A stretch of 64,000 nucleotides of DNA, taken from an uncultured Alphaproteobacteria bacterium (GTDB taxonomy: Bacteria; Pseudomonadota; Alphaproteobacteria; Bin95). Below the pieces are notes generated by a model. That model was given only the letters and a program-made list of their open reading frames with translations. It ran no database searches and had not been told where the DNA came from. Below, piece after piece: positions 1-64,000 of this stretch. The translations under genes were made by a program, and so were the position numbers. Positions within the stretch are counted from its first letter, which is position 1; every line of letters begins with the position of its first letter. The DNA lies in assembly GCA_937891825.1 (NCBI GenBank), contig CALAHN010000089.1, forward strand, positions 1 through 64,000, in the 5' to 3' direction.

Positions 1-636
1 GTTACGGACATCGTCGCCCAGTTGCTCGGCCCGGATGTGCGCGTCTATGGCGGCAAGATGAACATCAAGGCGGCAGGCTACGGCGCCCCGGTCGAGTGGC
101 ATCAGGATTGGGCGTTCTACCCCCATACCAATGACGACGTCCTCGCGACCGGGATGCTTCTGGATGACTGCGACGAAAGCAATGGCCCGCTCATGGTCAT
201 GCCCGGAAGCCACAAGGGGCCGGTCTACGATCATCACCATGAGGGCTATTTCTGCGGCGCGTTCGACCCGGAAGCCGTCAAGCTTGACGTGTCGCCGGCG
301 CGGAAACTGATGGGCCCTGCGGGCTCCATGACGATCCACCATGTGCGCGCTGTCCATGGCTCCGCCTTGAATACTTCGAACCGCCAGCGCCGCTTGCTCC
401 TGACGGAATATGCGGCGGCGGACGCATGGCCGCTGGCGACCATGAAAGGCGACTTCAACGCCTTCGAAAGCCGGATGGTGCGCGGCAAAAGCACCAGCCA
501 GCCGCGCCTGAAGCCGGTCCCGGTGCGAATGCCGTTCCCATCGGCGAAGGCCCAGGGGTCGATCTACGAAAACCAGAAGGGCACGGGCCGCCGCTTCTTC
601 AAGACCTACGAAGACACGATCGAGGCTGCCGAGTGA
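1..636 (+). CDS. Phytanoyl-CoA dioxygenase family protein (5' truncated)
   Basis: Fe(II)/2-oxoglutarate-dependent oxygenase of the PhyH family. The frame is open from the first base of the window, so the start lies upstream and only about 211 residues are seen. A HxD iron-binding pair is visible in WHQDWAFYPH (around bases 100-130). A distal His lies in IHHVRAVHGSA, followed by an Arg-rich NRQRRLL segment that normally holds 2-oxoglutarate. All three facial-triad positions are therefore present and the protein looks active. The substrate cannot be told from sequence; family members hydroxylate acyl-CoAs, ectoine and many small metabolites. The stop overlaps the GTG start of the downstream thioesterase, so the two are probably co-translated. 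Confidence 0.88.
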   Translation, partial: VTDIVAQLLGPDVRVYGGKMNIKAAGYGAPVEWHQDWAFYPHTNDDVLATGMLLDDCDESNGPLMVMPGSHKGPVYDHHHEGYFCGAFDPEAVKLDVSPARKLMGPAGSMTIHHVRAVHGSALNTSNRQRRLLLTEYAAADAWPLATMKGDFNAFESRMVRGKSTSQPRLKPVPVRMPFPSAKAQGSIYENQKGTGRRFFKTYEDTIEAAE

Positions 637-1115
637 CCGCGCCTGTCCGCTATGGCTCCGTCCTGTTCGAGGAAGCGCTGACCTATTCCGGCATGGAGTT
701 CCTGTCGGCCATTCGCGATGGCCGTCTGCCGCATCCGCCGATCGCGGAAACGGCGGACTTTCGCCTCGTCGTCGTCGAGCCGGGTTTCGTGGCGTGGGCG
801 GCGACGGCGAAGCCTGCCTACCGCAACCCGCTTGGCGGCATTCACGGCGGCTGGATCGCGACGCTGCTCGATTCCTGCATGGGCTGCGCCGCCCACACCA
901 CCCTGCCGGCCGGCGTGCCCTACACAACCGTCGACCTGAAAGTGAACTATGTCAGGGGCGTGACCCCAGAGGCAGGCGTCCTCCGGGCCGAAGGCAAGGT
1001 GCTGCACGGGGGACGACGCCTGATTTCGACGGAAGGGCGCCTGGTCGATGGCCAGGGCAAGCTCTATGCCCATGGCGTTTCGGTCTGCATGGTGCTGGAG
1101 GCGCCCAAGCCCTGA
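633..1115 (+). CDS. PaaI-family hotdog thioesterase
   Basis: A 160-residue single hotdog-fold protein that probably hydrolyses acyl- or aryl-CoA thioesters in the cytoplasm. The segment NPLGGIHGGWIATLLDSCMG matches the PaaI/YbgC-like signature, where the helix after HGG carries the catalytic region, and it is followed by the YTTVDLKVNYVRG strand. I chose GTG at 633 because it forms a GTGA overlap with the stop of the dioxygenase. The next ATG (693) would remove conserved N-terminal sequence. Overlap with the PhyH gene suggests the two act on related CoA-linked substrates, which is inference only. Confidence 0.85.
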   Translation: MTAPVRYGSVLFEEALTYSGMEFLSAIRDGRLPHPPIAETADFRLVVVEPGFVAWAATAKPAYRNPLGGIHGGWIATLLDSCMGCAAHTTLPAGVPYTTVDLKVNYVRGVTPEAGVLRAEGKVLHGGRRLISTEGRLVDGQGKLYAHGVSVCMVLEAPKP

Positions 1116-1226
1116 TGGCGGCGGCGCTTTGTCGGTTTACCAGCAACGCTGAAAACCTGTATGAGCTTAGGCGAAATCGCGCCGGGGCCGATGTGGCCGG
1201 CGCGCGCTGAAGGGCGGGAGCAGCCG

Positions 1227-2375
1227 GTGCGCTATTGTAAGAGTTGTCTGTACCCAGAAACGAAGCCCGATCTCTGGTTCGATGAGCACGGCGTCTGCAA
1301 TGCCTGCAATAATTTTGCCTCCCGCGAGACCGTCGACTGGAGCGCCCGGCAGGCGGAACTCAAGACCGTTCTCCAACGCTACCGCCAGGAAAATGGCAAT
1401 AACTACGATTGCATCGTGCCGGTCAGCGGCGGGAAGGACAGCCATTATCAGCTTATCCGGCTGCTTGAGCTTGGCATGAACCCGTTGTGCGTTACGGCGA
1501 CGACGGACGATCTCAGCCCGATCGGGCGGCGCAATATCGAGAACATGAAGAAGCTCGGCGTGGATTTCGTCGAAGTGACGACCAACCCGGTCATCCGCCG
1601 GAAAATCAACAAATTCACGCTGTCGACCATTGGCGACGTGTCCTGGCCGGAGCATGTTACCATCTTCACCATCCCGGTGCGGATGGCGGTGCAGTTCAAC
1701 GTGCCGCTGATTGTCTGGGGCGAGAACCCGCAGCACGAATATGGCGGCCCGGCGACATCGACCACAAAGAACATCCTGGACCGGCGGTGGCTGGAAGAGT
1801 TCGGCGGCCTGCTGGGCTTCCGCGTTTCCGACCTGATTGGCCAGCTTGAAATCCAGCCGCGCAATCTGATCCAGTATACCTACCCAAGCGATGAGGACCT
1901 GCAGCGCGTTGGCGTCTCCGGCATCTTTCTCGGATATTACTTCCCCTGGGACGGCTATCAGAACGCCTTGATCGCACAAGGCTATGGCTTCGAGACGCTG
2001 CCGAACATGGTCGAGGGCGCGCTCGCGAATTATGAGAATCTGGATAATCACCAGATGGGCATCCACGATTACTTCAAATTTCTGAAATACGGCTTCGGCC
2101 GCGCAACGGATATCGCCAGCAACCATATCCGCCGGGGCCGCATGTCGCGCCTCGACGGTCTGAACCTGGTGAAGCGCCATGACGGCAGGTTCCCGTGGAG
2201 CTATCTCGGCAAGCCCCTGGCCGACATCCTTGGGGAATTCGACATGGACGTGGAAGAGTTCATGCGCATCTGCGACCGCTGGACGAACAAGCGCCTCTTC
2301 TTGACCGACCACAACGGCCAACTGGTCAAGGACAAAGACCAGAACCTGACGAAGAAGCTCTATGACAATGCCTGA
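1227..2375 (+). CDS. N-acetyl sugar amidotransferase (WbpG/WbuX/PseA type)
   Basis: ATP-dependent amidotransferase that converts an N-acetyl group on a bacterial sugar to an acetamidino group, using ammonia delivered by HisH/HisF-like partners. The 382-residue protein starts with a four-Cys zinc-type cluster (C4xxC7 and C24xxC27) and has a PP-loop SGGKDS near residue 66, as in the WbpG and Campylobacter PseA family. GTG at 1227 is preferred over upstream starts because a purine-rich GGGCGGGAG lies about 7 bases before it and the conserved YCKSC motif begins directly afterwards. HisH- and HisF-like genes follow within a few bases, the arrangement known for wbpG-hisH2-hisF2. The nearby pse genes point to pseudaminic acid as the substrate, which is inference. 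Confidence 0.9.
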   Translation: MRYCKSCLYPETKPDLWFDEHGVCNACNNFASRETVDWSARQAELKTVLQRYRQENGNNYDCIVPVSGGKDSHYQLIRLLELGMNPLCVTATTDDLSPIGRRNIENMKKLGVDFVEVTTNPVIRRKINKFTLSTIGDVSWPEHVTIFTIPVRMAVQFNVPLIVWGENPQHEYGGPATSTTKNILDRRWLEEFGGLLGFRVSDLIGQLEIQPRNLIQYTYPSDEDLQRVGVSGIFLGYYFPWDGYQNALIAQGYGFETLPNMVEGALANYENLDNHQMGIHDYFKFLKYGFGRATDIASNHIRRGRMSRLDGLNLVKRHDGRFPWSYLGKPLADILGEFDMDVEEFMRICDRWTNKRLFLTDHNGQLVKDKDQNLTKKLYDNA

Positions 2376-2381
2376 TCCCGG

Positions 2382-3005
2382 ATGAGCATGCGCACGGTCA
2401 CGATTGTCGATTGCGGGCTGTCGAATATCGATTCAGCCGTGCGGGCGCTGGAATATTGCGGCGGCGATCCCGTTGTGACCCGCGATCCGGCTGTGGTTCG
2501 GGCGGCCGGCCGGCTCGTGCTGCCGGGCGTCGGGGCGTTTCCGGAGGCGATGCGGCGCCTGAACGAGGCCGGACTGACCGATGCGATCCGCGAGGCCGCC
2601 ATCCATGGCGAACGTCCGGTGCTGGGCATCTGCCTTGGCATGCAATTGCTGGCGACGGCGGGCCAGGAAATGGCCTTCACTCAGGGCATCGGCGTCATTC
2701 CGGGCGATGTAACGCCGCTCCAGCGGGCGGACGCGACGGAACGGGTGCCGCATATCGGCTGGAACACGGTCGAGGATATCGGCGATTGTCCCTTGCTCAA
2801 GGGCGTGCCGCCGCTGAGCGATTTCTATTTCGTCCATAGCTTTCATTTCAAGCCGAATGACCCGGCGCACATGATGGGGCAAACGCCCTCCTATGGCGGG
2901 TTTGCGGCGATCGTCGGGCGCGGGCTGGCGTTCGGCGCGCAATTCCACCCGGAAAAAAGTCAGGCCAACGGGTTCGCCATCCTCAAGAACTTTGTGGGGC
3001 TCTAG
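2382..3005 (+). CDS. hisH: HisH-like glutamine amidotransferase subunit of the sugar amidation system
   Basis: Class I (triad) glutamine amidotransferase of 207 residues that releases ammonia from glutamine. The nucleophile Cys is in GICLGMQLL (around residue 86), and the His/Glu pair is in FHPEKSQ near the C-terminus, so the glutaminase triad is complete. It sits 6 bases after the amidotransferase and just before the HisF-like gene, with no other histidine gene around. By analogy with Pseudomonas WbpG/HisH2/HisF2 it feeds ammonia to the sugar amidotransferase rather than to histidine synthesis. A true histidine HisH cannot be excluded on sequence alone, but the defective HisF partner argues against it. 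Confidence 0.85.
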   Translation: MSMRTVTIVDCGLSNIDSAVRALEYCGGDPVVTRDPAVVRAAGRLVLPGVGAFPEAMRRLNEAGLTDAIREAAIHGERPVLGICLGMQLLATAGQEMAFTQGIGVIPGDVTPLQRADATERVPHIGWNTVEDIGDCPLLKGVPPLSDFYFVHSFHFKPNDPAHMMGQTPSYGGFAAIVGRGLAFGAQFHPEKSQANGFAILKNFVGL

Positions 3006-3011
3006 GCGGTC

Positions 3012-3770
3012 ATGGTGAAAATCCGCGTCATGCCGACCTTGCTGCACCGGGATATGGGTCTGGTGAAGGGGGAACGCTTCGATAGCTGGCGGCGCACCGG
3101 CAGCGCGCTGCAGGCGATCAAGGTCTACAATATGCGGGGCGTCGATGAGCTGGTATTTATGGACATCACGGCCTCCCCGGACGGTCGGCCGCCGGATTTC
3201 GACCTGATCGACGATCTGGCGGATGAATGCTTCATGCCGATGACCGTCGGCGGCGGCGTGCGCGACGCCGAGGATATTGGCCGGTTGCTTGGCGTCGGGG
3301 CCGACAAGGTTTCATTGAACTCCCATGCGCTCGCCAACCCAGACATCATCGCAGAAGGCGCCAGGACCTTCGGCTCGCAATGCATCGTGCTCTCGATCGA
3401 CGTCCTGCGCGGCCCGGATGGCCGGCTGGAGGTCATGAGCCACGGCGGCAAGCGCCCGACCGGCAAGGACCCGGTCGAATGGGCGAAGCGCGGCGCGGAC
3501 CTTGGGGCAGGGGAAATCCTACTGACCTCGATCGATCGGGACGGCACCTTCCAGGGCTATGACATTGCGTTGGCCAAAGCGGTCGCGGCTGCGGTCGACG
3601 TGCCCGTGATCGCGTCCGGCGGGGCCGGGGACTATGCCCACATGGCGGATGTCCTGAGGCAGGCGGACGTCGCCGCCGTCGCCGCCGCAAGCATTTTCCA
3701 TTTCACCGAAAAGACACCGGCCGAAGCAAAGAAATATTTAAAAAAAGAAGGGTTTAACGTAAGAATTTAA
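3012..3770 (+). CDS. hisF: HisF-like TIM barrel (WbuZ/HisF2 type), ammonia-channel partner
   Basis: A 252-residue beta/alpha barrel related to imidazole glycerol phosphate synthase cyclase. Barrel landmarks are present: LVFMDITAS, MTVGGGVRDAEDI, ADKVSLNS, and VIASGGAGDY. In true HisF the first strand reads PCLDVKDG with catalytic Asp11. Here it is MPTLLHRDMG, so that Asp is replaced by Leu, as in HisF2/WbuZ proteins of sugar-amidation clusters. The second catalytic Asp (SIDV) is kept. It is therefore unlikely to be a histidine cyclase and more likely conducts ammonia from the HisH-like subunit. The last 50 bases are unusually A/T rich, and its stop overlaps by 3 to 4 bases the stop of the convergent glycan gene. 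Confidence 0.87.
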   Translation: MVKIRVMPTLLHRDMGLVKGERFDSWRRTGSALQAIKVYNMRGVDELVFMDITASPDGRPPDFDLIDDLADECFMPMTVGGGVRDAEDIGRLLGVGADKVSLNSHALANPDIIAEGARTFGSQCIVLSIDVLRGPDGRLEVMSHGGKRPTGKDPVEWAKRGADLGAGEILLTSIDRDGTFQGYDIALAKAVAAAVDVPVIASGGAGDYAHMADVLRQADVAAVAAASIFHFTEKTPAEAKKYLKKEGFNVRI

Positions 3771-5095
3771 GTTGATATATGAAATTGCCCGTCGCCGCAG
3801 CGTCGGACATGCAATGGCTCCGAGACGCCAATTTGAGCTGCGAGCTCGCCAAGCCTGCGCGCGATATCGTCCGCCGAGAAGTCTGGGAAGATGTTCCGTT
3901 GAAAGGCCGTCGGGCGCCATTTCTTGCGGAACAGCAGGCCGGGCTTCCAGGTCGATTTGTGCGGCCGCAGAGCGACGGCGCCGGTCGCGTCCGCCACGAA
4001 GCGCGCGATCAATTCGGCCGCGAAGGGTCCGCTCTGGCCCGCAAAGTAATCCTCGAAGCGGACCTGACGTTCGGCGACGGCGGCGGGGTCGTCGGAACCG
4101 GCCGCCAGGATCCGTTGCGTTTCGGCGATGACTTCATCCTCGCTCCGGGCGATGGCGCTGAGCGCGCTCGAAAGGAAATAGCTGTGCAGCGGCGATGGGA
4201 TGGTCTGATAGCAGATGGCCGGCTTGCCGAGCGCGAACGCTTCTGTCGCCGTCGTGCAGCTTGTGTGGATCAGAAGGTCGGCGGCGGATAGCCAGGCGGC
4301 CGCCGGACCCTCTCGGACAATATGGGCGCGGGGCACGCCGGCCAATGCAGTTTGATACGGCTCGAGCTTTTCCGTCGGATGCGGCCGCAGCACGATCTGC
4401 CGGTCGGGGAACGCCTCGCTCAGGCGGCGGACAAGCGGCGCGGCGGCTGCGAAGTTCGCGCGCTCGAAGGCTTGCAGATCGGTGACGAACGCGCGGTCTT
4501 CGGGCAGGTCCAGATTGATGCGGCCGTCGCCGGTCAACGCCCGGATCAGGCCTTCGGGCGAGTTCTTGGCGGAATTCACCAGACCGATATTGGTGTTCAC
4601 CAGCAGAAACCTGCCGTAATCGCGCGTGATCGCCGCCGCGTCGGCCGCATAGATGCCGCGGAGTTCGGGCCGCAGAAAATCCCAGCGCGGATTGCCCGTG
4701 GTGATGAGCTTGTGCGCGTGGTCGGGATAGCTTCGTTCCATCGCTGCGACATGCTGGCGGCCGAGGCAGAAAATCGCCTCCGTCGCGTTGACCGAGCGGG
4801 GATCGACCCAGCGGAGCCGCTGGCTGCCGTCGCCGAGGCCGGGCATCTCCTCATCGATCGCCGCGATCGCGTGGCCAAGCTTCTGGATGCGCTGCATCTG
4901 CTTGGCGTCGCCGGGCGTCAGCGTCTTGAAGATCCAATAGCCCTTCGGCATGGCGCGGGCGTTCTTCTGCAGCAGCCACTTCTGCCCGATGACGACCTCG
5001 AGGCCGGCCTGCACGGCGAACAGGGCGATCAGCAGGCGCGAATCGAGCTCGCGCGAGGCAATCTCCATCGGCATATAGAGATAGGGGGCGGGCAT
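3767..5095 (-). CDS. Surface carbohydrate biosynthesis protein, GT-B-like
   Basis: A 442-residue protein resembling the 'surface carbohydrate biosynthesis protein' family and capsule-type GT-B glycosyltransferases. Conserved sequence begins PYLYMPMEIASRELDSRLLIA, so I place the start at ATG 5095. The frame stays open to 5239 with other possible starts (5188, 5239). The C-terminal half has a donor-site look: VLRPHPTEK followed by LIHTSCTTATEAFALGKPAI, as in KpsC/S- and polysialyltransferase-like enzymes. It lies between the acetamidino genes and the pse operon and diverges from a second GT-like gene. Transfer of a nonulosonic acid is a fair guess but not shown. The start is uncertain. Confidence 0.75.
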   Translation of the reverse strand: MPAPYLYMPMEIASRELDSRLLIALFAVQAGLEVVIGQKWLLQKNARAMPKGYWIFKTLTPGDAKQMQRIQKLGHAIAAIDEEMPGLGDGSQRLRWVDPRSVNATEAIFCLGRQHVAAMERSYPDHAHKLITTGNPRWDFLRPELRGIYAADAAAITRDYGRFLLVNTNIGLVNSAKNSPEGLIRALTGDGRINLDLPEDRAFVTDLQAFERANFAAAAPLVRRLSEAFPDRQIVLRPHPTEKLEPYQTALAGVPRAHIVREGPAAAWLSAADLLIHTSCTTATEAFALGKPAICYQTIPSPLHSYFLSSALSAIARSEDEVIAETQRILAAGSDDPAAVAERQVRFEDYFAGQSGPFAAELIARFVADATGAVALRPHKSTWKPGLLFRKKWRPTAFQRNIFPDFSADDIARRLGELAAQIGVSEPLHVRRCGDGQFHIST

Positions 5096-5284
5096 GGGCG
5101 GCACGACTGAACTTTCCAAGCGGACCCTGTTCAATAGACGCTTCCGCAGCGGTTTTTCTATAGGAATGCAGGCGCTGTCGCAATTCATTGTCAGCCCCGG
5201 CATCGGCGCTTGGCCTCGTCCGCCTATTCGCGCTATCAAAAGCCCCCGCCTTCCGCACTAACATGAAAAGCGCACGCTCGTTCA

Positions 5285-6517
5285 ATGGCATTCACGATGG
5301 CGAAAGCGCTGCTGCGCCTCCTGCCGCCAGCATTGGCTGGCAGATATCTCGGGCGTCGCCTGTTCTCGCTCACCGACCAAGAATCTGGGCGGCCGACCCT
5401 GCTGGCGTTGAACCGGACTGTGATGTCGAGCGATCTCAGAGCCTTGAAAGGCAGGGCCGCGCTCAATGTGATGGCCGTCTGGTCCTCCGACTTTCGGGCC
5501 ATGCTGCGGCAGCGCGTGCCGAAGCGCGAGCAATCGCAGACCTATTTCGCCGGGATCTACGCCAGCTATAGCGAAGCGCGCCGCGAAAGCTTGCGCCGGG
5601 TCGCGCGCGCTGCGCTGGACGGCCTATTGGCGCGAACGCCCATCGACGCCATCGTCGTCGCCAATACCGACTACTGGGAAGACGTCGTGATGATGGATGT
5701 GGCGCGGGAACGCGGCATACCGTTTCTGGTGCTCTGCCGGGAGAACTACGCGGTTCAGGAAACTCAGGACTGGCTCCGCAATCACATCGCCAAATCCGGC
5801 TATACGTTCCATGGCGATGGCGTCGCGGTCGCATCCGATATCACCAAGACGTTTTTCGAAGATGTCGGCTGCTATGGGAATAGCGTGATCGAGACGGTCG
5901 GCTGGCCCCGTTTCGACAGTTGGCGCGACCCAAATCCCTATCCGCCAGCCGAGCGCAACCTCGTGACGCTAGTCTCCTATCACGACCCGCTCTATCTGGC
6001 GCCGCAAAACTACGAGGAAACCTTGGAGACTGTCGCTGCGGCTGCGAAGGCCTCTGCCGACCCGGCGCGCTATGTCGTCAAGCTGAAGGAGGAGGGCCAC
6101 CGGGCCGAGATCCTGGCGATCTGCCCGGAGCTTGCCGCATCGGGCGCGACGATCACGGCCGCGACCCCGATGGATGATCTGCTGCGTCGGTCGCGCATGG
6201 TGATCGGCTACAATACGACCGGCATCCTCGAAGGCTATCTGGGCGACGCCGCCATTGTCGTGCCCTGGTGGAAGGACGCCGTCCGGCCGGCGGTCGATAC
6301 GCTGATCAGCCATGAAACGCCCGAGGACCGGGCGACGACCCACTTCCCGACTTCGCCGGACGAACTCCGCTCGCTGATGGAGCAGGCGTTCGCCGGGCCG
6401 TTGCCGCCGCTTGGCGACCGATCGGTCCGCCTCAGCCGTTTCCACCGGTTCGTCGCATTCGACGCCGATGTCAGCGCCGCGCAGAAGTTCGAGGCTTTCG
6501 TCCGGCGCTTTCTGTAG
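5285..6517 (+). CDS. Putative capsule/glycan glycosyltransferase-like protein
   Basis: A 410-residue protein I do not recognise as a named family. The C-terminal half contains VVKLKEEGHR and then MVIGYNTTGILEGYLGDAAIVVPWW, a pattern like the donor-binding part of capsule-type GT-B enzymes, where a Ser/Thr pair follows a short hydrophobic strand and leads into a 'which gene product owns this sugar' helix. There is no signal peptide or membrane segment, so it should be cytoplasmic. It diverges from the other GT-like gene and converges on pseI with a 33-base gap. The location within the nonulosonate locus supports a role in placing or modifying that sugar. Start ATG 5285; ATG 5297 is an alternative. 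Confidence 0.65.
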   Translation: MAFTMAKALLRLLPPALAGRYLGRRLFSLTDQESGRPTLLALNRTVMSSDLRALKGRAALNVMAVWSSDFRAMLRQRVPKREQSQTYFAGIYASYSEARRESLRRVARAALDGLLARTPIDAIVVANTDYWEDVVMMDVARERGIPFLVLCRENYAVQETQDWLRNHIAKSGYTFHGDGVAVASDITKTFFEDVGCYGNSVIETVGWPRFDSWRDPNPYPPAERNLVTLVSYHDPLYLAPQNYEETLETVAAAAKASADPARYVVKLKEEGHRAEILAICPELAASGATITAATPMDDLLRRSRMVIGYNTTGILEGYLGDAAIVVPWWKDAVRPAVDTLISHETPEDRATTHFPTSPDELRSLMEQAFAGPLPPLGDRSVRLSRFHRFVAFDADVSAAQKFEAFVRRFL

Positions 6518-6550
6518 ACCATCGCGCGGGTTTCAATTTGGTGATCTGGC

Positions 6551-7609
6551 TCAGCCCAGCATATCCCAACCGACTGGCTCGCCGCGCTTGATGGCGCGGG
6601 CTGCTTTCCGGCCAAGAACGGTATCCAGATATTTCGTCGGCAGCCCGTAGCCCGGCCGGATCGCGCGCACATTAGCGGCGGTGAAGATCTCGCCGGCGGC
6701 CATGTCCTCGCTCACATAGAGCGACCGGCGGAAGGCGAGGGACTTCGTCTCCTGCGCCGAGGACGCTCCGTAGCTGACGCCCCCCAATGAGGCCCAGGCG
6801 CGCTGCGTCTCGACCACCAGCGCCCGCATTTCTTCGGGCTCCAGCGAAAAGGCGGAATCGACGCCGCCATCTGCCCGGCGCAGCGTGAAATGCTTCTCGA
6901 TGACGGTTGCGCCATGAGCGACGCTTGCGACCGACACGCCGACGCCCATGGTGTGATCCGAAAGCCCGGCTTCGCACTGGAAGGTTTCGCGCAAGTTGGG
7001 GATCGTCAGGATGTTCGCGTCTTCCGGCATCGAGGGATAGGCGCTGGTGCATTTCAGCAGGATCAGGTCGGTCGCGCCTGCGTCGCGCGCAACGGCGACG
7101 GTTTCGGCGATTTCTGCGACGGTTCCCATGCCGGTCGAGATAATCATCGGCTTGCCGGTCCTGGCGACCCGGCGCACCAGGTGGATATCCGTCATCTCGA
7201 ACGAGGCGATCTTGTAGCAGGCGACGTCGAGGCTTTCGAGGAAATCGACGGCGGTATCGTCGAACGGCGTGCTGAACGGGATCATGCCGAGACTGCGGGC
7301 GCGCTCGAAAATTGGGCCGTGCCAGTCCCATGGCGTGTGAGCCTCTTCATAGAGATCGTGCAAGCTGCGGCCGTGCCAAAGGCTGTTGGGATCGTCGATG
7401 ACAAATGCGCTTGTCCTGATCGGCAAGGTCATGGTGTCGGCGGTATAGGTCTGGAGCTTGAGCGCATGCGCCCCCGCGTCCGCGGCGGCGTCGACCAGGG
7501 CAAGCGCGCGGTCGAGCGAATGATTATGGTTCCCCGACATCTCGGCGATGATGAACGGGGGCGAGTCCAGGCCGATCGGGCGGCCGGCGATTGCGATCCT
7601 GTGCTTCAA
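6551..7609 (-). CDS. pseI: Pseudaminic acid synthase
   Basis: NeuB-family enzyme that condenses 2,4-diacetamido-2,4,6-trideoxy-L-altrose with phosphoenolpyruvate to form pseudaminic acid. The 352-residue protein has the TIM-barrel landmarks FIIAEMSGNHNHSLDRA, ALKLQTY, PMIISTGMG, LLKCTSAYPS, and AGLSDHT, with VIEKHFTL. It ends in a C-terminal antifreeze-like (SAF) domain (FRRSLYVSEDMAAGE to the end). The SGNHNHS stretch is more typical of PseI than of sialic or legionaminic acid synthases. Start is TTG at 7609, which overlaps the stop of the upstream gene as TTGA; the frame is open much further but the extension is non-homologous. It is the last gene of the pseBCFG-I operon. Confidence 0.93.
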   Translation of the reverse strand: MKHRIAIAGRPIGLDSPPFIIAEMSGNHNHSLDRALALVDAAADAGAHALKLQTYTADTMTLPIRTSAFVIDDPNSLWHGRSLHDLYEEAHTPWDWHGPIFERARSLGMIPFSTPFDDTAVDFLESLDVACYKIASFEMTDIHLVRRVARTGKPMIISTGMGTVAEIAETVAVARDAGATDLILLKCTSAYPSMPEDANILTIPNLRETFQCEAGLSDHTMGVGVSVASVAHGATVIEKHFTLRRADGGVDSAFSLEPEEMRALVVETQRAWASLGGVSYGASSAQETKSLAFRRSLYVSEDMAAGEIFTAANVRAIRPGYGLPTKYLDTVLGRKAARAIKRGEPVGWDMLG

Positions 7610-9126
7610 GGCGCGACTTCCAATGCTTTGGCGAAATGCCCGGGCCGGAGGCGAGTATAGCCCGTTCCGAGGAAGAGTTCTTCCGAGGCGCGATTGCCGT
7701 CGAGGACCTCGGCGTCGAGGGCGGCGATGCGCCGATCGGCGCGGATCAGCCATGCCTCCGCCGCCAGCAACAGATTGGGGCCAAGGCCCTGGCCGAGCCG
7801 CGCCGGCGCCAAATAGATCGACACTTCCGCCCGGTCCCCCGAGCGGTCGAACCGGACGACGCCGAGCGGGCCGGTCTTGTCGCGCCCGACCAGCAGATGC
7901 CGGTCGGGATCGGCCATGACGGCCGCACACCAATCCCTGTGGCCGCCAAGCGAAATCTCCGCATGCTCGCGGGATACGGCGCGGATGCGCGCGTCGTTCC
8001 GCCATGCGTGCATGGGGAGGATATCCTCCACGGCCGCCGGCGCGACCTGGATGCCGAGATCGGCGATCCGCCGCGCGATCCTGAGCGCGCCTTTGCCATC
8101 GACAGCCTCGCCGCATGCGGCCGCCATCGCCGCCCGCCTTGCAGCGTCGCCGCCAAGCGTCCGGACAGCGTTGACAAGATCGGATGGATCCAGGCGAGCG
8201 GCGTCGAGCGGCAAAACGAGGCGGCCAGCCGCCGCATTTGTCACCTGCTCCCGCTGGTTTTCCGCGACGATGAGCGCAATCGTCGGCAACCGCATGGCCG
8301 CCCGTTCCCAAAGCATATGGCCGCCAGCGCCGATCGCGACATCGGCAGACGCCATCAGCGCGCCCATCGCATCGCTATCCACATGGACCTGCCAGCCGAG
8401 GGCGGCCGCCTTTGCCCGGATAGCGGCCAGATCGGCGTTCTGACCGCCGACCACCACCGTCACGTCAGCAGTATCCGGTTGCGCTTCCGCAAGCGCCGCC
8501 ATGGCGCGCTGGGTGCAACCGGCCGCGTCCACGCCGCCGAAGGCGATCAGCCAGCGGAGCGGGCCGTCATGGGGCGGCCTGGCGGCGCCCGTCCGGAATT
8601 CCGGCCGCAGGATGGCGTAACGCGGCCCGAGCAATTGCTGGCGATTGGCTGGGATCAGGGCCGCATAACGCCCGTGCGGGTCGGCGCTGAGGCTGGGATC
8701 GACCAAGAGGTCGGCCGCATGCGCCCTGTCGGCCAGGTCGTCGAGCGCCGCGACATTGACGCCGCCAGCCCGCAGAATGCGCTGCCAGACGCTATCGACG
8801 CCATAGTGATCGACGACGACCCAGGCCGCGCGGGCCGCTCGGGCAGCGGCCAGCGTCGCTGCGGCATCGTCGTCGGCGGACGCCTGCAGCCAATGCGCGT
8901 GCGGGATCGTGCCGGCGCGGGCGTCATTCCGGCTCGTAGCCGGCGGCAGGGCGACGAAGCGGCATCCGGCCGCTTCGATCCGCGCGCGGAGGGTCGGGAA
9001 CATCGAGCGCGCGGCAAAAACCACGTCCTCGCCAAGCGCCATCAGTTCCGTCGCGAGCGAGAGACAGCGCATGACATGGCCCGTGCCGATCTCCGCCGAC
9101 GCATCGGCCCGTATCAAGACCGTCAT
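7606..9126 (-). CDS. pseG: PseG-PseH fusion: UDP-sugar hydrolase and 4-amino acetyltransferase
   Basis: A 506-residue two-domain protein. Residues 1 to about 350 form a PseG-type GT-B hydrolase: IRADASAEIGTGHVMRCLSLA at the N-terminus and VVVDHYGVD, then GAGGHMLWERAAM near residue 265. This part removes UDP from UDP-2,4-diacetamido-2,4,6-trideoxy-altrose. Residues about 365-506 form a GNAT fold (VSIYLAPARLGQGLGPNLLLAAE, NRASEELFLGTGY), matching PseH, which acetylates the 4-amino group before hydrolysis. No separate pseH is present in the operon, so the fusion supplies both steps. It overlaps pseF upstream (ATGA) and pseI downstream (TTGA). In Campylobacter and Helicobacter the two are separate genes. 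Confidence 0.9.
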   Translation of the reverse strand: MTVLIRADASAEIGTGHVMRCLSLATELMALGEDVVFAARSMFPTLRARIEAAGCRFVALPPATSRNDARAGTIPHAHWLQASADDDAAATLAAARAARAAWVVVDHYGVDSVWQRILRAGGVNVAALDDLADRAHAADLLVDPSLSADPHGRYAALIPANRQQLLGPRYAILRPEFRTGAARPPHDGPLRWLIAFGGVDAAGCTQRAMAALAEAQPDTADVTVVVGGQNADLAAIRAKAAALGWQVHVDSDAMGALMASADVAIGAGGHMLWERAAMRLPTIALIVAENQREQVTNAAAGRLVLPLDAARLDPSDLVNAVRTLGGDAARRAAMAAACGEAVDGKGALRIARRIADLGIQVAPAAVEDILPMHAWRNDARIRAVSREHAEISLGGHRDWCAAVMADPDRHLLVGRDKTGPLGVVRFDRSGDRAEVSIYLAPARLGQGLGPNLLLAAEAWLIRADRRIAALDAEVLDGNRASEELFLGTGYTRLRPGHFAKALEVAP

Positions 9127-9817
9127 GCGTCCGCCTTGGCCTGTTGGAGCGCGCGGTAGAGGTGTTCGGCGCGAACCCAGTCTTCTTCCGTATCGATATC
9201 CTGGACGCGATGCCGGGGCAGGATGTGGGGAATCGAAGTCGGCGCGAACAGCGGCCGGTCTTCCAGCCAGGCCTCGGCGCGGCCCCAGTAGAACTGCCCG
9301 GCGTCGTGGAAGGCTTCCTCCAGGTCCTGGGAGCGGGCCTCGGCATGTTCGGGAAAGAAGGGCGTGACCCCGCTCTCGACGCGCTTCAGCGCGCGCTGAA
9401 TGGGGAAGGGGAAGGAGGCGACGCTGAAGGCGAAGGCCTGGGTCGAGGCCTTGAGCGCCGCATAAGCTGCTTTCAGGTCCGTGGCCTCGACGAATGGGGC
9501 CGTCGCATAGATGCAGCAGGCGAAGGTCGGCGGGGTGGCGTTGGCCTGAAGCCAGGCGACGGCGTGCTTCACGACGGGCGCGGTGCCGGTTCGGTCGTCG
9601 GAAATCTCCGGCGGGCGGAGAAAGGGCGTCTCAGCGCCGCGCGCCCGCGCCGCCGCTGCAATCTCCGGGTCGTCGGTCGAGACCAGGATGCGGTCGAACA
9701 GCCCCGATGCCCGCGCCGCATCGATGGAATAGGCGATGATCGGCTTGCCGAGGAAATCGCGGATGTTCTTCTTCGGAATCCGCTTGGAGCCGCCGCGCGC
9801 CGGGATGACCGCGACGA

Positions 9818-9821
<4 letters not shown>
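9123..9821 (-). CDS. pseF: Pseudaminic acid cytidylyltransferase
   Basis: Activates pseudaminic acid to CMP-pseudaminic acid using CTP. The 232-residue protein opens with the nucleotide-binding signature VIPARGGSKRIPKKNI, followed by GKPIIAYSI and DRILVSTDD, as in NeuA/PseF enzymes. FCLRPP-like FLRPPEISDD and the C-terminal HRVQDIDTEEDW (metal-binding Asp pair) are also seen. Choice of PseF rather than NeuA rests mainly on the surrounding pseBCGHI genes. It overlaps pseC upstream and pseG downstream by 4 bases each, so tight translational coupling is expected. Confidence 0.92.
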
Positions 9822-13646
<3,825 letters not shown>

Positions 13647-13716
13647 CGTTCGATGGTTCCATCGGTTTTTACGGGGGGCGGGCGGAGAGAAGTGTTTCGG
13701 CCGTTGGGCGCCCCGC

Positions 13717-13722
13717 TGTCAA
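13717..13722 (-). promoter_or_regulatory. Possible -35 element upstream of the PQQ dehydrogenase gene
   Basis: In the ~100-base gap before the dehydrogenase gene the minus strand carries an exact TTGACA. The best -10 partner at 18-base spacing (GAAACA) is poor, so this is only a weak candidate promoter for the dehydrogenase-pse transcript. Confidence 0.2.
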
Positions 13723-13745
13723 CCGGCGACGCCGTCGGCGGAGCA

Positions 13746-14402
13746 TCAGGGCGTCAGCAGGATATGGAGATGCCGCGGGCCATGGGCGCCGCGCACCAGC
13801 CTCGATTCGATATCCGCCGTGCCGCTGACCCCGGTCACGAAATTGATGTTGCGCGGTTCGGCCCGGCCAGATGCCCGGAAGGCCGCCCAGAAATCTTCCA
13901 TATGCGGCACGATGCGCCGCCGCTCGACGATGACGATATGGCGGAGCGGCAGGAAGGCATACAGCGTCGGTTGCTCCGGCCGGGAAAGCAGGACCAGGGA
14001 GCCTGTCTCCGCGATCCCCCAATCGGCGCGGGAGATCGCGACGCCTTCGTTCGGATCGAGCGCGCGATGGGTTTCGATATCGCCCCAGGCCAGCGTCTCC
14101 AGGCTCGGGTCGGGCGGCACGGCGAGCGACAGGGGGCATTCGGCTTCAACGAGATAGCGCCGGATCGCGGCGGGCGCGTCGGCGTCGGAGGCAATGTCTT
14201 CCACCGTCGCCGCCAGCCGCTCGGAGCGGACCTTGGCCTTGAACTCGGCGATGGGGTCCTGCTGCTTCAGCGTCGGCTGGGTCGCGGAGGGGTCGCGGAG
14301 CAGAGCCGCGGCTTCCGCCGCCACGACGGCCGGATCCGGCATGCCGCTGCGGCCGCTGGCGCGCTGGATCCGGCCGAGGATGCGGCTGCGGGCGTCAGTC
14401 AT
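13746..14402 (-). CDS. LUD domain protein (LutC/YkgG type)
   Basis: A 218-residue protein of the LUD family, which includes LutC of the L-lactate oxidation complex. Visible family features are EGVAISRADWGIAETGSLVL and HIVIVERRRIVPHMED, with FVTGVSGTADIE near the C-terminus. No lutA or lutB is found nearby, so it cannot be assigned to lactate use from context. The start ATG at 14402 is chosen because it matches the family N-terminus (RSRILGRI) and overlaps the pheA stop by 8 bases; the frame continues upstream inside pheA. The gene follows pheA on the same strand and is probably co-transcribed with kdsB-pheA. Confidence 0.85.
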   Translation of the reverse strand: MTDARSRILGRIQRASGRSGMPDPAVVAAEAAALLRDPSATQPTLKQQDPIAEFKAKVRSERLAATVEDIASDADAPAAIRRYLVEAECPLSLAVPPDPSLETLAWGDIETHRALDPNEGVAISRADWGIAETGSLVLLSRPEQPTLYAFLPLRHIVIVERRRIVPHMEDFWAAFRASGRAEPRNINFVTGVSGTADIESRLVRGAHGPRHLHILLTP

Positions 14403-15273
14403 CGGCGCCTTCTTGCGCGCTCTGAAAGCCTTGCTCCCGGAAGGAACTGGCGCTGTAGACGCCGAGCAGGCGGAATTCACGGCTGAAGAAGCCAAGCTCC
14501 TCGAGCGCCAGCTTGACGCGCGAATCGTCCGGATGGCCTTCGATGTCGGCATAGAACTGGGTCGCGAAGAACTCGCCCTCGACCATGTAGCTTTCCAGCT
14601 TGGTCATGTTGACGCCATTTGTCGCAAAACCGCCAAGGCCCTTGTAGAGCGCCGCCGGGACGTTGCGGACCCGAAAGATGAACGTCGTGATCGTCGTGCC
14701 GTCGCCCAGATTGGGCATCGCAGGCTCTCGGGACAGCACGATAAACCGGGTCGTGTTGTAGGCATGGTCCTCCATCTTGTCTTGCAGGATTTGGAGGCCA
14801 TAGGTTTCCGCGGCCAGGGACGACGCGATCGCGGCTTCCGCGAGATCGGTCGAATGCTCGAGGTCGGCGGCGGCGCCAGCGGTATCCACGTGGACGATCG
14901 CTTCCAGGCCTAGCGCCTTGATCGACTTCCGACATTGGCCGAGGGCGTGGACGTGGCTGCGCACGCGCTTGATCGACTGGAGCGTCGCGCCTTTCGGCGC
15001 CATGAGGAAATGCCGCACCGGCTCGAAATGCTCGCCGATGATATGGAGGCCGGTGCCCGGCAACAGATGATGAATATCGGCGACCCGCCCGGCGATCGAA
15101 TTCTCGATCGGAATCATCGCCAGGTCCGCCTTGCCCGACTCGACCGCATCGAACGCGCCCTCGAAGGAATTGCAGGGCAAGGGCGTCATCTCGGGATATG
15201 CCGCGAGGCAGGCGAGATTCGAATATGCGCCGGCAGAGCCCTGGAAGGCGATGAGATTGGTCGGCTTGGTCAT
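14395..15273 (-). CDS. pheA: Prephenate dehydratase
   Basis: Converts prephenate to phenylpyruvate for phenylalanine synthesis. The 292-residue monofunctional enzyme (no chorismate mutase domain) has IAFQGSAGAYSNLAC at the N-terminus, the PIENSIAGRV motif, and the catalytic-region TRF motif in YNTTRFIVLS (about residue 174). It is followed by a C-terminal ACT domain (TTFIFRVRNVPAALYKGLGGFA; LESYM replaces the usual ESRP-type segment), which normally gives feedback inhibition by phenylalanine. It lies directly after kdsB and before the LUD gene, a kdsB-pheA pairing common in alphaproteobacteria. Confidence 0.93.
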   Translation of the reverse strand: MTKPTNLIAFQGSAGAYSNLACLAAYPEMTPLPCNSFEGAFDAVESGKADLAMIPIENSIAGRVADIHHLLPGTGLHIIGEHFEPVRHFLMAPKGATLQSIKRVRSHVHALGQCRKSIKALGLEAIVHVDTAGAAADLEHSTDLAEAAIASSLAAETYGLQILQDKMEDHAYNTTRFIVLSREPAMPNLGDGTTITTFIFRVRNVPAALYKGLGGFATNGVNMTKLESYMVEGEFFATQFYADIEGHPDDSRVKLALEELGFFSREFRLLGVYSASSFREQGFQSAQEGADD

Positions 15274-15274
15274 G

Positions 15275-16006
15275 TCAGGTCTTTTCGTTCAAAAGGTCAC
15301 GGGCGCGCTCAAGGTCGTCGGGGGCGTCCACGCCAAGCGGGACGTCATCGACGATGGCGGCCCAGATGATCATCCCGTCCTCTAGCGCGCGCAACTGCTC
15401 AAGTTTTTCGCGCTGTTCCAATGGGCTGGGCGGCAATGCGACGAAGCGCTCCAACGCAGCCCGGCGATAGGCATAGAGCCCGATATGATGCCAGAGCGGT
15501 CCCGGCCCCGTCGGCGCGGTCGCCCGGGTGAAATAGAGCGCCCGGCCATTGCTTGCAAGGATCGCCTTGACGACATTCGGGTTGACCCGTTCTTCGTCGC
15601 GCTCGATCGCGGCGACGAGGGTCGCGATATCGACCGACGGGTTCGCCAGCGGCGCCAGGGCGGCGCGGATCGCGCTCGGCCGGATGGTCGGCAGGTCGCC
15701 TTGCACGTTGACCACCACATCATAGGCCCCCGCCGGATCGACAGTCCGAAGCGCGGCCATGATCCGATCCGAGCCGGATGGCAGGGCAGGGTCGGTCAGG
15801 ACGGCCTCGGCGCCGGCCGCCCGCGCCGCTGCGACGATCTCGGGGTCGGCCGCGGCGACCATGACAGGGCCGATCTCGGCTTTGCGCGCCCGGTCGATGA
15901 CATGGGCGATCATCGGGCGGCCGTGAATGTCCGCGAGCGGCTTGCCGGGCAGACGCGACGCCTGCATCCGGGCGGGTATCACGACGATGGCGTTCATTGT
16001 ATTCAT
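15275..16006 (-). CDS. kdsB: 3-deoxy-manno-octulosonate cytidylyltransferase
   Basis: Activates Kdo with CTP to form CMP-Kdo for lipid A-core assembly. The 243-residue protein has the expected [20 protein letters not shown] start, PSGSDRI and VVNVQGDLP motifs, [12 protein letters not shown] and [10 protein letters not shown]. Length is standard for KdsB. The start is at 16006; an in-frame ATG 9 bases later (15997) is equally near the conserved core. A single base separates its stop from the pheA start region. It diverges from cycM with 137 bases between, which must hold both promoters. Confidence 0.93.
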
Positions 16007-16143
16007 GGCCGTCAGATCAACCCCGTTCGCGCGCTCAGCGCGACGCGACGGAAAGACGCAGAGGGTCTTGGGGCAGGGGTGAGTATGTTCTGGCCCTAGA
16101 CTTCGGGGATAAGAATTCAGCCCCTCTGCAGGAGCGTACTGCC

Positions 16144-16707
16144 ATGGATACGATGAAGCTCAACAAGATCGCAGCCGCCATACTGCTGGCCGGCGTCGTG
16201 GCGATGACGACCGGCTTTGTCACCCGCCTGGTCCATCCGGCGACTGGCGGCGGCCATCATGCCGAGGGCCACGACGAGAAGCGCGTGCTCGCAGCATATG
16301 TGCAGGCAGGCGACGCGGCGCCGGCGTCCGCCGCGGCCGCGCCCGTCGGGCCGGAGCCGATCGCAGGCCTGCTCGCGAGCGCCGACGTGGAGGCGGGCAA
16401 GTCGATCTTCAAGAAATGCGCCGCATGCCATAGCGCCGAGAAGGGCGGCCCGAACAAGGTCGGCCCAGGCCTCTATGGCGTTGTCGGCAACGATATCGCG
16501 GACCACGATGGCTTCGCCTATTCCGGCGCCATGAAGGAATTGCCTGGCAACTGGACCTATGACGCCTTGAACCAGTTCCTGTTCAAGCCGAAAGCTTTCC
16601 TCGCTGGCACGAAGATGGCGTTCGCTGGCTTACGGAAGGCCGAAGAACGGGCGGCGATCATCGCCTATTTGCGCGCCCAGGACGATGCGCCGGAGCCGCT
16701 GCCGTGA
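16144..16707 (+). CDS. Membrane-anchored class I cytochrome c (CycM type)
   Basis: A 187-residue c-type cytochrome. Residues 8-28 form an uncleaved membrane anchor, followed by an Ala/Pro-rich linker that starts with His residues ([11 protein letters not shown]). The haem domain carries CAACH (about residues 91-95) and an axial Met in GTKMAFAG. This architecture matches CycM/cytochrome c552, which passes electrons from the bc1 complex to the aa3 oxidase. Start ATG 16144 has GGAG about 10 bases upstream; the frame is open further upstream without homology. It diverges from kdsB and leads into hisN 36 bases downstream. Confidence 0.9.
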
Positions 16708-16743
16708 TCCGAGGCTGACTGGAAGTCCCAAAGGGCCGTTACC

Positions 16744-17526
16744 ATGGACCCGCGTGTCCCATCCGGCGCAGCCGCGCTTGCGTGCCGGCTCGCCGATGTC
16801 GCGCGTCCGATCCTCCAGGGCTATTTCCGTCAGGCATTGCCCGTTATCGGCAAGGCTGACGATTCGCCGGTGACCCGGGCGGACCGGGAAGCGGAAGCTG
16901 CGATGCGGGCGCTGCTCGCAGCGGAGGCGCTGGATCATGGAGTAATCGGCGAGGAGTACGGCCGGGAGAATGAGGGCGCGGACTACGTCTGGACGCTCGA
17001 TCCCCTGGACGGGACGCGGGCCTTCGTGGCCGGCAAGCCGCAGTTCGGCACGCTCGTGGCGCTGCTCCACAAGGGCGCGCCTGTGGTCGGCGTCATCGAC
17101 ATGCCGATCTTGCGGGAGCGCTGGGTCGGCGTGCTGGGCGTCGGGACGACGCTGAACGGCGCGCCGCAACGCACCCGCGCGGCGGTCGACCTCAAGGATG
17201 CGCGGCTCGGCGCGACCAGTCTCGAAATCTTTGGCGATCCTGGCGATCGGGCGGCTTACGAGCGGCTTCGCGCCAGCGTCGCCGACTGCAATTTTGGCGG
17301 CGATTGCTATAACTATGCAGTGCTCGCCTCCGGCTGGCTCGATCTCGTCATGGAGACCACCCTGAAGATCTGGGATTTCGCGGCTCTGGCGCCGGTCATT
17401 CTGGCGGCGGGCGGGGCGATGACCGATTGGTCGGGAGCGCCGCTCACGGCCGCGAGCAAGGGCGACGTTCTGGCGTCCAGCGATCCCGCGGTGCATCGGG
17501 CGGCGCTGTCGGTTATTGACGGATAA
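16744..17526 (+). CDS. hisN: Inositol monophosphatase family, probable histidinol-phosphatase
   Basis: A 260-residue Mg-dependent phosphatase of the IMPase superfamily. Metal-site motifs are GEEYG, DPLDGTRAFV (about residue 86) and WDFAALAPVILAAGG (about residue 209). The pattern SPVTRADREAE near the N-terminus and the FVAGKPQFGTLVAL sequence are typical of the HisN-type histidinol-phosphatases found in alphaproteobacteria. IMPase or CysQ activity cannot be ruled out. The gene follows cycM on the same strand and precedes yejA. Confidence 0.88.
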   Translation: MDPRVPSGAAALACRLADVARPILQGYFRQALPVIGKADDSPVTRADREAEAAMRALLAAEALDHGVIGEEYGRENEGADYVWTLDPLDGTRAFVAGKPQFGTLVALLHKGAPVVGVIDMPILRERWVGVLGVGTTLNGAPQRTRAAVDLKDARLGATSLEIFGDPGDRAAYERLRASVADCNFGGDCYNYAVLASGWLDLVMETTLKIWDFAALAPVILAAGGAMTDWSGAPLTAASKGDVLASSDPAVHRAALSVIDG

Positions 17527-17579
17527 GTCATCCGCTGTGCACTTGCTTCCCGGACCTTTGGCGCCCACCATCGGAGGCG

Positions 17580-19484
17580 ATGATTCGAAGCGTGCAAACT
17601 CTTTGTCTAGCGGCTCTCGGCTTGGCGCTTGGCGCTGCGGCGACCCTGCCGGCGCGGGCTGAGCTTGCCGTCATCACCGCGGCCGAGAAAGCTTGCTTGC
17701 AGGCGGCCGCCCCTGTCGCGGAGGTCGGCCAGGCGGTCCAGCGCCATCATGCGTTGGCGATGCACGGCACGCCGAAATATGGCCCGGACTTCCGCCAGTT
17801 CGACTATGTGAACCCGGACGCGCCGAAAGGCGGAACCTTGCGCCTCGCGACGGAAGGCTCGTTCGACAGCTTCAATCCCTTCAACTCGAAAGGCGATCCT
17901 GCCAATCCCGGCGTCTACGAGACTCTGATGAAGAGCAGCGATGATGAGGCGTTCACGGAATATGGCTTGATCGCCGAGAGCGTTGAAATGCCGGCCGATC
18001 GGTCCTGGGTGACGTTCCATCTGCGCCCCGAGGCCCGTTGGCATGACGGCGCGCCGATCACGGCTGAAGATGTCGCGTTCTCATTCGAGATTCTGAAAAA
18101 AGATGGCGCGCCGTTCTATCGCTATTATTACGGCAGCGTCGCCAGCGTCGAAATCCTGGGGTCGCGGACGGTCAAGTTCCAGTTCGGTACGAACTCGAAC
18201 CAGGAACTTCCTTTGATTCTTGGACAATTGCCAATTTTGCCGAAGCATTGGTGGGAAGGCCGCGACTTCGCTGCGACCCATCTCGATCCGCCATTGGGCT
18301 CCGGTCCCTACCGGGTCGGCGCGTTCGAGCCGGGGCGGTTCCTGGAGCAGATCAGGGTCGACGACTATTGGGGGCGCGATCTGGCCGTCCGCCGAGGCAC
18401 AGGCAATTTCGACCGAATTCGGATCGACTATTACAGGGATCGCATCGCGATCCGAGAAGCGGTCAAAGGCGGCGGTGTCGATTACTTTCTGGAAAATCAG
18501 GCCAAGGCCTGGGCGGTGGATTGGGAGACGCCGGCTGTCCGGGATGGCGAACTGATCAAGGCTCTCATCCCGCAGAAGACGCCGCAAGGCATGCAGGCCT
18601 TCGTGATGAACGCCCGCCGGGCCAGATTTCAGGACGCCCGGGTCCGGCAGGCGATCGGGCTGGCGTTCGATTTCGAATGGACCAATCGCAATCTCTTCTA
18701 CGAGCAGTATACGCGGTCCTATAGCTACTTCTCGAACTCGGAACTCGCCGCCGTCGGCTCGGCGGACGGCGAGGAGCGCGCAATCCTTTCATGCCTGAAG
18801 GCCTATTTCCCCGATGACATTCTGGCGCCGCCCGCCAAACCGGCAGTGACCGACGGGTCCGGCTGGCCGCGCGACAATCTCCGCGAGGCCTTTGCGCTTC
18901 TGGAGGCGGCCGGGTGGGTCGTTCGCGATCTCAAGCTTGTCGAGGCCGATACGGGGCGGCCGTTCCGCTTTGAAATCCTGTTGGTGAGCCCGGCTTTCGA
19001 ACGCATCGTCCTGCCTTTCAAGCGCAATCTGGAGCGGCTGGGCATGGAAGTATCCGTCCGGCTCGTCGACCAGTCCCAATATATCAACCGGATCCGCCAG
19101 TATGACTTCGACGTGATCATCACGGGTTGGGGGCAGTCGGAATCGCCAGGGAATGAACAGCGCGACTATTGGGGCAGCGCCGCCGCCGGTCGGCCGGGCA
19201 CGCGAAATTACATCGGCATCTCCAATCCCGGCATCGACGCCCTGATCGAAGTCCTGATCGAGGCGCCCGACAGGGCCAGCCTGATCGCTCGCACCCGCGC
19301 GCTCGATCGGGCGCTGCTCGCCGGGCGATGGGTCGTGCCGAACTGGCATCTGGCGGCCGAGCGCATCGTCTATTGGGACAAGTTCGGCATGCCCGAGTTG
19401 ACGCCTTACAAAGGCGTTTCCGTGGATACGTGGTGGTTTGATCCTGCGAAGGCCGAGCGGCTGAGCCGTGGAGGCGCCTCCTGA
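17580..19484 (+). CDS. yejA: Peptide ABC transporter substrate-binding protein (YejA-like)
   Basis: A 634-residue periplasmic family 5 solute-binding protein with a signal peptide (cleavage probably after ARA at about residue 27). Family features are KYGPDFRQFDYVNPDAPKGG and a long substrate-domain run that includes DVIITGWGQSESPGNEQRDYWGS. An extra ~45 residues lie between the signal and the KYGP region. Its length and the downstream yejB, yejE and yejF genes identify it as YejA, the binding component of an oligopeptide importer also known to take up microcin C in enterics. It overlaps yejB by one base (TGATG). A GGAGG lies only 2 bases before the ATG, a tight spacing. Confidence 0.92.
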   Translation: MIRSVQTLCLAALGLALGAAATLPARAELAVITAAEKACLQAAAPVAEVGQAVQRHHALAMHGTPKYGPDFRQFDYVNPDAPKGGTLRLATEGSFDSFNPFNSKGDPANPGVYETLMKSSDDEAFTEYGLIAESVEMPADRSWVTFHLRPEARWHDGAPITAEDVAFSFEILKKDGAPFYRYYYGSVASVEILGSRTVKFQFGTNSNQELPLILGQLPILPKHWWEGRDFAATHLDPPLGSGPYRVGAFEPGRFLEQIRVDDYWGRDLAVRRGTGNFDRIRIDYYRDRIAIREAVKGGGVDYFLENQAKAWAVDWETPAVRDGELIKALIPQKTPQGMQAFVMNARRARFQDARVRQAIGLAFDFEWTNRNLFYEQYTRSYSYFSNSELAAVGSADGEERAILSCLKAYFPDDILAPPAKPAVTDGSGWPRDNLREAFALLEAAGWVVRDLKLVEADTGRPFRFEILLVSPAFERIVLPFKRNLERLGMEVSVRLVDQSQYINRIRQYDFDVIITGWGQSESPGNEQRDYWGSAAAGRPGTRNYIGISNPGIDALIEVLIEAPDRASLIARTRALDRALLAGRWVVPNWHLAAERIVYWDKFGMPELTPYKGVSVDTWWFDPAKAERLSRGGAS

Positions 19485-20593
19485 TGCTGGCTTACATCGT
19501 CCGCCGACTGCTGCTGATTATCCCGACCCTCCTCGGGATCATGGCGATCAATTTTTTCATTGTGCAGGCAGCGCCGGGCGGGCCGGTGGAGCAGGTGCTG
19601 GCGGAACTGACCGGTGCAGGGTCCGCGACGGACCGAATCACCCAGTCGGGCGGCGACTTCGCCAGCGGGCAGGGGCAGGCCTCTAAGACCGACAGCGGCG
19701 AGGGCGGGTCGGCTTATCGCGGCGCCCGCGGCCTCGATCCGGACTTCATCAAGGACCTGGAGAAGCGGTTCGGCTTCGACAAGCCGATGCATGAACGCTT
19801 TGTCGATATGCTCTGGAATTTCGTGCGCTTCGACTTCGGCGAAAGCTTTTTCCGCTCGGAGCGCGTCGTTGATCTGGTGCTCGACAAACTGCCGGTCTCG
19901 ATATCGCTCGGGCTCTGGACGACGCTGCTGGTCTATTTCATCTCGATCCCGCTCGGCATCGCCAAAGCTCGGCGGGATGGTGAGGCGTTCGATCTGTGGA
20001 CAAGCGCCGTGGTGATCGTCGGATATGCCATCCCGGGCTTCCTGTTCGCCGTGTTGCTGCTGGTGGTGTTTGCGGGCGGCAGTTACCTGCAATGGTTTCC
20101 GTTACGGGGCTTGAACTCGGAGAATGTCGCCGAGATGAGTTGGCTCGGTCAGGTCGGTGACTATTTCTGGCATCTCGCGCTGCCGGTCTTTTCGATGGTG
20201 ATCGGCGGCTTCGCCGGGCTGACGATGTTGACCAAGAATTCCTTCATGGATCAGATCAACCAGCAATATGTGATGACGGCGCGGGCGAAAGGCCTGACGG
20301 AGCGGCGGGTGCTCTACGGTCATATCTTCCGGAACGCCATGCTGATCGTGATCGCCGGCTTTCCGGCGGCCTTTATCGGGATCCTGTTCACGGGCGCGCT
20401 TCTGGTCGAGATCATCTTCTCGCTCGATGGGCTCGGCTTGCTGGGCTATGAGGCGGCGATCAAGCGGGATTATCCAATCATGTTCGCCAGCGTCTGGTTC
20501 TTCTCGCTGCTCGGGCTGATCATGGGCCTGATCGGCGACCTGACCTATATGTTCGTCGATCCCCGCATAGACTTCGAGGCGCGGCGGTCGTGA
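19484..20593 (+). CDS. yejB: ABC transporter permease (YejB-like)
   Basis: A 369-residue inner-membrane permease of the DppB/OppB class. The first membrane segment is residues 9-29, and after a ~100-residue periplasmic loop there are five more segments. The cytoplasmic EAA loop is visible as YVMTARAKGLTERRVLYGHIFRNAM (about residues 263-287), which docks on the ATPase. The loop contains a Gly/Ser-rich stretch (SGGDFASGQGQ). It overlaps yejA and yejE, so the transporter is translated as a unit. Confidence 0.92.
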   Translation: MLAYIVRRLLLIIPTLLGIMAINFFIVQAAPGGPVEQVLAELTGAGSATDRITQSGGDFASGQGQASKTDSGEGGSAYRGARGLDPDFIKDLEKRFGFDKPMHERFVDMLWNFVRFDFGESFFRSERVVDLVLDKLPVSISLGLWTTLLVYFISIPLGIAKARRDGEAFDLWTSAVVIVGYAIPGFLFAVLLLVVFAGGSYLQWFPLRGLNSENVAEMSWLGQVGDYFWHLALPVFSMVIGGFAGLTMLTKNSFMDQINQQYVMTARAKGLTERRVLYGHIFRNAMLIVIAGFPAAFIGILFTGALLVEIIFSLDGLGLLGYEAAIKRDYPIMFASVWFFSLLGLIMGLIGDLTYMFVDPRIDFEARRS

Positions 20594-21615
20594 CGCTTTC
20601 CCCAATCAACCGCCGCCGGATCGCAACCTTCCGCGCCAACAAGCGGGGTTATTGGGCGGCGCTTGTGTTCGCCGTCCTGTTCATGGCGAGCCTGTTCGCG
20701 GAATTCATCGCGAACGACAAGCCGTTCATCGTGATGTATGACGGCGCCATTCACATGCCCGTCTTCAAGGCCTATCCGGAAACGGCCTTCGGCGGCGAGT
20801 TCCTGACCGAAGCGGATTACCGCGACCCAGTCGTCGCCGGCAAGATCCACGAAGAGGGCTGGATGCTCTGGCCGCTCATTCGCTATCACCATGCGACGGT
20901 CGCCTGGGACCTGCCCGCGCCGGCGCCTACGGGGCCCGGCGCCAGCCACGTCCTCGGCACGGACGATCAGGCGCGCGACGTTGCGGCGCGGCTGATCTAT
21001 GGCTTCCGGATATCGGTGCTGTTCGGGTTCACGCTTGTCATTTTCTCCTCGATCGTCGGCGTGTCCGCTGGTCTTGTGCAAGGATTCTATGGCGGCTGGC
21101 TCGACCTGATCTTCCAGCGCTTCATCGAGATCTGGGGCGGTTTGCCCCAGCTTTACATTCTGATCATCCTGGCGAGCGTGGTGGAGCCGAATTTCTGGTG
21201 GCTCTTGGGCCTGCTCATGCTGTTCAGTTGGACGGGGCTTGTCGGCGTCGTCCGGGCGGAGACCTTGCGGGCGCGCAACCTGGATTTCGTCCGCGCGGCG
21301 CGGGCGCTTGGCGTCTCCAACAGCAAGATCATGTTTCGCCACGTCCTGCCCAATGCCATGGTCGCGACCATCACGTTCCTGCCGTTCATTCTGGCGGGAT
21401 CGGTCACGACCCTGACGGCATTGGACTTTATCGGCTTCGGCCTCCCGCCCGGTTCGCCGTCGCTTGGCGAGATGTTGCAGCAGGGCAAGAACAACCTCCA
21501 GGCTCCCTGGCTCGGCCTGACCGGCTTCTTCGCGATCGCTTCGTTGCTGACCCTCCTGGTCTTCGCCGGCGAGGCCGTGCGCGATGCATTCGACCCAAGA
21601 AAGACGCTCGCATGA
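20590..21615 (+). CDS. yejE: ABC transporter permease (YejE-like)
   Basis: A 341-residue second permease of the Yej importer, DppC/OppC class. Starts at GTG 20590 in a GTGA overlap with yejB. An N-terminal membrane segment (about residues 20-38) is followed by a periplasmic region holding HVLGTDDQARDVAARLIYGF, the hallmark of this class. The EAA loop is FVRAARALGVSNSKIMFRHVLPNAM. The protein ends in a last membrane helix and FDPRKT. It overlaps yejF by 4 bases. Confidence 0.92.
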   Translation: MTLSPINRRRIATFRANKRGYWAALVFAVLFMASLFAEFIANDKPFIVMYDGAIHMPVFKAYPETAFGGEFLTEADYRDPVVAGKIHEEGWMLWPLIRYHHATVAWDLPAPAPTGPGASHVLGTDDQARDVAARLIYGFRISVLFGFTLVIFSSIVGVSAGLVQGFYGGWLDLIFQRFIEIWGGLPQLYILIILASVVEPNFWWLLGLLMLFSWTGLVGVVRAETLRARNLDFVRAARALGVSNSKIMFRHVLPNAMVATITFLPFILAGSVTTLTALDFIGFGLPPGSPSLGEMLQQGKNNLQAPWLGLTGFFAIASLLTLLVFAGEAVRDAFDPRKTLA

Positions 21616-23225
21616 CGGGAGGAGCGCCCTTGTTGGAGATCGACAATCTCGGCGTCCGCTTCGGCGACGCGGATGCGGTCAAAGGCGTCTCGCTGTCGCT
21701 CGCCAAGGGCGAGACGCTGGCGCTGGTCGGCGAATCCGGGTCCGGCAAGTCCGTGACCGCGCTTTCGATCCTCCAACTGCTGCCCTATCCGGCGGCCAGC
21801 CATCCGGCGGGCTCCATTCGCTTCGACGGGCAGGAGATGGTCGGGGCTGACGAGCGGGCGCTGCGCAAGGTGCGGGGCGCCCGGGTCGGTATGATCTTCC
21901 AGGAGCCGATGACCTCGCTCAACCCGCTGCACACTGTCGCGAAGCAGATCGGCGAAAGCTTGATCGAGCATCGCGGTCTGTCGAAGATGGCGGCGCGGGC
22001 GCGGGCGCTGGAGCTTCTGGAACTGGTGGGCGTCGGCGATCCCGAGCAGCGGCTTGATAGCTATCCGCACCAGCTATCCGGCGGCCAGCGGCAGCGCGTC
22101 ATGATCGCCATGGCGCTAGCGAACGATCCGGACCTGCTGATCGCGGACGAACCCACGACAGCGCTCGACGTGACGATACAGGCGCAGATCCTGGCGCTCT
22201 TGAAGGAGTTGCAGGAACGGCTGGGAATGGCGGTGCTGCTGATCACCCATGACCTCGGCATTGTCCGCAAGGTCGCGGACCGGGTCGCGGTGATGACAGG
22301 CGGCGAGATTGTTGAAGCCGGGCCTGTGGCGCAGATTTTCGCCGCCCCCGCCCACGCCTATACCCAGAAATTGCTCGCGGCCGAGCCGAAAGGCGAGCCG
22401 ATCGCAGCCGATGTCGACGCGCCTGAACTGGTCGCCGCGGACGACCTCAAGGTCTGGTTCCCGATCAAGCGCGGCGTGCTGCGCCGGACGGTCGGCTACG
22501 TGAAAGCCGTCGATGGCGTCACCGTGCGGCTCCGGGCCGGGCAGACTGTCGGCGTCGTCGGCGAGTCCGGGTCGGGCAAGACGACGCTCGGTCTGGCGCT
22601 CCTCCGGCTGCAAAGCAGCGAAGGCGCGATCCGCTTCGACGGGCGCGCGATCGACGGCGCCGACGGAGCGACGCTGCGTCCGCTCCGGCGCGAGATGCAG
22701 ATTGTCTTTCAGGACCCGTATGGCAGCTTGAGCCCCCGCATGACCGTCGCCGAGATCATCGCCGAAGGCCTGCATACCCACGGGCTTGGCGATGATGCGG
22801 AAGCCCGCGTCGCGGCGGCGCTGCATGAGGTCGGCCTGGAGCCAGAGATGGCGAACCGCTACCCCCATGAGTTCTCCGGCGGTCAGCGCCAGCGCATCGC
22901 CATCGCGCGCGCCATCGTGCTGGAGCCGCGCTTCCTTGTGCTGGACGAGCCGACGTCGGCGCTCGACATGTCGGTCCAGGCCCAGATCGTCGACCTGCTG
23001 CGGGATCTGCAGCGGCGGCGCAATCTGGCCTACATGTTTATCAGTCACGACCTCAAGGTAGTGCGGGCGCTCGCCCATGACCTGATTGTTCTGAAGGATG
23101 GCGTCGTCGTGGAGCAGGGGCCTGCCGCCGCGATCTTCAAGGACCCGCAAGAGGCCTATACCAAGGCGCTTCTGGCGGCGGCGTTCGATCTGGCGACGGT
23201 CGATGACGGCGCGGTTCGGGAGTAA
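21612..23225 (+). CDS. yejF: ABC transporter ATP-binding protein with two ATPase domains (YejF-like)
   Basis: A 537-residue ATPase with two complete nucleotide-binding domains, driving the Yej importer. Domain 1 has GESGSGKSV (Walker A), [12 protein letters not shown] (signature) and [12 protein letters not shown] (Walker B). Domain 2 has [21 protein letters not shown] and [11 protein letters not shown]. Start ATG 21612 gives an ATGA overlap with yejE and begins at the domain; the frame extends upstream within yejE without homology. Stop is followed 6 bases later by the reductase gene, so that gene is probably in the same transcript. Confidence 0.94.
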
Positions 23226-23231
23226 GCGGCC

Positions 23232-24164
23232 ATGACGATCCTGTTCAAGGCCGACTCCGTCGTCAGCGGCGCGGAGAAGTGGCGCGCCACCCTCAAGCAA
23301 CGCCTGCCGGACATGGCCTTCCGCACGTCCGATGAGCCGGGCGATCCGGCGGATGTGGAATATGTTCTGTGCTTTCGGGCGACGCCCGGCACGTTTACGG
23401 GCATGACCAATCTGAAGGCCATCCTGGCGACCGGCGCCGGCGTCGATGGTTTGTTCCTGGACCCAGGCTTGCCGGAATGTCCGATCGCCCGCATTGTCGA
23501 TCCGTGGATGGCGGAACAGATGGTCGGCTGGTCGGTCTATGCCGTGCATCACTTCTACCGGCGTTTCGGCGACTATGCAGCGCTCCAGGCGGAAGGGACG
23601 TGGTTCGAGTATGACGACTGGGAGGCGGCGCCCCCCAAGGTCGGCCTTTTGGGCTATGGCGCGATCGGGGCGAAAGTCGGCGCGGCGCTTCAGGCGCTCC
23701 GCTTCGATGTCGCGACCTGGACCCGAAGCCCGCGGGATATTCCGGGCGTCGCAAGTTTCAGCGGGCCGGACGGCCTCATGGCCTTTCTCGGCCAAACGCA
23801 CTTCCTGATCTGCCTGCTGCCCCTGACGCCCGAGACCGAAGGCATTCTGAACGCGAGGACCCTCGCGGCGCTGCCGAAGCCAGCCTATCTGATCAATCTG
23901 GCGCGCGGCGGCCATGTCGTGACAGCGGACCTTGTGCAGGCGCTGCAATCGGGGACGTTGGCGGGCGCATTCCTTGACGTGACCGAGCCTGAGCCTCTGC
24001 CGCCCGGCCATCCGCTCTGGTCGATGCCGAATGTCCGGATTACCCCGCATTGCTCGGGGCCGACGAACGCTGCGACGGCGGCCGACCAGGTCGCCGATAA
24101 TATCCGCCGGGCTGAGGCAGGGCGGCCGATGCTCAATCTCGTGGATCGCGGCCGGAGGTATTAG
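23232..24164 (+). CDS. ghrA: Glyoxylate/hydroxypyruvate reductase A-type D-2-hydroxyacid dehydrogenase
   Basis: A 310-residue NAD(P)-dependent D-2-hydroxyacid dehydrogenase. The Rossmann motif is GLLGYGAIGAKVG (about residues 137-149). Other features are LPLTPETEGILN, INLARGGHVV with the substrate Arg, and VTEPEPLPPGHPLW plus ITPHCSG carrying catalytic Glu and His. The short protein without a large N-terminal lobe and with the WMAEQM segment matches GhrA, which reduces glyoxylate and hydroxypyruvate. It follows yejF closely and converges on folK with a 12-base gap and no obvious terminator. Confidence 0.88.
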   Translation: MTILFKADSVVSGAEKWRATLKQRLPDMAFRTSDEPGDPADVEYVLCFRATPGTFTGMTNLKAILATGAGVDGLFLDPGLPECPIARIVDPWMAEQMVGWSVYAVHHFYRRFGDYAALQAEGTWFEYDDWEAAPPKVGLLGYGAIGAKVGAALQALRFDVATWTRSPRDIPGVASFSGPDGLMAFLGQTHFLICLLPLTPETEGILNARTLAALPKPAYLINLARGGHVVTADLVQALQSGTLAGAFLDVTEPEPLPPGHPLWSMPNVRITPHCSGPTNAATAADQVADNIRRAEAGRPMLNLVDRGRRY

Positions 24165-24176
24165 ACGCTTTCAGCG

Positions 24177-24674
24177 CTATGGCAGTTGCTCGACCTTCAA
24201 CCGGTCGTCCGCCAGCGCCTCCAGGCTATCCCGGACCGGAATTCCGTTGATCGCAAGGTCCGGCGCGATTTCGAGCAGCGGGGCCAGGACGAAGCGGCGC
24301 TCATGGTAGTGGGGATGCGGCGTCGTCAGCGTCGCCGTATCGATGACAGCGTCGCCATAGAACACGATATCGATATCGATGATCCGCGGTCCCTTGGGCG
24401 CGGTCGGCGCCCGGCCGATAGCCCGTTCGATCGCCTGGCAGGCCGCCAGGAGATCGTGCGGCGCCAACGCGGTTTCATACAAGGCGACGGCGTTGATAAA
24501 CCAGTCCTGGCGGATCGGCCCCCAGGGCTCCGTCCGGTAGAAGCTGGATTGCCGGATGAGCCGGGTATGGGGCAAGGCGGCGACGCCGGCGATCGCATGG
24601 CCGACCGCGGTCGCGCTGTCGCCGAGATTGGCGCCAAACGACAAGCCCGCAACGACAGGATCTGGCCGGCTCAT
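24177..24674 (-). CDS. folK: 2-amino-4-hydroxy-6-hydroxymethyldihydropteridine diphosphokinase
   Basis: Transfers pyrophosphate from ATP to the pterin in folate synthesis. The 165-residue protein has FGANLGDSATAV near the start, the TEPWG substrate region (FYRTEPWGP), PRIIDIDIVFYG with the catalytic Asp pair, and HYHERRFVLAPLLEIAPD. Length and motifs are standard for HPPK. It overlaps folP upstream by 4 bases, so the two consecutive folate steps are co-translated. Confidence 0.94.
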   Translation of the reverse strand: MSRPDPVVAGLSFGANLGDSATAVGHAIAGVAALPHTRLIRQSSFYRTEPWGPIRQDWFINAVALYETALAPHDLLAACQAIERAIGRAPTAPKGPRIIDIDIVFYGDAVIDTATLTTPHPHYHERRFVLAPLLEIAPDLAINGIPVRDSLEALADDRLKVEQLP

Positions 24675-25498
24675 CGGGCGGCTCCCGGCCGGACGGCGGC
24701 CAGCATGTTGAGCATCTGGCGGTGGGGCTTCACGTCATGCACGCGGATGATCGCCGCATGACCGCCAAGCGCCGCCAGGAGGTTGGCCGTGAGCGTCCCG
24801 GCCAGGCGGGCGGACGTTGTCGGCTCGCCGGAATACCGGCCGATGAAGCCCTTGCGCGACAGCCCGATCAGGAGCGGCCGGCCAAGCGCGCCGATCCTAT
24901 CCAGGTTCTGCAGCAGATAAAGGCTCTGCTCCAGGGTCTTGCCGAAGCCGAAACCGGGGTCGAGCACGATGCGGTCCGATGCGATGCCGGCCGCCTCGGC
25001 GATCGTCAGCGAACGCTCGAGAAAGCGCAGCACGTCCTCGACGATATCGATCCGGCTGTCGATCTCCGCTCGGTTATGCATGCAGATGACGGGCGCCGAC
25101 GAGGCGGCCAGCAGCGGCGCCATCCCAGGGTCGCGCTGAAGGCCCCAGACATCGTTGACGATATCCGCGCCGGCGGCGAGCGCGCGCGCGGCGGTTTCGG
25201 CCTTGTAGGTATCGATAGAGATCGGCAGCGACGTCGCCTGGCGCACGCCCTCAAGCACCGGGCGGACGCGCGCCCATTCGGTCGCGGCGTTGATCGGCGC
25301 ATGGCCGGGACGGGTCGATTCGCCGCCGATATCCAGAATATCGGCGCCGTCCGCCGTCATCGCCGCCGCCTCGGCGATTGCGGTCTCGGGCGCGAGAAAG
25401 CGGCCGCCGTCGGAAAAGCTGTCGGGCGTAATATTCAGGATGCCCATGAGCAATGGCGGCCCGCTCAGGCGGGCCATGAACGCGGAGCTGTCGAACAT
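24671..25498 (-). CDS. folP: Dihydropteroate synthase
   Basis: Joins p-aminobenzoate to the pterin pyrophosphate made by FolK; target of sulfonamides. The 275-residue TIM barrel shows GILNITPDSFSDGGR, DIGGESTRPG, PISIDTYKAE, DPGFGFGKT and LIGLSRKGFIG, all diagnostic DHPS motifs. It overlaps folK by 4 bases and starts 2 bases after the end of the upstream cyclase gene, so the cyclase, folP and folK form one transcription unit in appearance. Confidence 0.95.
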   Translation of the reverse strand: MFDSSAFMARLSGPPLLMGILNITPDSFSDGGRFLAPETAIAEAAAMTADGADILDIGGESTRPGHAPINAATEWARVRPVLEGVRQATSLPISIDTYKAETAARALAAGADIVNDVWGLQRDPGMAPLLAASSAPVICMHNRAEIDSRIDIVEDVLRFLERSLTIAEAAGIASDRIVLDPGFGFGKTLEQSLYLLQNLDRIGALGRPLLIGLSRKGFIGRYSGEPTTSARLAGTLTANLLAALGGHAAIIRVHDVKPHRQMLNMLAAVRPGAAR

Positions 25499-25500
25499 GG

Positions 25501-27735
25501 CTATTTGCTTGTCGCGATGAACACGCCGTCCCAGTCGGGACCCGGCGGGTTCTCCTTGAAGGCCTCGATCCGCTCCACATAGAGGTCGTAGAGCACGTTC
25601 AGGTTGGTTACGCCCATCTTTCCGCGACAGGTTTCGATCAACGCCAGGGCATCGTCCCAGCGCTGGGACGCATAAGCTTCAAGCATCGCCTTGTGGTCTG
25701 CGGCGAGCTCGATGAACTCGGGATCGTTCAGCCGGTCTTCCAGGCCGACGACGCAGAAGATGCGCACCGGTTCGGTCTTGCCCTTGACCTGGATCAGATC
25801 GAGCTCGAGGGTCGCCTTGTTGTGCAATTGCGCCAGGGTATTGGCGCCGATGACGATATCGACGCCATAGGTCTTGGATTGGCCCTCAAGCCGCGAGGCG
25901 AGGTTCACGTCGTCGCCCAGCACCGAATAGTCGAAACGCTGGTCCGATCCCATGTTGCCGACGCAGACGATGCCTGAATTCAGCCCGATGCCGATATTGA
26001 TCGGAATGAACTTGCGGCCCTCCGCTTCAGCTTCCGCCTTGATTTCCTCGTTCAAGGTTTTCAGGCGCTCCATCATGGCGATAGCGGATTCGACGCCGTG
26101 GTCGGCATGCTGAGGGTCATCGAGGGGCGCATTCCAGAACGCCATGATGCAGTCGCCCATATATTTATCGATCGTGCCGGAGCGGGCCATGATCGTATCG
26201 GTCATCGGCGTCAGGAACTTGTTGATGAAGGCGGTCAACTCCTGCGCGTCGAACTGTTCGGAAATCGTCGTAAAGCCGCGAATGTCGCAGAACAGCAGCG
26301 TCATGTCGCGCATTTCGCCGCCGAGCTTCAACAGGGACGGGTTCTCGGCCAGCTTCTTGACCATGTCCGGCGACATGTACTGGGAAAATGCGCCTCTGAT
26401 CTGCTTCTTTTCGGATTCTGTCTGCATGTAGGCCTGGATCGAGGTCACCATGTAGACGACGATTCCGGCGAACACCGGATAAATCGGGTCAAGCAGCAGG
26501 CCCTGGTTTTCGAAGGCGACCCATGACCCCGCGACCGCGCTGCCGGACGCGACAGCGCCGATGACAGCCGTCACCAGCGCGCCGAGACGGCGCCAGCGGA
26601 CGCCGAAATAGACGACAAGCCCGAGACCCAGCATGCCGAGAATCTCGACGCCGTTCGCCCAATCCGGCCGGTTCAGGAACTGGCCGGCAAAGACCTGCTC
26701 CAGGGCCTGCACATGCAATTCGACGCCCGGCGCCGCAATCGAGAGCGGGCTGGAGCGAATATCGCGCAGGCCCTCGGCGCTCGTGCCGATGAAGACGACG
26801 CGGCCCTCAAGCTCAGACGTGTCGAAATCCGGCTCCATCACTTTCCAGACCGGCACGAACCGCTCCGGTTTGTGGCCGCTATCGTAGAGCCAGAGCGCGC
26901 CTTGCTTGTCGGTCGGGAATTCGAAGTCGCCGACGGAAATCGCGACAATGCCGGTTTTCTCGCCGAAGGCCTGCTCGCCGCTCGCCCCGGAGGATTTGAT
27001 CCGGTAGGTGCTGGCGCCCTGGATGATGCGCAGGGTTTCCGGCATCAAGGTTGGGTAGAGTTGGTCGCCAAGCGTCACAAACAGCGGCACGCGGCGCACG
27101 ATATTGTCGGAATCGGGGACGCTGTTGAAGCTGGCCTGGCCCAGAGCGGCATCGGCCAGAATCGGAAGATTCGCCGCGGCGCCATTGAATTTGGGCACAA
27201 ACTGCTTTGGGTCGTCGCCCAATTGCGCCAGGCCGAAATTGGTCGCCGGCCTGACGTCGTTCTCGAGGTCGAGCAGCACGAAGCCCAGGATGACGGCCGA
27301 CCGGCCGATGGCTTCCGCGAAAAGCTGATCGTGGTCGGGCAGGTTTGTCCCGGCCTCTTTGAGCTTCGCAATATCCTCAGGCGGGACGAGCGATTGCCAT
27401 TGGCGCATCAAGCTCGCCGGCGAGGTGCGGTCGGGCTCGGCGAAGACGACGTCGAACACGATGATGGCGGCGCCGGCTTGCATGATCCGTTCGACGATCG
27501 TCGCCAGCACCGGCCGCGGCCACGGCCACTGGCCATAGCGCTTCAAGCTTTCCTCATCGATATCCACGACCCGGGCCGGCGTCTCCGCCGCGTTGAACGG
27601 GCGGGGCCGGATTTCCTGATACCCGTCGAACACCTTGAGGCGCAATTCCTGCACCAGGCGCGGGTCCTCGACGCGGAGATACACGGCGCCCGCAAGAACG
27701 ACTAATGGCAGCAGGATCGCAAACCAGCGGCGCAT
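25501..27735 (-). CDS. CHASE2-domain adenylate/guanylate cyclase
   Basis: A 744-residue receptor-type class III nucleotide cyclase. Residues 5-20 form the first membrane segment, then comes a periplasmic CHASE2 sensor domain (to about residue 345; note FDVVFAEPD and GRVVFIGTSAEGLRD). Three membrane helices follow (about 355-440), and then a cytoplasmic cyclase domain. Both metal Asps (LFCDIRGFT about residue 480, KYMGD about 524) and the transition-state Asn/Arg (NLASRLE about 610) are present, so it should be active. Lys in DKYMGD and Asp in DYSVLGDD favour ATP as substrate. The ligand is unknown. It is oddly placed just upstream of folP-folK on the same strand. Confidence 0.9.
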   Translation of the reverse strand: MRRWFAILLPLVVLAGAVYLRVEDPRLVQELRLKVFDGYQEIRPRPFNAAETPARVVDIDEESLKRYGQWPWPRPVLATIVERIMQAGAAIIVFDVVFAEPDRTSPASLMRQWQSLVPPEDIAKLKEAGTNLPDHDQLFAEAIGRSAVILGFVLLDLENDVRPATNFGLAQLGDDPKQFVPKFNGAAANLPILADAALGQASFNSVPDSDNIVRRVPLFVTLGDQLYPTLMPETLRIIQGASTYRIKSSGASGEQAFGEKTGIVAISVGDFEFPTDKQGALWLYDSGHKPERFVPVWKVMEPDFDTSELEGRVVFIGTSAEGLRDIRSSPLSIAAPGVELHVQALEQVFAGQFLNRPDWANGVEILGMLGLGLVVYFGVRWRRLGALVTAVIGAVASGSAVAGSWVAFENQGLLLDPIYPVFAGIVVYMVTSIQAYMQTESEKKQIRGAFSQYMSPDMVKKLAENPSLLKLGGEMRDMTLLFCDIRGFTTISEQFDAQELTAFINKFLTPMTDTIMARSGTIDKYMGDCIMAFWNAPLDDPQHADHGVESAIAMMERLKTLNEEIKAEAEAEGRKFIPINIGIGLNSGIVCVGNMGSDQRFDYSVLGDDVNLASRLEGQSKTYGVDIVIGANTLAQLHNKATLELDLIQVKGKTEPVRIFCVVGLEDRLNDPEFIELAADHKAMLEAYASQRWDDALALIETCRGKMGVTNLNVLYDLYVERIEAFKENPPGPDWDGVFIATSK

Positions 27736-27808
27736 TAAATTCTCAGCCTTGGCGAAGGGGGGCGCGTGAGACGATACTTAGCCCGAAACATAGAGGGAGG
27801 TCCATGGA

Positions 27809-29038
27809 ATGACAGGCAAACAATTGCCGGACGCCGGCGCCGATTGGGCGACGCTCAAGGGCGAGATGCTCGATATGGCCGCAGGCGACGCCAATTGGCG
27901 CGGCCTCAAGACCGCGGTTTACGTATTCAACGCGGGCGACGAGGCCCGCGCTGTCGGGCGGGACGCCTATGTCATGTTCATGGCGGAAAACGGTCTGGCG
28001 CCGAAGGCGTTCCCGAGCCTGGACCGCATGGAGCGGGAAGTCGTCAATTTCGCGCTTGACCTGATGGGCGGGCCGGAGGGCGCCGGCTGCATGACCGGCG
28101 GCGGGTCCGAGAGCATCTTCATGGCGCTCAAGACAGCGCGGGATTGGGCGCGGGCGCATGGCAGAACGGGAACCAGGGTTGTGGCGCCAGCGACGGCGCA
28201 CCCGGCATTCAACAAGGCGGCGCACACGGTCGGCCTGGAGATCGTGCGGACCCCGGTCGGCAGCGATTTCCGCGCCGACCCGCAGGCGATGGCGGCGGCG
28301 ATTGACGACGAGACCATCATGCTGGTCGGGTCCGCCCCGTGCTTCCCCTATGGTCTGGTCGATCCGATGGCGGAACTGGATGCGCTCGCCGCGGCCCATG
28401 ACCTCTGGCTGCACGTGGACGCCTGCGTCGGCGGGTATTTCATTCCCCATGCCGAAGCTATCGGCGTCGATGTCGGTCTCTGGAATTTCCGGCTGCCCCA
28501 TGTCGCTTCGATTTCGGCGGATCTCCATAAATATGGCTATACGCCGAAGGGCGCGTCGACCGTGCTCTATCGTTCGCCGGACCTGTTCCGGCATCAGCCC
28601 TATACCTTCGATGTCTGGCCGTGCGGCTCGATGTCGACGCCGACCCTGGCGGGGACGCGCCCTGGCGGCTCCATCGCCGCCGCCTGGGCGGTGCTGCGGC
28701 ATCTCGGGCGCGCTGGCTATCAAGCCAAGGCCCGCGATGTCCTGGAAACCCGGGAGCGCATTCAGGCGGGCGCCGCCAAGTTGGGGTTCGAGGCCGTGGG
28801 CGACCCGAAACTTGGCCTGATCGCCTTGACCAACCCGGAGAAAGACACGCTCGCCATCGCCGACGCCATGCGCGCCCGCGGCTGGGTCTCGGCCCGAACC
28901 GGATCGCCGCCCGCGATCCATCTGATGTTGCAGCCGGCGCATATCGCTGTCGTCGACAGCTACCTGGCCGATCTCGCAGCCGAAACACGGCTGGCTCCGA
29001 AGGCTAGCGCAGCCGCCGGGGTCGGGCACTATGCTTGA
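27809..29038 (+). CDS. PLP-dependent decarboxylase/lyase (group II, sphingosine-1-phosphate lyase-like)
   Basis: A 409-residue fold-type I PLP enzyme. CMTGGGSESIFMALKTARDWA binds cofactor phosphate, LHVDACVGGYFIP holds the cofactor Asp, and SADLHKYGYTPKG (about residues 237-249) contains the Schiff-base Lys. These motifs resemble sphingosine-1-phosphate lyase and group II amino acid decarboxylases such as TyDC/MfnA. There is no membrane helix, so a soluble enzyme is expected. The actual substrate is unknown. Start ATG 27809 follows AGGGAGG at 27793-27799; an ATG at 27804 runs into a stop at once. Divergent from the cyclase gene with a 73-base gap. Confidence 0.82.
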   Translation: MTGKQLPDAGADWATLKGEMLDMAAGDANWRGLKTAVYVFNAGDEARAVGRDAYVMFMAENGLAPKAFPSLDRMEREVVNFALDLMGGPEGAGCMTGGGSESIFMALKTARDWARAHGRTGTRVVAPATAHPAFNKAAHTVGLEIVRTPVGSDFRADPQAMAAAIDDETIMLVGSAPCFPYGLVDPMAELDALAAAHDLWLHVDACVGGYFIPHAEAIGVDVGLWNFRLPHVASISADLHKYGYTPKGASTVLYRSPDLFRHQPYTFDVWPCGSMSTPTLAGTRPGGSIAAAWAVLRHLGRAGYQAKARDVLETRERIQAGAAKLGFEAVGDPKLGLIALTNPEKDTLAIADAMRARGWVSARTGSPPAIHLMLQPAHIAVVDSYLADLAAETRLAPKASAAAGVGHYA

Positions 29039-29049
29039 GGCTCGGCCTT

Positions 29050-29856
29050 TCAGGCGCTGGCGATCAATTTTCCGATGCCCGCCATGCCCGGCGTGTCGCC
29101 GTAGTCGAACCGACCGTCCTCCAGCATGGCGCGTGCGGCGCTGATCATGCCGCCATAGGCGACCCAGGTCAGGGCGCCGCCGACGCTGATCCGGCTTGCG
29201 CCGGCGTCGGAGAGCGCATCCACGGTCATGTCTGTCGTCGCGCCGATCAGCACGTTGACCGGCTTCGAGACTGCCCCGCAAACCGTTCGCACCGTCGCGA
29301 TATCGCGCAAGCCAGGCGCGTAGAGCACGTCGGCGCCCGCGGCGTCGAAGGCCTGAAGGCGCTTGATCGTGTCATCGAGATCGACCCGGCCGCGGATGAG
29401 GTTTTCAGCCCGCAGGGTCAGCACGAAGTCATGGGCGAGGGCGCGGGCGGCTTCGACGGCGGCGGCGGCCCGTTCGACCGCGAGGCCGAAGTCGTAGATC
29501 GTCGCCCCGGAATAATCCTCGATCGAGCAGCCCGCGAGGCCGGCCGCAGCGGCGGCCCGGACCGTATCGGCCACATCTTCCGGCCGGTCGCCATAGCCTT
29601 GCTCAAGGTCCGCTGAAACCGGCAGGTCGGTTGCGGCGACAAGCGCCCGGCAATGGGCCAGCGCCTCATCGCGCGAGGTCTTGCCATCGGATTTGCCAAT
29701 GCTGGCGGCGAAGCCGGAACTGGTAGTCGCGAGCGCCTTGAAGCCGAGCCCCGCCATGATTTTCGCCGACCCGACGTCCCAGGGATTTGGGATGACGAAC
29801 GCCTTCTCGCCGTGATGCAGCGCGCGGAACGCCGCGCCGATATCGTTCCCTGCCAT
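29050..29856 (-). CDS. Isocitrate lyase/PEP mutase family protein
   Basis: A 268-residue TIM-barrel enzyme of the ICL/PEPM superfamily. Visible motifs are FVIPNPWDVGSAKIM, LATTSSGFAASIG, PVSADLEQGYGD (metal-site Asp region), AGCSIEDYSG, and TLRAENLIRG. The superfamily's active-site Cys loop (KKCG) is absent at the expected site, so it is not a classical isocitrate lyase. Related proteins include oxaloacetate decarboxylase-like and carboxyphosphonoenolpyruvate mutase-like enzymes. ATG 29856 is preferred because GGGGGAAC lies just upstream; longer in-frame starts overlap speE. Converges with the PLP enzyme, 11 bases apart. Confidence 0.85.
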   Translation of the reverse strand: MAGNDIGAAFRALHHGEKAFVIPNPWDVGSAKIMAGLGFKALATTSSGFAASIGKSDGKTSRDEALAHCRALVAATDLPVSADLEQGYGDRPEDVADTVRAAAAAGLAGCSIEDYSGATIYDFGLAVERAAAAVEAARALAHDFVLTLRAENLIRGRVDLDDTIKRLQAFDAAGADVLYAPGLRDIATVRTVCGAVSKPVNVLIGATTDMTVDALSDAGASRISVGGALTWVAYGGMISAARAMLEDGRFDYGDTPGMAGIGKLIASA

Positions 29857-29885
29857 GGTTGTTCCCCCGCTATTCGCGCTATGCC

Positions 29886-30731
29886 CTAGCCGACCAGGCG
29901 CTTCACGTACATCGGCAGCGCGAACGCCGCCCGATGCACTTCCGGCGTGTAGTATTGGGTGTCGAATCCGGCCTTGGCAAACCGCTTTTCCAGCAGGGAG
30001 AGGGGCGTCTGGCGCAAAGCTGCGTCGTCTGTCGCCCAACCGAGCGCCATCATGCCGAACGCGTAGGTGGGAACCGTGATGACATAGGCGGCGCCTTCAT
30101 TGAAGAGCGCCCGGAAGCGTTCGATCGACTGCGTCAGTTCCTCCGGCTGCAGGAACGGCACGCCGTTCTGGGTCACCAGGATGCCGCCGGGGGTCATGCA
30201 GCGCTTGCAATTCCGGTAGAATGCCTCGGAGAACAGTATCTCGCCGGGGCCGTGGGGGTCCGTGGAATCGACCATGACCACGTCGAAACGGTCTTCCGTC
30301 TCGGCGACGAATTTGGCGCCGTCGCCGATTATCAGGTTGGCGCGCGGGTTATCGAAGGCGCCCTGGTTCAATTCGTGAAAATAGGCTTTGGCGAGTTCGA
30401 CGACGCCGGGGTCGAGTTCGACGATCGTGACCTGCTCGAGGCCAGGGTGCTTCAAGGCTTCTTCCAGCAAGCCCCCATCGCCGCCGCCGATGATCAGCGC
30501 CCGCTTCGGCGCCGGATGGGCGAAGAGCGGCACATGGGCCATCATCTCGTGATAGACGAACTCGTCGGCCATCGTGGTCTGGACCACGTCATCCAGCACC
30601 AGCACTTTGCCGAGGCGGTCGTTCAGGAACACCCTAGCGGTCTGAAAGCCGGTGCCGCCTTCATACAGCACCTGCTTGACTTTCAATTGCTGCGCCAGGT
30701 CGGCGTGCAGGATCTCGGTGAACCAGTCCAA
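29886..30731 (-). CDS. speE: Polyamine aminopropyltransferase (spermidine synthase)
   Basis: Transfers aminopropyl from decarboxylated S-adenosylmethionine to putrescine. The 281-residue protein begins LDWFTEILH, the usual SpeE start. I place the start at TTG 30731, which has AAGGGGAG 8 bases upstream; upstream frame is open but non-homologous. Motifs: VLVLDDVVQTT, DEFVYHEMMAHVPL, LIIGGGDGG (SAM site, about residue 80), VELDPGVV, and VDSTDPHGPG with the catalytic Asp (about 158). It lies downstream of speD, which supplies its cosubstrate, but a terminator-like hairpin separates them. Confidence 0.93.
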   Translation of the reverse strand: MDWFTEILHADLAQQLKVKQVLYEGGTGFQTARVFLNDRLGKVLVLDDVVQTTMADEFVYHEMMAHVPLFAHPAPKRALIIGGGDGGLLEEALKHPGLEQVTIVELDPGVVELAKAYFHELNQGAFDNPRANLIIGDGAKFVAETEDRFDVVMVDSTDPHGPGEILFSEAFYRNCKRCMTPGGILVTQNGVPFLQPEELTQSIERFRALFNEGAAYVITVPTYAFGMMALGWATDDAALRQTPLSLLEKRFAKAGFDTQYYTPEVHRAAFALPMYVKRLVG

Positions 30732-30767
30732 TGCTGCGGCTCCCCTTAAAAAAGACGGTGTGGGCGG

Positions 30768-30823
30768 AAAAAAGAAAGGCTCTCGCGTCGCTCCCTTTGC
30801 GTCGGGAAGAGCGGGCGAGAGCC
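30768..30823 (-). terminator. Terminator-like hairpin between speD and speE
   Basis: On the minus strand a perfect 9-bp stem, GGCTCTCGC (30823-30815) with GCGAGAGCC (30786-30778), is followed at once by the T-rich run TTTCTTTTTT (30777-30768). A smaller CGCT/AGCG pairing can extend the stem inward. This has the form of an intrinsic terminator for speD and sits 31 bases after its stop. It would reduce or control read-through into speE. Confidence 0.7.
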
Positions 30824-30853
30824 TTGGTTCGTTCGGGCGGAAAGCCCTGGCTT

Positions 30854-31369
30854 TTAGACTTTCAGGCCCCGTCGATTTTCGGTGACATGCACCGCGCCGG
30901 GGGTGAAAGCGCGTTTCAAGACCGGTATGGCCTTGTAGGGGTCGCACTCGCCGCACATGAACACATCGAGGGCTGCGAAGCCGTTCTCAGGCCATGTGTG
31001 GATGGTGATATGAGATTCTGCCAGGATGACGACGCCAGAAACGCCGCCGTTCGGTTCGAACCGATGCAGATCACAGTTCAGGATCGTGGCGCCGCCAGCA
31101 ATGGCGGCCTCTTTCAGCGCACGCTCGATCAGATCGATATCGTCGAGGCGATGCGCCCCGTCGAGATCGATCAATAGATGCGTGCCAGCAAAAGTTACGC
31201 CGTCCTTGCGGACGAAGTAGTCCCGCTGTTCGGGCTCTAGTATATCGCCTTCGTGACTGACGATCTGGGGATGAAAACGCTCGGAAGGCTGAACAGCGGA
31301 CGCGGAATCTTTCGATTCCCCGTACCCCGCGACCACAGCCAGCTCTGCGAAAGGGCGATCCTTGGGCAT
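30854..31369 (-). CDS. speD: S-adenosylmethionine decarboxylase proenzyme
   Basis: Pyruvoyl-dependent enzyme that makes decarboxylated SAM for SpeE. The 171-residue proenzyme has the self-cleavage site in ILAESHITIHTWPE; Ser at about residue 118 becomes the pyruvoyl group. GTHLLIDLDGAHRL and CGECDPYKAI are further class features. The N-terminal ~45 residues before the core are longer than in the short Bacillus/Thermotoga-type enzymes. Start ATG 31369 has GGAGG 7 bases upstream; the frame continues to 31408 without support. Divergent from the enolase-like gene across a 199-base gap. Confidence 0.93.
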   Translation of the reverse strand: MPKDRPFAELAVVAGYGESKDSASAVQPSERFHPQIVSHEGDILEPEQRDYFVRKDGVTFAGTHLLIDLDGAHRLDDIDLIERALKEAAIAGGATILNCDLHRFEPNGGVSGVVILAESHITIHTWPENGFAALDVFMCGECDPYKAIPVLKRAFTPGAVHVTENRRGLKV

Positions 31370-31568
31370 CGCACTGCCTCCGTAAAACCGGTGAGGGGGG
31401 TGACGCAAAGGCGCGCCTTGTAGAACGCTTTCGGACGCCTACGCAAGGGAAAATGGCCCTTTGGGATGATTTTTCCAAGGACTGTCTTGGCCAGCGGCGA
31501 AATAAGCCTGTCTCGTCTCCCGCCCTTTAAGCCGCTAAACAGGGGTTTGGACAAAGCACGAGGCGTCA

Positions 31569-32849
31569 ATGAACCCTTTTGAGATTACAGGCGTGCGTGG
31601 GCGGCGGGTCTGGGATTCGCGCGGCCGGCCGACGGTCGAAGCCGAGGTGCTTCTGGCCGGCGGCGCGGTCGGCGGCGCAATCGCGCCGGCAGGCGCTTCG
31701 ATGGGATCTGGCGAAGCGGTCGACCGCCGGGACGGCGGCAGCGCCTTCGGCGGGATGGACGTCAAGGGCGCCGTCCGCGCGGTCGGCGAAGACCTGGGGC
31801 CGGCGCTGATGGGGCTGGATGCGCGCGATCAGGCGGCGGCCGATCTTGCCATGATCGAAGCTGACGGCTCCCCCGACCGCAGCCGGCTGGGCGCAAACGC
31901 CATTGTCGCGACCTCCATGGCGGTCGCCTGGGCGGCGGCGCACCAGTCGCGCGAGCCGCTTTGGCGCGTGCTCGGCGGCGAAGCGCATGGGCGCATGCCG
32001 CTGCCGGAAATCCAGATCTTCGGCGGCGGCGCCCATGCCGGCCGCCGCGTCGACGTACAGGATTTTCTGATCGTCTGTCCTGGCGCCGGTTCGTTCGCCG
32101 AAGCCTTGGACTGGACGGCCGAAGTCTATCGTGCGGCTGGGACCTTGATGGCCGAGCGCGGCCAGTTGATGGGCGTCGCCGATGAAGGCGGCTTCTGGCC
32201 GGCCTTCGATACGAACGAGGCGGCGCTCGACGCCTTGAGCCTGGCGATCGAGCGCGCCGGGTTTTCGGCGCCCGATCAGGTGGCGATCGCGCTCGATGTC
32301 GCGGCGAGCGAGTTTGGCGCGGGCGGCAAATATACCCTGGCGCTCGACGGCCAGACGCTCGACAGCACGGCGATGGCGGATCAGATCGTCGATTGGGTCG
32401 CCCGATATCCGATCGTCTCCGTCGAGGATCCCCTGGCCGAGGACGATTGGGCGGGGATGGCGGCGCTCACCCGGCGGATCGGGGGCCGGGTGCAAGTCGT
32501 CGGCGACGATTTCCTGGTGACCGATGCCGCACGGGTGAAGCGCGCGGCGAAGGAGGGCGCGTGCAATGCCGTCCTGTTGAAGCCCAACCAGCGGGGCACG
32601 CTGACGGAAACGCTGGCGGCCTGGGATGCGGCCAAGGCGGCCGGATACGGCGCCATCGTTTCAGCCAGGTCGGGCGAGACGGAAGATGTGACCATCATCC
32701 ATCTGGCGGTCGGCTGGGGCGTGCCGCAATTCAAGGTCGGGTCGTTCACACGCTCGGAACGGATGGCGAAATGGAACGAGGCGCTGCGCATCGAGGAAGC
32801 CCTTGGCAGCCGCGCCACGTTCGCCGGCGGATCAGCCCTCGTCCGATAG
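31569..32849 (+). CDS. Enolase-superfamily paralogue with altered active site
   Basis: A 426-residue protein clearly related to phosphopyruvate hydratase over its full length: WDSRGRPTVEAEV, PAGASMG, FGGGAHAG, ADEGGFWP, ALDVAASEF, SVEDP, VVGDDFLVT, LLKPNQRGTLTETL and RSERMAKWNEALRIEE. Metal ligands (Asp, Glu, Asp) and the catalytic Lys (about 338) are present. However, the SHRSGETED motif reads SARSGETED, so the active-site His is Ala (residue 366), and QEF is QDF (Glu to Asp, residue 165); SGAST is AGASM. It may still bind a phosphorylated substrate (Arg-Ser kept) but is unlikely to be the housekeeping enolase. The 3' end overlaps the convergent acetyltransferase by 18 bases. Confidence 0.88.
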   Translation: MNPFEITGVRGRRVWDSRGRPTVEAEVLLAGGAVGGAIAPAGASMGSGEAVDRRDGGSAFGGMDVKGAVRAVGEDLGPALMGLDARDQAAADLAMIEADGSPDRSRLGANAIVATSMAVAWAAAHQSREPLWRVLGGEAHGRMPLPEIQIFGGGAHAGRRVDVQDFLIVCPGAGSFAEALDWTAEVYRAAGTLMAERGQLMGVADEGGFWPAFDTNEAALDALSLAIERAGFSAPDQVAIALDVAASEFGAGGKYTLALDGQTLDSTAMADQIVDWVARYPIVSVEDPLAEDDWAGMAALTRRIGGRVQVVGDDFLVTDAARVKRAAKEGACNAVLLKPNQRGTLTETLAAWDAAKAAGYGAIVSARSGETEDVTIIHLAVGWGVPQFKVGSFTRSERMAKWNEALRIEEALGSRATFAGGSALVR

Positions 32850-33329
32850 GGGGCGCTGCCACCAGCCGACATCGCGCCACTCGCCGAACTTCCGCCCGAC
32901 CTGCTTGAAGACGCCGAGATAGGCGAACCCGACGGATTCATGCAGCGCGATGCTTGGGGCGTTGGGCAAGGTGATCGCGGCGAAAGCGGCGTGATAGCCC
33001 TTGGCGGCGGCGGCCGGCAGCAAGGCCCGATAGAGCGCCCGGCCGACGCCGCGTCCTTGCGCCGCTGGATCGACATAGACCGTGACTTCGGCGGACGTCC
33101 GGTAGGCGGCGCGCGGCCGGTGCTGGCTGGCGTAGGCGTAGCCCAGAACCCGGCCATCCGCCTCGGCGGTCAGATAGACATGGCTGGCGCTGATGCTTTC
33201 GATGCGCGCCGCCATTTCGGCGACGGTTGGCGTGATTTCCTCGAAGGAAATCGCCGTTTCGGCGACAATCGGCGCGTAGATCGCCTGGATGGCCGCCGCG
33301 TCCGCCGGCGTCGCGGGTCGAATGAGCAT
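32832..33329 (-). CDS. GNAT acetyltransferase (phosphinothricin/methionine sulfoximine type)
   Basis: A 165-residue GNAT enzyme. MLIRPATPADAAAIQAIYAP and VAETAISFEEI at the N-terminus, then VTVYVDPAAQGRGVGRALYRALLP (acetyl-CoA loop QGRGVG), and LHESVGFAYLGVFKQVGRKFGEWRDVGWWQ at the C-terminus are characteristic of the PAT/Bar/YncA group that acetylates methionine sulfoximine-like amino acids. The natural substrate is unknown. Start ATG 33329; the in-frame upstream extension lies inside the MFS gene. It follows the MFS gene by 14 bases, so the pair may be an operon for export and inactivation of a compound (inference). Confidence 0.87.
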   Translation of the reverse strand: MLIRPATPADAAAIQAIYAPIVAETAISFEEITPTVAEMAARIESISASHVYLTAEADGRVLGYAYASQHRPRAAYRTSAEVTVYVDPAAQGRGVGRALYRALLPAAAAKGYHAAFAAITLPNAPSIALHESVGFAYLGVFKQVGRKFGEWRDVGWWQRPLSDEG

Positions 33330-33343
33330 GGGTGGCCGTCGCT

Positions 33344-34570
33344 TCAGCGCTTCACCAGCGCCGCCAGGAGGATCAAGGCGATCATGATGCCAGAGAGCGC
33401 ATAAAGCGCCAGTCCAAATCCGCCTGTCGCCTCGGAAATTGCGCCAAGCGCCAGCGGCCCGGTGACGCCGCCGATTTCCGCGGCGGAGAAGAACAGGCCG
33501 GAGACGGCGCCGGCGCGTCGGGGACCGATTTCGCTGAGTTCGACCAGGATCAGGATCGACACCGTCATCAAGGATGAACGGGCGATCCCCTGCAACACGA
33601 GGCCGATGCCAAGCGCGGCGCCAGGGTCCGCATGGAGAAGCACGGTCGCGAGAAACGCCGACGCAAGCAAGGCGATCAGAATGGGGAACCGGCGCTTGGG
33701 CGTCGCCAGTCTCGGGATCAACAGGGAGCCCGCGACGCCGACAAGGGTTGGGATCATCGCCCAGAGATCGGCCGTCGACGGCTCCAGCCCGCGGGTGCGC
33801 AGCAAGGTCGGCAGCCAGTTGTTGAGCCCGTGATTGAAGAAGAAGATTCCGACGCTCATCAGCAGCATCAGGCGGACGGTCGGAATGCGCAGCAACTCGC
33901 CGTAGAGCTGCAATTGCGGCTCGCGCGGCGCGGCCGCCAGGTCGGCTTCGACGCGGCGCGCTTCCGGGTGGGCGGATATCAGCAGCCAGATCAGGGCGGC
34001 CGCGAATGCGATGCCGGCATAGATCGCAAGCACCGCCCGCCAGTCCTGATCCAGGAGCGGCATCAGCACGGGATTGGTGAACGCCAGGCCCGCGATCATG
34101 CCGAGCGACGGGCCGGTGATATAGACGCCCATGGCGAACGCCCGGTCCCGGCCCTCGAACCACAGGGCGATAACCTTGGGCGCGCCGACGGAAACCAGGG
34201 CACCGCCCAGCCCGAACACGGCGACGGCGCAAAGCAGAAAGATGTAGGAATCGGCGAAGGCCCTGAGCAGGCCCGACAGCGCGATCATCACGGCGGCGGC
34301 GAACAATGTCCGGCGCGGGCCGAACCGGTCCATCGCCATGCCGCCCGGCGCCGCGGACGCAATGTAGACCAGCTGCCAGGCGCCGAAGACGATGCCCATG
34401 GCGGCATGGCCGATGCCGAGATCGCGGGTGATAGGCCCGACCAAAGGGGCGAGCGACGCCGCGGTCAAGCCGAAGCAGGCGTAGAGCAGCCAGACGCCGA
34501 ACAGCATCATCCAGCGGTGCGGATGGTCCGCCGCCAGGGCTTCGATAGAGGATTGTCCGCCGCGCGCCAT
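33344..34570 (-). CDS. MFS transporter
   Basis: A ~408-residue major facilitator with about 12 membrane helices. The first helix begins at WMMLFGVWLLYACFGL, and the loop 2-3 signature MAMDRFGPRRTL matches the MFS motif GxxxDRxGxR. A longer cytoplasmic loop (ISAHPEARRVEADLAAAPREP) separates the two six-helix halves. It resembles CynX/NarK-like or oxalate/formate-type carriers but the substrate is not identifiable. Start placed at ATG 34570 (MARGGQSS); an upstream start at 34627 is possible. Divergent from the SDR gene. Confidence 0.85.
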   Translation of the reverse strand: MARGGQSSIEALAADHPHRWMMLFGVWLLYACFGLTAASLAPLVGPITRDLGIGHAAMGIVFGAWQLVYIASAAPGGMAMDRFGPRRTLFAAAVMIALSGLLRAFADSYIFLLCAVAVFGLGGALVSVGAPKVIALWFEGRDRAFAMGVYITGPSLGMIAGLAFTNPVLMPLLDQDWRAVLAIYAGIAFAAALIWLLISAHPEARRVEADLAAAPREPQLQLYGELLRIPTVRLMLLMSVGIFFFNHGLNNWLPTLLRTRGLEPSTADLWAMIPTLVGVAGSLLIPRLATPKRRFPILIALLASAFLATVLLHADPGAALGIGLVLQGIARSSLMTVSILILVELSEIGPRRAGAVSGLFFSAAEIGGVTGPLALGAISEATGGFGLALYALSGIMIALILLAALVKR

Positions 34571-34659
34571 GATCGCACAGGCTTTAGCATTGCCAGAAAC
34601 CCCACGCGATGGGCAGGATGTCGTCAAAGAGACGCAGCACGATGCGGAAGGAAACGGCG

Positions 34660-35439
34660 ATGGGGCGGATGCAAGGACGAGCGGCCGTCGTGACGGGCGG
34701 CGCAGGCGGGATCGGCATGGCGATTGCGGCGCTTTACGTCGCCGAGGGCGCCAAAGTCGCTGTCGTCGACCTGACGCAGGAAGCGGCGGACGAGGCCGCG
34801 CACCGGACCGGCGCTCCGGTTGCGATCGCGGCCGACGTGACGAGCGTCGCCTCCGTCACAGCGATGGCTGAGACGGTGATCCGGGCATTGGGGAAGGTTG
34901 ATACGGTCGTCAGCAACGCCGGCATCCCCGGTCGTGGGCTGCTGGTTGAAATCGATGAGGCGCTGATCGACCGGGTGATCGGGGTCAACCTGAAAGGCGT
35001 GATCCTGACTGCGCAGGCGTTCGCTGCGCATCTGACGGAAATCGGCAAGTCCGGCGGCGATGCGTCGATCATCAATATGTCGAGCCAGGCCGGCAAACGA
35101 GGCTGGCCGGGATTGACGGTCTATTCCGCTTCGAAAGCGGGCGTGCTTGGCTTCAGCCGGGGCCTTGCCGTGGAGCTTGGCCCCTATGTGCGCGTAAACT
35201 CAATCTGTCCGGGGTATATCAGCGAGGCTGGCATGCTCTGGCGCAGTTGGAGCGAACAGGAAGGGAGCGCCGACGGCGCGGCCCAACGCGGCAAGGTGTT
35301 TGCTGAGGCGACATGGCCGCTCGGGCGCCTGCAGAGCCCGCGGGACGTAGCGAACGCGGCGCTCTTTCTGGCGTCGGACGATGCGCGCGAAATCACCGGC
35401 CAGGCGATCAATGTCGCCGGCGGCGTGGTAATGGACTGA
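34660..35439 (+). CDS. SDR family oxidoreductase
   Basis: A 259-residue classical short-chain dehydrogenase. VVTGGAGGIGMAIA binds the cofactor, VVDLTQE follows strand 2 with Asp (favours NAD), VSNAGIPGRG, then catalytic Ser in INMSSQAG, and YSASK (Tyr/Lys). The C-terminal ITGQAINVAGG is typical of 3-hydroxyacyl/alcohol dehydrogenases. Start ATG 34660 has GGAAGGAAA upstream; two earlier ATGs exist in frame (34609, 34642). It is 32 bases before the metallo-hydrolase gene, so likely co-transcribed. Confidence 0.85.
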   Translation: MGRMQGRAAVVTGGAGGIGMAIAALYVAEGAKVAVVDLTQEAADEAAHRTGAPVAIAADVTSVASVTAMAETVIRALGKVDTVVSNAGIPGRGLLVEIDEALIDRVIGVNLKGVILTAQAFAAHLTEIGKSGGDASIINMSSQAGKRGWPGLTVYSASKAGVLGFSRGLAVELGPYVRVNSICPGYISEAGMLWRSWSEQEGSADGAAQRGKVFAEATWPLGRLQSPRDVANAALFLASDDAREITGQAINVAGGVVMD

Positions 35440-35471
35440 CGCATTTTTGAATGTTTGGGGGAGAACCAACG

Positions 35472-36350
35472 ATGACGCTAACGTTTAATATCGGCGACAT
35501 GCGGGTCGACCGGATTGTCGAGCAGGAAGTTCCGGGCTTCGATCCGTTCGAGTTCTTCCCCAACCTGACCAAGGAGGAATTGGAGGCGAATCGGGGCATG
35601 CTGGAGCCGAACGCGCTCGATCCGAAAAGCGGCTTGCTGGTTTTCGCCATGCAGTCCTTTGTCGTGCGCGCGGGCGGGCTGAATATCCTGATCGATAGCT
35701 GTATCGGCAACGACAAGAACCGGCCGACCCGGCCGCTCTGGCACATGAAGACCGATACGACCTACATGGACGCGTTGAAGCGCGCCGGGCTGACGGTCAA
35801 CGACATCGACGTCGTGATGTGCACCCACCTGCATCCCGACCATGTCGGCTGGAACACCAAGCTTGAGGACGGCCGCTGGGTCCCGACCTTCCCGAAGGCC
35901 CGCTACGTGTTCTCAAAGGCCGAACTGGAATACTGGACGGCGCAGAACGCCAAACAGTCGATCCTGCATTTCGAGGATTCCGTGCTGCCGATCGTACAGG
36001 CCGGCCGGACCGAACTGGTCAAGAGCGACCATGAATTGACCCACGGCGTGCAATTGTTGCCGACGCCTGGCCACACGCCGGATCACTACTCGGTCCGGCT
36101 CGCCTCCCAGGGCGCCGAAGCAATCGTCACCGGGGATCTGATTCATTCGCCGATCCAGTGCGCCTGCACCCATCTGCACAGTCGGCCCGATGTCGACCCG
36201 GTCCAGGGCATGAACACGCGGAACGCCTTCATGGACCGCTATGCGGAAACCGACACGCTGATCGCCGCGACCCATTTCCCTTCGCCGTCTTTGGGCCAAT
36301 TTATCCGCCAGGGCGACGCCTTCGGCTATCGCTACAAATCGGAGGGATGA
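35472..36350 (+). CDS. Metallo-beta-lactamase-fold hydrolase
   Basis: A 292-residue MBL-fold enzyme with THLHPDHVGW (HxHxDH), PTPGHTPDHY (third His), VTGDLIH (bridging Asp) and AATHFPSPS (last His), so two metal ions can be bound. This pattern resembles N-acyl homoserine lactonase/quorum-quenching and organophosphate-type MBL proteins, though function cannot be fixed. Start ATG 35472 follows GGGGGAGAACC. Its stop overlaps the ATG of the luciferase-like gene (ATGA). Confidence 0.87.
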   Translation: MTLTFNIGDMRVDRIVEQEVPGFDPFEFFPNLTKEELEANRGMLEPNALDPKSGLLVFAMQSFVVRAGGLNILIDSCIGNDKNRPTRPLWHMKTDTTYMDALKRAGLTVNDIDVVMCTHLHPDHVGWNTKLEDGRWVPTFPKARYVFSKAELEYWTAQNAKQSILHFEDSVLPIVQAGRTELVKSDHELTHGVQLLPTPGHTPDHYSVRLASQGAEAIVTGDLIHSPIQCACTHLHSRPDVDPVQGMNTRNAFMDRYAETDTLIAATHFPSPSLGQFIRQGDAFGYRYKSEG

Positions 36351-37378
36351 CGATCCGCTATTCCATTCTCGACCAGTCGGTCGCCATATCCGGGCGTCCC
36401 CATGGCGATTCGATCACGGGCACGATCGCGCTTGCGGAACATTGCGACGCGCTTGGCTATGACCGCTTCTGGGTATCCGAGCATCACAATCACCCGACGA
36501 TTGTCGGCTCGGCGCCGGAAGTCCTGATGGGCGCGCTCGCCATGCGCACCAAGCGCATCCGGCTCGGTTCCGCCGGGATCATGCTGCCGCACTATTCGCC
36601 CTACAAGGTGGCGGAGCAGTTTCGGGTTCTGGACGCTCTTGCGCCCGGGCGGATCGATCTCGGCCTCGGCCGGGCGCCCGGGTCGGATGGGCGGACGGCG
36701 TTCGCCCTCAATCCCAATGCCAACGAGCGCCCGAATGCGTTTCCGTCCGATGTGCGCGACCTGATGGCCTGGGTCGCGGGCGAGCCCCTGCTCGACGGGC
36801 ATCCGTTCCGGGACGTGAAGGCCTTCCCGGCGGGGCCGACCGTGCCGCAGACCTGGATCCTCGGCAGTTCCGACTACGGCGCCCAGGTCGCGGCGATCTT
36901 CGGCCTACCCTACGCGTTCGCCTGGTTCTTTTCGGACGGCAAGGGCGCGGAGCGGGCGCTGAACATCTACCGCGAGCAGTACCGGCCAAGTGAACGCTGG
37001 CCCGAGCCGCATTCCGCGATCTGCGTCTGGGCGCTCGCCGATGAAGACAAGGCGGAAGCCGAACGGAACTTCCTGCCGCGCGCCAAATCCAGGCTCTATC
37101 GGGATCGCGGCATCTTTTTGCCGATGGAGACGCCGGACGACGTGCTGGCGACGCCGTTCAACGCGGCGGAGGAGAACCGCATCCAGTCGATGCTGCGCGA
37201 CGCCTTCGTCGGCGAAGGGCCGGATGTGGCCGCGAAGATCGAAGCGCTCGGCAAGAGCCTGAGCGTCGATGAGATCGCCATTGTCACCTGGTCCCATGAC
37301 GAGGCCGTCCGCCGGCGGAGCTATTCGATCCTTGCCGAATGCCTGGGGGTCAAGCCAGCGGCGGACGCGGCCGCATGA
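36347..37378 (+). CDS. Luciferase-like flavin monooxygenase
   Basis: A 343-residue LLM-class protein: YSILDQSVAISGR, RFWVSEHHNHPTIVGSAPEVL, RIRLGSAGIMLPHYSPYKVAEQFRVLDALAPGRIDLGLGRAPGSDG. These match the 'MsnO8/YhbW' subgroup of FMN-dependent bacterial luciferase-family oxidoreductases. It needs a flavin reductase, none of which is adjacent. Start ATG 36347 overlaps the MBL stop by 4 bases; GGAGGG abuts the ATG, an unusually short spacing, so coupling by translation termination is likely. The next gene overlaps by 4 bases too. Confidence 0.88.
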   Translation: MTIRYSILDQSVAISGRPHGDSITGTIALAEHCDALGYDRFWVSEHHNHPTIVGSAPEVLMGALAMRTKRIRLGSAGIMLPHYSPYKVAEQFRVLDALAPGRIDLGLGRAPGSDGRTAFALNPNANERPNAFPSDVRDLMAWVAGEPLLDGHPFRDVKAFPAGPTVPQTWILGSSDYGAQVAAIFGLPYAFAWFFSDGKGAERALNIYREQYRPSERWPEPHSAICVWALADEDKAEAERNFLPRAKSRLYRDRGIFLPMETPDDVLATPFNAAEENRIQSMLRDAFVGEGPDVAAKIEALGKSLSVDEIAIVTWSHDEAVRRRSYSILAECLGVKPAADAAA

Positions 37379-38193
37379 CTGGCGGCGAAACAGGCGTCTT
37401 CGCCTATCCGGAGCCTGTCTCCGAAACGGGCCTGATGAACGTCCATTTCCATGCGCCCGCGACCTGGCGACGCGCGGGGCCGGTGCTGATCGTCCTGCAC
37501 GGCTACAAGCGGAATGCGGAAACCTACGCTCACGATTGGCGCGATGTGGCCGATGATCTGGACGCGCTGCTGCTCGCGCCGGAGTTCGATCACGCCGGCT
37601 TCCCGACGCCGCGCGCCTATGAAGTCGGCGCCATGCGCACGCCCGACCGGAAAGGCTTCTTGGCCAAGGATCAATGGAGCTACGGCGCCGTTGAGCGCGC
37701 CTTTGACGCGGCCCGGGACCGCTTCGGCGCCGAGCGCCAGAGTTACTGGCTCTATGGGCATTCGGCGGGCGGGCAGTTTGTGCAGCGGCTGGCGCTTTAT
37801 CTCGAGGATGCCCGCTTCTCCCACGTGATTGCCGCCAATGCCGGGGCATATTCCGCGACCGACGATGGGCGGTTTCCCTATGGCCTGGGCGCGCAGCATC
37901 CCGGCGCGGATGTCCGGCGCTTTCTGGCGCGGCCGATCACGGTGCTGCTTGGCCAGAAGGACCGAAACACGACCGCGAAGGTGCTGTTGCGCTCGCCAGA
38001 GGCGTTGCGGCAGGGGCCGCATCGGCTGGCGCGCGGCCGTTACTTCTATCAGACCGGGCGGCAAACGGCGGCGGCCATGGCCGCGCCCTTCGGCTGGCGC
38101 ATCGTCGAGGCGCCCGACGCCGGCCACAGCAACCGGCAACTGGCGCCGATCGCCGGCCGCATCTTCCGGTCAGTCGATCAGGGCGGTCGATAG
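37375..38193 (+). CDS. Alpha/beta hydrolase (dienelactone hydrolase/PHB depolymerase-like)
   Basis: A 272-residue alpha/beta hydrolase. VLIVLHGYKRNAETY is the oxyanion strand region, YGHSAGGQFVQRLAL holds the nucleophile Ser (about residue 129), ITVLLGQKDRNT probably holds the acid, and APDAGHSNRQ the catalytic His. No signal peptide. Family relatives include putative polyhydroxyalkanoate depolymerases. Start ATG 37375 overlaps the monooxygenase stop. The 3' end runs 24 bases into the convergent dctM gene. Confidence 0.83.
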   Translation: MTGGETGVFAYPEPVSETGLMNVHFHAPATWRRAGPVLIVLHGYKRNAETYAHDWRDVADDLDALLLAPEFDHAGFPTPRAYEVGAMRTPDRKGFLAKDQWSYGAVERAFDAARDRFGAERQSYWLYGHSAGGQFVQRLALYLEDARFSHVIAANAGAYSATDDGRFPYGLGAQHPGADVRRFLARPITVLLGQKDRNTTAKVLLRSPEALRQGPHRLARGRYFYQTGRQTAAAMAAPFGWRIVEAPDAGHSNRQLAPIAGRIFRSVDQGGR

Positions 38194-39435
38194 CTCGGGG
38201 CGCCATGACAGCAGCACCAGGGCCAGAAGGGTCGCGATCAGGAAGGGCGTGAGCGCCTTGAAGATATCGCCTGGCTTCACATTGCTTGCGGCGGCTGCGA
38301 TATACAGGCCGGCGCCGACGGGCGGCGTCAGCAGGCCCAGCACCAGATTGATGCTGACGACGACGCCGAAATGGAACGGGTCGATGGCGTATTGCGTCTG
38401 CGCGATAGGCAGCAAAATCGGCACAACGATGATCATGGCTGCAATCCCATCGATCACGGCGCCGACGCCGAGGAGCGCCAGATTGACGACCAGCAGAAAC
38501 AGGAACGGGTTGTCGGTCAGGCCGGAAAGCCATGCGGCGACATTCTGTGGGATCTGCTCGTGCAGGATGATCCAGCCGAAGACGTTCGCCGCGGCGATCA
38601 GGAAAAGCACGATCGATGAGGTGACGGCGGTTTCGGCGAAGATCCGCGGCAGGGCGCTGGCTTTCAGATCCCGGTAGACGAACAGGCCAAGGCATAATGC
38701 GGCGAGGGCGGCAAGGGCGGCCGACTCCGTCGGCGTCGCGATCCCGCCAAGAATGCCGCCGATGATGATGGCCGGCACGGCGGCCGAGGGCAGAGCGCGG
38801 AGCAGCGCCTTTCTGGCCTCCAGGCCCTTGACGGCCTCGCCCGCCGGGAAGCCGGTGCGCCAGCCGACGAAGGCGATGGCGCACATGAAGCCGAAGGCCA
38901 GCAGGAGGCCGGGCAGGATGCCGGCCAGAAACATGTCCCCGATGGGGATTTGCGCCAGGACGCCATAGATCACAAACAGCATCGAGGGCGGAATGATCGG
39001 CGACAGCAGCCCGCCTGCGGCGGTCGTCGCTGCCGCGAAGGCGGGGCTGTATCCGGCCCGCGTCATCTCCGGCGTCATGACCCGGCTCATCACGGCGATC
39101 TGCGCGGCGGCTGATCCGACGATCGAGGCCATCATCATGTTCGCCAGGAGGTTCACATAGGCAAGGCCGCCCCGGTAGGCGCCGACGAACACCCGCGCCG
39201 CATGGATCAGGCGGCGGGTGACCCCGCCTTCATTCATCAACTCGCCGACCAGCATGAAAAGCGGAATGGCGAGTAGGCCGTACTTCTCGAGGCCGCTGAA
39301 CAATTGCTGCGGATAGCTTTCGAACAGCACGATATTTCCGGATGCAAGAATATGCGCGACCGCAGTCAGCGCGAGCACAAGCGCGATCGGCGCAGCCAGA
39401 AACAGCAGCAGGATGAAAGTCGCGGCGACGCTCAT
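38170..39435 (-). CDS. dctM: TRAP transporter large permease (DctM)
   Basis: A 421-residue inner-membrane protein with about 12 helices, the channel-forming subunit of a TRAP importer. Features: FILLLFLAAPIALVLALT start, IPLFMLVGELMNEGGVTRRL, ATTAAGGLLSPIIPPSMLFVIYG (family signature), and NLVLGLLTPPVGAGLYIAA near the end. Overlaps dctQ by 4 bases upstream. The substrate is not predictable from this subunit. Confidence 0.94.
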   Translation of the reverse strand: MSVAATFILLLFLAAPIALVLALTAVAHILASGNIVLFESYPQQLFSGLEKYGLLAIPLFMLVGELMNEGGVTRRLIHAARVFVGAYRGGLAYVNLLANMMMASIVGSAAAQIAVMSRVMTPEMTRAGYSPAFAAATTAAGGLLSPIIPPSMLFVIYGVLAQIPIGDMFLAGILPGLLLAFGFMCAIAFVGWRTGFPAGEAVKGLEARKALLRALPSAAVPAIIIGGILGGIATPTESAALAALAALCLGLFVYRDLKASALPRIFAETAVTSSIVLFLIAAANVFGWIILHEQIPQNVAAWLSGLTDNPFLFLLVVNLALLGVGAVIDGIAAMIIVVPILLPIAQTQYAIDPFHFGVVVSINLVLGLLTPPVGAGLYIAAAASNVKPGDIFKALTPFLIATLLALVLLSWRPELSTALID

Positions 39436-39986
39436 GGCGCCCCTGCTTCAGCCGGGGGCGGCAGGAGATTGGCCGTGGCATGCAGCGACATGCCGAATGC
39501 CGCCAGCGGCACGATCAGCCAGATAAAATATTTAGGCGCCCCAATCGTTTGGGTCGGTTCCCTGTACATGAAATTGAAGGTCTCGCCGGAAAAGGCGTCG
39601 AGCGAGAAATTTAGGCTCGCCAGGGTCGCCAAGTCATACCAGCCCCAGCACAGCCACAGCAGGAAGAGCGCAAAGCCGAGGATCGTCCAATCCATCAGCC
39701 GGCCGATCAGGCTGCGCCAGCGCGCCGGCAGCGCGTCGACCAGGATCGTCACAGTGACGCTGGATCGGCGGGCGATGGTGATGGAGGCGCCGAGGAAGGC
39801 CATCCACACCATGGCATAGACCGCCACCTCATCCACCCAGAACAAGGCGGCGCCGGCAGTTCGGGTGACGACGTTGAGCAGGATCAGGCAGGCGACGGCG
39901 GCGGCAAGGAGGCCGGCGAGCGCCGTTTCCCCCCGCGCGACCCAGGCGCTCGACGTGCGGAGCAAGCGGGCGAGCTGCTGTCCCAT
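39432..39986 (-). CDS. dctQ: TRAP transporter small permease (DctQ)
   Basis: A 184-residue four-helix membrane protein. The segment FWVDEVAVYAMVWMAFLGASITIARRSSVTVTI is the DctQ family signature. Its C-terminal region is longer than average because of an insertion with FSLDAFSGETFNFMYREPTQT. It lies between dctP (25 bases away) and dctM (4-base overlap). Confidence 0.9.
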   Translation of the reverse strand: MGQQLARLLRTSSAWVARGETALAGLLAAAVACLILLNVVTRTAGAALFWVDEVAVYAMVWMAFLGASITIARRSSVTVTILVDALPARWRSLIGRLMDWTILGFALFLLWLCWGWYDLATLASLNFSLDAFSGETFNFMYREPTQTIGAPKYFIWLIVPLAAFGMSLHATANLLPPPAEAGAP

Positions 39987-40010
39987 CGACTGATGGCCCG
40001 CCCGTTGGCC

Positions 40011-40991
40011 TTAAAGCTTCGCCGCTTCGGCTCGGAGCGCCGGGATCGCTGGCGCTTGCGGCAGCCAGATCTTCTCCCATTCAGCCAAGGCCGTGCCGAA
40101 GAAGGCCTGATCGACTTCCAGAACCTGCAAGCTGCTCTTTTCCTTCAGAATCGGCAGGAATGTCCGCTCGATCTCTTCCGTCTTGTCCAGAATGACGTCG
40201 AGATGTTGCTGCATCAGCGTCGACACGGTCGTGCGTTCGTCCGCCGAGAGGTCACGCCAGGTGCGGGCGGACACGATGCCGACCATCGGGAATATCATCT
40301 GGTTCGAGATGACGACCGACTTCGCAAGCTCCCAGTATTTCAGCTTGACCGTCAGTTCGAGGTCCATCTCGATGGCGTCGACCTGGCCGTTGGCAAGGGC
40401 GTCATAGACATCGGGCAGCGGCATCGGGGTCGGGGCAGTGCCCAGGATCGCGTTGAAATCCCGGGTCGCCGGGAAGGGCGTGACGCGGATCTTGCGGCCC
40501 TTGAGGTCATCGATCGACGCGATCGGCGTCGCGGAGACAATCTGGCGGACGCCGGCCATGCCATAGCCGATGCCGACGACGCCGACCTTGGCCGGCAGCA
40601 GGTCGAGCAGGCCCTTGGCCGTCGGCGAGGTCTTCAGGAGCTGCACGGCCTGGGCATTGTCCTTCACGAGGAACGGCGTGAAGAGCGCGCTGAACTCCGG
40701 CACGCGGTTCGAAATTTCGGCGACCGTCATGAACGCCATGTCGACGGCGCCCGACTGCATTTGCTGCAGGACTTCTGCCTCGTTGCCGAGCTGGCGCGAG
40801 GGATAGACCACGACGCTATGCTTGCCGCCGGTCGCGGCCTTGAGCGCGTCGCCGAAAGCCTGGGCTTCCTTGGTCCAGATGTGGGGCGGGGGCGTAATCA
40901 GCCCCATTTTCATCTCTTTGGCGTGAACGGCGCCGGCGAGGCCGCCAAAAGCGATTGCCGCCGCCGCGGCCGCTTGCAGAAGATGCTTCAT
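40011..40991 (-). CDS. dctP: TRAP transporter substrate-binding protein (DctP)
   Basis: A 326-residue periplasmic binding protein. A signal peptide (LLQAAAAAAIAFGGLAGAVHA, cleavage about residue 24) precedes a DctP domain with AEVLQQMQSGAVDMAFMTVAEI and LKGRKIRVTPFPATRDFNAILG. The carboxylate-binding Arg region (KIRVT) suggests an organic acid ligand. ATG 40991 is chosen since GGAG lies 7 bases upstream and the signal peptide starts there; the frame is open to 41066. A ligase gene ends 77 bases upstream on the same strand. Confidence 0.9.
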   Translation of the reverse strand: MKHLLQAAAAAAIAFGGLAGAVHAKEMKMGLITPPPHIWTKEAQAFGDALKAATGGKHSVVVYPSRQLGNEAEVLQQMQSGAVDMAFMTVAEISNRVPEFSALFTPFLVKDNAQAVQLLKTSPTAKGLLDLLPAKVGVVGIGYGMAGVRQIVSATPIASIDDLKGRKIRVTPFPATRDFNAILGTAPTPMPLPDVYDALANGQVDAIEMDLELTVKLKYWELAKSVVISNQMIFPMVGIVSARTWRDLSADERTTVSTLMQQHLDVILDKTEEIERTFLPILKEKSSLQVLEVDQAFFGTALAEWEKIWLPQAPAIPALRAEAAKL

Positions 40992-41067
40992 AATGTGCTC
41001 CATCCCTCGGTTATGTCGGCTGATTTCCAGATATAGCCCGAACCGGCGTCTTGGCCCAAGCCTCAAT

Positions 41068-42624
41068 TCAGGCGCCGCCCTCCAAGCTTAGGGCGTCAAG
41101 CTCCGGCTTGACCATGCGCAGGTCGACCTTGTTGACGCCGGTCAGCGGCAGCACGTCCTTGATCAGGATCCGACGCGGATGCACGTAGGCCGGGCCATTG
41201 GCGAGCGCGAAGGCTTTCAACTCCGCTTCCGTGACCGTCGGGTCGTTCAGGACGACCGCCGCCACGGGACATTCGCCCTTTGTCGGATGGGAATGGGGCG
41301 TGACGACGGCCTGGACGACGGCAGGATGGCGGAGCAACACATTCTCGACTTCCGCCGGATAGACATTTTCGCCGCCGCAGTTGAACATATCGTCGATACG
41401 GCCTTCAAAATAAAAGAAACCATCCTTGTCCTTCGACAGGATGTCGCCGGTTCTGAGGAAGCCGTTGACGAAGCGTTCGGCGTTCACCTCGGGCAGGTTG
41501 TGATATCCGGGCGTGTTGGCGGGGCTTTTGATCCAGAATTCGCCGATATCGTCCCGTTCCTCGCCGTTCGGCCCGACCAGCTTGACTTCCGTACCGGGCA
41601 TTACGGTTCCGACTGACGCGGGCGGCACGGGCTGTCCGTCGAGCGGCGGCGATGTGCAGCCGCCGGCGGTTTCGGTCAGGCCGTAGCCCTGAGCGCTTGG
41701 GGCGCGGAAGACGCGGGCGATGGCGTCCATCAATTCCCCATGCGCCATCGCCGAGCCGAGCCGTAGGGACTGAAGCGAGGAAAAATCGAGCGTTTCGATG
41801 AGGTCGCGCTCTTTGAGCAGCAGAGAGAACATCGTCGGCACGCCGCCGGCTTCAGTGACGCGATAGTCAGCGATCGCCTGGAGATAGGCGCGGGCGTTAA
41901 AGCCGCCCATGAGTACGATAGACCCGCCGGCGCGGAGCTTCGGCTTGAATCCGACCGTCATGGCGTTCTTGTGATAGAGCGGCGCCGCGACCAGCCCGCG
42001 CTGACTGGCGTTGCCCGGCCAGTATTTCTGCCGGGTTTCGATCAGCCAGGTCGTGTTGCGGTGGGTCAGGGTCATGCCCTTGGGCCGCCCGGTCGAGCCA
42101 GAGGTGTAGGGATGAAACGCCGGCGCCTCGGGGCTGAGCGGCAGGGGGCTGAAATCCGGGCTCGCCGCTTCGACCAGCGGCCAGAAGTCCTGCCATCCCG
42201 CCGGCGCGTCGCCGAACGCGAATTTGAGCGGGATGGCGGCGGCGGCGGTCGTCAGGCGCGGGTTGACCGCCGGTTCGATGAGCGCTGCCTTGGCGCCGGA
42301 ATCGCTCAGGATATAGGATATAACATCCTCATTTTGCTTGATATTCAGTGGAACCGGCACGAGGCCCACCCGCATCGCGCCGAACATGGCGGCGAGAAAC
42401 TCGGTTCGGTTGGAGAGACCGAGGCCGATCCGGTCGCCGGGGCGGAGGCCGGCCGCGGCCAGGACATTGGCGACCTGGCTCATCAGGCGGTCGATGTCGG
42501 CGATCGTGTAGGTCCGGGGGCTGGGCTGGCTGATGTCGATCACCGCGACGTTCGCCGGCATAGCGGCAAGGGCGCGCCAATAAAACCAGCCCAATTGACC
42601 TTCGCCCGGATGCTCCATCGCCAT
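41068..42624 (-). CDS. Acyl-CoA synthetase/AMP-dependent ligase
   Basis: A 518-residue class I adenylate-forming enzyme that activates a carboxylate to its CoA thioester. P-loop-like YTSGSTGRPKGM (about residue 173), GYGLTETAGG (adenine site), YFEGRIDDMFNCGGENVYPAEVE (hinge) and a C-terminal LTGVNKVDLR with the catalytic Lys. It resembles cyclohexanecarboxylate/long-chain or benzoate-type ligases, but the acid substrate is uncertain. It is transcribed ahead of dctP-dctQ-dctM, so the imported acid may be its substrate. Confidence 0.9.
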   Translation of the reverse strand: MAMEHPGEGQLGWFYWRALAAMPANVAVIDISQPSPRTYTIADIDRLMSQVANVLAAAGLRPGDRIGLGLSNRTEFLAAMFGAMRVGLVPVPLNIKQNEDVISYILSDSGAKAALIEPAVNPRLTTAAAAIPLKFAFGDAPAGWQDFWPLVEAASPDFSPLPLSPEAPAFHPYTSGSTGRPKGMTLTHRNTTWLIETRQKYWPGNASQRGLVAAPLYHKNAMTVGFKPKLRAGGSIVLMGGFNARAYLQAIADYRVTEAGGVPTMFSLLLKERDLIETLDFSSLQSLRLGSAMAHGELMDAIARVFRAPSAQGYGLTETAGGCTSPPLDGQPVPPASVGTVMPGTEVKLVGPNGEERDDIGEFWIKSPANTPGYHNLPEVNAERFVNGFLRTGDILSKDKDGFFYFEGRIDDMFNCGGENVYPAEVENVLLRHPAVVQAVVTPHSHPTKGECPVAAVVLNDPTVTEAELKAFALANGPAYVHPRRILIKDVLPLTGVNKVDLRMVKPELDALSLEGGA

Positions 42625-42697
42625 CGCTCGATCGCCCTCGCTGTGCCATAAGGCAGTTACAGCGCCGTCACGTTACCTTGAGCGAGGAAGATTTCCC

Positions 42698-43159
42698 ATG
42701 CTGCACTCTGTCCTTGTCGCTTTGCACGTCCTGGCGGCCATTATCTGGGTCGGCGGCATGTTTTTCGCCTATGTCATGGTCCGTCCGGCCATGGCGGGCC
42801 TGCAGCCGCCCGAGCCCGTGAAGATGTGGGGCCGGATTTTCGACAAGTTCTTCAATTGGGTTTGGCTGGCGATCGGCATTTTGGTGCTGACAGGCTACGG
42901 CATGCTGCTCGGGCCGTTTGGCGGCTTCGCCAATGCGCCGGCCTATCTGCATCTGATGCAGTTGCTGGGCATCGTGATGATCGCGCTGTTCATGCATCTC
43001 TATTTCGCGCCGTGGAAACGCCTGAAGCGCGCCCTGGCCGACGTGGATTACCCGACAGCGGCGAAACAGATTCCGACAATCCGGAAAATTGTGGCGATCA
43101 ACCTGACGCTCGGCCTGATCACCGCCGTCGTCGGCGCGGGCGGGCGGTATTTCGGCTAG
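42698..43159 (+). CDS. CopD-like integral membrane protein
   Basis: A 153-residue protein with four membrane helices. The first one, ALHVLAAIIWVGGMFFAYVMVRPA, carries the His-x7-W-x-G-G pattern of CopD-domain and related haem-binding proteins, and a second conserved His pair is in LMQLLGIVMIALFMHLYF. Function is unknown; such proteins are linked to copper or haem handling. Divergent from the acyl-CoA ligase with a 73-base gap. Confidence 0.8.
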   Translation: MLHSVLVALHVLAAIIWVGGMFFAYVMVRPAMAGLQPPEPVKMWGRIFDKFFNWVWLAIGILVLTGYGMLLGPFGGFANAPAYLHLMQLLGIVMIALFMHLYFAPWKRLKRALADVDYPTAAKQIPTIRKIVAINLTLGLITAVVGAGGRYFG

Positions 43160-43193
43160 CTGGAACCGATCCCGGGCGGAAGCGCATGGCGCC

Positions 43194-43472
43194 TCAGCCG
43201 TAGAGCATCCAGTCGAAGATGTCGGCGCCGCCGATAATGACGTCCGTGACAAGCGACGGCGCCCAGGCGACGACCCGGATGCCGCCGTCGATCGCGGCCC
43301 GCGCGACGCCGGCCATGAACGCGCCTTCTTCCGGTTCCGCCATTGCGGCGATGACGGCGGCCCAGCCGAAACGGATGACGCCAAACGCTAGGCCGACGAT
43401 CAGATAAAGATAGATCAAGCTCTTGAGCACGCGCACTGGCAGGGTCGCTCCATGACTGTCGCTGACCTGCAT
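43194..43472 (-). CDS. Small membrane protein of unknown function
   Basis: A 92-residue hypothetical. One clear membrane helix (LKSLIYLYLIVGLAFGVIRFGW, about residues 14-35) is followed by two more amphipathic or hydrophobic stretches (AAIDGGIRVVAWAPSLVTDVIIG). I do not recognise the family with certainty; it resembles short DUF proteins found in alphaproteobacteria. ATG 43472 (GAGG upstream) is preferred to TTG 43496. Convergent with the CopD-like gene. Confidence 0.6.
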   Translation of the reverse strand: MQVSDSHGATLPVRVLKSLIYLYLIVGLAFGVIRFGWAAVIAAMAEPEEGAFMAGVARAAIDGGIRVVAWAPSLVTDVIIGGADIFDWMLYG

Positions 43473-43579
43473 GCCCCGGCCTCGCGTTGAGATCAAGGCG
43501 TCTTTTCAACGTAGCCGCGCCCGGCGAAGGCGCCTATGCTGCGATAAAGCTCGATTCAGCTGAAGGAGGCCAGTAACCG

Positions 43580-44299
43580 ATGGACCTGATTTTCCGGGAA
43601 GACGCCTATATGCGCGAATGTCAGGCGACGGTGGAAAAGGTCGATCAGACAGGCGTCTGGCTGGATCGGACCGTGTTTTATGCCGAGGGCGGCGGCCAAC
43701 CCGGCGACGCCGGCGTCCTGATCGGCGCTGATGGAACGCGCTACCCCGTCATCAACGCGGTCAAGGGCGATGGACCGGACACATCCGTATGCGTTCTGGC
43801 GCCGGACGCTCCCGTTCCAAAGCCCGGCGACGCCGTCACCGCCGAAATCGATTGGGAGCGACGCCACACATTGATGCGGATGCACACGGCGCTGCACCTC
43901 CTCTGCGCCGCCGTTCCGGCCGGCGTCACCGGCGGCCAGGTCGGCCTGGAGAAAAGCCGCCTCGATTTCGATGTCGGCGAAACGACCCTCGTCAAGGAAG
44001 ACATTCAAGCGGCGCTCGACCAGGCGACGGCCACGGGCGCCGGCGTCCAACATCGCTGGATCGACGACGCCGACCTCGATGCGAACCCGGACCTCGTGCG
44101 CACCATGTCGGTCGCGCCGCCGCGCGGCAGCGGTCAGGTCAGGCTGGTCGCGATCGGCGAGGGGGCTGTCGATCTGCAACCGTGCGGCGGGACCCACGTG
44201 CGCAATGTCAGCGAGATCGGACGCATCGTCGTCGGTAAGATCGAGAACAAGGGCAAACGCAATCGTCGGGTCAATGTCAGCTTGGAGACCGTTTCATGA
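43580..44299 (+). CDS. alaX: Alanyl-tRNA editing protein AlaX
   Basis: Free-standing editing enzyme that hydrolyses mischarged Ser-tRNA(Ala) or Gly-tRNA(Ala). The 239-residue protein has FYAEGGGQPGD near the start, the zinc motif HTALH (HxxxH, about residue 102) and the second half CGGTHV (about residue 201), all like the editing domain of AlaRS. Its length with the N-terminal barrel fits the AlaX-M type. A strong GGAGG lies 12 bases upstream. It overlaps sseA by 4 bases, the first pair of a four-gene operon. Confidence 0.92.
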   Translation: MDLIFREDAYMRECQATVEKVDQTGVWLDRTVFYAEGGGQPGDAGVLIGADGTRYPVINAVKGDGPDTSVCVLAPDAPVPKPGDAVTAEIDWERRHTLMRMHTALHLLCAAVPAGVTGGQVGLEKSRLDFDVGETTLVKEDIQAALDQATATGAGVQHRWIDDADLDANPDLVRTMSVAPPRGSGQVRLVAIGEGAVDLQPCGGTHVRNVSEIGRIVVGKIENKGKRNRRVNVSLETVS

Positions 44300-45138
44300 G
44301 CATAGCGCCGCCGCTGGTTTCGACCGCCTGGGTCGCCGAGAATATCCGATCGCCCGGCGTCGTGTTGCTGGACGCCAGCCATCATCTGCCGACCGCCGGG
44401 CGGAACGCCGCGTCGGAATATGTCGCCCAGCATCTCGCCGGCGCGCGTTTCTTCGATATCGACGGCATCTCGGATCATGGAACCGACCTGCCGCATATGC
44501 TGCCGCCCGCGGCAGAGTTCGCGACGAAAGTCGGCGGACTTGGGATCGGCGATGACGATCATGTGGTGCTGTACGACACGGTGGGCACGACCGGCGCCGC
44601 GCGCGTCTGGTGGACCTTTCGGGCGATGGGGCACGACAAGGTCTCGGTCATGGACGGCGGCATGCCGAAATGGCTGGCGGAAGGCCGGGCTGTGACGAAG
44701 GCGCTGCCGGACGTCATGCCGAAGCCGAAGACCGCCCGCCGCGTGGCTGCGCTCGTTCGCTCGCGGGAGGACATGCTGGCAAATATCGAAACAGAAGCCG
44801 AGCAGGTCGTCGACGCCCGCAGCGCCGGGCGCTTCAACGCGACCGAGCCGGAGCCGCGGCCAGGCATGCGGGGCGGGCGTATTCCGAAATCGATGAATGT
44901 GCCGTTCCCGGATGTAATCGCCGAGGACCGCACGTTTCAACCGCCAGAGGTCGTGTTGCGACGCTTCAGGGACGCTGGCGTCGATCTCTCCCGTCCGATC
45001 GCCACGACCTGCGGGTCCGGCGTCACGGCGGCGACCCTGGCCCTGGCGCTTTTCAATGCCGGCATTGAAGATGTCGCGGTCTATGACGGTTCCTGGAGCG
45101 AGTGGGGCTCGCGCCAGGACACGCCGATCGAACCCTGA
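44296..45138 (+). CDS. sseA: 3-mercaptopyruvate sulfurtransferase
   Basis: A 280-residue tandem rhodanese-domain enzyme that transfers sulfur from 3-mercaptopyruvate to cyanide or thiols. The active-site loop ATTCGSGVTAATLAL (Cys about residue 238) has the CGSGVT form specific to mercaptopyruvate sulfurtransferases rather than thiosulfate ones (CRxGxx). The first domain has no catalytic Cys, as usual. Lies between alaX (4-base overlap) and metC (14 bases), linking sulfur amino acid metabolism. Confidence 0.94.
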   Translation: MSIAPPLVSTAWVAENIRSPGVVLLDASHHLPTAGRNAASEYVAQHLAGARFFDIDGISDHGTDLPHMLPPAAEFATKVGGLGIGDDDHVVLYDTVGTTGAARVWWTFRAMGHDKVSVMDGGMPKWLAEGRAVTKALPDVMPKPKTARRVAALVRSREDMLANIETEAEQVVDARSAGRFNATEPEPRPGMRGGRIPKSMNVPFPDVIAEDRTFQPPEVVLRRFRDAGVDLSRPIATTCGSGVTAATLALALFNAGIEDVAVYDGSWSEWGSRQDTPIEP

Positions 45139-45152
45139 ACGAAAGACACTTC

Positions 45153-46331
45153 ATGAAAAGCAAAGTCGGCAAGCGCGCCGAAACCCTGCTGACCCATTCC
45201 GGTCGGCATCCCTTCGATCATTTCGGCACAGTCAACACGCCCGTCTATCGCGCCTCGACGCTGTTGCAGGAGACTGTCGCCGACTACAAGCGCACGAAGG
45301 GCCCGCGCGAGCCGCGCTATGGCCGCCGCGGGACGCCGACGACCTTCACGCTGGAGGACATGATCTCGGACGTCGAAGGGGCGGACGGCTGCATTCTGGC
45401 CTCGTCGGGGCTGAACGCCGTCTCGCTCGCCGTACTGAGCCAGGTCAAGGCCGGCGATCATGTGTTGATGGCGGATTGCGTCTATGGGCCGGCGCGCAAT
45501 CTCGCGAACCATGTGCTGACCCGGATGAATGTCACGACGACGTTCTTCGCGTCCGATATCGGCGCCGGCATCGCGGACCTGTTCCAGCCGAACACCAGGG
45601 TCGTCTACCTGGAGACGCCCGGTTCGCAGACCTTCGACATGCAGGACATCCCGGCGATCGCAAGGGTCGCCAAAGCCAAGGGCGCGGTCGTCATGACCGA
45701 TAACACCTGGGGAACGCCGCTGTATTTCAAGCCATTCGAGCATGGTTGCGATATCTCGATCCACGCGGCGACGAAATATATCGTCGGGCACTCCGATGCG
45801 ATGCTGGGCGCAGTCTCCTATACGGCCGAGATGGAAGAGAGCCTAAGGAACATGGCCGGATGGCTTGGCGTCTATGCCAGTCCGGACGACATTTATTTGG
45901 GCTCGCGGGGCATGCGCACGCTCGCGGTCCGTTTGGCGCAGCATCAGAAAAGCGCGCTCGAGATGGCGGAATTCCTGCTGAGCCGCCGAGAGGTCGACCG
46001 GGTTCTCTACCCGCCCCATCCAAGCTCCGCCGGCCACGACATCTGGAAGCGGGACTTCACCGGCGGCAGCGGCTTGATGGGCGTTGTGCTGAAGCCGGTC
46101 TCCGATGCCGCAGTAGCGTCCATGCTCGATGGCCTTGAGCTTTACGGCATGGGCGCGAGCTGGGGCGGGTTCGAAAGCCTGATCCTGCCCGCCAATCCCT
46201 CAAGCAATCGCACGGCCGCGCCCTGGACCGAACCCGGGCAGCTCCTGCGCATCCATGTCGGGCTGGAACATATCGACGATCTGACAGCCGATCTGGGCGC
46301 TGGCCTGGACCGGTTGCAGATGGCGGACTGA
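45153..46331 (+). CDS. metC: Cystathionine beta-lyase
   Basis: A 392-residue Cys/Met metabolism PLP enzyme that cleaves cystathionine to homocysteine, pyruvate and ammonia. Features: GTVNTPVYRASTLL (MetC type), RYGRRGTPTTFTLE, SSGLNAVSLAVLS, VMTDNTWGTP, and SIHAATKYIVGHSDAMLG with the PLP Lys (about residue 207). The C-terminal MGASWGGFESLILP is typical. Start ATG 45153 is used; an upstream open frame overlaps sseA. Fourth-gene partner lies 12 bases downstream. Confidence 0.93.
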   Translation: MKSKVGKRAETLLTHSGRHPFDHFGTVNTPVYRASTLLQETVADYKRTKGPREPRYGRRGTPTTFTLEDMISDVEGADGCILASSGLNAVSLAVLSQVKAGDHVLMADCVYGPARNLANHVLTRMNVTTTFFASDIGAGIADLFQPNTRVVYLETPGSQTFDMQDIPAIARVAKAKGAVVMTDNTWGTPLYFKPFEHGCDISIHAATKYIVGHSDAMLGAVSYTAEMEESLRNMAGWLGVYASPDDIYLGSRGMRTLAVRLAQHQKSALEMAEFLLSRREVDRVLYPPHPSSAGHDIWKRDFTGGSGLMGVVLKPVSDAAVASMLDGLELYGMGASWGGFESLILPANPSSNRTAAPWTEPGQLLRIHVGLEHIDDLTADLGAGLDRLQMAD

Positions 46332-46343
46332 TCGGCCGGCGGC

Positions 46344-48179
46344 ATGTCCGACGCTGACCTGCAGCGCCTGATCGGGCTCCACAATCGAAGCGACTGGCAG
46401 GCGGCTATCGACCTGGGGGCGCGGCTTGCAGCGAGGCGACCGCTGGACGCCATGATCCCGACCATCGTCGGCGCCGCCGAGGCCGGGCGCGGCCAGTTCG
46501 ATCTGGCGGCCGCGGCGTTCCGGCGCGCCGCCGAACTGGAGCCGGGCAAGGCGGAGCGGCATGCCAATCTAGCGCTCGCCCTGCAGCAAGCAGGCCAGAT
46601 TGAAGCGGCGGTCGCCAGCTTCGATGCGGCGCTGCGCTTGCGCCCAAAAGACCCGGCGGCGCTGAACGGCCTCGGCGCTCTGCTGATCCAGCAGAACCGC
46701 TTCGCCGAAGCCCGGCGGATATTGGGCCAGGCTGTCAGGGCGCAGCCGGATCAGGGCCTGCTCTGGAGCAATATGGCGCTGGCGCTGCGGGGCGACGGCG
46801 CCCTGCAGGAGGCGGAACAGGCGTTTCGGCGCGCGCTGGCGCTTGACCCGGGCGATGTCGAAGCGTTGCACGGCCTGGGCGGCGTTCTGACCGACAGCGG
46901 CCAGACGGCGGCGGCGCTCGCGTGCTTCCAGGCAGCCGTCAAGGCGGCGCCGAGGGACGCGCGGCTGCATCGCAGCGTCGCCATTGTTCTCCGCGACCTT
47001 GGGCGCCTGCGGCAGGCCGCGGCCGCTTATGGCGCGGTTGCGGAGATCGATCCTGACGACGCAGAGGCGCATTATTCCCGCGGCCGGATTCTGAGCGATC
47101 TGGGCGACAAGACGGAAGCGCTGGCCTCTTTTGAAACGGCTGTCGCGCGCAAGCCGGATTATCCGGCCGCGTTAAATGCGCTTGGCGCCGTCCGGATGGA
47201 CTTGGGCCAGACGCAAGCCGCCGCCGAAGCCTTTGTGGCGGCGCTCGCGCTCGTGCGCGATTATCCGCCGGCGCAGAACAATCTCGCTCGGCTCGCGGCG
47301 CGGAAGACGCCGCCGTGGCATATCGCGATGATGAACGACCTGCCGCGGAACGAAGCTTTCCGGCAGGCGATCGAAGCGACGGTCAGGGACGGCGACTTCG
47401 TGCTGGAGATCGGCGCCGGGTCCGGGCTTCTGGCGATGATTGCGGCCGATTCCGGCGCCGGCCAGGTGATCACCTGCGAGGTCGCGCCCGATGTCGCGGC
47501 GTTGGCGGCTGAGATTACCGCTCACAACGGCTTTGAGGGCCGCATCGCCGTGCTGAACAAGCGGTCGACCGCCCTGGAACTGCCGCACGATCTGCCGCGC
47601 CGGGCGGATGTGCTGATCGCAGAGATATTGTCGTCCGAGTTTGTCGGCGAAGGGGTGGTTTCATCGCTGGCGGACGCCCGGCGACGCCTGCTTGCGCCAG
47701 GCGGGCGAATGATCCCGTCGGGCGGCGCCATTATGGCGGGCTTCCTCGGCGACCATCCCGGCGCCCGGTCGATGCTCCATGTCGGCGAAGCCTATGGCTA
47801 TGATCTCTCGGCCTTCAATCGCGCCTCGGCGCGTCGAATCAGCATTCCGGCGACAGTGGAACGCCTCCCGATCATGTCCGACGCGGTCGAGGCATTTCAG
47901 TTCGATTTCTTGGCGCCGACTGACGTCCATGACCGCGAGACGGACTTTGTGCTCGAGGCGACATCCGATGGGCTATGCCTTGGCATCGCGCAATGGAACC
48001 GCGTCGTTCTGACCGACGCCATCGTTTACGAGAACCATCCGGCGCGCGTCCTCTCCCATTGGAGCATCCCGGTCTATCGGTTCGATGCGCCGCTTCGCCT
48101 GACGGCCGGGGATCGGATCCGCGTGTATGGCGCGCTGACGGAGGATAACGTTTGGTTCAGCGCCGAAGCGCCGTCGTAG
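46344..48179 (+). CDS. TPR-repeat protein fused to a PRMT7/9-like methyltransferase
   Basis: A 611-residue fusion. Residues 1 to about 315 hold roughly eight tetratricopeptide repeats. Residues about 322-611 form a SAM-dependent methyltransferase. PWHIAMMNDLPRNEAFRQAIEAT, VLEIGAGSGLLAM (SAM motif I, about 352), CEVAPDVA (acidic ribose residue), NKRSTALEL and AEILSSEFVGEG (about 425-436) closely follow protein arginine methyltransferases of the PRMT7/PRMT9 type. The two Glu residues of the AEILSSEF loop match the 'double-E' loop, and SHWSIPVYRF (about 571) the THW loop. No signal peptide. It ends the alaX-sseA-metC operon. Confidence 0.85.
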   Translation: MSDADLQRLIGLHNRSDWQAAIDLGARLAARRPLDAMIPTIVGAAEAGRGQFDLAAAAFRRAAELEPGKAERHANLALALQQAGQIEAAVASFDAALRLRPKDPAALNGLGALLIQQNRFAEARRILGQAVRAQPDQGLLWSNMALALRGDGALQEAEQAFRRALALDPGDVEALHGLGGVLTDSGQTAAALACFQAAVKAAPRDARLHRSVAIVLRDLGRLRQAAAAYGAVAEIDPDDAEAHYSRGRILSDLGDKTEALASFETAVARKPDYPAALNALGAVRMDLGQTQAAAEAFVAALALVRDYPPAQNNLARLAARKTPPWHIAMMNDLPRNEAFRQAIEATVRDGDFVLEIGAGSGLLAMIAADSGAGQVITCEVAPDVAALAAEITAHNGFEGRIAVLNKRSTALELPHDLPRRADVLIAEILSSEFVGEGVVSSLADARRRLLAPGGRMIPSGGAIMAGFLGDHPGARSMLHVGEAYGYDLSAFNRASARRISIPATVERLPIMSDAVEAFQFDFLAPTDVHDRETDFVLEATSDGLCLGIAQWNRVVLTDAIVYENHPARVLSHWSIPVYRFDAPLRLTAGDRIRVYGALTEDNVWFSAEAPS

Positions 48180-48221
48180 CACGCATTTCAGCAACTCGGT
48201 CCATGGTGGGGCTTCGTTGAC

Positions 48222-49424
48222 ATGACGAGGGCGCGGTCGGTCGCTATTGCGGGGGCGGGCGTCGCGGGCCTCGCCTCGGCGATCCTGCTCAGCCGGGCGG
48301 GCTGGCGGGTTACAGTCTTTGAGCGCTTCGAGCGCGCCCGTCCGGTCGGGTCCGGCCTGATTCTGCAGCCGCCGGGCATGGCGGTGCTGGATGCGCTTGG
48401 CCTTGGCGACCGGGTTCGCGAGAAGGGCGCGCCAATTCGCCGTCTGTTCGGCAAGTCGGCCGGGTCGGACCGGGTCGTGCTTGACGTCCGCTATAGCGCG
48501 CTTGGCGGGGAGGGCGCGCACGGCGTCGGCCTGCATCGCGCGAGTTTGTTTGACGTGCTGCACGGGGCCGCGCTCGAGGAACAGGTCGTCATCGAAACCG
48601 GCAAGGCGGTGCTTGCCTGCCCGCCGCTATCCGGCGGCAGGCGCGAGTTGCATTTCGCCGACGGCGCATCCGCCGGGCCGTTCGATTTGGTGATCGATGC
48701 GCTTGGGTCGCGCTCCGCCTTGCTGTCGTCGCCGGGCCGGCTGCTCGACTATGGGGCGCTCTGGGGGACTGTCCTGTTGCCGGATCGCGCCGATTTTCAG
48801 CAAGCCGCGCTGGAGCAGCGATATCTGGGCGCGCGGCGCATGGTCGGCGTCCTGCCGATCGGCGACGCGCCGGATGCGGCGCGCGGCCGGCACGCGGCAT
48901 TCTTCTGGTCGCTCCGCCATGACCGGTATGACGCCTGGCTTCAGGATGGCCTCGACGCCTGGAAGGCGGAGGTCCAGGCGCTTTGGCCGCTGGCCCGGCA
49001 TTTGGCGTCGCAGTTCGCCGATCCGGCGGCGCTGACCTTCGCGCGGTATGCCCATCGCACCATCGCCAATCCGGCGGAGGCAGGCTTGATCCACATCGGG
49101 GACGCCTGGCGCGCGACAAGCCCGCAATTGGGGCAGGGCGCCAACATGGCCTTGCTCGATGCTTATGCGCTCGCCGGCGCGCTTCGCGACCGGGCGGACC
49201 TTGGCGAAGCGCTGGCCGCTTTCGTCCGCCGCCGACGTCGCCATGTGCTGTTGTATCAGGCGATGAGCTGGCTATTCACGCCGTTCTATCAATCGGACAA
49301 TCGCGTCCTGCCGCTGCTCCGCGACCGGATCGCGGGTCCGCTCGCGAGATTGCCGCCAGCGCAACGCTTTCTGGCCGTCCTCGTGAGCGGGCAGTTGCGC
49401 GGCCCCTTGCGGGGGCTTGAATAG
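48222..49424 (+). CDS. FAD-dependent monooxygenase (UbiH/aromatic hydroxylase type)
   Basis: A 400-residue group A flavoprotein monooxygenase. GAGVAGLASAILLSRAGWRVTVFER is the FAD ADP-binding fold. GLIHIGDAWRATSPQLGQGANMALLDA is the FAD ribityl/GD motif. The middle DG motif, normally VGADGxxSxxR, reads VIDALGSRSALL, so its Gly-Asp order and final Arg are lost. PHBH-like substrate motifs are not clear, so substrate is unknown. The gene is 42 bases after the TPR-methyltransferase gene. Confidence 0.83.
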   Translation: MTRARSVAIAGAGVAGLASAILLSRAGWRVTVFERFERARPVGSGLILQPPGMAVLDALGLGDRVREKGAPIRRLFGKSAGSDRVVLDVRYSALGGEGAHGVGLHRASLFDVLHGAALEEQVVIETGKAVLACPPLSGGRRELHFADGASAGPFDLVIDALGSRSALLSSPGRLLDYGALWGTVLLPDRADFQQAALEQRYLGARRMVGVLPIGDAPDAARGRHAAFFWSLRHDRYDAWLQDGLDAWKAEVQALWPLARHLASQFADPAALTFARYAHRTIANPAEAGLIHIGDAWRATSPQLGQGANMALLDAYALAGALRDRADLGEALAAFVRRRRRHVLLYQAMSWLFTPFYQSDNRVLPLLRDRIAGPLARLPPAQRFLAVLVSGQLRGPLRGLE

Positions 49425-49440
49425 GGTCCTGTCCGACGGG

Positions 49441-50760
49441 TCACGCGGCCGCCTGACGCATCGCCTTGGCGGCGCGGCGCAGTTCCTTCAGGTAGGGCAC
49501 ATGCTCTTCTTCCAGCCCGTGGCGCGGCGTGCCTTTGAAATTGGCGGCGACCCAGTCGTGCTTCGCCTTGATGTCGGCGCGCATCGCCTCGACCGGGGGC
49601 AGCACGGCGACGCCGAGTTCAATATCCCTGATCCAGCGGGCCTGATGCTCGAAGATCATGTTCAGGGCGGTATCCGTGTTGAAGAAGCCGACCATATAGA
49701 GGCCGGGCTGGCCGGGCGGCACGATCCGCTTGTAGAGGTCGAGACGGTTGTTTTCCGGGTCGCCGGCGATCAGGCCATCCTCCAGAAACGGCAGATGCAG
49801 CTTGTAGCCTGTCGCCGCGATCATCGTGTCGAAGTCTTCGGCGGAGCCGTCATTGAAGGTAATGCGCTTGCCATCGATCGCAGCGATATCCTGCTTCAAC
49901 TGCACGCGGTTATAGGCGATATCGTTGACGATGGTGCCATTTGACGTGACGTGCAGCGTCTCCTTCGTCGGCTGGCGGAAACCCAGCTTGGTCAGGTCGC
50001 CATGGGCGATCCAAGCGAGCAGGGCCGTGATTTTCCGGCGGAGCAGCGCCGGCATCCACGGGCGCTGGATCTTCCGCGTGATCTCGGTGAAGGGCCGTCC
50101 GAACATCAGCTTCGGCAGAATGATCGGCGTCGAGCGGGCGACGAGCACGGTCTTGGCCGACGTCACGCAGACGTCGCTCGCGATATCGCAGGCGCTGTTG
50201 CCGACGCCGATGACGCAGACCCGCTTGCCGACGAAATCTTCCGGCTGGCGGTAGTCGAAGCTGTGCAGATATTCGCCGCCGAACTGCTCCTGGAACATCG
50301 GCACATGGCGCGGCTCGGAGAGGTGGCCGGATGCGACCAGGACAGCGTCATAGCGGTCCTCGCCCGCGTCGGTCAGAACCCGCCATGCGGGCGCTTCGCC
50401 TTTGGCCGGATCGAAGGCGCGCTCGACCTTGCGCACGGGCGTGTTGAAGCGAATGAGCGACGTCAGGCCGAAATGGTCAGCATATTTCACCAGATAGCGA
50501 TGCATGTCCGCATGATCGGGGAAATATTGGACATCGTCGTCGAACGGCAGGTCGTGGAACTGGGTGACCGTGCGGGAGGTATTGATGTGTAAGGTGCGGT
50601 AGGCGTTTGAGAGGCCGTTGTCGTTCAAATAGCGCCACATGCCGCCGATCTGGCTGCCGATTTCGTAGATCGTGACCTGGAAGCCTACCGCTTTCAGGTA
50701 TTTCGCGGAGCAGAGGCCGGCAGCGCCTGCGCCGATAATCGCGATCCGCTTCGTGGTCAT
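49441..50760 (-). CDS. Flavin-containing monooxygenase (FMO/Baeyer-Villiger type)
   Basis: A 439-residue class B flavoprotein monooxygenase. IAIIGAGAAGLCSAKYLK is the FAD motif, FGGEYLHSFDY (about residue 160) the FMO fingerprint FxGxxxHxxxY, and CVIGVGNSACDIASDV the NADPH motif. IAATGYKLHLPFL near the C-terminus matches the FATGY motif of microbial FMOs (trimethylamine-type). Substrate may be an amine or sulfide. ATG 50760 is used because GAAGGAAC lies upstream; a start at 50778 is possible. Divergent from hyuA. Confidence 0.88.
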   Translation of the reverse strand: MTTKRIAIIGAGAAGLCSAKYLKAVGFQVTIYEIGSQIGGMWRYLNDNGLSNAYRTLHINTSRTVTQFHDLPFDDDVQYFPDHADMHRYLVKYADHFGLTSLIRFNTPVRKVERAFDPAKGEAPAWRVLTDAGEDRYDAVLVASGHLSEPRHVPMFQEQFGGEYLHSFDYRQPEDFVGKRVCVIGVGNSACDIASDVCVTSAKTVLVARSTPIILPKLMFGRPFTEITRKIQRPWMPALLRRKITALLAWIAHGDLTKLGFRQPTKETLHVTSNGTIVNDIAYNRVQLKQDIAAIDGKRITFNDGSAEDFDTMIAATGYKLHLPFLEDGLIAGDPENNRLDLYKRIVPPGQPGLYMVGFFNTDTALNMIFEHQARWIRDIELGVAVLPPVEAMRADIKAKHDWVAANFKGTPRHGLEEEHVPYLKELRRAAKAMRQAAA

Positions 50761-50877
50761 GGCCTGGCGTTCCTTCAACCGGCGTCGCTGCCGGCTTCAT
50801 TCGATAATATTGCTGCGTTGCGGCGCGCGCGGACGCCGCCTAGCATGGCGATGAAGAGCTTTGGAGACGTGATTTTA

Positions 50878-52962
50878 ATGGCTTGGCGGATTGGCGTCGA
50901 TATCGGCGGAACATTCACGGACGTAGCGTTGGTCGACGACGCCAGCGGCTATATCGGGGTCGCGAAAGCGCCGACGACGCCAAGGGATTTTGCCGAAGGC
51001 GTGCTGACCGCCCTGGCGCAGGCGATGGAGCGCGATGCGATCGCCGCAGCCGACGTCGGGCTTCTGGCGCACGCGACGACGGTCGTCACCAATGCCCTCC
51101 TCGAGGAAAAGGGCGCGCGCGCCGGCGTCGTGATGACCCGCGGGTTCAGGGATATCCTGGAGCTGCGCCGCTCCGCGCGGCCAGACCTCTATGACCTCTT
51201 CCAGGACGCCCCGGCGACGCTGGTCCCGAGACGCCGGCGCTTCGAGATCACCGAGCGCATCGGCGCGGATGGGGCGGTGGTGACGCCGCTGGCGGAAGCG
51301 GAGATCGACGACCTGATCGCAGCGCTCCGGGCAGAGCGCGTCGAGGCGGTCGCGGTATCGCTGCTCTTCAGCTTCATCAACCCTGATCACGAACGACGGC
51401 TCGGCGCGAGATTGCGCGCTGGCCTGGATGTGCCGGTCTATCTTTCATCGGAAGTCCTGCCTGAAATTCGGGAGTTCGAGCGCGCGTCGACCACGACGGT
51501 CTGCGCTTATGTCGGGCCGATCCTCGCCTCATATCTCGACCGGTTGGAGACTGCGACCAAGGGACTTGGCTTGCCGCCGATGTATGTCATGGGATCGAAC
51601 GGTGGCGTCTTCGAGGCCGGCGAGGGCATTGCGATGCCCGCCATGGCGGTCGAAAGCGGCCCGGCCGCCGGCGTCGTCGCGGCCGCGCTCGCCGCGCGCC
51701 AGATCGATCGCCCGGACCTGTTGACCTTCGACATGGGCGGGACGACCGCCAAGGCCAGCCTGATCTTGAACGGCCGCTATGAAACGACCCCGGAATACGA
51801 AGTCGGCGGCGGCGCCAGCGCCAATCGCTGGATGAACGGCACCGGCCATCCGATCCGCGTGCCCGTCATCGATCTGGCGGAGGTTTCCGCAGGCGGCGGC
51901 TCGATTGCCTGGGTCGATGCGGCGGGCGGGCTGCGCGTCGGGCCGGCCAGCGCCGGAGCGGAGCCCGGCCCGGTCTGTTACGGGCGGGGCGGGGTCGAGC
52001 CGACGGTGACCGATTGCAATCTGATCCTGGGGAACCTCGACCGGTCCTCGCTGCTGGGCGGCACGATGGAGATCGACTACGGCGCCGCCGAAGCCGCCGT
52101 CCGCGCCAAGTTGGCCGTACCTCTCGGCCTGGACGTCGAAGCCGCCGCCGCGGCCGTGATCGACGTGGTCAACCATGCCATGGCGGAAGCTTTGAAGATC
52201 GTCTCCGTCGAGCGCGGCCACGATCCGCGCGACTTTGCGCTCGCGGCCTTTGGCGGGGCGGGACCCTTGCATGCGGCGGCGCTCGCCGAGGAGCTTGGCA
52301 TGGGCGAGGTGATCTGCCCGCCGATCCCCGGCGCGTTCTCGGCGCTCGGCCTGGTCGGGTCCGATCTGAAGCGGGATTATGTGCATACGGTCTATGTCAC
52401 GACCGACGCGGCCGATCCGGCAGCCCTGGAGGCGGCGTTCGCCAACCTTGAGGCGAAAGGCGCCGCCATGCTGGACCGAGCCGGAACCCCGCCGGAACGC
52501 CGCGCTTTCGAGCGGACGGTCGATGCGCGGTATATCCGCCAGTCTTATGAACTCAGCGTCCCGGTCGCGAACGGCGCGTTCGATGCGGCGGCGCTGGCAA
52601 AGGCCGCAAGCGACTTCCACGACCGGCACCGCCAGACCTATGGCCACGATAACCGGGGCGAGCCGGTGCAACTGGTCAGCTTGCGGGTGGCGGCGATCGG
52701 GCGGATTCCGGCGCTGGCGATCCGCCAGGAGCCGGCGCGGTCGGGGGACCCCGTCAAGGGCCGGCGGCGCCTCTTCGCCCGGGGACGGGCGCCGGCGGAA
52801 GCGGTCGTCCTGGATCGGTCCCGCATGCCGGCCGGGTACGCGGTCGATGGGCCGGCTGTGATCGAATCGCTCGAAAGCACGATCCTGACGCCGGCCGGAT
52901 GGCAGGCAGCGATGGACGCCGATGGCTTTGTGCGCCTGACCCGGCAAGGAGCCGCATCATGA
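50878..52962 (+). CDS. hyuA: Hydantoinase/oxoprolinase subunit A
   Basis: A 694-residue ATP-dependent hydantoinase A/5-oxoprolinase/acetone carboxylase beta family protein. RIGVDIGGTFTDVALVDD is the N-terminal ASKHA phosphate loop, and TFDMGGTTAKASLI with GGGSIAWVDAAGGLRVGPASAGAEPGP are core motifs. It cleaves cyclic imides or lactams with ATP. Start ATG 50878 is chosen as it begins the IGVDIGGTFTD motif directly; an upstream ATG (50818 frame) adds non-homologous residues. Overlaps hyuB by 4 bases. Confidence 0.92.
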   Translation: MAWRIGVDIGGTFTDVALVDDASGYIGVAKAPTTPRDFAEGVLTALAQAMERDAIAAADVGLLAHATTVVTNALLEEKGARAGVVMTRGFRDILELRRSARPDLYDLFQDAPATLVPRRRRFEITERIGADGAVVTPLAEAEIDDLIAALRAERVEAVAVSLLFSFINPDHERRLGARLRAGLDVPVYLSSEVLPEIREFERASTTTVCAYVGPILASYLDRLETATKGLGLPPMYVMGSNGGVFEAGEGIAMPAMAVESGPAAGVVAAALAARQIDRPDLLTFDMGGTTAKASLILNGRYETTPEYEVGGGASANRWMNGTGHPIRVPVIDLAEVSAGGGSIAWVDAAGGLRVGPASAGAEPGPVCYGRGGVEPTVTDCNLILGNLDRSSLLGGTMEIDYGAAEAAVRAKLAVPLGLDVEAAAAAVIDVVNHAMAEALKIVSVERGHDPRDFALAAFGGAGPLHAAALAEELGMGEVICPPIPGAFSALGLVGSDLKRDYVHTVYVTTDAADPAALEAAFANLEAKGAAMLDRAGTPPERRAFERTVDARYIRQSYELSVPVANGAFDAAALAKAASDFHDRHRQTYGHDNRGEPVQLVSLRVAAIGRIPALAIRQEPARSGDPVKGRRRLFARGRAPAEAVVLDRSRMPAGYAVDGPAVIESLESTILTPAGWQAAMDADGFVRLTRQGAAS

Positions 52963-54698
52963 CCCGGCCTGAGAACGATCCGGCGACGTTCGAGATCGTC
53001 AAGAACAGCCTCTACAAGATCGCGGAAGAAATGCGGGTGGTGCTCGCCAAGACCGCCTATTCGCCGATCCTGAAGTCGGCGGGCGATTATTCCTGCGGCG
53101 TCTTCGACCGCACCGGCGACATGGTCGCCCAGGGGCCGGATCTGCCGATCCATCTGGGCTCGATGCCGGACGCAGTGCGCGCCGTCGTCAAGGCCTTCGG
53201 CGACGACGTGCATCCGGGCGATGTGTTCATTCACAACGATCCGTATTTCGGCGGCAGCCACCTGCCGGACGTGAATGTCGTCCGTCCGGCGTTCTATGAG
53301 GACATGCTGCTTGGCTATGCGTGCCTGCGCGCGCATTGGCCCGATGTCGGCTCGGCGACGCCTGGAAGCTACGGTGCCGTCACGGAAATCTATGGCGAGG
53401 GGCTGCGCCTGCCGCCAGTCAGGCTCTATGTCGGCGGCGTGCTGAACAAGGGACTTGAAGATGTCATCCTCGCCAACGTCCGGACCCCCGACGAGCGGAA
53501 GGGCGATCTCGGCTCCCAGCTTGCCGCGACGCTTCGGGCGACCGAGCGCTTGCATGCGCTGGCGAAGCGCTACGGGCCGGACGGGCTGCTGCAGTACATG
53601 GACGACGTCATGGCCTATTCCGACCGGTTGATGCGCGCCGCGCTCCGCGACCTGCCGGACGGGGAAGGCTATTTCGAGGATTTCTGCGACGGCGACGGCA
53701 TTCCCGATGCGCCCGACGGCTCGGACGCGCCGTTCTGGATCCGGATGCGGATCACGAAGACGGGCGAACGGATCGTCGTGGACTTTGCCGGCACCGACGG
53801 CCAGGTCGCAGGGCCGATGAATGCGGCGCTGTCGGTGTCCGCCTCCGGCGTGTTCTGTGCCTTGAAGACCGCGATCGATCCGAACAGCTTGATTCCGCCG
53901 AATTCCGGGTGCTGGCGCGCGATTGAGGTCAAGGCGCCCAAGGGGGCGGTCGTCAACGCGGAGTTCCCGGCGCCGGTCGTCTATTCGAACCACGAGATTT
54001 CCCACCGGACGGCAGATATGGCGATGGGCGCGCTCGCCGCATTCATGCCGGATCAGGTCATGGCGTGCAGCCAGGGAACATCGGCCGTGCTGACCCTCGG
54101 CGGCCTCGATCCGCGCAAGGGCACGCGCTACGTCTCCTATGAAACGGTCAAGGGCGGGTTTGGCGCCCGGCCGAACAAGGACGGCATCAACGTCATCGCC
54201 AGCGGCATCTCGAACACAATGAACACCCCAGTTGAAGTGTTGGAGATGGCCTTCCCGGTCCGGGTCGAGCGCTATGAGATACAGCCCGATTCGGGCGGGC
54301 CGGGCCGGTATCGCGGCGGCAATGGCGCGCGCCGGACCTGGCGGATGCTGGACGGCGCCGACGCCACCGGCGCGCTTTGCATGGAGCGGATGACCTCGCC
54401 GCCGTTCGGGCTGCTGGGGGGCAGTGCTGGCATCCCGGCGACCGTCACGCTGACGACGCCCGATGGCCTGACGCGCGGCTTGCCCAGCAAGGGCGCGTTC
54501 GCGGCGCCCGGCGGATCGGTGATCGATATGGTGACGCCCGGCTCCGGCGGCTTCGGCCCGGTCGCGGGCCGCGATCCGGCGGCGATCGGCCGCGATCTGC
54601 TGGACGGCTATATCACCGCGGGCGCGGCGGCCAGCGCCTATGGAATCAAGGATCCAGCGGCCCTGAAGGCCGCGGCTAAGGAGGAAGACCGCCGATGA
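52959..54698 (+). CDS. hyuB: Hydantoinase/oxoprolinase subunit B
   Basis: A 579-residue HyuB-family subunit partnering HyuA. DPATFEIVKNSLYKIAEEMRVVL, AYSPILKSAGDYSCGVFD, GDVFIHNDPYFGGSHLPDV and the C-terminal SGGPGRYRGGNG are diagnostic. The subunit is cytoplasmic. Its substrate is unknown: N-methylhydantoin, 5-oxoproline or related. Start ATG 52959 forms ATGA with the hyuA stop and has AAGGAG upstream. Overlaps the esterase gene by 4 bases (ATGA). Confidence 0.93.
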   Translation: MTRPENDPATFEIVKNSLYKIAEEMRVVLAKTAYSPILKSAGDYSCGVFDRTGDMVAQGPDLPIHLGSMPDAVRAVVKAFGDDVHPGDVFIHNDPYFGGSHLPDVNVVRPAFYEDMLLGYACLRAHWPDVGSATPGSYGAVTEIYGEGLRLPPVRLYVGGVLNKGLEDVILANVRTPDERKGDLGSQLAATLRATERLHALAKRYGPDGLLQYMDDVMAYSDRLMRAALRDLPDGEGYFEDFCDGDGIPDAPDGSDAPFWIRMRITKTGERIVVDFAGTDGQVAGPMNAALSVSASGVFCALKTAIDPNSLIPPNSGCWRAIEVKAPKGAVVNAEFPAPVVYSNHEISHRTADMAMGALAAFMPDQVMACSQGTSAVLTLGGLDPRKGTRYVSYETVKGGFGARPNKDGINVIASGISNTMNTPVEVLEMAFPVRVERYEIQPDSGGPGRYRGGNGARRTWRMLDGADATGALCMERMTSPPFGLLGGSAGIPATVTLTTPDGLTRGLPSKGAFAAPGGSVIDMVTPGSGGFGPVAGRDPAAIGRDLLDGYITAGAAASAYGIKDPAALKAAAKEEDRR

Positions 54699-55630
54699 CG
54701 TTTGACCTGCACCCGGAAATGGACCCGTTGATCAAGGCGCGGGCCGCATTGCCGCCGGGCAAGAACCTGAATGAAGACCGGGCCAACTGGTCGGCCTATG
54801 CTCGGGCGAATTCGGTCCCGCCGCCCGCCGGCATGACCGTCACCGACACGACCGTGCAGGGCCGGGACGGCGACGCAATCCCGGTCCGCATCTATGCGCC
54901 GGCGGGCGCCGGTCCGAAAGCCGGGCTGCTGTATTTTCACGGCGGCGGCTTCGTCAAGGGCGATTGCGACACCAGCGATACCAATGGCTGGGGGCTTGCT
55001 GCTGAAACTGGCGCCGTCGTCGTCAGCGTCGATTATCGCCTGGCGCCGGAGCATCCCTATCCAGCAGCGCTGCACGACTGCATCGACGTCCTGCTGCATG
55101 TCCATGGCGCACCGGAGGTTTATGGCGTCGATCCGAAGCGGCTCGGCGTCGCGGGCGACAGCGCTGGCGGTAATCTGGCCGCGGCCGTGTCGATCTGGGC
55201 GAAGGTGGAAGGCGGGCCGCCGCTCCGCTGCCAGGGCCTGATCTATCCCTGCCTGACCGACCGGCTTGAATTCGAGAGCTACAAGCGCAACGCCGAAGCG
55301 CCGGGGCTCTCCACCGCCAACATGATGGGCTACTGGAAGGCCTATCTGGGCGACGCGATGGCGGGACAATCGACCGATCCCCTGGCGACGCCGCTCTGCG
55401 TCAAGGACCTTTCGGGCCAGCCGCCGACCTATGTGCTGGTCGCGGAATACGACCCGCTTATCGACGATGGCGTCGCCTATGCCGGCAAATTGATGGCGGC
55501 GGGCGTCGAAACTGGATTTTTTCGCGCCGATCGAATGATCCACGGCTTCGTGCGCGCACGTATCAATGGCAAGGAGACCGCGAAGGCGTTCTCCGCCATG
55601 ACGCAGTTCCTGCAAGCGAAGCTTGCCTGA
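54695..55630 (+). CDS. Alpha/beta hydrolase of the hormone-sensitive lipase family
   Basis: A 311-residue esterase. YFHGGGFVKGD (oxyanion hole, about residue 82) and VAGDSAGGNLAAAV (Ser about residue 155) define the HSL/GDSAG subgroup; VAEYDPLIDDG gives the acid and RMIHGFVRAR the His. No signal peptide. It overlaps hyuB and is followed 15 bases later by the SelW-like gene, so it belongs to the hyuAB transcript and may act on an ester-containing substrate of that pathway (inference). Confidence 0.92.
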   Translation: MTFDLHPEMDPLIKARAALPPGKNLNEDRANWSAYARANSVPPPAGMTVTDTTVQGRDGDAIPVRIYAPAGAGPKAGLLYFHGGGFVKGDCDTSDTNGWGLAAETGAVVVSVDYRLAPEHPYPAALHDCIDVLLHVHGAPEVYGVDPKRLGVAGDSAGGNLAAAVSIWAKVEGGPPLRCQGLIYPCLTDRLEFESYKRNAEAPGLSTANMMGYWKAYLGDAMAGQSTDPLATPLCVKDLSGQPPTYVLVAEYDPLIDDGVAYAGKLMAAGVETGFFRADRMIHGFVRARINGKETAKAFSAMTQFLQAKLA

Positions 55631-55645
55631 AGGGAGATGCCGACG

Positions 55646-55870
55646 ATGCGGTTCGAAATCGAATATTGCGGCGTTTGAAACTATGAACCAAGGGCTCGCC
55701 GTGCGCGAGATTTGATCTGGGCCTTGACCCCGTCGGCGGATATCGCGCTGATCCGCAAGGGCGGCGGAGTGTTCGAGATTGCCCGCGACGGGGCCAAGAT
55801 GTTCTCGAAGAAAGTCTCTGGCCGATTTCCGGAAGAGCATGAAATCAAGAGTATGGCGGTAAACGCTTAA
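55646..55870 (+). CDS. SelW-like (Rdx family) selenoprotein with in-frame UGA
   Basis: Thioredoxin-like Rdx/SelT-SelW-SelH protein of 74 residues. Reading ATG 55646 through TGA 55676-55678 gives YCGVUNYEPRA, i.e. the CxxU redox motif (C8, Sec11), then GGGVFEIARDG, FSKKVSGRFPE and a normal TAA at 55868. Sequence after the TGA fits SelW as well as before it (compare mammalian SelW YCGAU and HSKK), so this is neither two ORFs nor a random stop. A hairpin follows the TGA at SECIS-like distance. ATG 55646 is chosen because AGGGAG lies 9 bases upstream; ATG 55637 abuts the AGGGAG. It follows the esterase by 15 bases and overlaps the convergent ATP12 gene stop. Conventional calling would miss or split it. 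Confidence 0.8.
55676..55709 (+). promoter_or_regulatory. Predicted bacterial SECIS: UGA codon plus downstream hairpin
   Basis: After TGA (55676-55678), the mRNA folds as CTCGC (55695-55699), loop CGTGC, GCGAG (55705-55709): a 5-bp perfect stem whose loop starts 21 bases after the TGA and has G and U at loop positions 2 and 3. Known bacterial SECIS elements lie directly after the UGA inside the reading frame, with the apical loop about 16-37 bases away and a G near its start. CCA (55688-55690) and TGG (55718-55720) can add an outer pairing. The stem is short, so I keep confidence moderate. Confidence 0.55.
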
Positions 55871-56559
55871 CGCAAGCTCTCAATAAACGCGCCGATATCG
55901 GCCATATCGGCTTGCCGGCGCGTGAGCAGCTTGCGCGCGTCGGCGTCCTCGCCCCAATGCTCAAGCTGGAACGCGAGGTCGACTTCGGCCGCCTGGGATG
56001 CGGCGAGCGCATCAAGGCGCCCGTCCAGCAGGGCGAGCGCTACCACGGCCGATCCGGCGACCTGCGCGGCTGCGTGGCCGGCGGTCAGGCGATAGGGGTC
56101 GAGCCGATCAAGCTGGGCCTGGATCGCATCCAGCGCTTTCGGCGGCTGCGCGACGGGCATGATCCCATCGACGACCGTCAATGCCGCGCCGTGGCGGTCC
56201 CGCAGCCACGCCAGTAATGGCGACCACGCCGCGTCCTGGACCTGGCGGAGCAGCGCGGGCGAGGCGGCGCGGTAGCAGACGAGGTCCGTCTGTGCGATCC
56301 GGGCAATTTCCTCGATGAAGGTCTCAGGCGTCTGGCTGACCCGCTCGATCGCGGCATAGGCGAAAGCTGTCATCGGCATCGTCGCCATGTCGAGCTTGTC
56401 GCCCTGGCCGTTCCATTCGGCCGCCGAGGCCGCCGCGAGCGCGGCCGTCGGCAGGATCATCTCCATCCGGCCCGGCGTCCGGACCGGCCGCCCGTCGAGG
56501 CAAACGCGATATCCGCTTTCGGCCGCCTCGACCGCAGCTTCCTTGAAGAACCGCTTCAT
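55867..56559 (-). CDS. ATP12-family F1-ATPase assembly chaperone
   Basis: A 230-residue protein of the ATP12 family, which in mitochondria and alphaproteobacteria binds the F1 alpha subunit during ATP synthase assembly. KRFFKEAAVE, VCLDGRPVRTPGR, AAEWNGQGDKLDMATMPMTAFAYAAIERV, TDLVCYRA and AFQLEHWGEDADA-like sequence are typical. No signal peptide. Its stop overlaps by 3 bases that of the convergent SelW gene. It overlaps the HAD gene by 4 bases. Confidence 0.93.
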   Translation of the reverse strand: MKRFFKEAAVEAAESGYRVCLDGRPVRTPGRMEMILPTAALAAASAAEWNGQGDKLDMATMPMTAFAYAAIERVSQTPETFIEEIARIAQTDLVCYRAASPALLRQVQDAAWSPLLAWLRDRHGAALTVVDGIMPVAQPPKALDAIQAQLDRLDPYRLTAGHAAAQVAGSAVVALALLDGRLDALAASQAAEVDLAFQLEHWGEDADARKLLTRRQADMADIGAFIESLR

Positions 56560-57230
56560 CGCGCTTTCCCTATCAGCGTCAGCACGGCGGGCGCCACTTC
56601 GTCATAGCGATGCAAAACAGCCTTGGCGCCATGCAGGGTCAATTCCTCCGGCGGATGATAACCCCAGGCGACGCCGAGGGCGTGCGCCCCGGCAGACCGC
56701 GCCATCGCCATGTCATAGGCGGTGTCGCCCAGGACGACCGTGGTTTCAGGCGAAGCGGCCATTTCGGCGATGGCGTCGTTCAGAATGTGCGGGCTTGGCT
56801 TGCTCGGTCCGTCATCCGCGGTTTTGAGGATCGCGAAATGGCCTTTGAGGCCGTGACGCTCCAACGTCTTCGCCAGACCGCGGCGGCCTTTGCCGGTTGC
56901 GACGCCGAGCCTGATATCCGCCGCGGCCAGGTCCTCTAGCGCGGCGATGACGCCGGGGTAGAGCGGCTCCTCGAAGGCCGCGTCATGGGAGAATTCCAGA
57001 AACGCCGTGCGGAAGCCGTCCACCAGCAGCGCCAGAAGCGCCGGCGACGCGGCGGGCGCCAGCGCCTGGAGGGCGTGCGGCAGGGCGAGGCCGACCGTTC
57101 GCCGGATCGCTTCGTCGTCCGGCCGCGGCAGCCCCTGCGCCCGCCACGATGCATCGACGGCGGCGATGATCCGGCGCTGGCTGTCGACCAGGGTGCCGTC
57201 GCAGTCGAATATGGCGAGCCGCGTGCTCAT
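56556..57230 (-). CDS. HAD-IA phosphatase (Gph-like)
   Basis: A 224-residue HAD hydrolase. FDCDGTLVDS holds the nucleophile and acid Asps, GVATGKGRRGL the Ser/Thr motif, KPSPHIL the Lys, and VVLGDTAYDMAMARSAGAHALGVAWGYH the metal Asp. The helical cap lies between. It resembles phosphoglycolate phosphatase and pyrophosphatase PpaX types; the substrate is uncertain. Overlaps rluC upstream and the ATP12 gene downstream, part of a crcB-rluC-HAD-ATP12 string seen in related bacteria. Confidence 0.9.
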   Translation of the reverse strand: MSTRLAIFDCDGTLVDSQRRIIAAVDASWRAQGLPRPDDEAIRRTVGLALPHALQALAPAASPALLALLVDGFRTAFLEFSHDAAFEEPLYPGVIAALEDLAAADIRLGVATGKGRRGLAKTLERHGLKGHFAILKTADDGPSKPSPHILNDAIAEMAASPETTVVLGDTAYDMAMARSAGAHALGVAWGYHPPEELTLHGAKAVLHRYDEVAPAVLTLIGKAR

Positions 57231-58219
57231 CGACCGGCCGCGAGGAACGGATCGGGCAGAGCGGCCGGGTCGAAGCCGAATGCGTCGAGCGCCGCCTTGA
57301 AAGCGTCGGACGGCTCCGCTTCGACAAAGAGGCGTCCCTTGCCGGAAGGGTGCGGCAGGTCGAGGCTGCGGGCATGCAGCAGCATCGCCTTGGGCAGTTC
57401 GAAACCTGGCAGGTAGGCGTCCTGGCCGCCGTATTTGCCGTCGCCCAGGATGGGATGGCCGATGGCCGCCATGTGCGCCCGTAACTGATGCGTGCGGCCC
57501 GTCAGCGGCAGGAGCGCCACGAGCGCCGCGAAGCGGCCGGCGCGCTCCAGCACCGCATAGTCGGTGATCGCGCGGTCGCCGTCGGGGTTGTCCCAGACCA
57601 TGCGCTCGTGGCCCTTGCCGCCGCCCTTGGCGAGCGGCAGATCGATCGTGCCGGCAAGCGGGTTTGGCAGGCCGGCGACGATGGCCCAGTAGACCTTGCG
57701 GGCCGTTCGGTCCCGGAAGGCTTTCGCCAAGGCCGCCGCGCTCGCCGCTGTCTTGCCAAGCGCCAAAACGCCGGACGTATCCCGGTCCAGCCGGTGAACC
57801 AGCCGGGGCTTTTCGCTGTCCCCGGCCATCGCCGCCAGCAGACCGTCGACATGGCGCGTCGTGCCGCTGCCGCCCTGGCTCGCGAGGCCTTCGGGCTTGT
57901 TCAGCACCAGGGCATAGTCGTCCTCGAAGATGATCGAACGCCGGATCAGCGCCGCATCGGCCTCCGAGATCGCCGGTTTCGGCCGCGGTTTCGGCGCGCT
58001 CTCCGGGTTGGGAGCGCCCAGGGGCGGGACGCGCACGCTCTGGCCGGCTTCAAGCCGGTCGGCGGGCTTCGCGCGCTTGCCGTCGATGCGCACCTGGCCG
58101 GAGCGGGTCAGTTTCTGCAGCCGGGATTGCGGCAGGGCGGGGTAATGCCGCTTGAACCAGCGGTCGAGCCGGACCCCAGCTTCATCCTCGTTGACTTGAA
58201 CCGTCGTAACGCCTGTCAT
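57227..58219 (-). CDS. rluC: RluC-family 23S rRNA pseudouridine synthase
   Basis: Isomerises specific uridines of 23S rRNA. The 330-residue protein has an N-terminal S4 RNA-binding domain (LDRWFKRHYPALPQSRLQKLTRSGQVRIDG), a linker rich in Pro/Lys, and the catalytic domain with VLNKPEGLASQGG and HRLDRDTSGVLAL (catalytic Asp, about residue 142), then LTGRTHQLRAHMAAIGHPILGD. Start ATG 58219; the open frame continues further upstream inside crcB without homology. Overlaps crcB and the HAD gene by 4 bases each. Confidence 0.92.
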   Translation of the reverse strand: MTGVTTVQVNEDEAGVRLDRWFKRHYPALPQSRLQKLTRSGQVRIDGKRAKPADRLEAGQSVRVPPLGAPNPESAPKPRPKPAISEADAALIRRSIIFEDDYALVLNKPEGLASQGGSGTTRHVDGLLAAMAGDSEKPRLVHRLDRDTSGVLALGKTAASAAALAKAFRDRTARKVYWAIVAGLPNPLAGTIDLPLAKGGGKGHERMVWDNPDGDRAITDYAVLERAGRFAALVALLPLTGRTHQLRAHMAAIGHPILGDGKYGGQDAYLPGFELPKAMLLHARSLDLPHPSGKGRLFVEAEPSDAFKAALDAFGFDPAALPDPFLAAGR

Positions 58220-58605
58220 GCAAACCCCCGGGCCACGCGGAGGCCAATCAAGAAACCCGCGAACGCGATGACGACCGACGCCATGACATAACCGAAGGCG
58301 GCCAAAAGGTCGCCCCGCTGCCAGAGCGCGATCGCATCCAGTGAAAATGTCGAAAAGGTCGTGAAGCCGCCAAGCACGCCGACGCCGAGCAACAGCCGCG
58401 CATTCTCCGCCTGGCGCCCGTCGCCCAGGAGCCCGTGCGCCATGGCGCCGACCAGGAGGCCCATGGCGAGCGATCCCGCGACATTGCAGAGCAACGTGCC
58501 CCAGGGGAAGCCAAGCCCCAGCAAGCGGCTGGCCGCCAGCCCGACGCCATAGCGGAGCCCGGCCCCGAGCCCGCCGCCAGCCATCACCAGGAGAACGCCG
58601 GTCAT
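58216..58605 (-). CDS. crcB: Fluoride ion channel (CrcB/Fluc)
   Basis: A 129-residue four-helix membrane protein that exports fluoride as a dimer. MAGGGLGAGLRYGVGL, the conserved GTLLCNVAGS (Asn in helix 2), and LGGFTTFSTFSLD (Phe/Thr ion path, about residues 82-95) are diagnostic. Start ATG 58605 overlaps the rarA stop; an upstream start (58647) would lie inside rarA. No fluoride riboswitch is visible, as the gene sits within an operon. Confidence 0.93.
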   Translation of the reverse strand: MTGVLLVMAGGGLGAGLRYGVGLAASRLLGLGFPWGTLLCNVAGSLAMGLLVGAMAHGLLGDGRQAENARLLLGVGVLGGFTTFSTFSLDAIALWQRGDLLAAFGYVMASVVIAFAGFLIGLRVARGFA

Positions 58606-59918
58606 GCGCCTGAACCGCCCGCGCGCTCGGAGCGGAGCTTCGCCCAATAGGCCAGGCGCTTCTGGGCCTCGCGCTCGAAGCCGCGTTCGACGGGGCGATA
58701 GAACTGTTCGCGCGCCATGCCGTCGGGGAAATAGTTCTGACCGGAGAAGCCGTCCTCAGTGCTATGGTCGTAGGCATAGCCGTCGCTATAGCCAAGGTCT
58801 TTCATGAGCTTCGTCGGCGCGTTCAGGATGTGCTTGGGCGGCATCAGGGAGCCGGTTTGCTTGGCGGCGCGCATCGCTTCGCCGAACGCCTTGTAGACCG
58901 CATTGGATTTCGGCGCGATGGCGAGATAGACCACGGCCTCGGCGATGGCGAGTTCGCCCTCGGGCGATCCGATCCGCTCGAAATGCTCCCAGGCCGCGAG
59001 CGCCAGCGGCAGCGCCTGCGGATCGGCGAGGCCGACGTCTTCAGCGGCGAAGCGCGCGACCCGTCTTGCGATATAGCGGGGGTCTTCGCCGCCGGTCAGC
59101 ATTCGCGCCAGCCAGTAGAGCGCGGCGTCGGGGTCGGAGCCGCGCATCGATTTGTGCAGGGCCGAAATCAGATTGTAGTGCCCTTCCTGGGCCTTGTCGT
59201 AGATCGGCGCGCGCTTTTGCGCGACCACGGAAAGGGCCGCGACATCCAGCACCGGCTCCGCCGGCATGCGGACCAGTTCGTCCGCCAGGTTCAGGAGATA
59301 GCGCCCGTCGCCGTCCGCCATCGCCTTCAGCGCCTGACGGGCGCCGGCATCGAGCGGCAGCGGCCGGCCGGCGTCCGCTTCCGCGCGCGCGATCAGGCGC
59401 TCCAGCGCCGCGTCGTCCAGGCGCGACAGCACCAGCACCTGACAGCGGGAGAGCAGGGCGGCGTTCAACTCGAACGACGGGTTCTCGGTCGTCGCGCCGA
59501 CCAGAACGACGACGCCTTCCTCGACATAGGGCAGGAAGCCGTCCTGCTGCGCCCTGTTGAAGCGATGGATTTCGTCGACGAACAGCAATGTGCCGCGCCC
59601 CATCTCCCGGCGGCGCTTGGCTTCCTCGAAGGCTTTGCGCAAATCCGCGACCCCGGAGAAGACCGCCGACAGGGATACGAACTCCAGATCGACGGCGCCG
59701 GCGAGCAGGCGGGCGATCGTCGTCTTGCCGCAACCGGGCGGGCCCCAGAGGATCAGCGACGCGAGGCGGCGTTCCTGGAGCATGCGGCGGAGCGGCGCGG
59801 CCGGCCCGAGCACGCCATCCTGGCCGACGACCTCGTCCAGGGTCTTCGGGCGAAGCCGGTCCGCGAGCGGCCGCGGCGCGGCTTTCTCCAGTCCGGCTGC
59901 TTCAAATAATGAGGCCAT
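58602..59918 (-). CDS. rarA: Replication-associated recombination protein A (AAA+ ATPase)
   Basis: A 438-residue clamp-loader-like ATPase that acts at stalled replication forks. LADRLRPKTLDEVVGQDGVLG, GPPGCGKTTIARLLA (Walker A, about 59-67), LFVDEIHRFNRAQQDGFLP (Walker B), GATTENPSFELNAALLSRCQVL (sensor 1), and C-terminal YDHSTEDGFSGQNYFPDGM. Full length and complete. It abuts the HtrA gene (1-base junction) and overlaps crcB. Confidence 0.95.
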   Translation of the reverse strand: MASLFEAAGLEKAAPRPLADRLRPKTLDEVVGQDGVLGPAAPLRRMLQERRLASLILWGPPGCGKTTIARLLAGAVDLEFVSLSAVFSGVADLRKAFEEAKRRREMGRGTLLFVDEIHRFNRAQQDGFLPYVEEGVVVLVGATTENPSFELNAALLSRCQVLVLSRLDDAALERLIARAEADAGRPLPLDAGARQALKAMADGDGRYLLNLADELVRMPAEPVLDVAALSVVAQKRAPIYDKAQEGHYNLISALHKSMRGSDPDAALYWLARMLTGGEDPRYIARRVARFAAEDVGLADPQALPLALAAWEHFERIGSPEGELAIAEAVVYLAIAPKSNAVYKAFGEAMRAAKQTGSLMPPKHILNAPTKLMKDLGYSDGYAYDHSTEDGFSGQNYFPDGMAREQFYRPVERGFEREAQKRLAYWAKLRSERAGGSGA

Positions 59919-61333
59919 CAGCCGATTTCGAGCGCCAGGCGCCGGTCGCCGCGAAGGACGACGATCTTCCAGCGCCGCGGCCGCTCATCGATGGCCCTGA
60001 GCGCATCGTCGACCAGGCTGATCTCCCGCCCGTTGATAGTCTCGATCACGTCGCCGGGCCTAAGCCCGAGGCGGCGGGCGTAGCCGTTGGCTTTCAGGCG
60101 GAGGACCACGACCCCGTCGCCCTTGATCTCCATGCCCAGTTCTTCCTTCAGGGCCGGGGAGAGGTTGGCGATTTCCGCCCCGTCGAGCGGCGATTCGGCG
60201 TCGATCTGCGTCGTATTGCGCGGCGGGATCTCCGGCGGCGGCTCCAGGAGCGGGGCGGCCCGATAGATCCGTCCGTTCCGCCAGTACTCGATGCCGACCC
60301 GGTCGCCGATGGTCTTGGTGGAGACGCGGAAGCGCAATTCCAACGGATCGCCGACGGGGCGGCCATCGACCGCCAGCACGACGTCGCCTTGCTTCAGGCC
60401 AGCTTCCGCCAATGCGCCATTCGGATCGACCCCATCCAGCAGGACGCCGCGCGGCGGCGAAAGCCCGAGCGCCGCCCCCAGATCCGCCGTCACTTCCTGG
60501 CCGTGCGCGCCGAGCCAGGGACGAACGACGCGCTGGCCGGTCCGGGCCGCTTCGACCATGCGGGCGACGAGGCTGGCGGGGATGGCGAAGCCAATGCCCA
60601 TGCTGCCGCCGCTATTGGAGTAGATCGCGGTGTTCACGCCGACGACCTCGCCGTTCATGTCGATCAGGGCGCCGCCGGAATTGCCTGGATTGATGGCGGC
60701 GTCGGTCTGAATGAAGACGCCGAAATCCGTGAGCCCCGGACGCGAGCGCGCCAGGGCCGAGACGATGCCGCTGGTGACGGTCTGGCCGACGCCGAAGGGA
60801 TTGCCGATCGCCAGCACCAGATCGCCGACTTCAACGGAATCCGGCGCCGCGATGACGGCTGATGGAATGCGGGCGCCGGCGGTATCGATCCTCAGAACGG
60901 CCAGGTCGGCGCGATCGTCGGACTGGACGATGGTCGCCTCGAACTCGCGCCGATCGTTCAGAACGACGCGGATCTCGTCGGCGCCTTCGATGACGTGATG
61001 GTTGGTGACGACGAGCCCGCTTGGATCGACGATGACGCCGGACCCGAGCGAGCTTTCCGTCCGTTCCCGTTCGCCGCCCAGGGCATCGCCGAAGAAGCGC
61101 CGGAAAAACGGATCGTTGAAGAGCGGCGAGACCCGGCGCTGCCGCACCTTGGTGCGCGTGAAGATGTTGACGATCGCCGGCGCCACGTCGCGCACCAGCG
61201 GCGCGAAGGATAACTGCACCTGTTCCCGGCTTTCGGGCAGGACGCGCGTTTCCGCTTCGACCGGAAGCGGCGCGCCGGTCAGACCGAGCGCTCCGATCAT
61301 CCAGGCGACGGCGCATATGAGGGGACGTTTCAT
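59918..61333 (-). CDS. degP: Do/HtrA-family periplasmic serine protease
   Basis: A 471-residue envelope quality-control protease/chaperone. A signal peptide (residues 1 to about 28, VAWMIGALGLTGAPLPVEA) precedes a trypsin-like domain. The catalytic triad is His in VVTNHHVIEG (about 110), Asp in DRADLAVLRID (about 141) and Ser in PGNSGGALID (about 216). Two PDZ domains follow (about 265-360 and 385-465). Length and double PDZ fit DegP/DegQ (MucD-like). It leads the htrA-rarA-crcB-rluC-HAD-ATP12 string. Confidence 0.94.
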   Translation of the reverse strand: MKRPLICAVAWMIGALGLTGAPLPVEAETRVLPESREQVQLSFAPLVRDVAPAIVNIFTRTKVRQRRVSPLFNDPFFRRFFGDALGGERERTESSLGSGVIVDPSGLVVTNHHVIEGADEIRVVLNDRREFEATIVQSDDRADLAVLRIDTAGARIPSAVIAAPDSVEVGDLVLAIGNPFGVGQTVTSGIVSALARSRPGLTDFGVFIQTDAAINPGNSGGALIDMNGEVVGVNTAIYSNSGGSMGIGFAIPASLVARMVEAARTGQRVVRPWLGAHGQEVTADLGAALGLSPPRGVLLDGVDPNGALAEAGLKQGDVVLAVDGRPVGDPLELRFRVSTKTIGDRVGIEYWRNGRIYRAAPLLEPPPEIPPRNTTQIDAESPLDGAEIANLSPALKEELGMEIKGDGVVVLRLKANGYARRLGLRPGDVIETINGREISLVDDALRAIDERPRRWKIVVLRGDRRLALEIG

Positions 61334-61390
61334 GGCCTCACCCTATTCGATATTGCATCCGATGGAGATAGGCCCGATTGCGGGACCGCG

Positions 61391-62620
61391 CTACCCGGCA
61401 GCGTGCGCAAGCGGACTCATCGGCTCCGCCTCGATATGTGACGCTCGGAGCGCCGCGACAATCCGGTCCAGATGCTCGCGGCCCTCGGTCTCCAGCACGA
61501 AGTCGATCTGGGTCGCTTTGATCGGCACGTCGAACGACAGGCGCTCATGCCGGACTTCCAGCACATTGCCGCCTTGCTCGGCGATGATGCGGGTCGTCAG
61601 CGCCAGCGATCCCGGCTGGTCGGGGGCCTCGACCCTGAGACGGACGATCCGTCGCTCGCGGGCCAGGCCGCGCAACAGCGCCTGGGCCAGGATGAAGCTA
61701 TCGATATTGCCGCCGGAAAGGATGAGGCAGACCCGCCTGCCAGTGAAGCGCTCGGGCTCCGCCATCACGGCCGCGAGCGCCGCGGCGCCAGCGCCCTCGG
61801 CGACGGTTTTCTCGATCTCCGCCAGGGTTTCGACCGCAATCTCCAGATGCGCCTCATCGACAAGGACGATCCTGTCGGCGCGGTCCCGGATAATCGGCAG
61901 CGTCAGCTTGCCGGGCGCCTTTACCGCGATGCCTTCCGCGAGCGTCGGCGCCGGCGCCGGCGCCGCGCGGTTTTCCAGCGCCGCCAACATGGACGGATAG
62001 TGCGCCGCCTCAACCCCGGTCAGCCGCGCGGCGGGCATGGCCTCCTGCAAGGCGACAGCGATGCCGGCGAACAGGCCGCCGCCGCCGATCGGGATCACGA
62101 CGTCATCGAACGGAACGCCGCGCTCCGCTAGTTCCAGGCCGATCGTGCCCTGGCCGGCGATCACATGGGGATCGTCATAGGGATGGATGAATGTGGCGTT
62201 CCGCTCCTGCTCGAGACGGCGGGCGACGACGCCGGCCTCCTCAAGCGAGGCGCCCTCCAGGATCGCTTCGGCGCCGAAACGCCGGACGCCGGCGACCTTG
62301 GTATAGGGCGTGAATGCCGGCATGACGATCGCCGCCGGCGCCCCAAGGCGGCTGGCATGGTAGGCCACGCCCTGCGCGTGATTGCCGGCCGAGGCCGCGA
62401 CGACGCCGCGCTTGCGCGCCGCTTCGGACAGGGAGAGCAGCTTGAACAAGCTGCCGCGGTCCTTGAACGAGGCCGTATATTGCAGGTTCTCGAACTTCAG
62501 CCAGATTTCAGCCCCGAACATCGCGGAGAGCGTGCGCGAGCAGGTCAGCGGCGTGTCGACGATCTGTCCCCGAATCGCCGCCGCGGCTTCACGGACGAAG
62601 GCCGGCGAAATCTCGATCAA
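61391..62620 (-). CDS. ilvA: Threonine ammonia-lyase with ACT-like domain
   Basis: PLP enzyme converting threonine to 2-oxobutyrate. The 409-residue protein has LQYTASFKDRGS with the PLP Lys (about residue 51), AASAGNHAQGVAYHA, VVIPIGGGGLFAGIAVAL, and SGGNIDSF (phosphate/cofactor loop). Residues about 330-405 form an ACT domain, giving the shorter catabolic/single-ACT type rather than the ~515-residue IlvA. TTG at 62620 is the apparent start, 2 bases after the stop of the upstream membrane protein gene. Stop-to-start gap to the htrA gene is 57 bases. Confidence 0.92.
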   Translation of the reverse strand: MIEISPAFVREAAAAIRGQIVDTPLTCSRTLSAMFGAEIWLKFENLQYTASFKDRGSLFKLLSLSEAARKRGVVAASAGNHAQGVAYHASRLGAPAAIVMPAFTPYTKVAGVRRFGAEAILEGASLEEAGVVARRLEQERNATFIHPYDDPHVIAGQGTIGLELAERGVPFDDVVIPIGGGGLFAGIAVALQEAMPAARLTGVEAAHYPSMLAALENRAAPAPAPTLAEGIAVKAPGKLTLPIIRDRADRIVLVDEAHLEIAVETLAEIEKTVAEGAGAAALAAVMAEPERFTGRRVCLILSGGNIDSFILAQALLRGLARERRIVRLRVEAPDQPGSLALTTRIIAEQGGNVLEVRHERLSFDVPIKATQIDFVLETEGREHLDRIVAALRASHIEAEPMSPLAHAAG

Positions 62621-62622
62621 AA

Positions 62623-62979
62623 CTACAGCACCCCCAACAGACGGCCCGGAGCGAGCGCGAACAGAAAGGCGGCGATCAACCCCACACAGGTTCCGAGCAT
62701 CGCATATCGATGGCTGTCGATCTTCCCCTTTCTGACGGCGACGACTGCGTAGACCAGCGAGACTAGGGTAATGACGGATAGAATGTGGATCGGGCTCCAG
62801 CGGTCGCCATTGATTCCGGTGATCCAGAAGCTGGTGGTCGCGACAATGGTCATCAGCCCGACCCAGACTTTGCCCAGCTTGCGATGCAAGCGATCGCCCT
62901 TCGGACGAAATGCCATAATTGCCGCGATTGGCAGCGCGAAACTGGCCGCAGCCAGATGGACCAGGATGATAGGGCTCAT
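62623..62979 (-). CDS. DUF2306-like small membrane protein
   Basis: A 118-residue protein with four membrane helices. ILVHLAAASFALPIAAIMAFRPKGDRLHRKLGKVWVGLM contains the conserved His and the KG-x-x-LHRxxGxxW motif of DUF2306/YesX-type proteins; a last SHRYAMLG segment repeats the theme. Function is unknown. It overlaps the penicillin acylase gene by 4 bases and abuts ilvA. Confidence 0.85.
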   Translation of the reverse strand: MSPIILVHLAAASFALPIAAIMAFRPKGDRLHRKLGKVWVGLMTIVATTSFWITGINGDRWSPIHILSVITLVSLVYAVVAVRKGKIDSHRYAMLGTCVGLIAAFLFALAPGRLLGVL

Positions 62980-64000
62980 CGTTGCGCCGGACTGGTACGC
63001 AGCGTCAGCCGGTGCGCCGGGGTCTGGAGCGGCGCGAGCGCGCTATACCGGCCGTCCCGCCAGTTCTCCGCCATGCTCGAGCGGTTCGGCGAGAACAGGC
63101 GGCCGCTCTGGCCGGGGCCTGCGATCATCCGGGCGGCTTCCAGGTCGGCCAGATCGAAGATCGCGCGGAAGCTCGGCCCATGGCCCTGGCCGAATGGGTC
63201 CGCGCCGTCGGCGATGCGAAAGGCGGCGCGGTTGACGGTTTCCTGGGCGCCGGGCGCCGGCAGGCGGATATCGAAGATCCGGTTGAGCACGGGAATGAAA
63301 CCGAAAGCCATATGCCGAAACCTTGCCTGATGGGCGTCGCCCCAATGCCAGCCTTGCGGGTCGTCGCCATAATTTTTACGAAGCCAGACATGGGCGCGCG
63401 TCAGGCTCTCGGCCAGAGCCGTCGCGCAGGTTTCAACGCTGTCCGTCGCAACGTCGTCGCACCAGACCGGCCGCCTGGTCAGGATACGGGCGAGCGGCTC
63501 TGCCCGAAGGCTGTTCCAGTCCTCGAATGCTTCCTGCATTTCATCGGCGAAGATCGTGCGCATGGCTTCCCGCATCCAGGCGAAGAAGATCAGCGGCTCC
63601 GCCGCCGCCATGGGCGTCGCGCCGTCCCAGGCCCGCAGGGCTGCGGCCAACGGCGCGTCGGCCTGGCGGAGCGGGGCTTCGTCGAGGGTCGCCAGCATGA
63701 GCGGCAGGAGGTCCCGGGCGATCGGCGACGCATTGTCGAACTGCAGGGCCTGCATGGCGTCCGCATCGGCGCCGCCGCCTGCCGCCGCCATGGCCTGGAG
63801 GGCTTGCTCGATCACGGCAAAGCGGCCTGGATAGCCCCATTCCCGACCGAGCGGGATCGGGTAATCGGAAGGCGCGAGCTGGTTATTGGCGTTCGCGACC
63901 CACCCTTGGGCCGGCTGGAAGGTCTGGGGCATCGTGTCGACATCGGCGAAACCGACCCAATCCCCGGCCGCGCCAGCGCCATCGGCGGGCATATAGCCGT
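62976..64000 (-). CDS. Penicillin acylase family protein (N-terminal part outside window)
   Basis: C-terminal ~340 residues of an Ntn-hydrolase of the penicillin G/cephalosporin/quorum-signal acylase family; the frame runs off the window end so the signal peptide, alpha chain and nucleophile Ser are not seen. WVGFADVDTMPQTFQPAQGWVANANNQLAP (conserved Asn of the beta chain), the helical PLMLATLDEA/AAALRAWDG region and a C-terminal GPSFRAIFDLADLEAARMIAGPGQSGRLFSPN are typical. The function could be acyl-homoserine-lactone or beta-lactam acylation/hydrolysis. Overlaps the DUF2306-like gene by 4 bases. Confidence 0.9.
   Translation of the reverse strand, partial: GYMPADGAGAAGDWVGFADVDTMPQTFQPAQGWVANANNQLAPSDYPIPLGREWGYPGRFAVIEQALQAMAAAGGGADADAMQALQFDNASPIARDLLPLMLATLDEAPLRQADAPLAAALRAWDGATPMAAAEPLIFFAWMREAMRTIFADEMQEAFEDWNSLRAEPLARILTRRPVWCDDVATDSVETCATALAESLTRAHVWLRKNYGDDPQGWHWGDAHQARFRHMAFGFIPVLNRIFDIRLPAPGAQETVNRAAFRIADGADPFGQGHGPSFRAIFDLADLEAARMIAGPGQSGRLFSPNRSSMAENWRDGRYSALAPLQTPAHRLTLRTSPAQR

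Follow-up and report, generated by a model that had tools for sequence, protein, structure and literature searches.

A TPR-fused, PRMT7/PRMT9-like methyltransferase in an uncultured alphaproteobacterium and its bacterial relatives

The stretch of DNA analysed here, referred to as the window, comprises 64,000 nucleotides of a contig (CALAHN010000089.1) from an uncultured alphaproteobacterium. It carries an open reading frame of 611 amino acids that starts with ATG, contains no internal stop and joins a long N-terminal array of tetratricopeptide repeats (TPRs) to a C-terminal methyltransferase module (Table 1). This TPR-PRMT gene follows at a gap of 12 bp three co-directional genes encoding an alanyl-tRNA editing protein (AlaXM), a 3-mercaptopyruvate sulfurtransferase (MST) and a cystathionine beta-lyase (CBL), the last with a start that is likely at 45153, as inferred from homologues. 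The initial annotation took the gene to end an operon of tRNA-editing and sulfur genes; it does follow AlaXM, MST and CBL, but 42 bp further downstream the same strand carries an FAD-dependent monooxygenase-like gene, so that the TPR-PRMT gene need not be the last of the operon. Promoter and terminator scans gave no signal above chance.

Table 1. Genes and protein features at the TPR-PRMT locus (window positions)
Feature	Position	Strand	Basis
AlaXM alanyl-tRNA editing protein, upstream neighbour	43580..44299	+	NCBIfam AlaXM 6e-60, below model cut-off
3-mercaptopyruvate sulfurtransferase (MST), upstream neighbour	44296..45138	+	NCBIfam PRK11493 6.5e-76, above cut-off
Cystathionine beta-lyase (CBL), upstream neighbour	45153..46331	+	TIGR01324 8e-139, above cut-off
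TPR-PRMT gene, 611 aa	46344..48179	+	ORF; family and structure searches
Nine tandem 34-residue TPR units, aa 2-307	46347..47264	+	Pfam TPR_2 4e-38; register; predicted helix pairs; OGT 6e-47
Capping helix and linker, aa 308-321	47265..47306	+	Predicted helix 308-321
WHIAMMND, N-terminal PRMT helix, aa 325-332	47316..47339	+	PRMT9 has WHFIMLND here; W/H in 89/90 relatives (partly a search-seed bias)
SAM-binding motif I VLEIGAGSGLL, aa 353-363	47400..47432	+	G357 and G359 in 90/90
E379, acidic residue at the end of strand beta-2 (contacts the SAM ribose in PRMTs)	47478..47480	+	E in 89/90
Double-E loop EILSSEFVGE, aa 427-436	47622..47651	+	E427 90/90, E436 87/90; aligned with PRMT7 and PRMT9
C-terminal beta-barrel domain, aa 450-607	47691..48164	+	Model pLDDT mostly >90; partial PRMT_C match
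THW-loop equivalent SHW, aa 571-573	48054..48062	+	W573 in 90/90
FAD-dependent monooxygenase-like gene	48222..49424	+	Pfam FAD_binding_3 1e-16

The operon tells little about the function of the gene, since relatives keep the upstream genes without it. The MST-CBL pair is kept in 8 related genomes, most of them with AlaXM also visible in the stretch read, and in none of the 8 does a PRMT gene lie beside the pair; a function based on the operon was thus rejected as weak. Apart from two weak matches, the window neighbours were not found paired with PRMT loci elsewhere. A homologue was also missing from all 4 congeners and all 9 genomes of the same family that were sampled, which indicates that the gene is dispensable; here it is a lineage-specific gene outside the core operon that it follows. 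In two congeners an unrelated gene of about 210 amino acids lies between CBL and a flavin monooxygenase (FMO) gene (L110 3813-4448 and L111 1319-1951), replacing the PRMT and FAD monooxygenase genes; its product has a signal-like N terminus and its DNA is visibly lower in GC.

The TPR-PRMT gene is present in one copy in its own genome, and its third-position GC content (0.80) is the same as that of its neighbours, so that a recent transfer finds no support in composition. A phage origin was likewise rejected (0 matches in 50,697 phage records). Transfer at some time is suggested by the patchy distribution of the family and by the mixed clade that the protein forms with sequences from Prochlorococcus and Pseudohongiella. 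A catalytically dead or decaying gene might also be lineage-specific and absent from all sampled relatives of the genus and family, but the intact reading frame, the retention of all catalytic residues and the neighbour-like third-position GC make this very improbable.

The TPRs of the N-terminal half, described in the initial annotation as an eightfold region, are real and roughly of that number, but their exact 34-residue register gives nine units, followed by a capping helix. They match the TPRs of the O-GlcNAc transferase OGT (6e-47), and OGT and SPINDLY (GT41) also place a long TPR superhelix before a group-transfer enzyme, whereas their catalytic domain and reaction differ from those of the window protein. 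Fusion of TPRs to a PRMT module is recurrent across the family, TPRs being found in about 30 of the 37 members scanned.

The C-terminal half (aa 324-611) forms one PRMT module. When this part alone (293 aa) was searched against the PDB with phmmer, PRMT7 (3e-26) and PRMT9 (6e-26) came first and, among the matches listed, all were PRMTs. A family profile built from 9 sequences matched mouse PRMT7 at 2.8e-86, PRMT9 at 1.8e-73 and 2.9e-71, Trypanosoma brucei PRMT7 (TbPRMT7) at 8e-56 and PRMT3/1 at about 1e-42, and the best 60 of 65 matches were all PRMTs. Judged by sequence comparison, the PRMT7/9 match far exceeds both chance and the similarity common to Rossmann folds, since with the model of PrmA (NCBIfam prmA, TIGR00406), the closest of the ordinary bacterial families, the protein reaches 31 of the 183 bits required. 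The proposal that the module resembles PRMT7 and PRMT9 more than typical bacterial methyltransferases is therefore borne out by PDB sequence and fold matches alike.

The public record points elsewhere, and family members appear as 'tetratricopeptide repeat protein', 'class I SAM-dependent methyltransferase' or '50S ribosomal protein L11 methyltransferase'. The last name would make these proteins PrmA, which methylates lysine in ribosomal protein L11. All of the 37 members do match Pfam PrmA through the SAM-binding core, and several relatives are annotated so, but the match is limited to the Rossmann core (profile positions 153-260 of 296), the PDB and fold matches are PRMTs, and PrmA, with its class I SAM-binding core in common, has neither the PRMT barrel nor the double-E loop. 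PrmA as the family identity is refuted by score and architecture, leaving this reading hardly credible, and the L11 methyltransferase label of the family is apparently a systematic misannotation. Among public plasmid records, relatives H4, H5, H6 and H11 carry this label.

Aligning 90 bacterial members of the family to eukaryotic PRMTs allows the active site to be followed residue by residue. The motifs quoted in the initial annotation are present, namely WHIAMMND, GAGSGLLAM, NKRSTALEL (NKHSTEVTV in PRMT7) and SHW. The double-Glu loop had also been located correctly, but the second Glu quoted, in AEILSSEF, is E432, whereas the catalytic pair is E427-x8-E436 (EILSSEFVGE); the E432 position is also Glu in the aligned PRMT7 loop (ELFDTELIGE), an internal Glu thus being common to both. 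E427 and E436 align with PRMT1, PRMT7 and PRMT9, and both are kept in 87 of the 90 bacterial relatives; before W573 the residues vary among the 90, the Trp itself being constant. These relatives came from a family pattern scan based on a 4-sequence alignment, the 9-sequence alignment being too divergent. As the scan seeds include WH..MMN and GFD.S, the conservation of W325 and H326 is biased; the columns of E427, E436 and W573 are absent from the seeds and their conservation is unbiased. The Pfam PRMT_C model gives the window protein 21.9 bits against a cut-off of 27, and some relatives exceed the cut-off.

A similar picture is given by structure prediction, which the initial annotation had proposed for the Glu pair and the SAM site. 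The AlphaFold model, computed from an input alignment of 37 sequences, is confident (pLDDT 93.3); in it the TPRs form a superhelix, followed by a Rossmann core and a beta-barrel. The best Foldseek match in the PDB is bovine PRMT9 (E 2.7e-21), in an alignment of 434 columns that is longer than the module by itself, followed by TbPRMT7, mouse PRMT7 and PRMT3, and by OGT for the TPRs. Together with the alignment of the Glu pair to PRMT7/9, these fold matches support a predicted PRMT-like double-Glu geometry. In the monomer model, two short helices (472-478 and 489-494) occupy the place where PRMTs carry the dimerization arm. Testable features of sequence and predicted fold thus identify the window protein as a member of the PRMT superfamily.

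The family is bacterial, widespread and patchy. In a survey of 289 alphaproteobacterial genomes drawn evenly, with matches accepted at E 1e-20 or better, 31 (about 11%, this genome included) had a homologue. In the named scan, members came to light in Prochlorococcus, Pseudanabaena, Phormidium, Alpha-, Beta- and Gammaproteobacteria and Magnetococcales, as well as in Streptomyces, Labedaea, Bacteriovoracaceae, Myxococcota and Marinimicrobia. Several members deserve separate mention. In an alphaproteobacterial subclade (L004-L006) the second Glu is lost (ELINVGMLAP), while the first Glu, NHWKQ and a TPR-like N-terminal part are kept; the acceptor has possibly changed in these proteins, and the chemistry of the family may not be uniform. 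A plasmid of Eleftheria terrae (L118, NZ_CP106953.1, 6429-9077) encodes, in a biosynthesis-like region, an 883-aa protein with TPR-like repeats and two PRMT-like modules, the first degenerate and the second with Lys for the second Glu, whose sequence reads as a PRMT9-like tandem layout in a bacterium. Two records titled Asaia bogorensis and Rhodospirillales (L034, L036) contain PRMT genes equal in length and loop, and one of these MAG names is probably wrong.

The window protein and sequences from Prochlorococcus, Pseudohongiella and marine Alphaproteobacteria form a strongly supported clade of 9 rows (100/99), which consists mostly of TPR-fused marine proteins and stands apart from actinobacterial TPR-less members. 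The phylogeny with PRMT7, PRMT9 and bacterial homologues proposed in the initial annotation gave a divided answer. PRMT9 lies outside all bacterial rows (96/73 in one tree and 95/88 in another; the row 'PRMT9N_Xen_8rbk' is bovine PRMT9), and metazoan PRMT7 nests among bacterial rows in one tree (95/91), with the second PRMT7 module left out as a long branch and a small eukaryotic sample taken from PDB alignments. The AU test did not reject bacterial monophyly (p 0.142), and it did not reject a eukaryotic clade of PRMT7, PRMT9 and TbPRMT7 either (p 0.083). An origin of eukaryotic PRMT7 inside the bacterial family is suggestive only, at an AU p of 0.14 and with few eukaryotic rows.

Animal PRMT9 shares N-terminal TPRs followed by a PRMT module, a WH(F/I)xM(L/M)ND start, the double-E loop and the best fold match, but its TPRs number three and its PRMT modules two, in tandem (PMC10984984), against nine TPRs and one module here. 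Orthology with PRMT9 was rejected on this difference in modules and on the branching of PRMT9 outside the bacterial sequences. The monomethylating type III enzyme PRMT7 gives the best profile score and has no TPRs, unlike the window protein, and its metazoan form adds a zinc finger and an inactive second module (PMC8399567). The window protein shows no second module; the nesting of PRMT7 is not significant, and the window protein is not demonstrably a PRMT7 member. TbPRMT7 has a single active module like the window protein and is a good fold match (TM 0.73-0.75 by target), but it is devoid of TPRs and forms a long branch outside the bacterial members.

The gene neighbourhoods of relatives, which are not conserved across the family, suggest more than one use of the module. 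GT41 genes adjoin the PRMT gene in Magnetococcales, where they are TPR-fused and OGT-like, and in Micropepsaceae, and TPR-fused TylF-like or generic methyltransferase genes adjoin it in Pseudohongiella and Prochlorococcus. Such loci keep TPR-docked group-transfer enzymes together, which speaks for a TPR-docked enzyme acting on proteins or peptides; that the TPR-bearing neighbours in some genomes are glycosyltransferases or TylF-like/generic methyltransferases could, on the other hand, mean that glycans or other molecules serve as acceptors. A PRMT-fold methyltransferase moved to a non-arginine acceptor, such as a surface sugar, a different amino acid or a nucleotide, would fit these arrangements, which resemble surface-modification clusters, and the loss of E436 in L004-L006. 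Both Glu and the THW-loop Trp are nevertheless kept in nearly all members, the window protein included, and the window gene is not within any cluster of surface-modification type, so that such a shift of acceptor seems improbable here.

Members without TPRs are found in other surroundings. Haem-oxygenase-like iron oxygenase genes adjoin them in Streptomyces, in Labedaea and on a Pantoea plasmid, and a divergent Streptomyces relative has as neighbours an annotated DUF3865 gene, a cupin gene, an arginine deiminase and an amidinotransferase; these neighbours fit guanidino chemistry across the family. The oxygenases beside TPR-less relatives are presumably of the type of SznF, which has a haem-oxygenase-like domain. 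In the biosynthesis of streptozotocin, SznE/StzE works alongside the oxygenase SznF and methylates the guanidino group of arginine to give N-omega-methyl-L-arginine (PMC11705231), and the saskemycin cluster was found by means of the SznE sequence (PMC12637814). Judged from the oxygenase neighbours and the shared reaction, the TPR-less branch is likely kin of SznE/StzE, suggesting that the same PRMT domain is also used in small-molecule arginine chemistry. The window protein itself might then be a methyltransferase of free L-arginine or a guanidine-bearing metabolite, and its TPRs would serve only for docking to a carrier or a partner enzyme. This main rival is an unlikely reading here, since SznE/StzE acts on free arginine while the window protein has nine TPR units and no such pathway adjacent: a tblastn search of the window detected no haem-oxygenase-like gene, the genes directly beside it do not belong to biosynthesis of this kind, and the clade stands apart from the actinobacterial TPR-less members.

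The Pantoea dispersa plasmid pAHKW2b.3 (L116, NZ_CP082345.1, 5027-11474) carries in order an Ada alkylation-repair gene, genes for an iron-containing redox enzyme and a Rieske protein, the TPR-less PRMT-like methyltransferase gene, an MFS transporter gene and an ATP-grasp gene, a row that looks like an SznE/SznF-type cassette for an arginine-derived natural product with its own repair gene. In Streptomyces sp. NRRL S-118 (L059, 1088-9381), the TPR-less PRMT-like gene lies amid a LodA/haem-oxygenase-like fusion, a radical SAM/SPASM gene and a 2OG-Fe(II) oxygenase gene, possibly a peptide-modifying cluster.

Taken together, the window protein is rather probably a SAM-dependent arginine (guanidino-N) methyltransferase of PRMT7/PRMT9 type that acts on proteins or peptides. 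The Rossmann half, with motif I and E379, would bind SAM, E427 and E436 would keep the guanidinium group of the target arginine in place and in the right orientation, and the barrel and the SHW loop would give the acceptor channel its shape. The product may be mono- or symmetric dimethyl-arginine. Placed before the module, the superhelix of nine TPR units would capture the substrate, in the manner of the OGT TPRs and as PRMT9 TPRs are thought to do, and the single module would probably work as a homodimer, as in single-module PRMTs. What the analysis shows directly is the order of the domains, their homology, the conserved residues and a predicted fold. Confidence in arginine as the acceptor is strong, since both the conserved active site and the arginine-related genes next to TPR-less members point to it. 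Confidence in a proteinaceous substrate is moderate, and the argument for it comes from the TPR superhelix, which is missing from the small-molecule-type members; it is likewise moderate for the homodimer. For TPR-fused members, no substrate, activity or modified protein came to light. Recognition of protein substrates by the TPRs, as had been proposed initially, is a reasonable suggestion, but TPR-less relatives beside oxygenases point to small-molecule use too.

In a search limited to the open-access literature, no direct paper on bacterial PRMTs or arginine methylation in bacteria was found, and the evolutionary origin of PRMT7 has been said in a review to warrant 'further investigation' (PMC8399567). 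That TPR-fused members are distinct from TPR-less ones linked to oxygenases suggests a single guanidine-methylating domain with two uses, on proteins and on small molecules. A wider and doubtful extension, offered tentatively, is that bacteria own genuine protein arginine methylation through widespread TPR-docked, single-module enzymes of PRMT7/9 type, that eukaryotes acquired PRMT7, and perhaps also the joining of TPRs and PRMT seen in PRMT9, from these enzymes, and that TPR-less offshoots were recruited to arginine-derived natural products. A bacterial family with a PRMT active site makes both bacterial arginine methylation and the origin of PRMT7 testable in culturable hosts such as Sphingomonas, Rhizobium and Bradyrhizobium, and the window protein, by its sequence and predicted structure, may reveal protein arginine methylation in bacteria.

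Follow-up and report, generated by a model that had tools for sequence, protein, structure and literature searches.

Positions 55646 to 55870 (forward strand) of the window, by which we mean the whole 64,000-nucleotide stretch of DNA analysed, very probably hold a functional gene for a SelW-like selenoprotein (probability about 0.96). We computed the reading frame, its family, a predicted fold, the selenocysteine (Sec) machinery of the genome, the conservation of a UGA codon and, behind it, a covarying hairpin and purifying selection. From these data we infer that selenium is inserted at the UGA. A redox role for the protein is suggested by its family.

A SelW-like frame with an in-frame TGA

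The frame runs from an ATG at 55646 to a TAA at 55868–55870. It contains one in-frame TGA (55676–55678, forward strand) and is otherwise free of stops; in this the first-pass annotation was correct. There are 74 codons before the TAA. The TGA is codon 11 and is read here as the Sec of the motif C8-G-V-U11. The read-through product thus has 74 residues (MRFEIEYCGVUNYEPRARRARDLIWALTPSADIALIRKGGGVFEIARDGAKMFSKKVSGRFPEEHEIKSMAVNA). The start codon is backed by a probable ribosome-binding site, AGGGAG (55631–55636, forward strand), and by the starts of orthologues, MKF or MQI, at the equivalent place. Standard gene calling with translation table 11 would see only a 10-residue peptide here, and genes of this kind tend to be overlooked by standard gene finders. 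Epsilonproteobacterial SelW genes are reported to have been missed altogether by annotation (PMC4607533).

The Pfam Rdx profile (PF10262) matched the read-through product with E = 8.5e-15 (55.2 bits, cut-off 22.6). The match spans both sides of the TGA and nearly the whole length of the protein. Together with the C-G-V-U motif, it bears out the earlier reading that SelW/Rdx features flank the TGA and that the TGA occupies the CxxC/CxxU position. TIGR02174 also matched above its cut-off (4.5e-12, 46.1 bits, cut-off 34.2). In a six-frame PF10262 search of the whole genome, the selW-like gene was the sole Rdx locus (E = 1.3e-11, with one TGA inside); this match is far beyond chance. The best-scoring NCBIfam model was NF041051 (SelTWH_Campy; 1.3e-21), which matched all 36 members scanned. 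The window protein scored 76.6 bits against this model, under the curated equivalog cut-off of 88 bits. Hence, it is SelW-like yet falls outside the SelTWH_Campy equivalog.

A thioredoxin-like Rdx fold was predicted for the product by AlphaFold2 (pLDDT 94, pTM 0.81; Foldseek match to 2fa8, E = 7e-7). In the model, the Cys/Sec motif follows the first strand and precedes the first helix. The best PDB matches were the bacterial SelW-like proteins 2fa8, 2obk, 2oka, 2ojl and 2p0g, with mouse SelW (2npb) at rank 23. PF10262, TIGR02174 and the predicted structure matches agree in aligning the 74-residue product with SelW/Rdx families.

The gene was found in 9 of the 14 genomes of the GTDB family (8 of 13 when the window's own genome is set aside), always with one TGA. 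An order-level search drew the same 14 genomes. Across the class, 48 of 385 genomes surveyed had a match. A TGA was the only stop in 28 of these matches, 18 were free of stops, and two were odd cases, one with a TAA and one with a TGA plus a TAG. Among relatives in named genomes, which overlap in part with the family genomes so that the counts are not additive, 19 of 20 carried the TGA; the single Cys form was a verrucomicrobial record. Eighteen of these 19 TGA-bearing records are titled Alphaproteobacteria or subgroups, and the other (L051) only Proteobacteria. Counting the window, 37 distinct sequences, nearly all alphaproteobacterial and from many genera, keep the TGA at this site. More distant homologues (L053, L086, L087 and L092–L106) have a Cys codon, TGC or TGT, at the Sec position.

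A lone TGA in one assembly could also come from a dead Rdx gene, through mutation of a Cys codon or an error in sequencing, and gene callers would treat it so. We consider such a pseudogene very unlikely, given that the same TGA recurs in all 37 sequences and in many genera. Behind the TGA the frame is open to its normal end across this set, and the blocks NYEPRA(L/R)R, GGVFEI, FSKK and GRFP are largely conserved. In close pairs dN was lower than dS behind the TGA (e.g. 0.031 versus 0.46 and 0.116 versus 0.92). Thus, purifying selection acts on this part of the frame, and the frameshifts and loss of conservation that the first-pass annotation would have taken as marks of a pseudogene were not found in the 37 sequences. 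The complete Sec machinery and the covarying SECIS, both described below, also argue for a functional selenoprotein gene.

Sec machinery and other candidate selenoproteins

The genome holding the window comprises 4.30 Mb in 163 contigs and is 99.97% complete. Profile searches located selB (contig C43, 424 bits) and, adjoining it, selA (512 bits). A genome search recovered tRNA-Sec (selC) with the anticodon TCA (71.5 bits), and selD matched over its cut-off (276 bits) in a Cys form, CGGCGAK. The selC gene lies on another contig; the window itself gave no match in an Rfam scan at gathering cut-offs or in a tRNA scan. With selA, selB, selC and selD all found, the earlier claim that the organism decodes UGA as Sec is supported. 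For its part, the selW-like gene shows that the host lineage very probably decodes Sec. An upstream region resembling pyridine-nucleotide oxidoreductases shares a single open frame with the selD gene (L020, G000:C104); the two are apparently fused.

The TGA form of the gene co-occurs with selB, which was above cut-off in 29 of 32 TGA-form genomes and in 1 of 18 genomes with the no-stop (Cys) form (Fisher p = 1.9e-9). Outside the window's family the corresponding counts were 21 of 23 and 1 of 18. The three TGA-form genomes with no selB detected (G002, G024 and G361) are fragmented or incomplete assemblies.

Alternatively, the UGA might be translated through simple suppression, or decoded as Trp or Cys. 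No point in favour of such decoding was found and it is highly improbable. The TGA stands at the Cys/Sec position, not at a tryptophan one. At other places in the window TGA serves as a normal stop, as at the end of the esterase gene (55628–55630). The presence of tRNA-Sec, selA, selB and selD, the co-occurrence of selB with the TGA form, and the SECIS behind the UGA all favour Sec.

At least three further candidate selenoproteins are encoded by the genome. These are AhpC/TSA genes with one TGA each at the redox position, all on the reverse strand of their contigs. L116 (G000:C49, TGA 1934–1936) is PrxQ-like and has the TGA at the expected peroxidatic Cys (PKADTPG-U-TVEGKGF); CCGTG occurs behind this TGA, as in the selW SECIS loop. 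L117 (G000:C40, TGA 2153–2155) is Prx-like, with the TGA in a UxxC motif (FRGVW-U-PYCNAEL). L115 (G000:C4, TGA 2230–2232) is a Prx-like frame of 413 residues, with the TGA in a UGC motif (WASW-U-GCRADL). AhpD-like (PF02627) genes contained no TGA. The marine selenoproteins already described include Prx and Prx-like families (PMC1088965, PMC2398784).

A Sec-containing formate dehydrogenase was considered as the reason for the machinery and rejected; in a search of the genome, the FDH-alpha over cut-off had no TGA, or any other stop, inside. It is possible, if rather doubtful, that in these alphaproteobacteria the machinery is kept, without a Sec-formate dehydrogenase, by a small Sec-dependent thiol-redox set made up of SelW and several peroxiredoxin-like selenoproteins, and that SelB recognises a CCGUG SECIS loop motif shared by them. 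Three genomes of the same genus (G010, G011 and G012) have selB, with no selW detected. Probably these genomes employ Sec in proteins other than SelW; otherwise, selW has been lost from them or is missing from the assemblies. The genus therefore probably has further selenoproteins.

A candidate SECIS hairpin behind the UGA

A candidate bacterial SECIS hairpin is located at 55695–55709 (forward strand). It has a 5-bp stem, CUCGC/GCGAG, and the loop CGUGC; the distance from the UGA is 16 nt to the stem and 21 nt to the loop. The published model of bacterial SECIS elements specifies a loop of 3–9 nt, a stem of at least 4 bp, a G in the first two loop positions, a UGA–loop spacing of 16–37 nt and an MFE of −7.5 kcal/mol or lower (PMC13188914). 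The hairpin lies within these constraints: it has a 5-nt loop whose second and third bases are G and U, a 5-bp stem, a spacing of 21 nt and an MFE of −8.9 kcal/mol. Because the single-sequence folding energy is unremarkable (z = −0.8), the case for a SECIS rests on covariation and codon choice.

Counted from the T of the TGA, columns 20–24 pair with columns 30–34 around a loop of CGUGC or CGUGU, with one divergent row (L038). Pair 21–33 covaries (CG in 21, GC in 7 and UA in 4), as does pair 23–31 (UA in 33 and GC in 4). These two pairs are the main evidence, and the cell counts lean on related sequences: 94.6% of stem cells were paired and 15 cells showed a change in both partners (mean of shuffled data 3.0, 0/500). 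The stem covariation score was 0.235, compared with 0.046 for shuffled data (0/500) and at most 0.052 when the partner was slid. RNAalifold predicted four of the five stem pairs. Unpaired rows numbered four at pair 22–32 and five at pair 21–33. The Cys homologues surveyed did not form the stem and are mostly from genomes without selB, whereas the window gene has the hairpin and lies in a genome with selB.

Codon usage is also informative. At +7, all 32 of 32 Leu codons are CTC, compared with 45 of 180 Leu codons at other positions of these genes. At +10, AGR accounts for 23 of 27 Arg codons, compared with 42 of 216 at other positions (Fisher p = 2e-11). In the window's lineage the Leu has become Arg (CGC), the partner Arg codon has become CGA, and all five pairs are kept. 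Codon choice is thus bent to fit the hairpin, and the coding cost is visible. The covarying SECIS is independent support for the Sec reading, beyond the points raised in the first-pass annotation. A genome-anchored set of SelW SECIS elements with covariation could help annotation tools.

Ribosomes would reach the UGA at codon 11, where the hairpin just behind it would recruit SelB carrying Sec-tRNA-Sec, so that Sec would be inserted instead of termination. The product would be a small protein of thioredoxin-like (Rdx) fold, with its C-x-x-U redox motif on the loop from first strand to first helix. Most likely it is a thiol/selenol oxidoreductase that handles thiol or peroxide stress alongside the putative Sec-containing peroxiredoxin-like proteins encoded in the genome.

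Known SelW proteins and the gene neighbourhood

SelW-like selenoproteins are an already known kind, and reviews include them among the selenoproteins of prokaryotes (PMC9312934, PMC13188914). The CxxU type was the most abundant selenoprotein family in the Sargasso Sea set of 2005 (48 genes; PMC1088965) and again in the GOS set of 2008 (427 sequences; PMC2398784). Since this type is the commonest in marine metagenomes, the window gene adds one member to a known kind. The Sargasso and GOS proteins share with it the PF10262 family, the CxxU motif, a bacterial SECIS shortly after the UGA and a bacterial source, and we found no mechanistic difference between them. However, they are known from metagenome reads, whereas the window gene sits in a genome with visible Sec machinery and other selenoproteins. 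The SelW of Campylobacter and other Epsilonproteobacteria (NF041051; PMC4607533) has the selenoprotein form as in the window but belongs to a different bacterial class.

The Cys-type Rdx proteins (Atu0228, PDB 2fa8; also 2obk, 2oka, 2ojl and 2p0g) have the same fold, with TM-scores of 0.84–0.92 over 69–75 columns. They differ in the motif, which is CxxC (2fa8, 2ojl) rather than CxxU. Mammalian SELENOW (mouse, 2npb) also shares the fold (TMq 0.70), at 21% identity. Like the window protein, it carries CxxU. The eukaryotic SECIS is in the 3′ UTR, unlike the hairpin behind the UGA in the window gene.

Upstream of selW are genes for hydantoinase A, hydantoinase B and an alpha/beta hydrolase (Pfam Abhydrolase_3; 54695–55630, forward strand), overlapping or with 15-nt spacing. 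The first-pass annotation made selW the last gene of this hyuA-hyuB-esterase transcript. The spacing fits, so co-transcription is plausible; the neighbourhood, however, is not conserved, and the arrangement was not found beside selW in the relatives examined (a genus mate and a sister genus). In the genus mate (L034), different genes were called on either side of selW, and in the sister genus degP-rarA-crcB-rluC homologues lie behind it. A functional link between selW and these genes was rejected on this basis; the neighbourhood gives no clue to selW function. Downstream, a convergent ATP12 chaperone gene (55867–56559, reverse strand) overlaps the 3′ end of selW with its own 3′ end. Behind selW and ATP12, the window carries a degP-rarA-crcB-rluC cluster on the reverse strand (57227–61333). 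In the sister genus (L036, L039, L044 and L046) homologues of this cluster are directly behind selW in the other orientation, so that selW stands at opposite ends of the cluster in the two genera.
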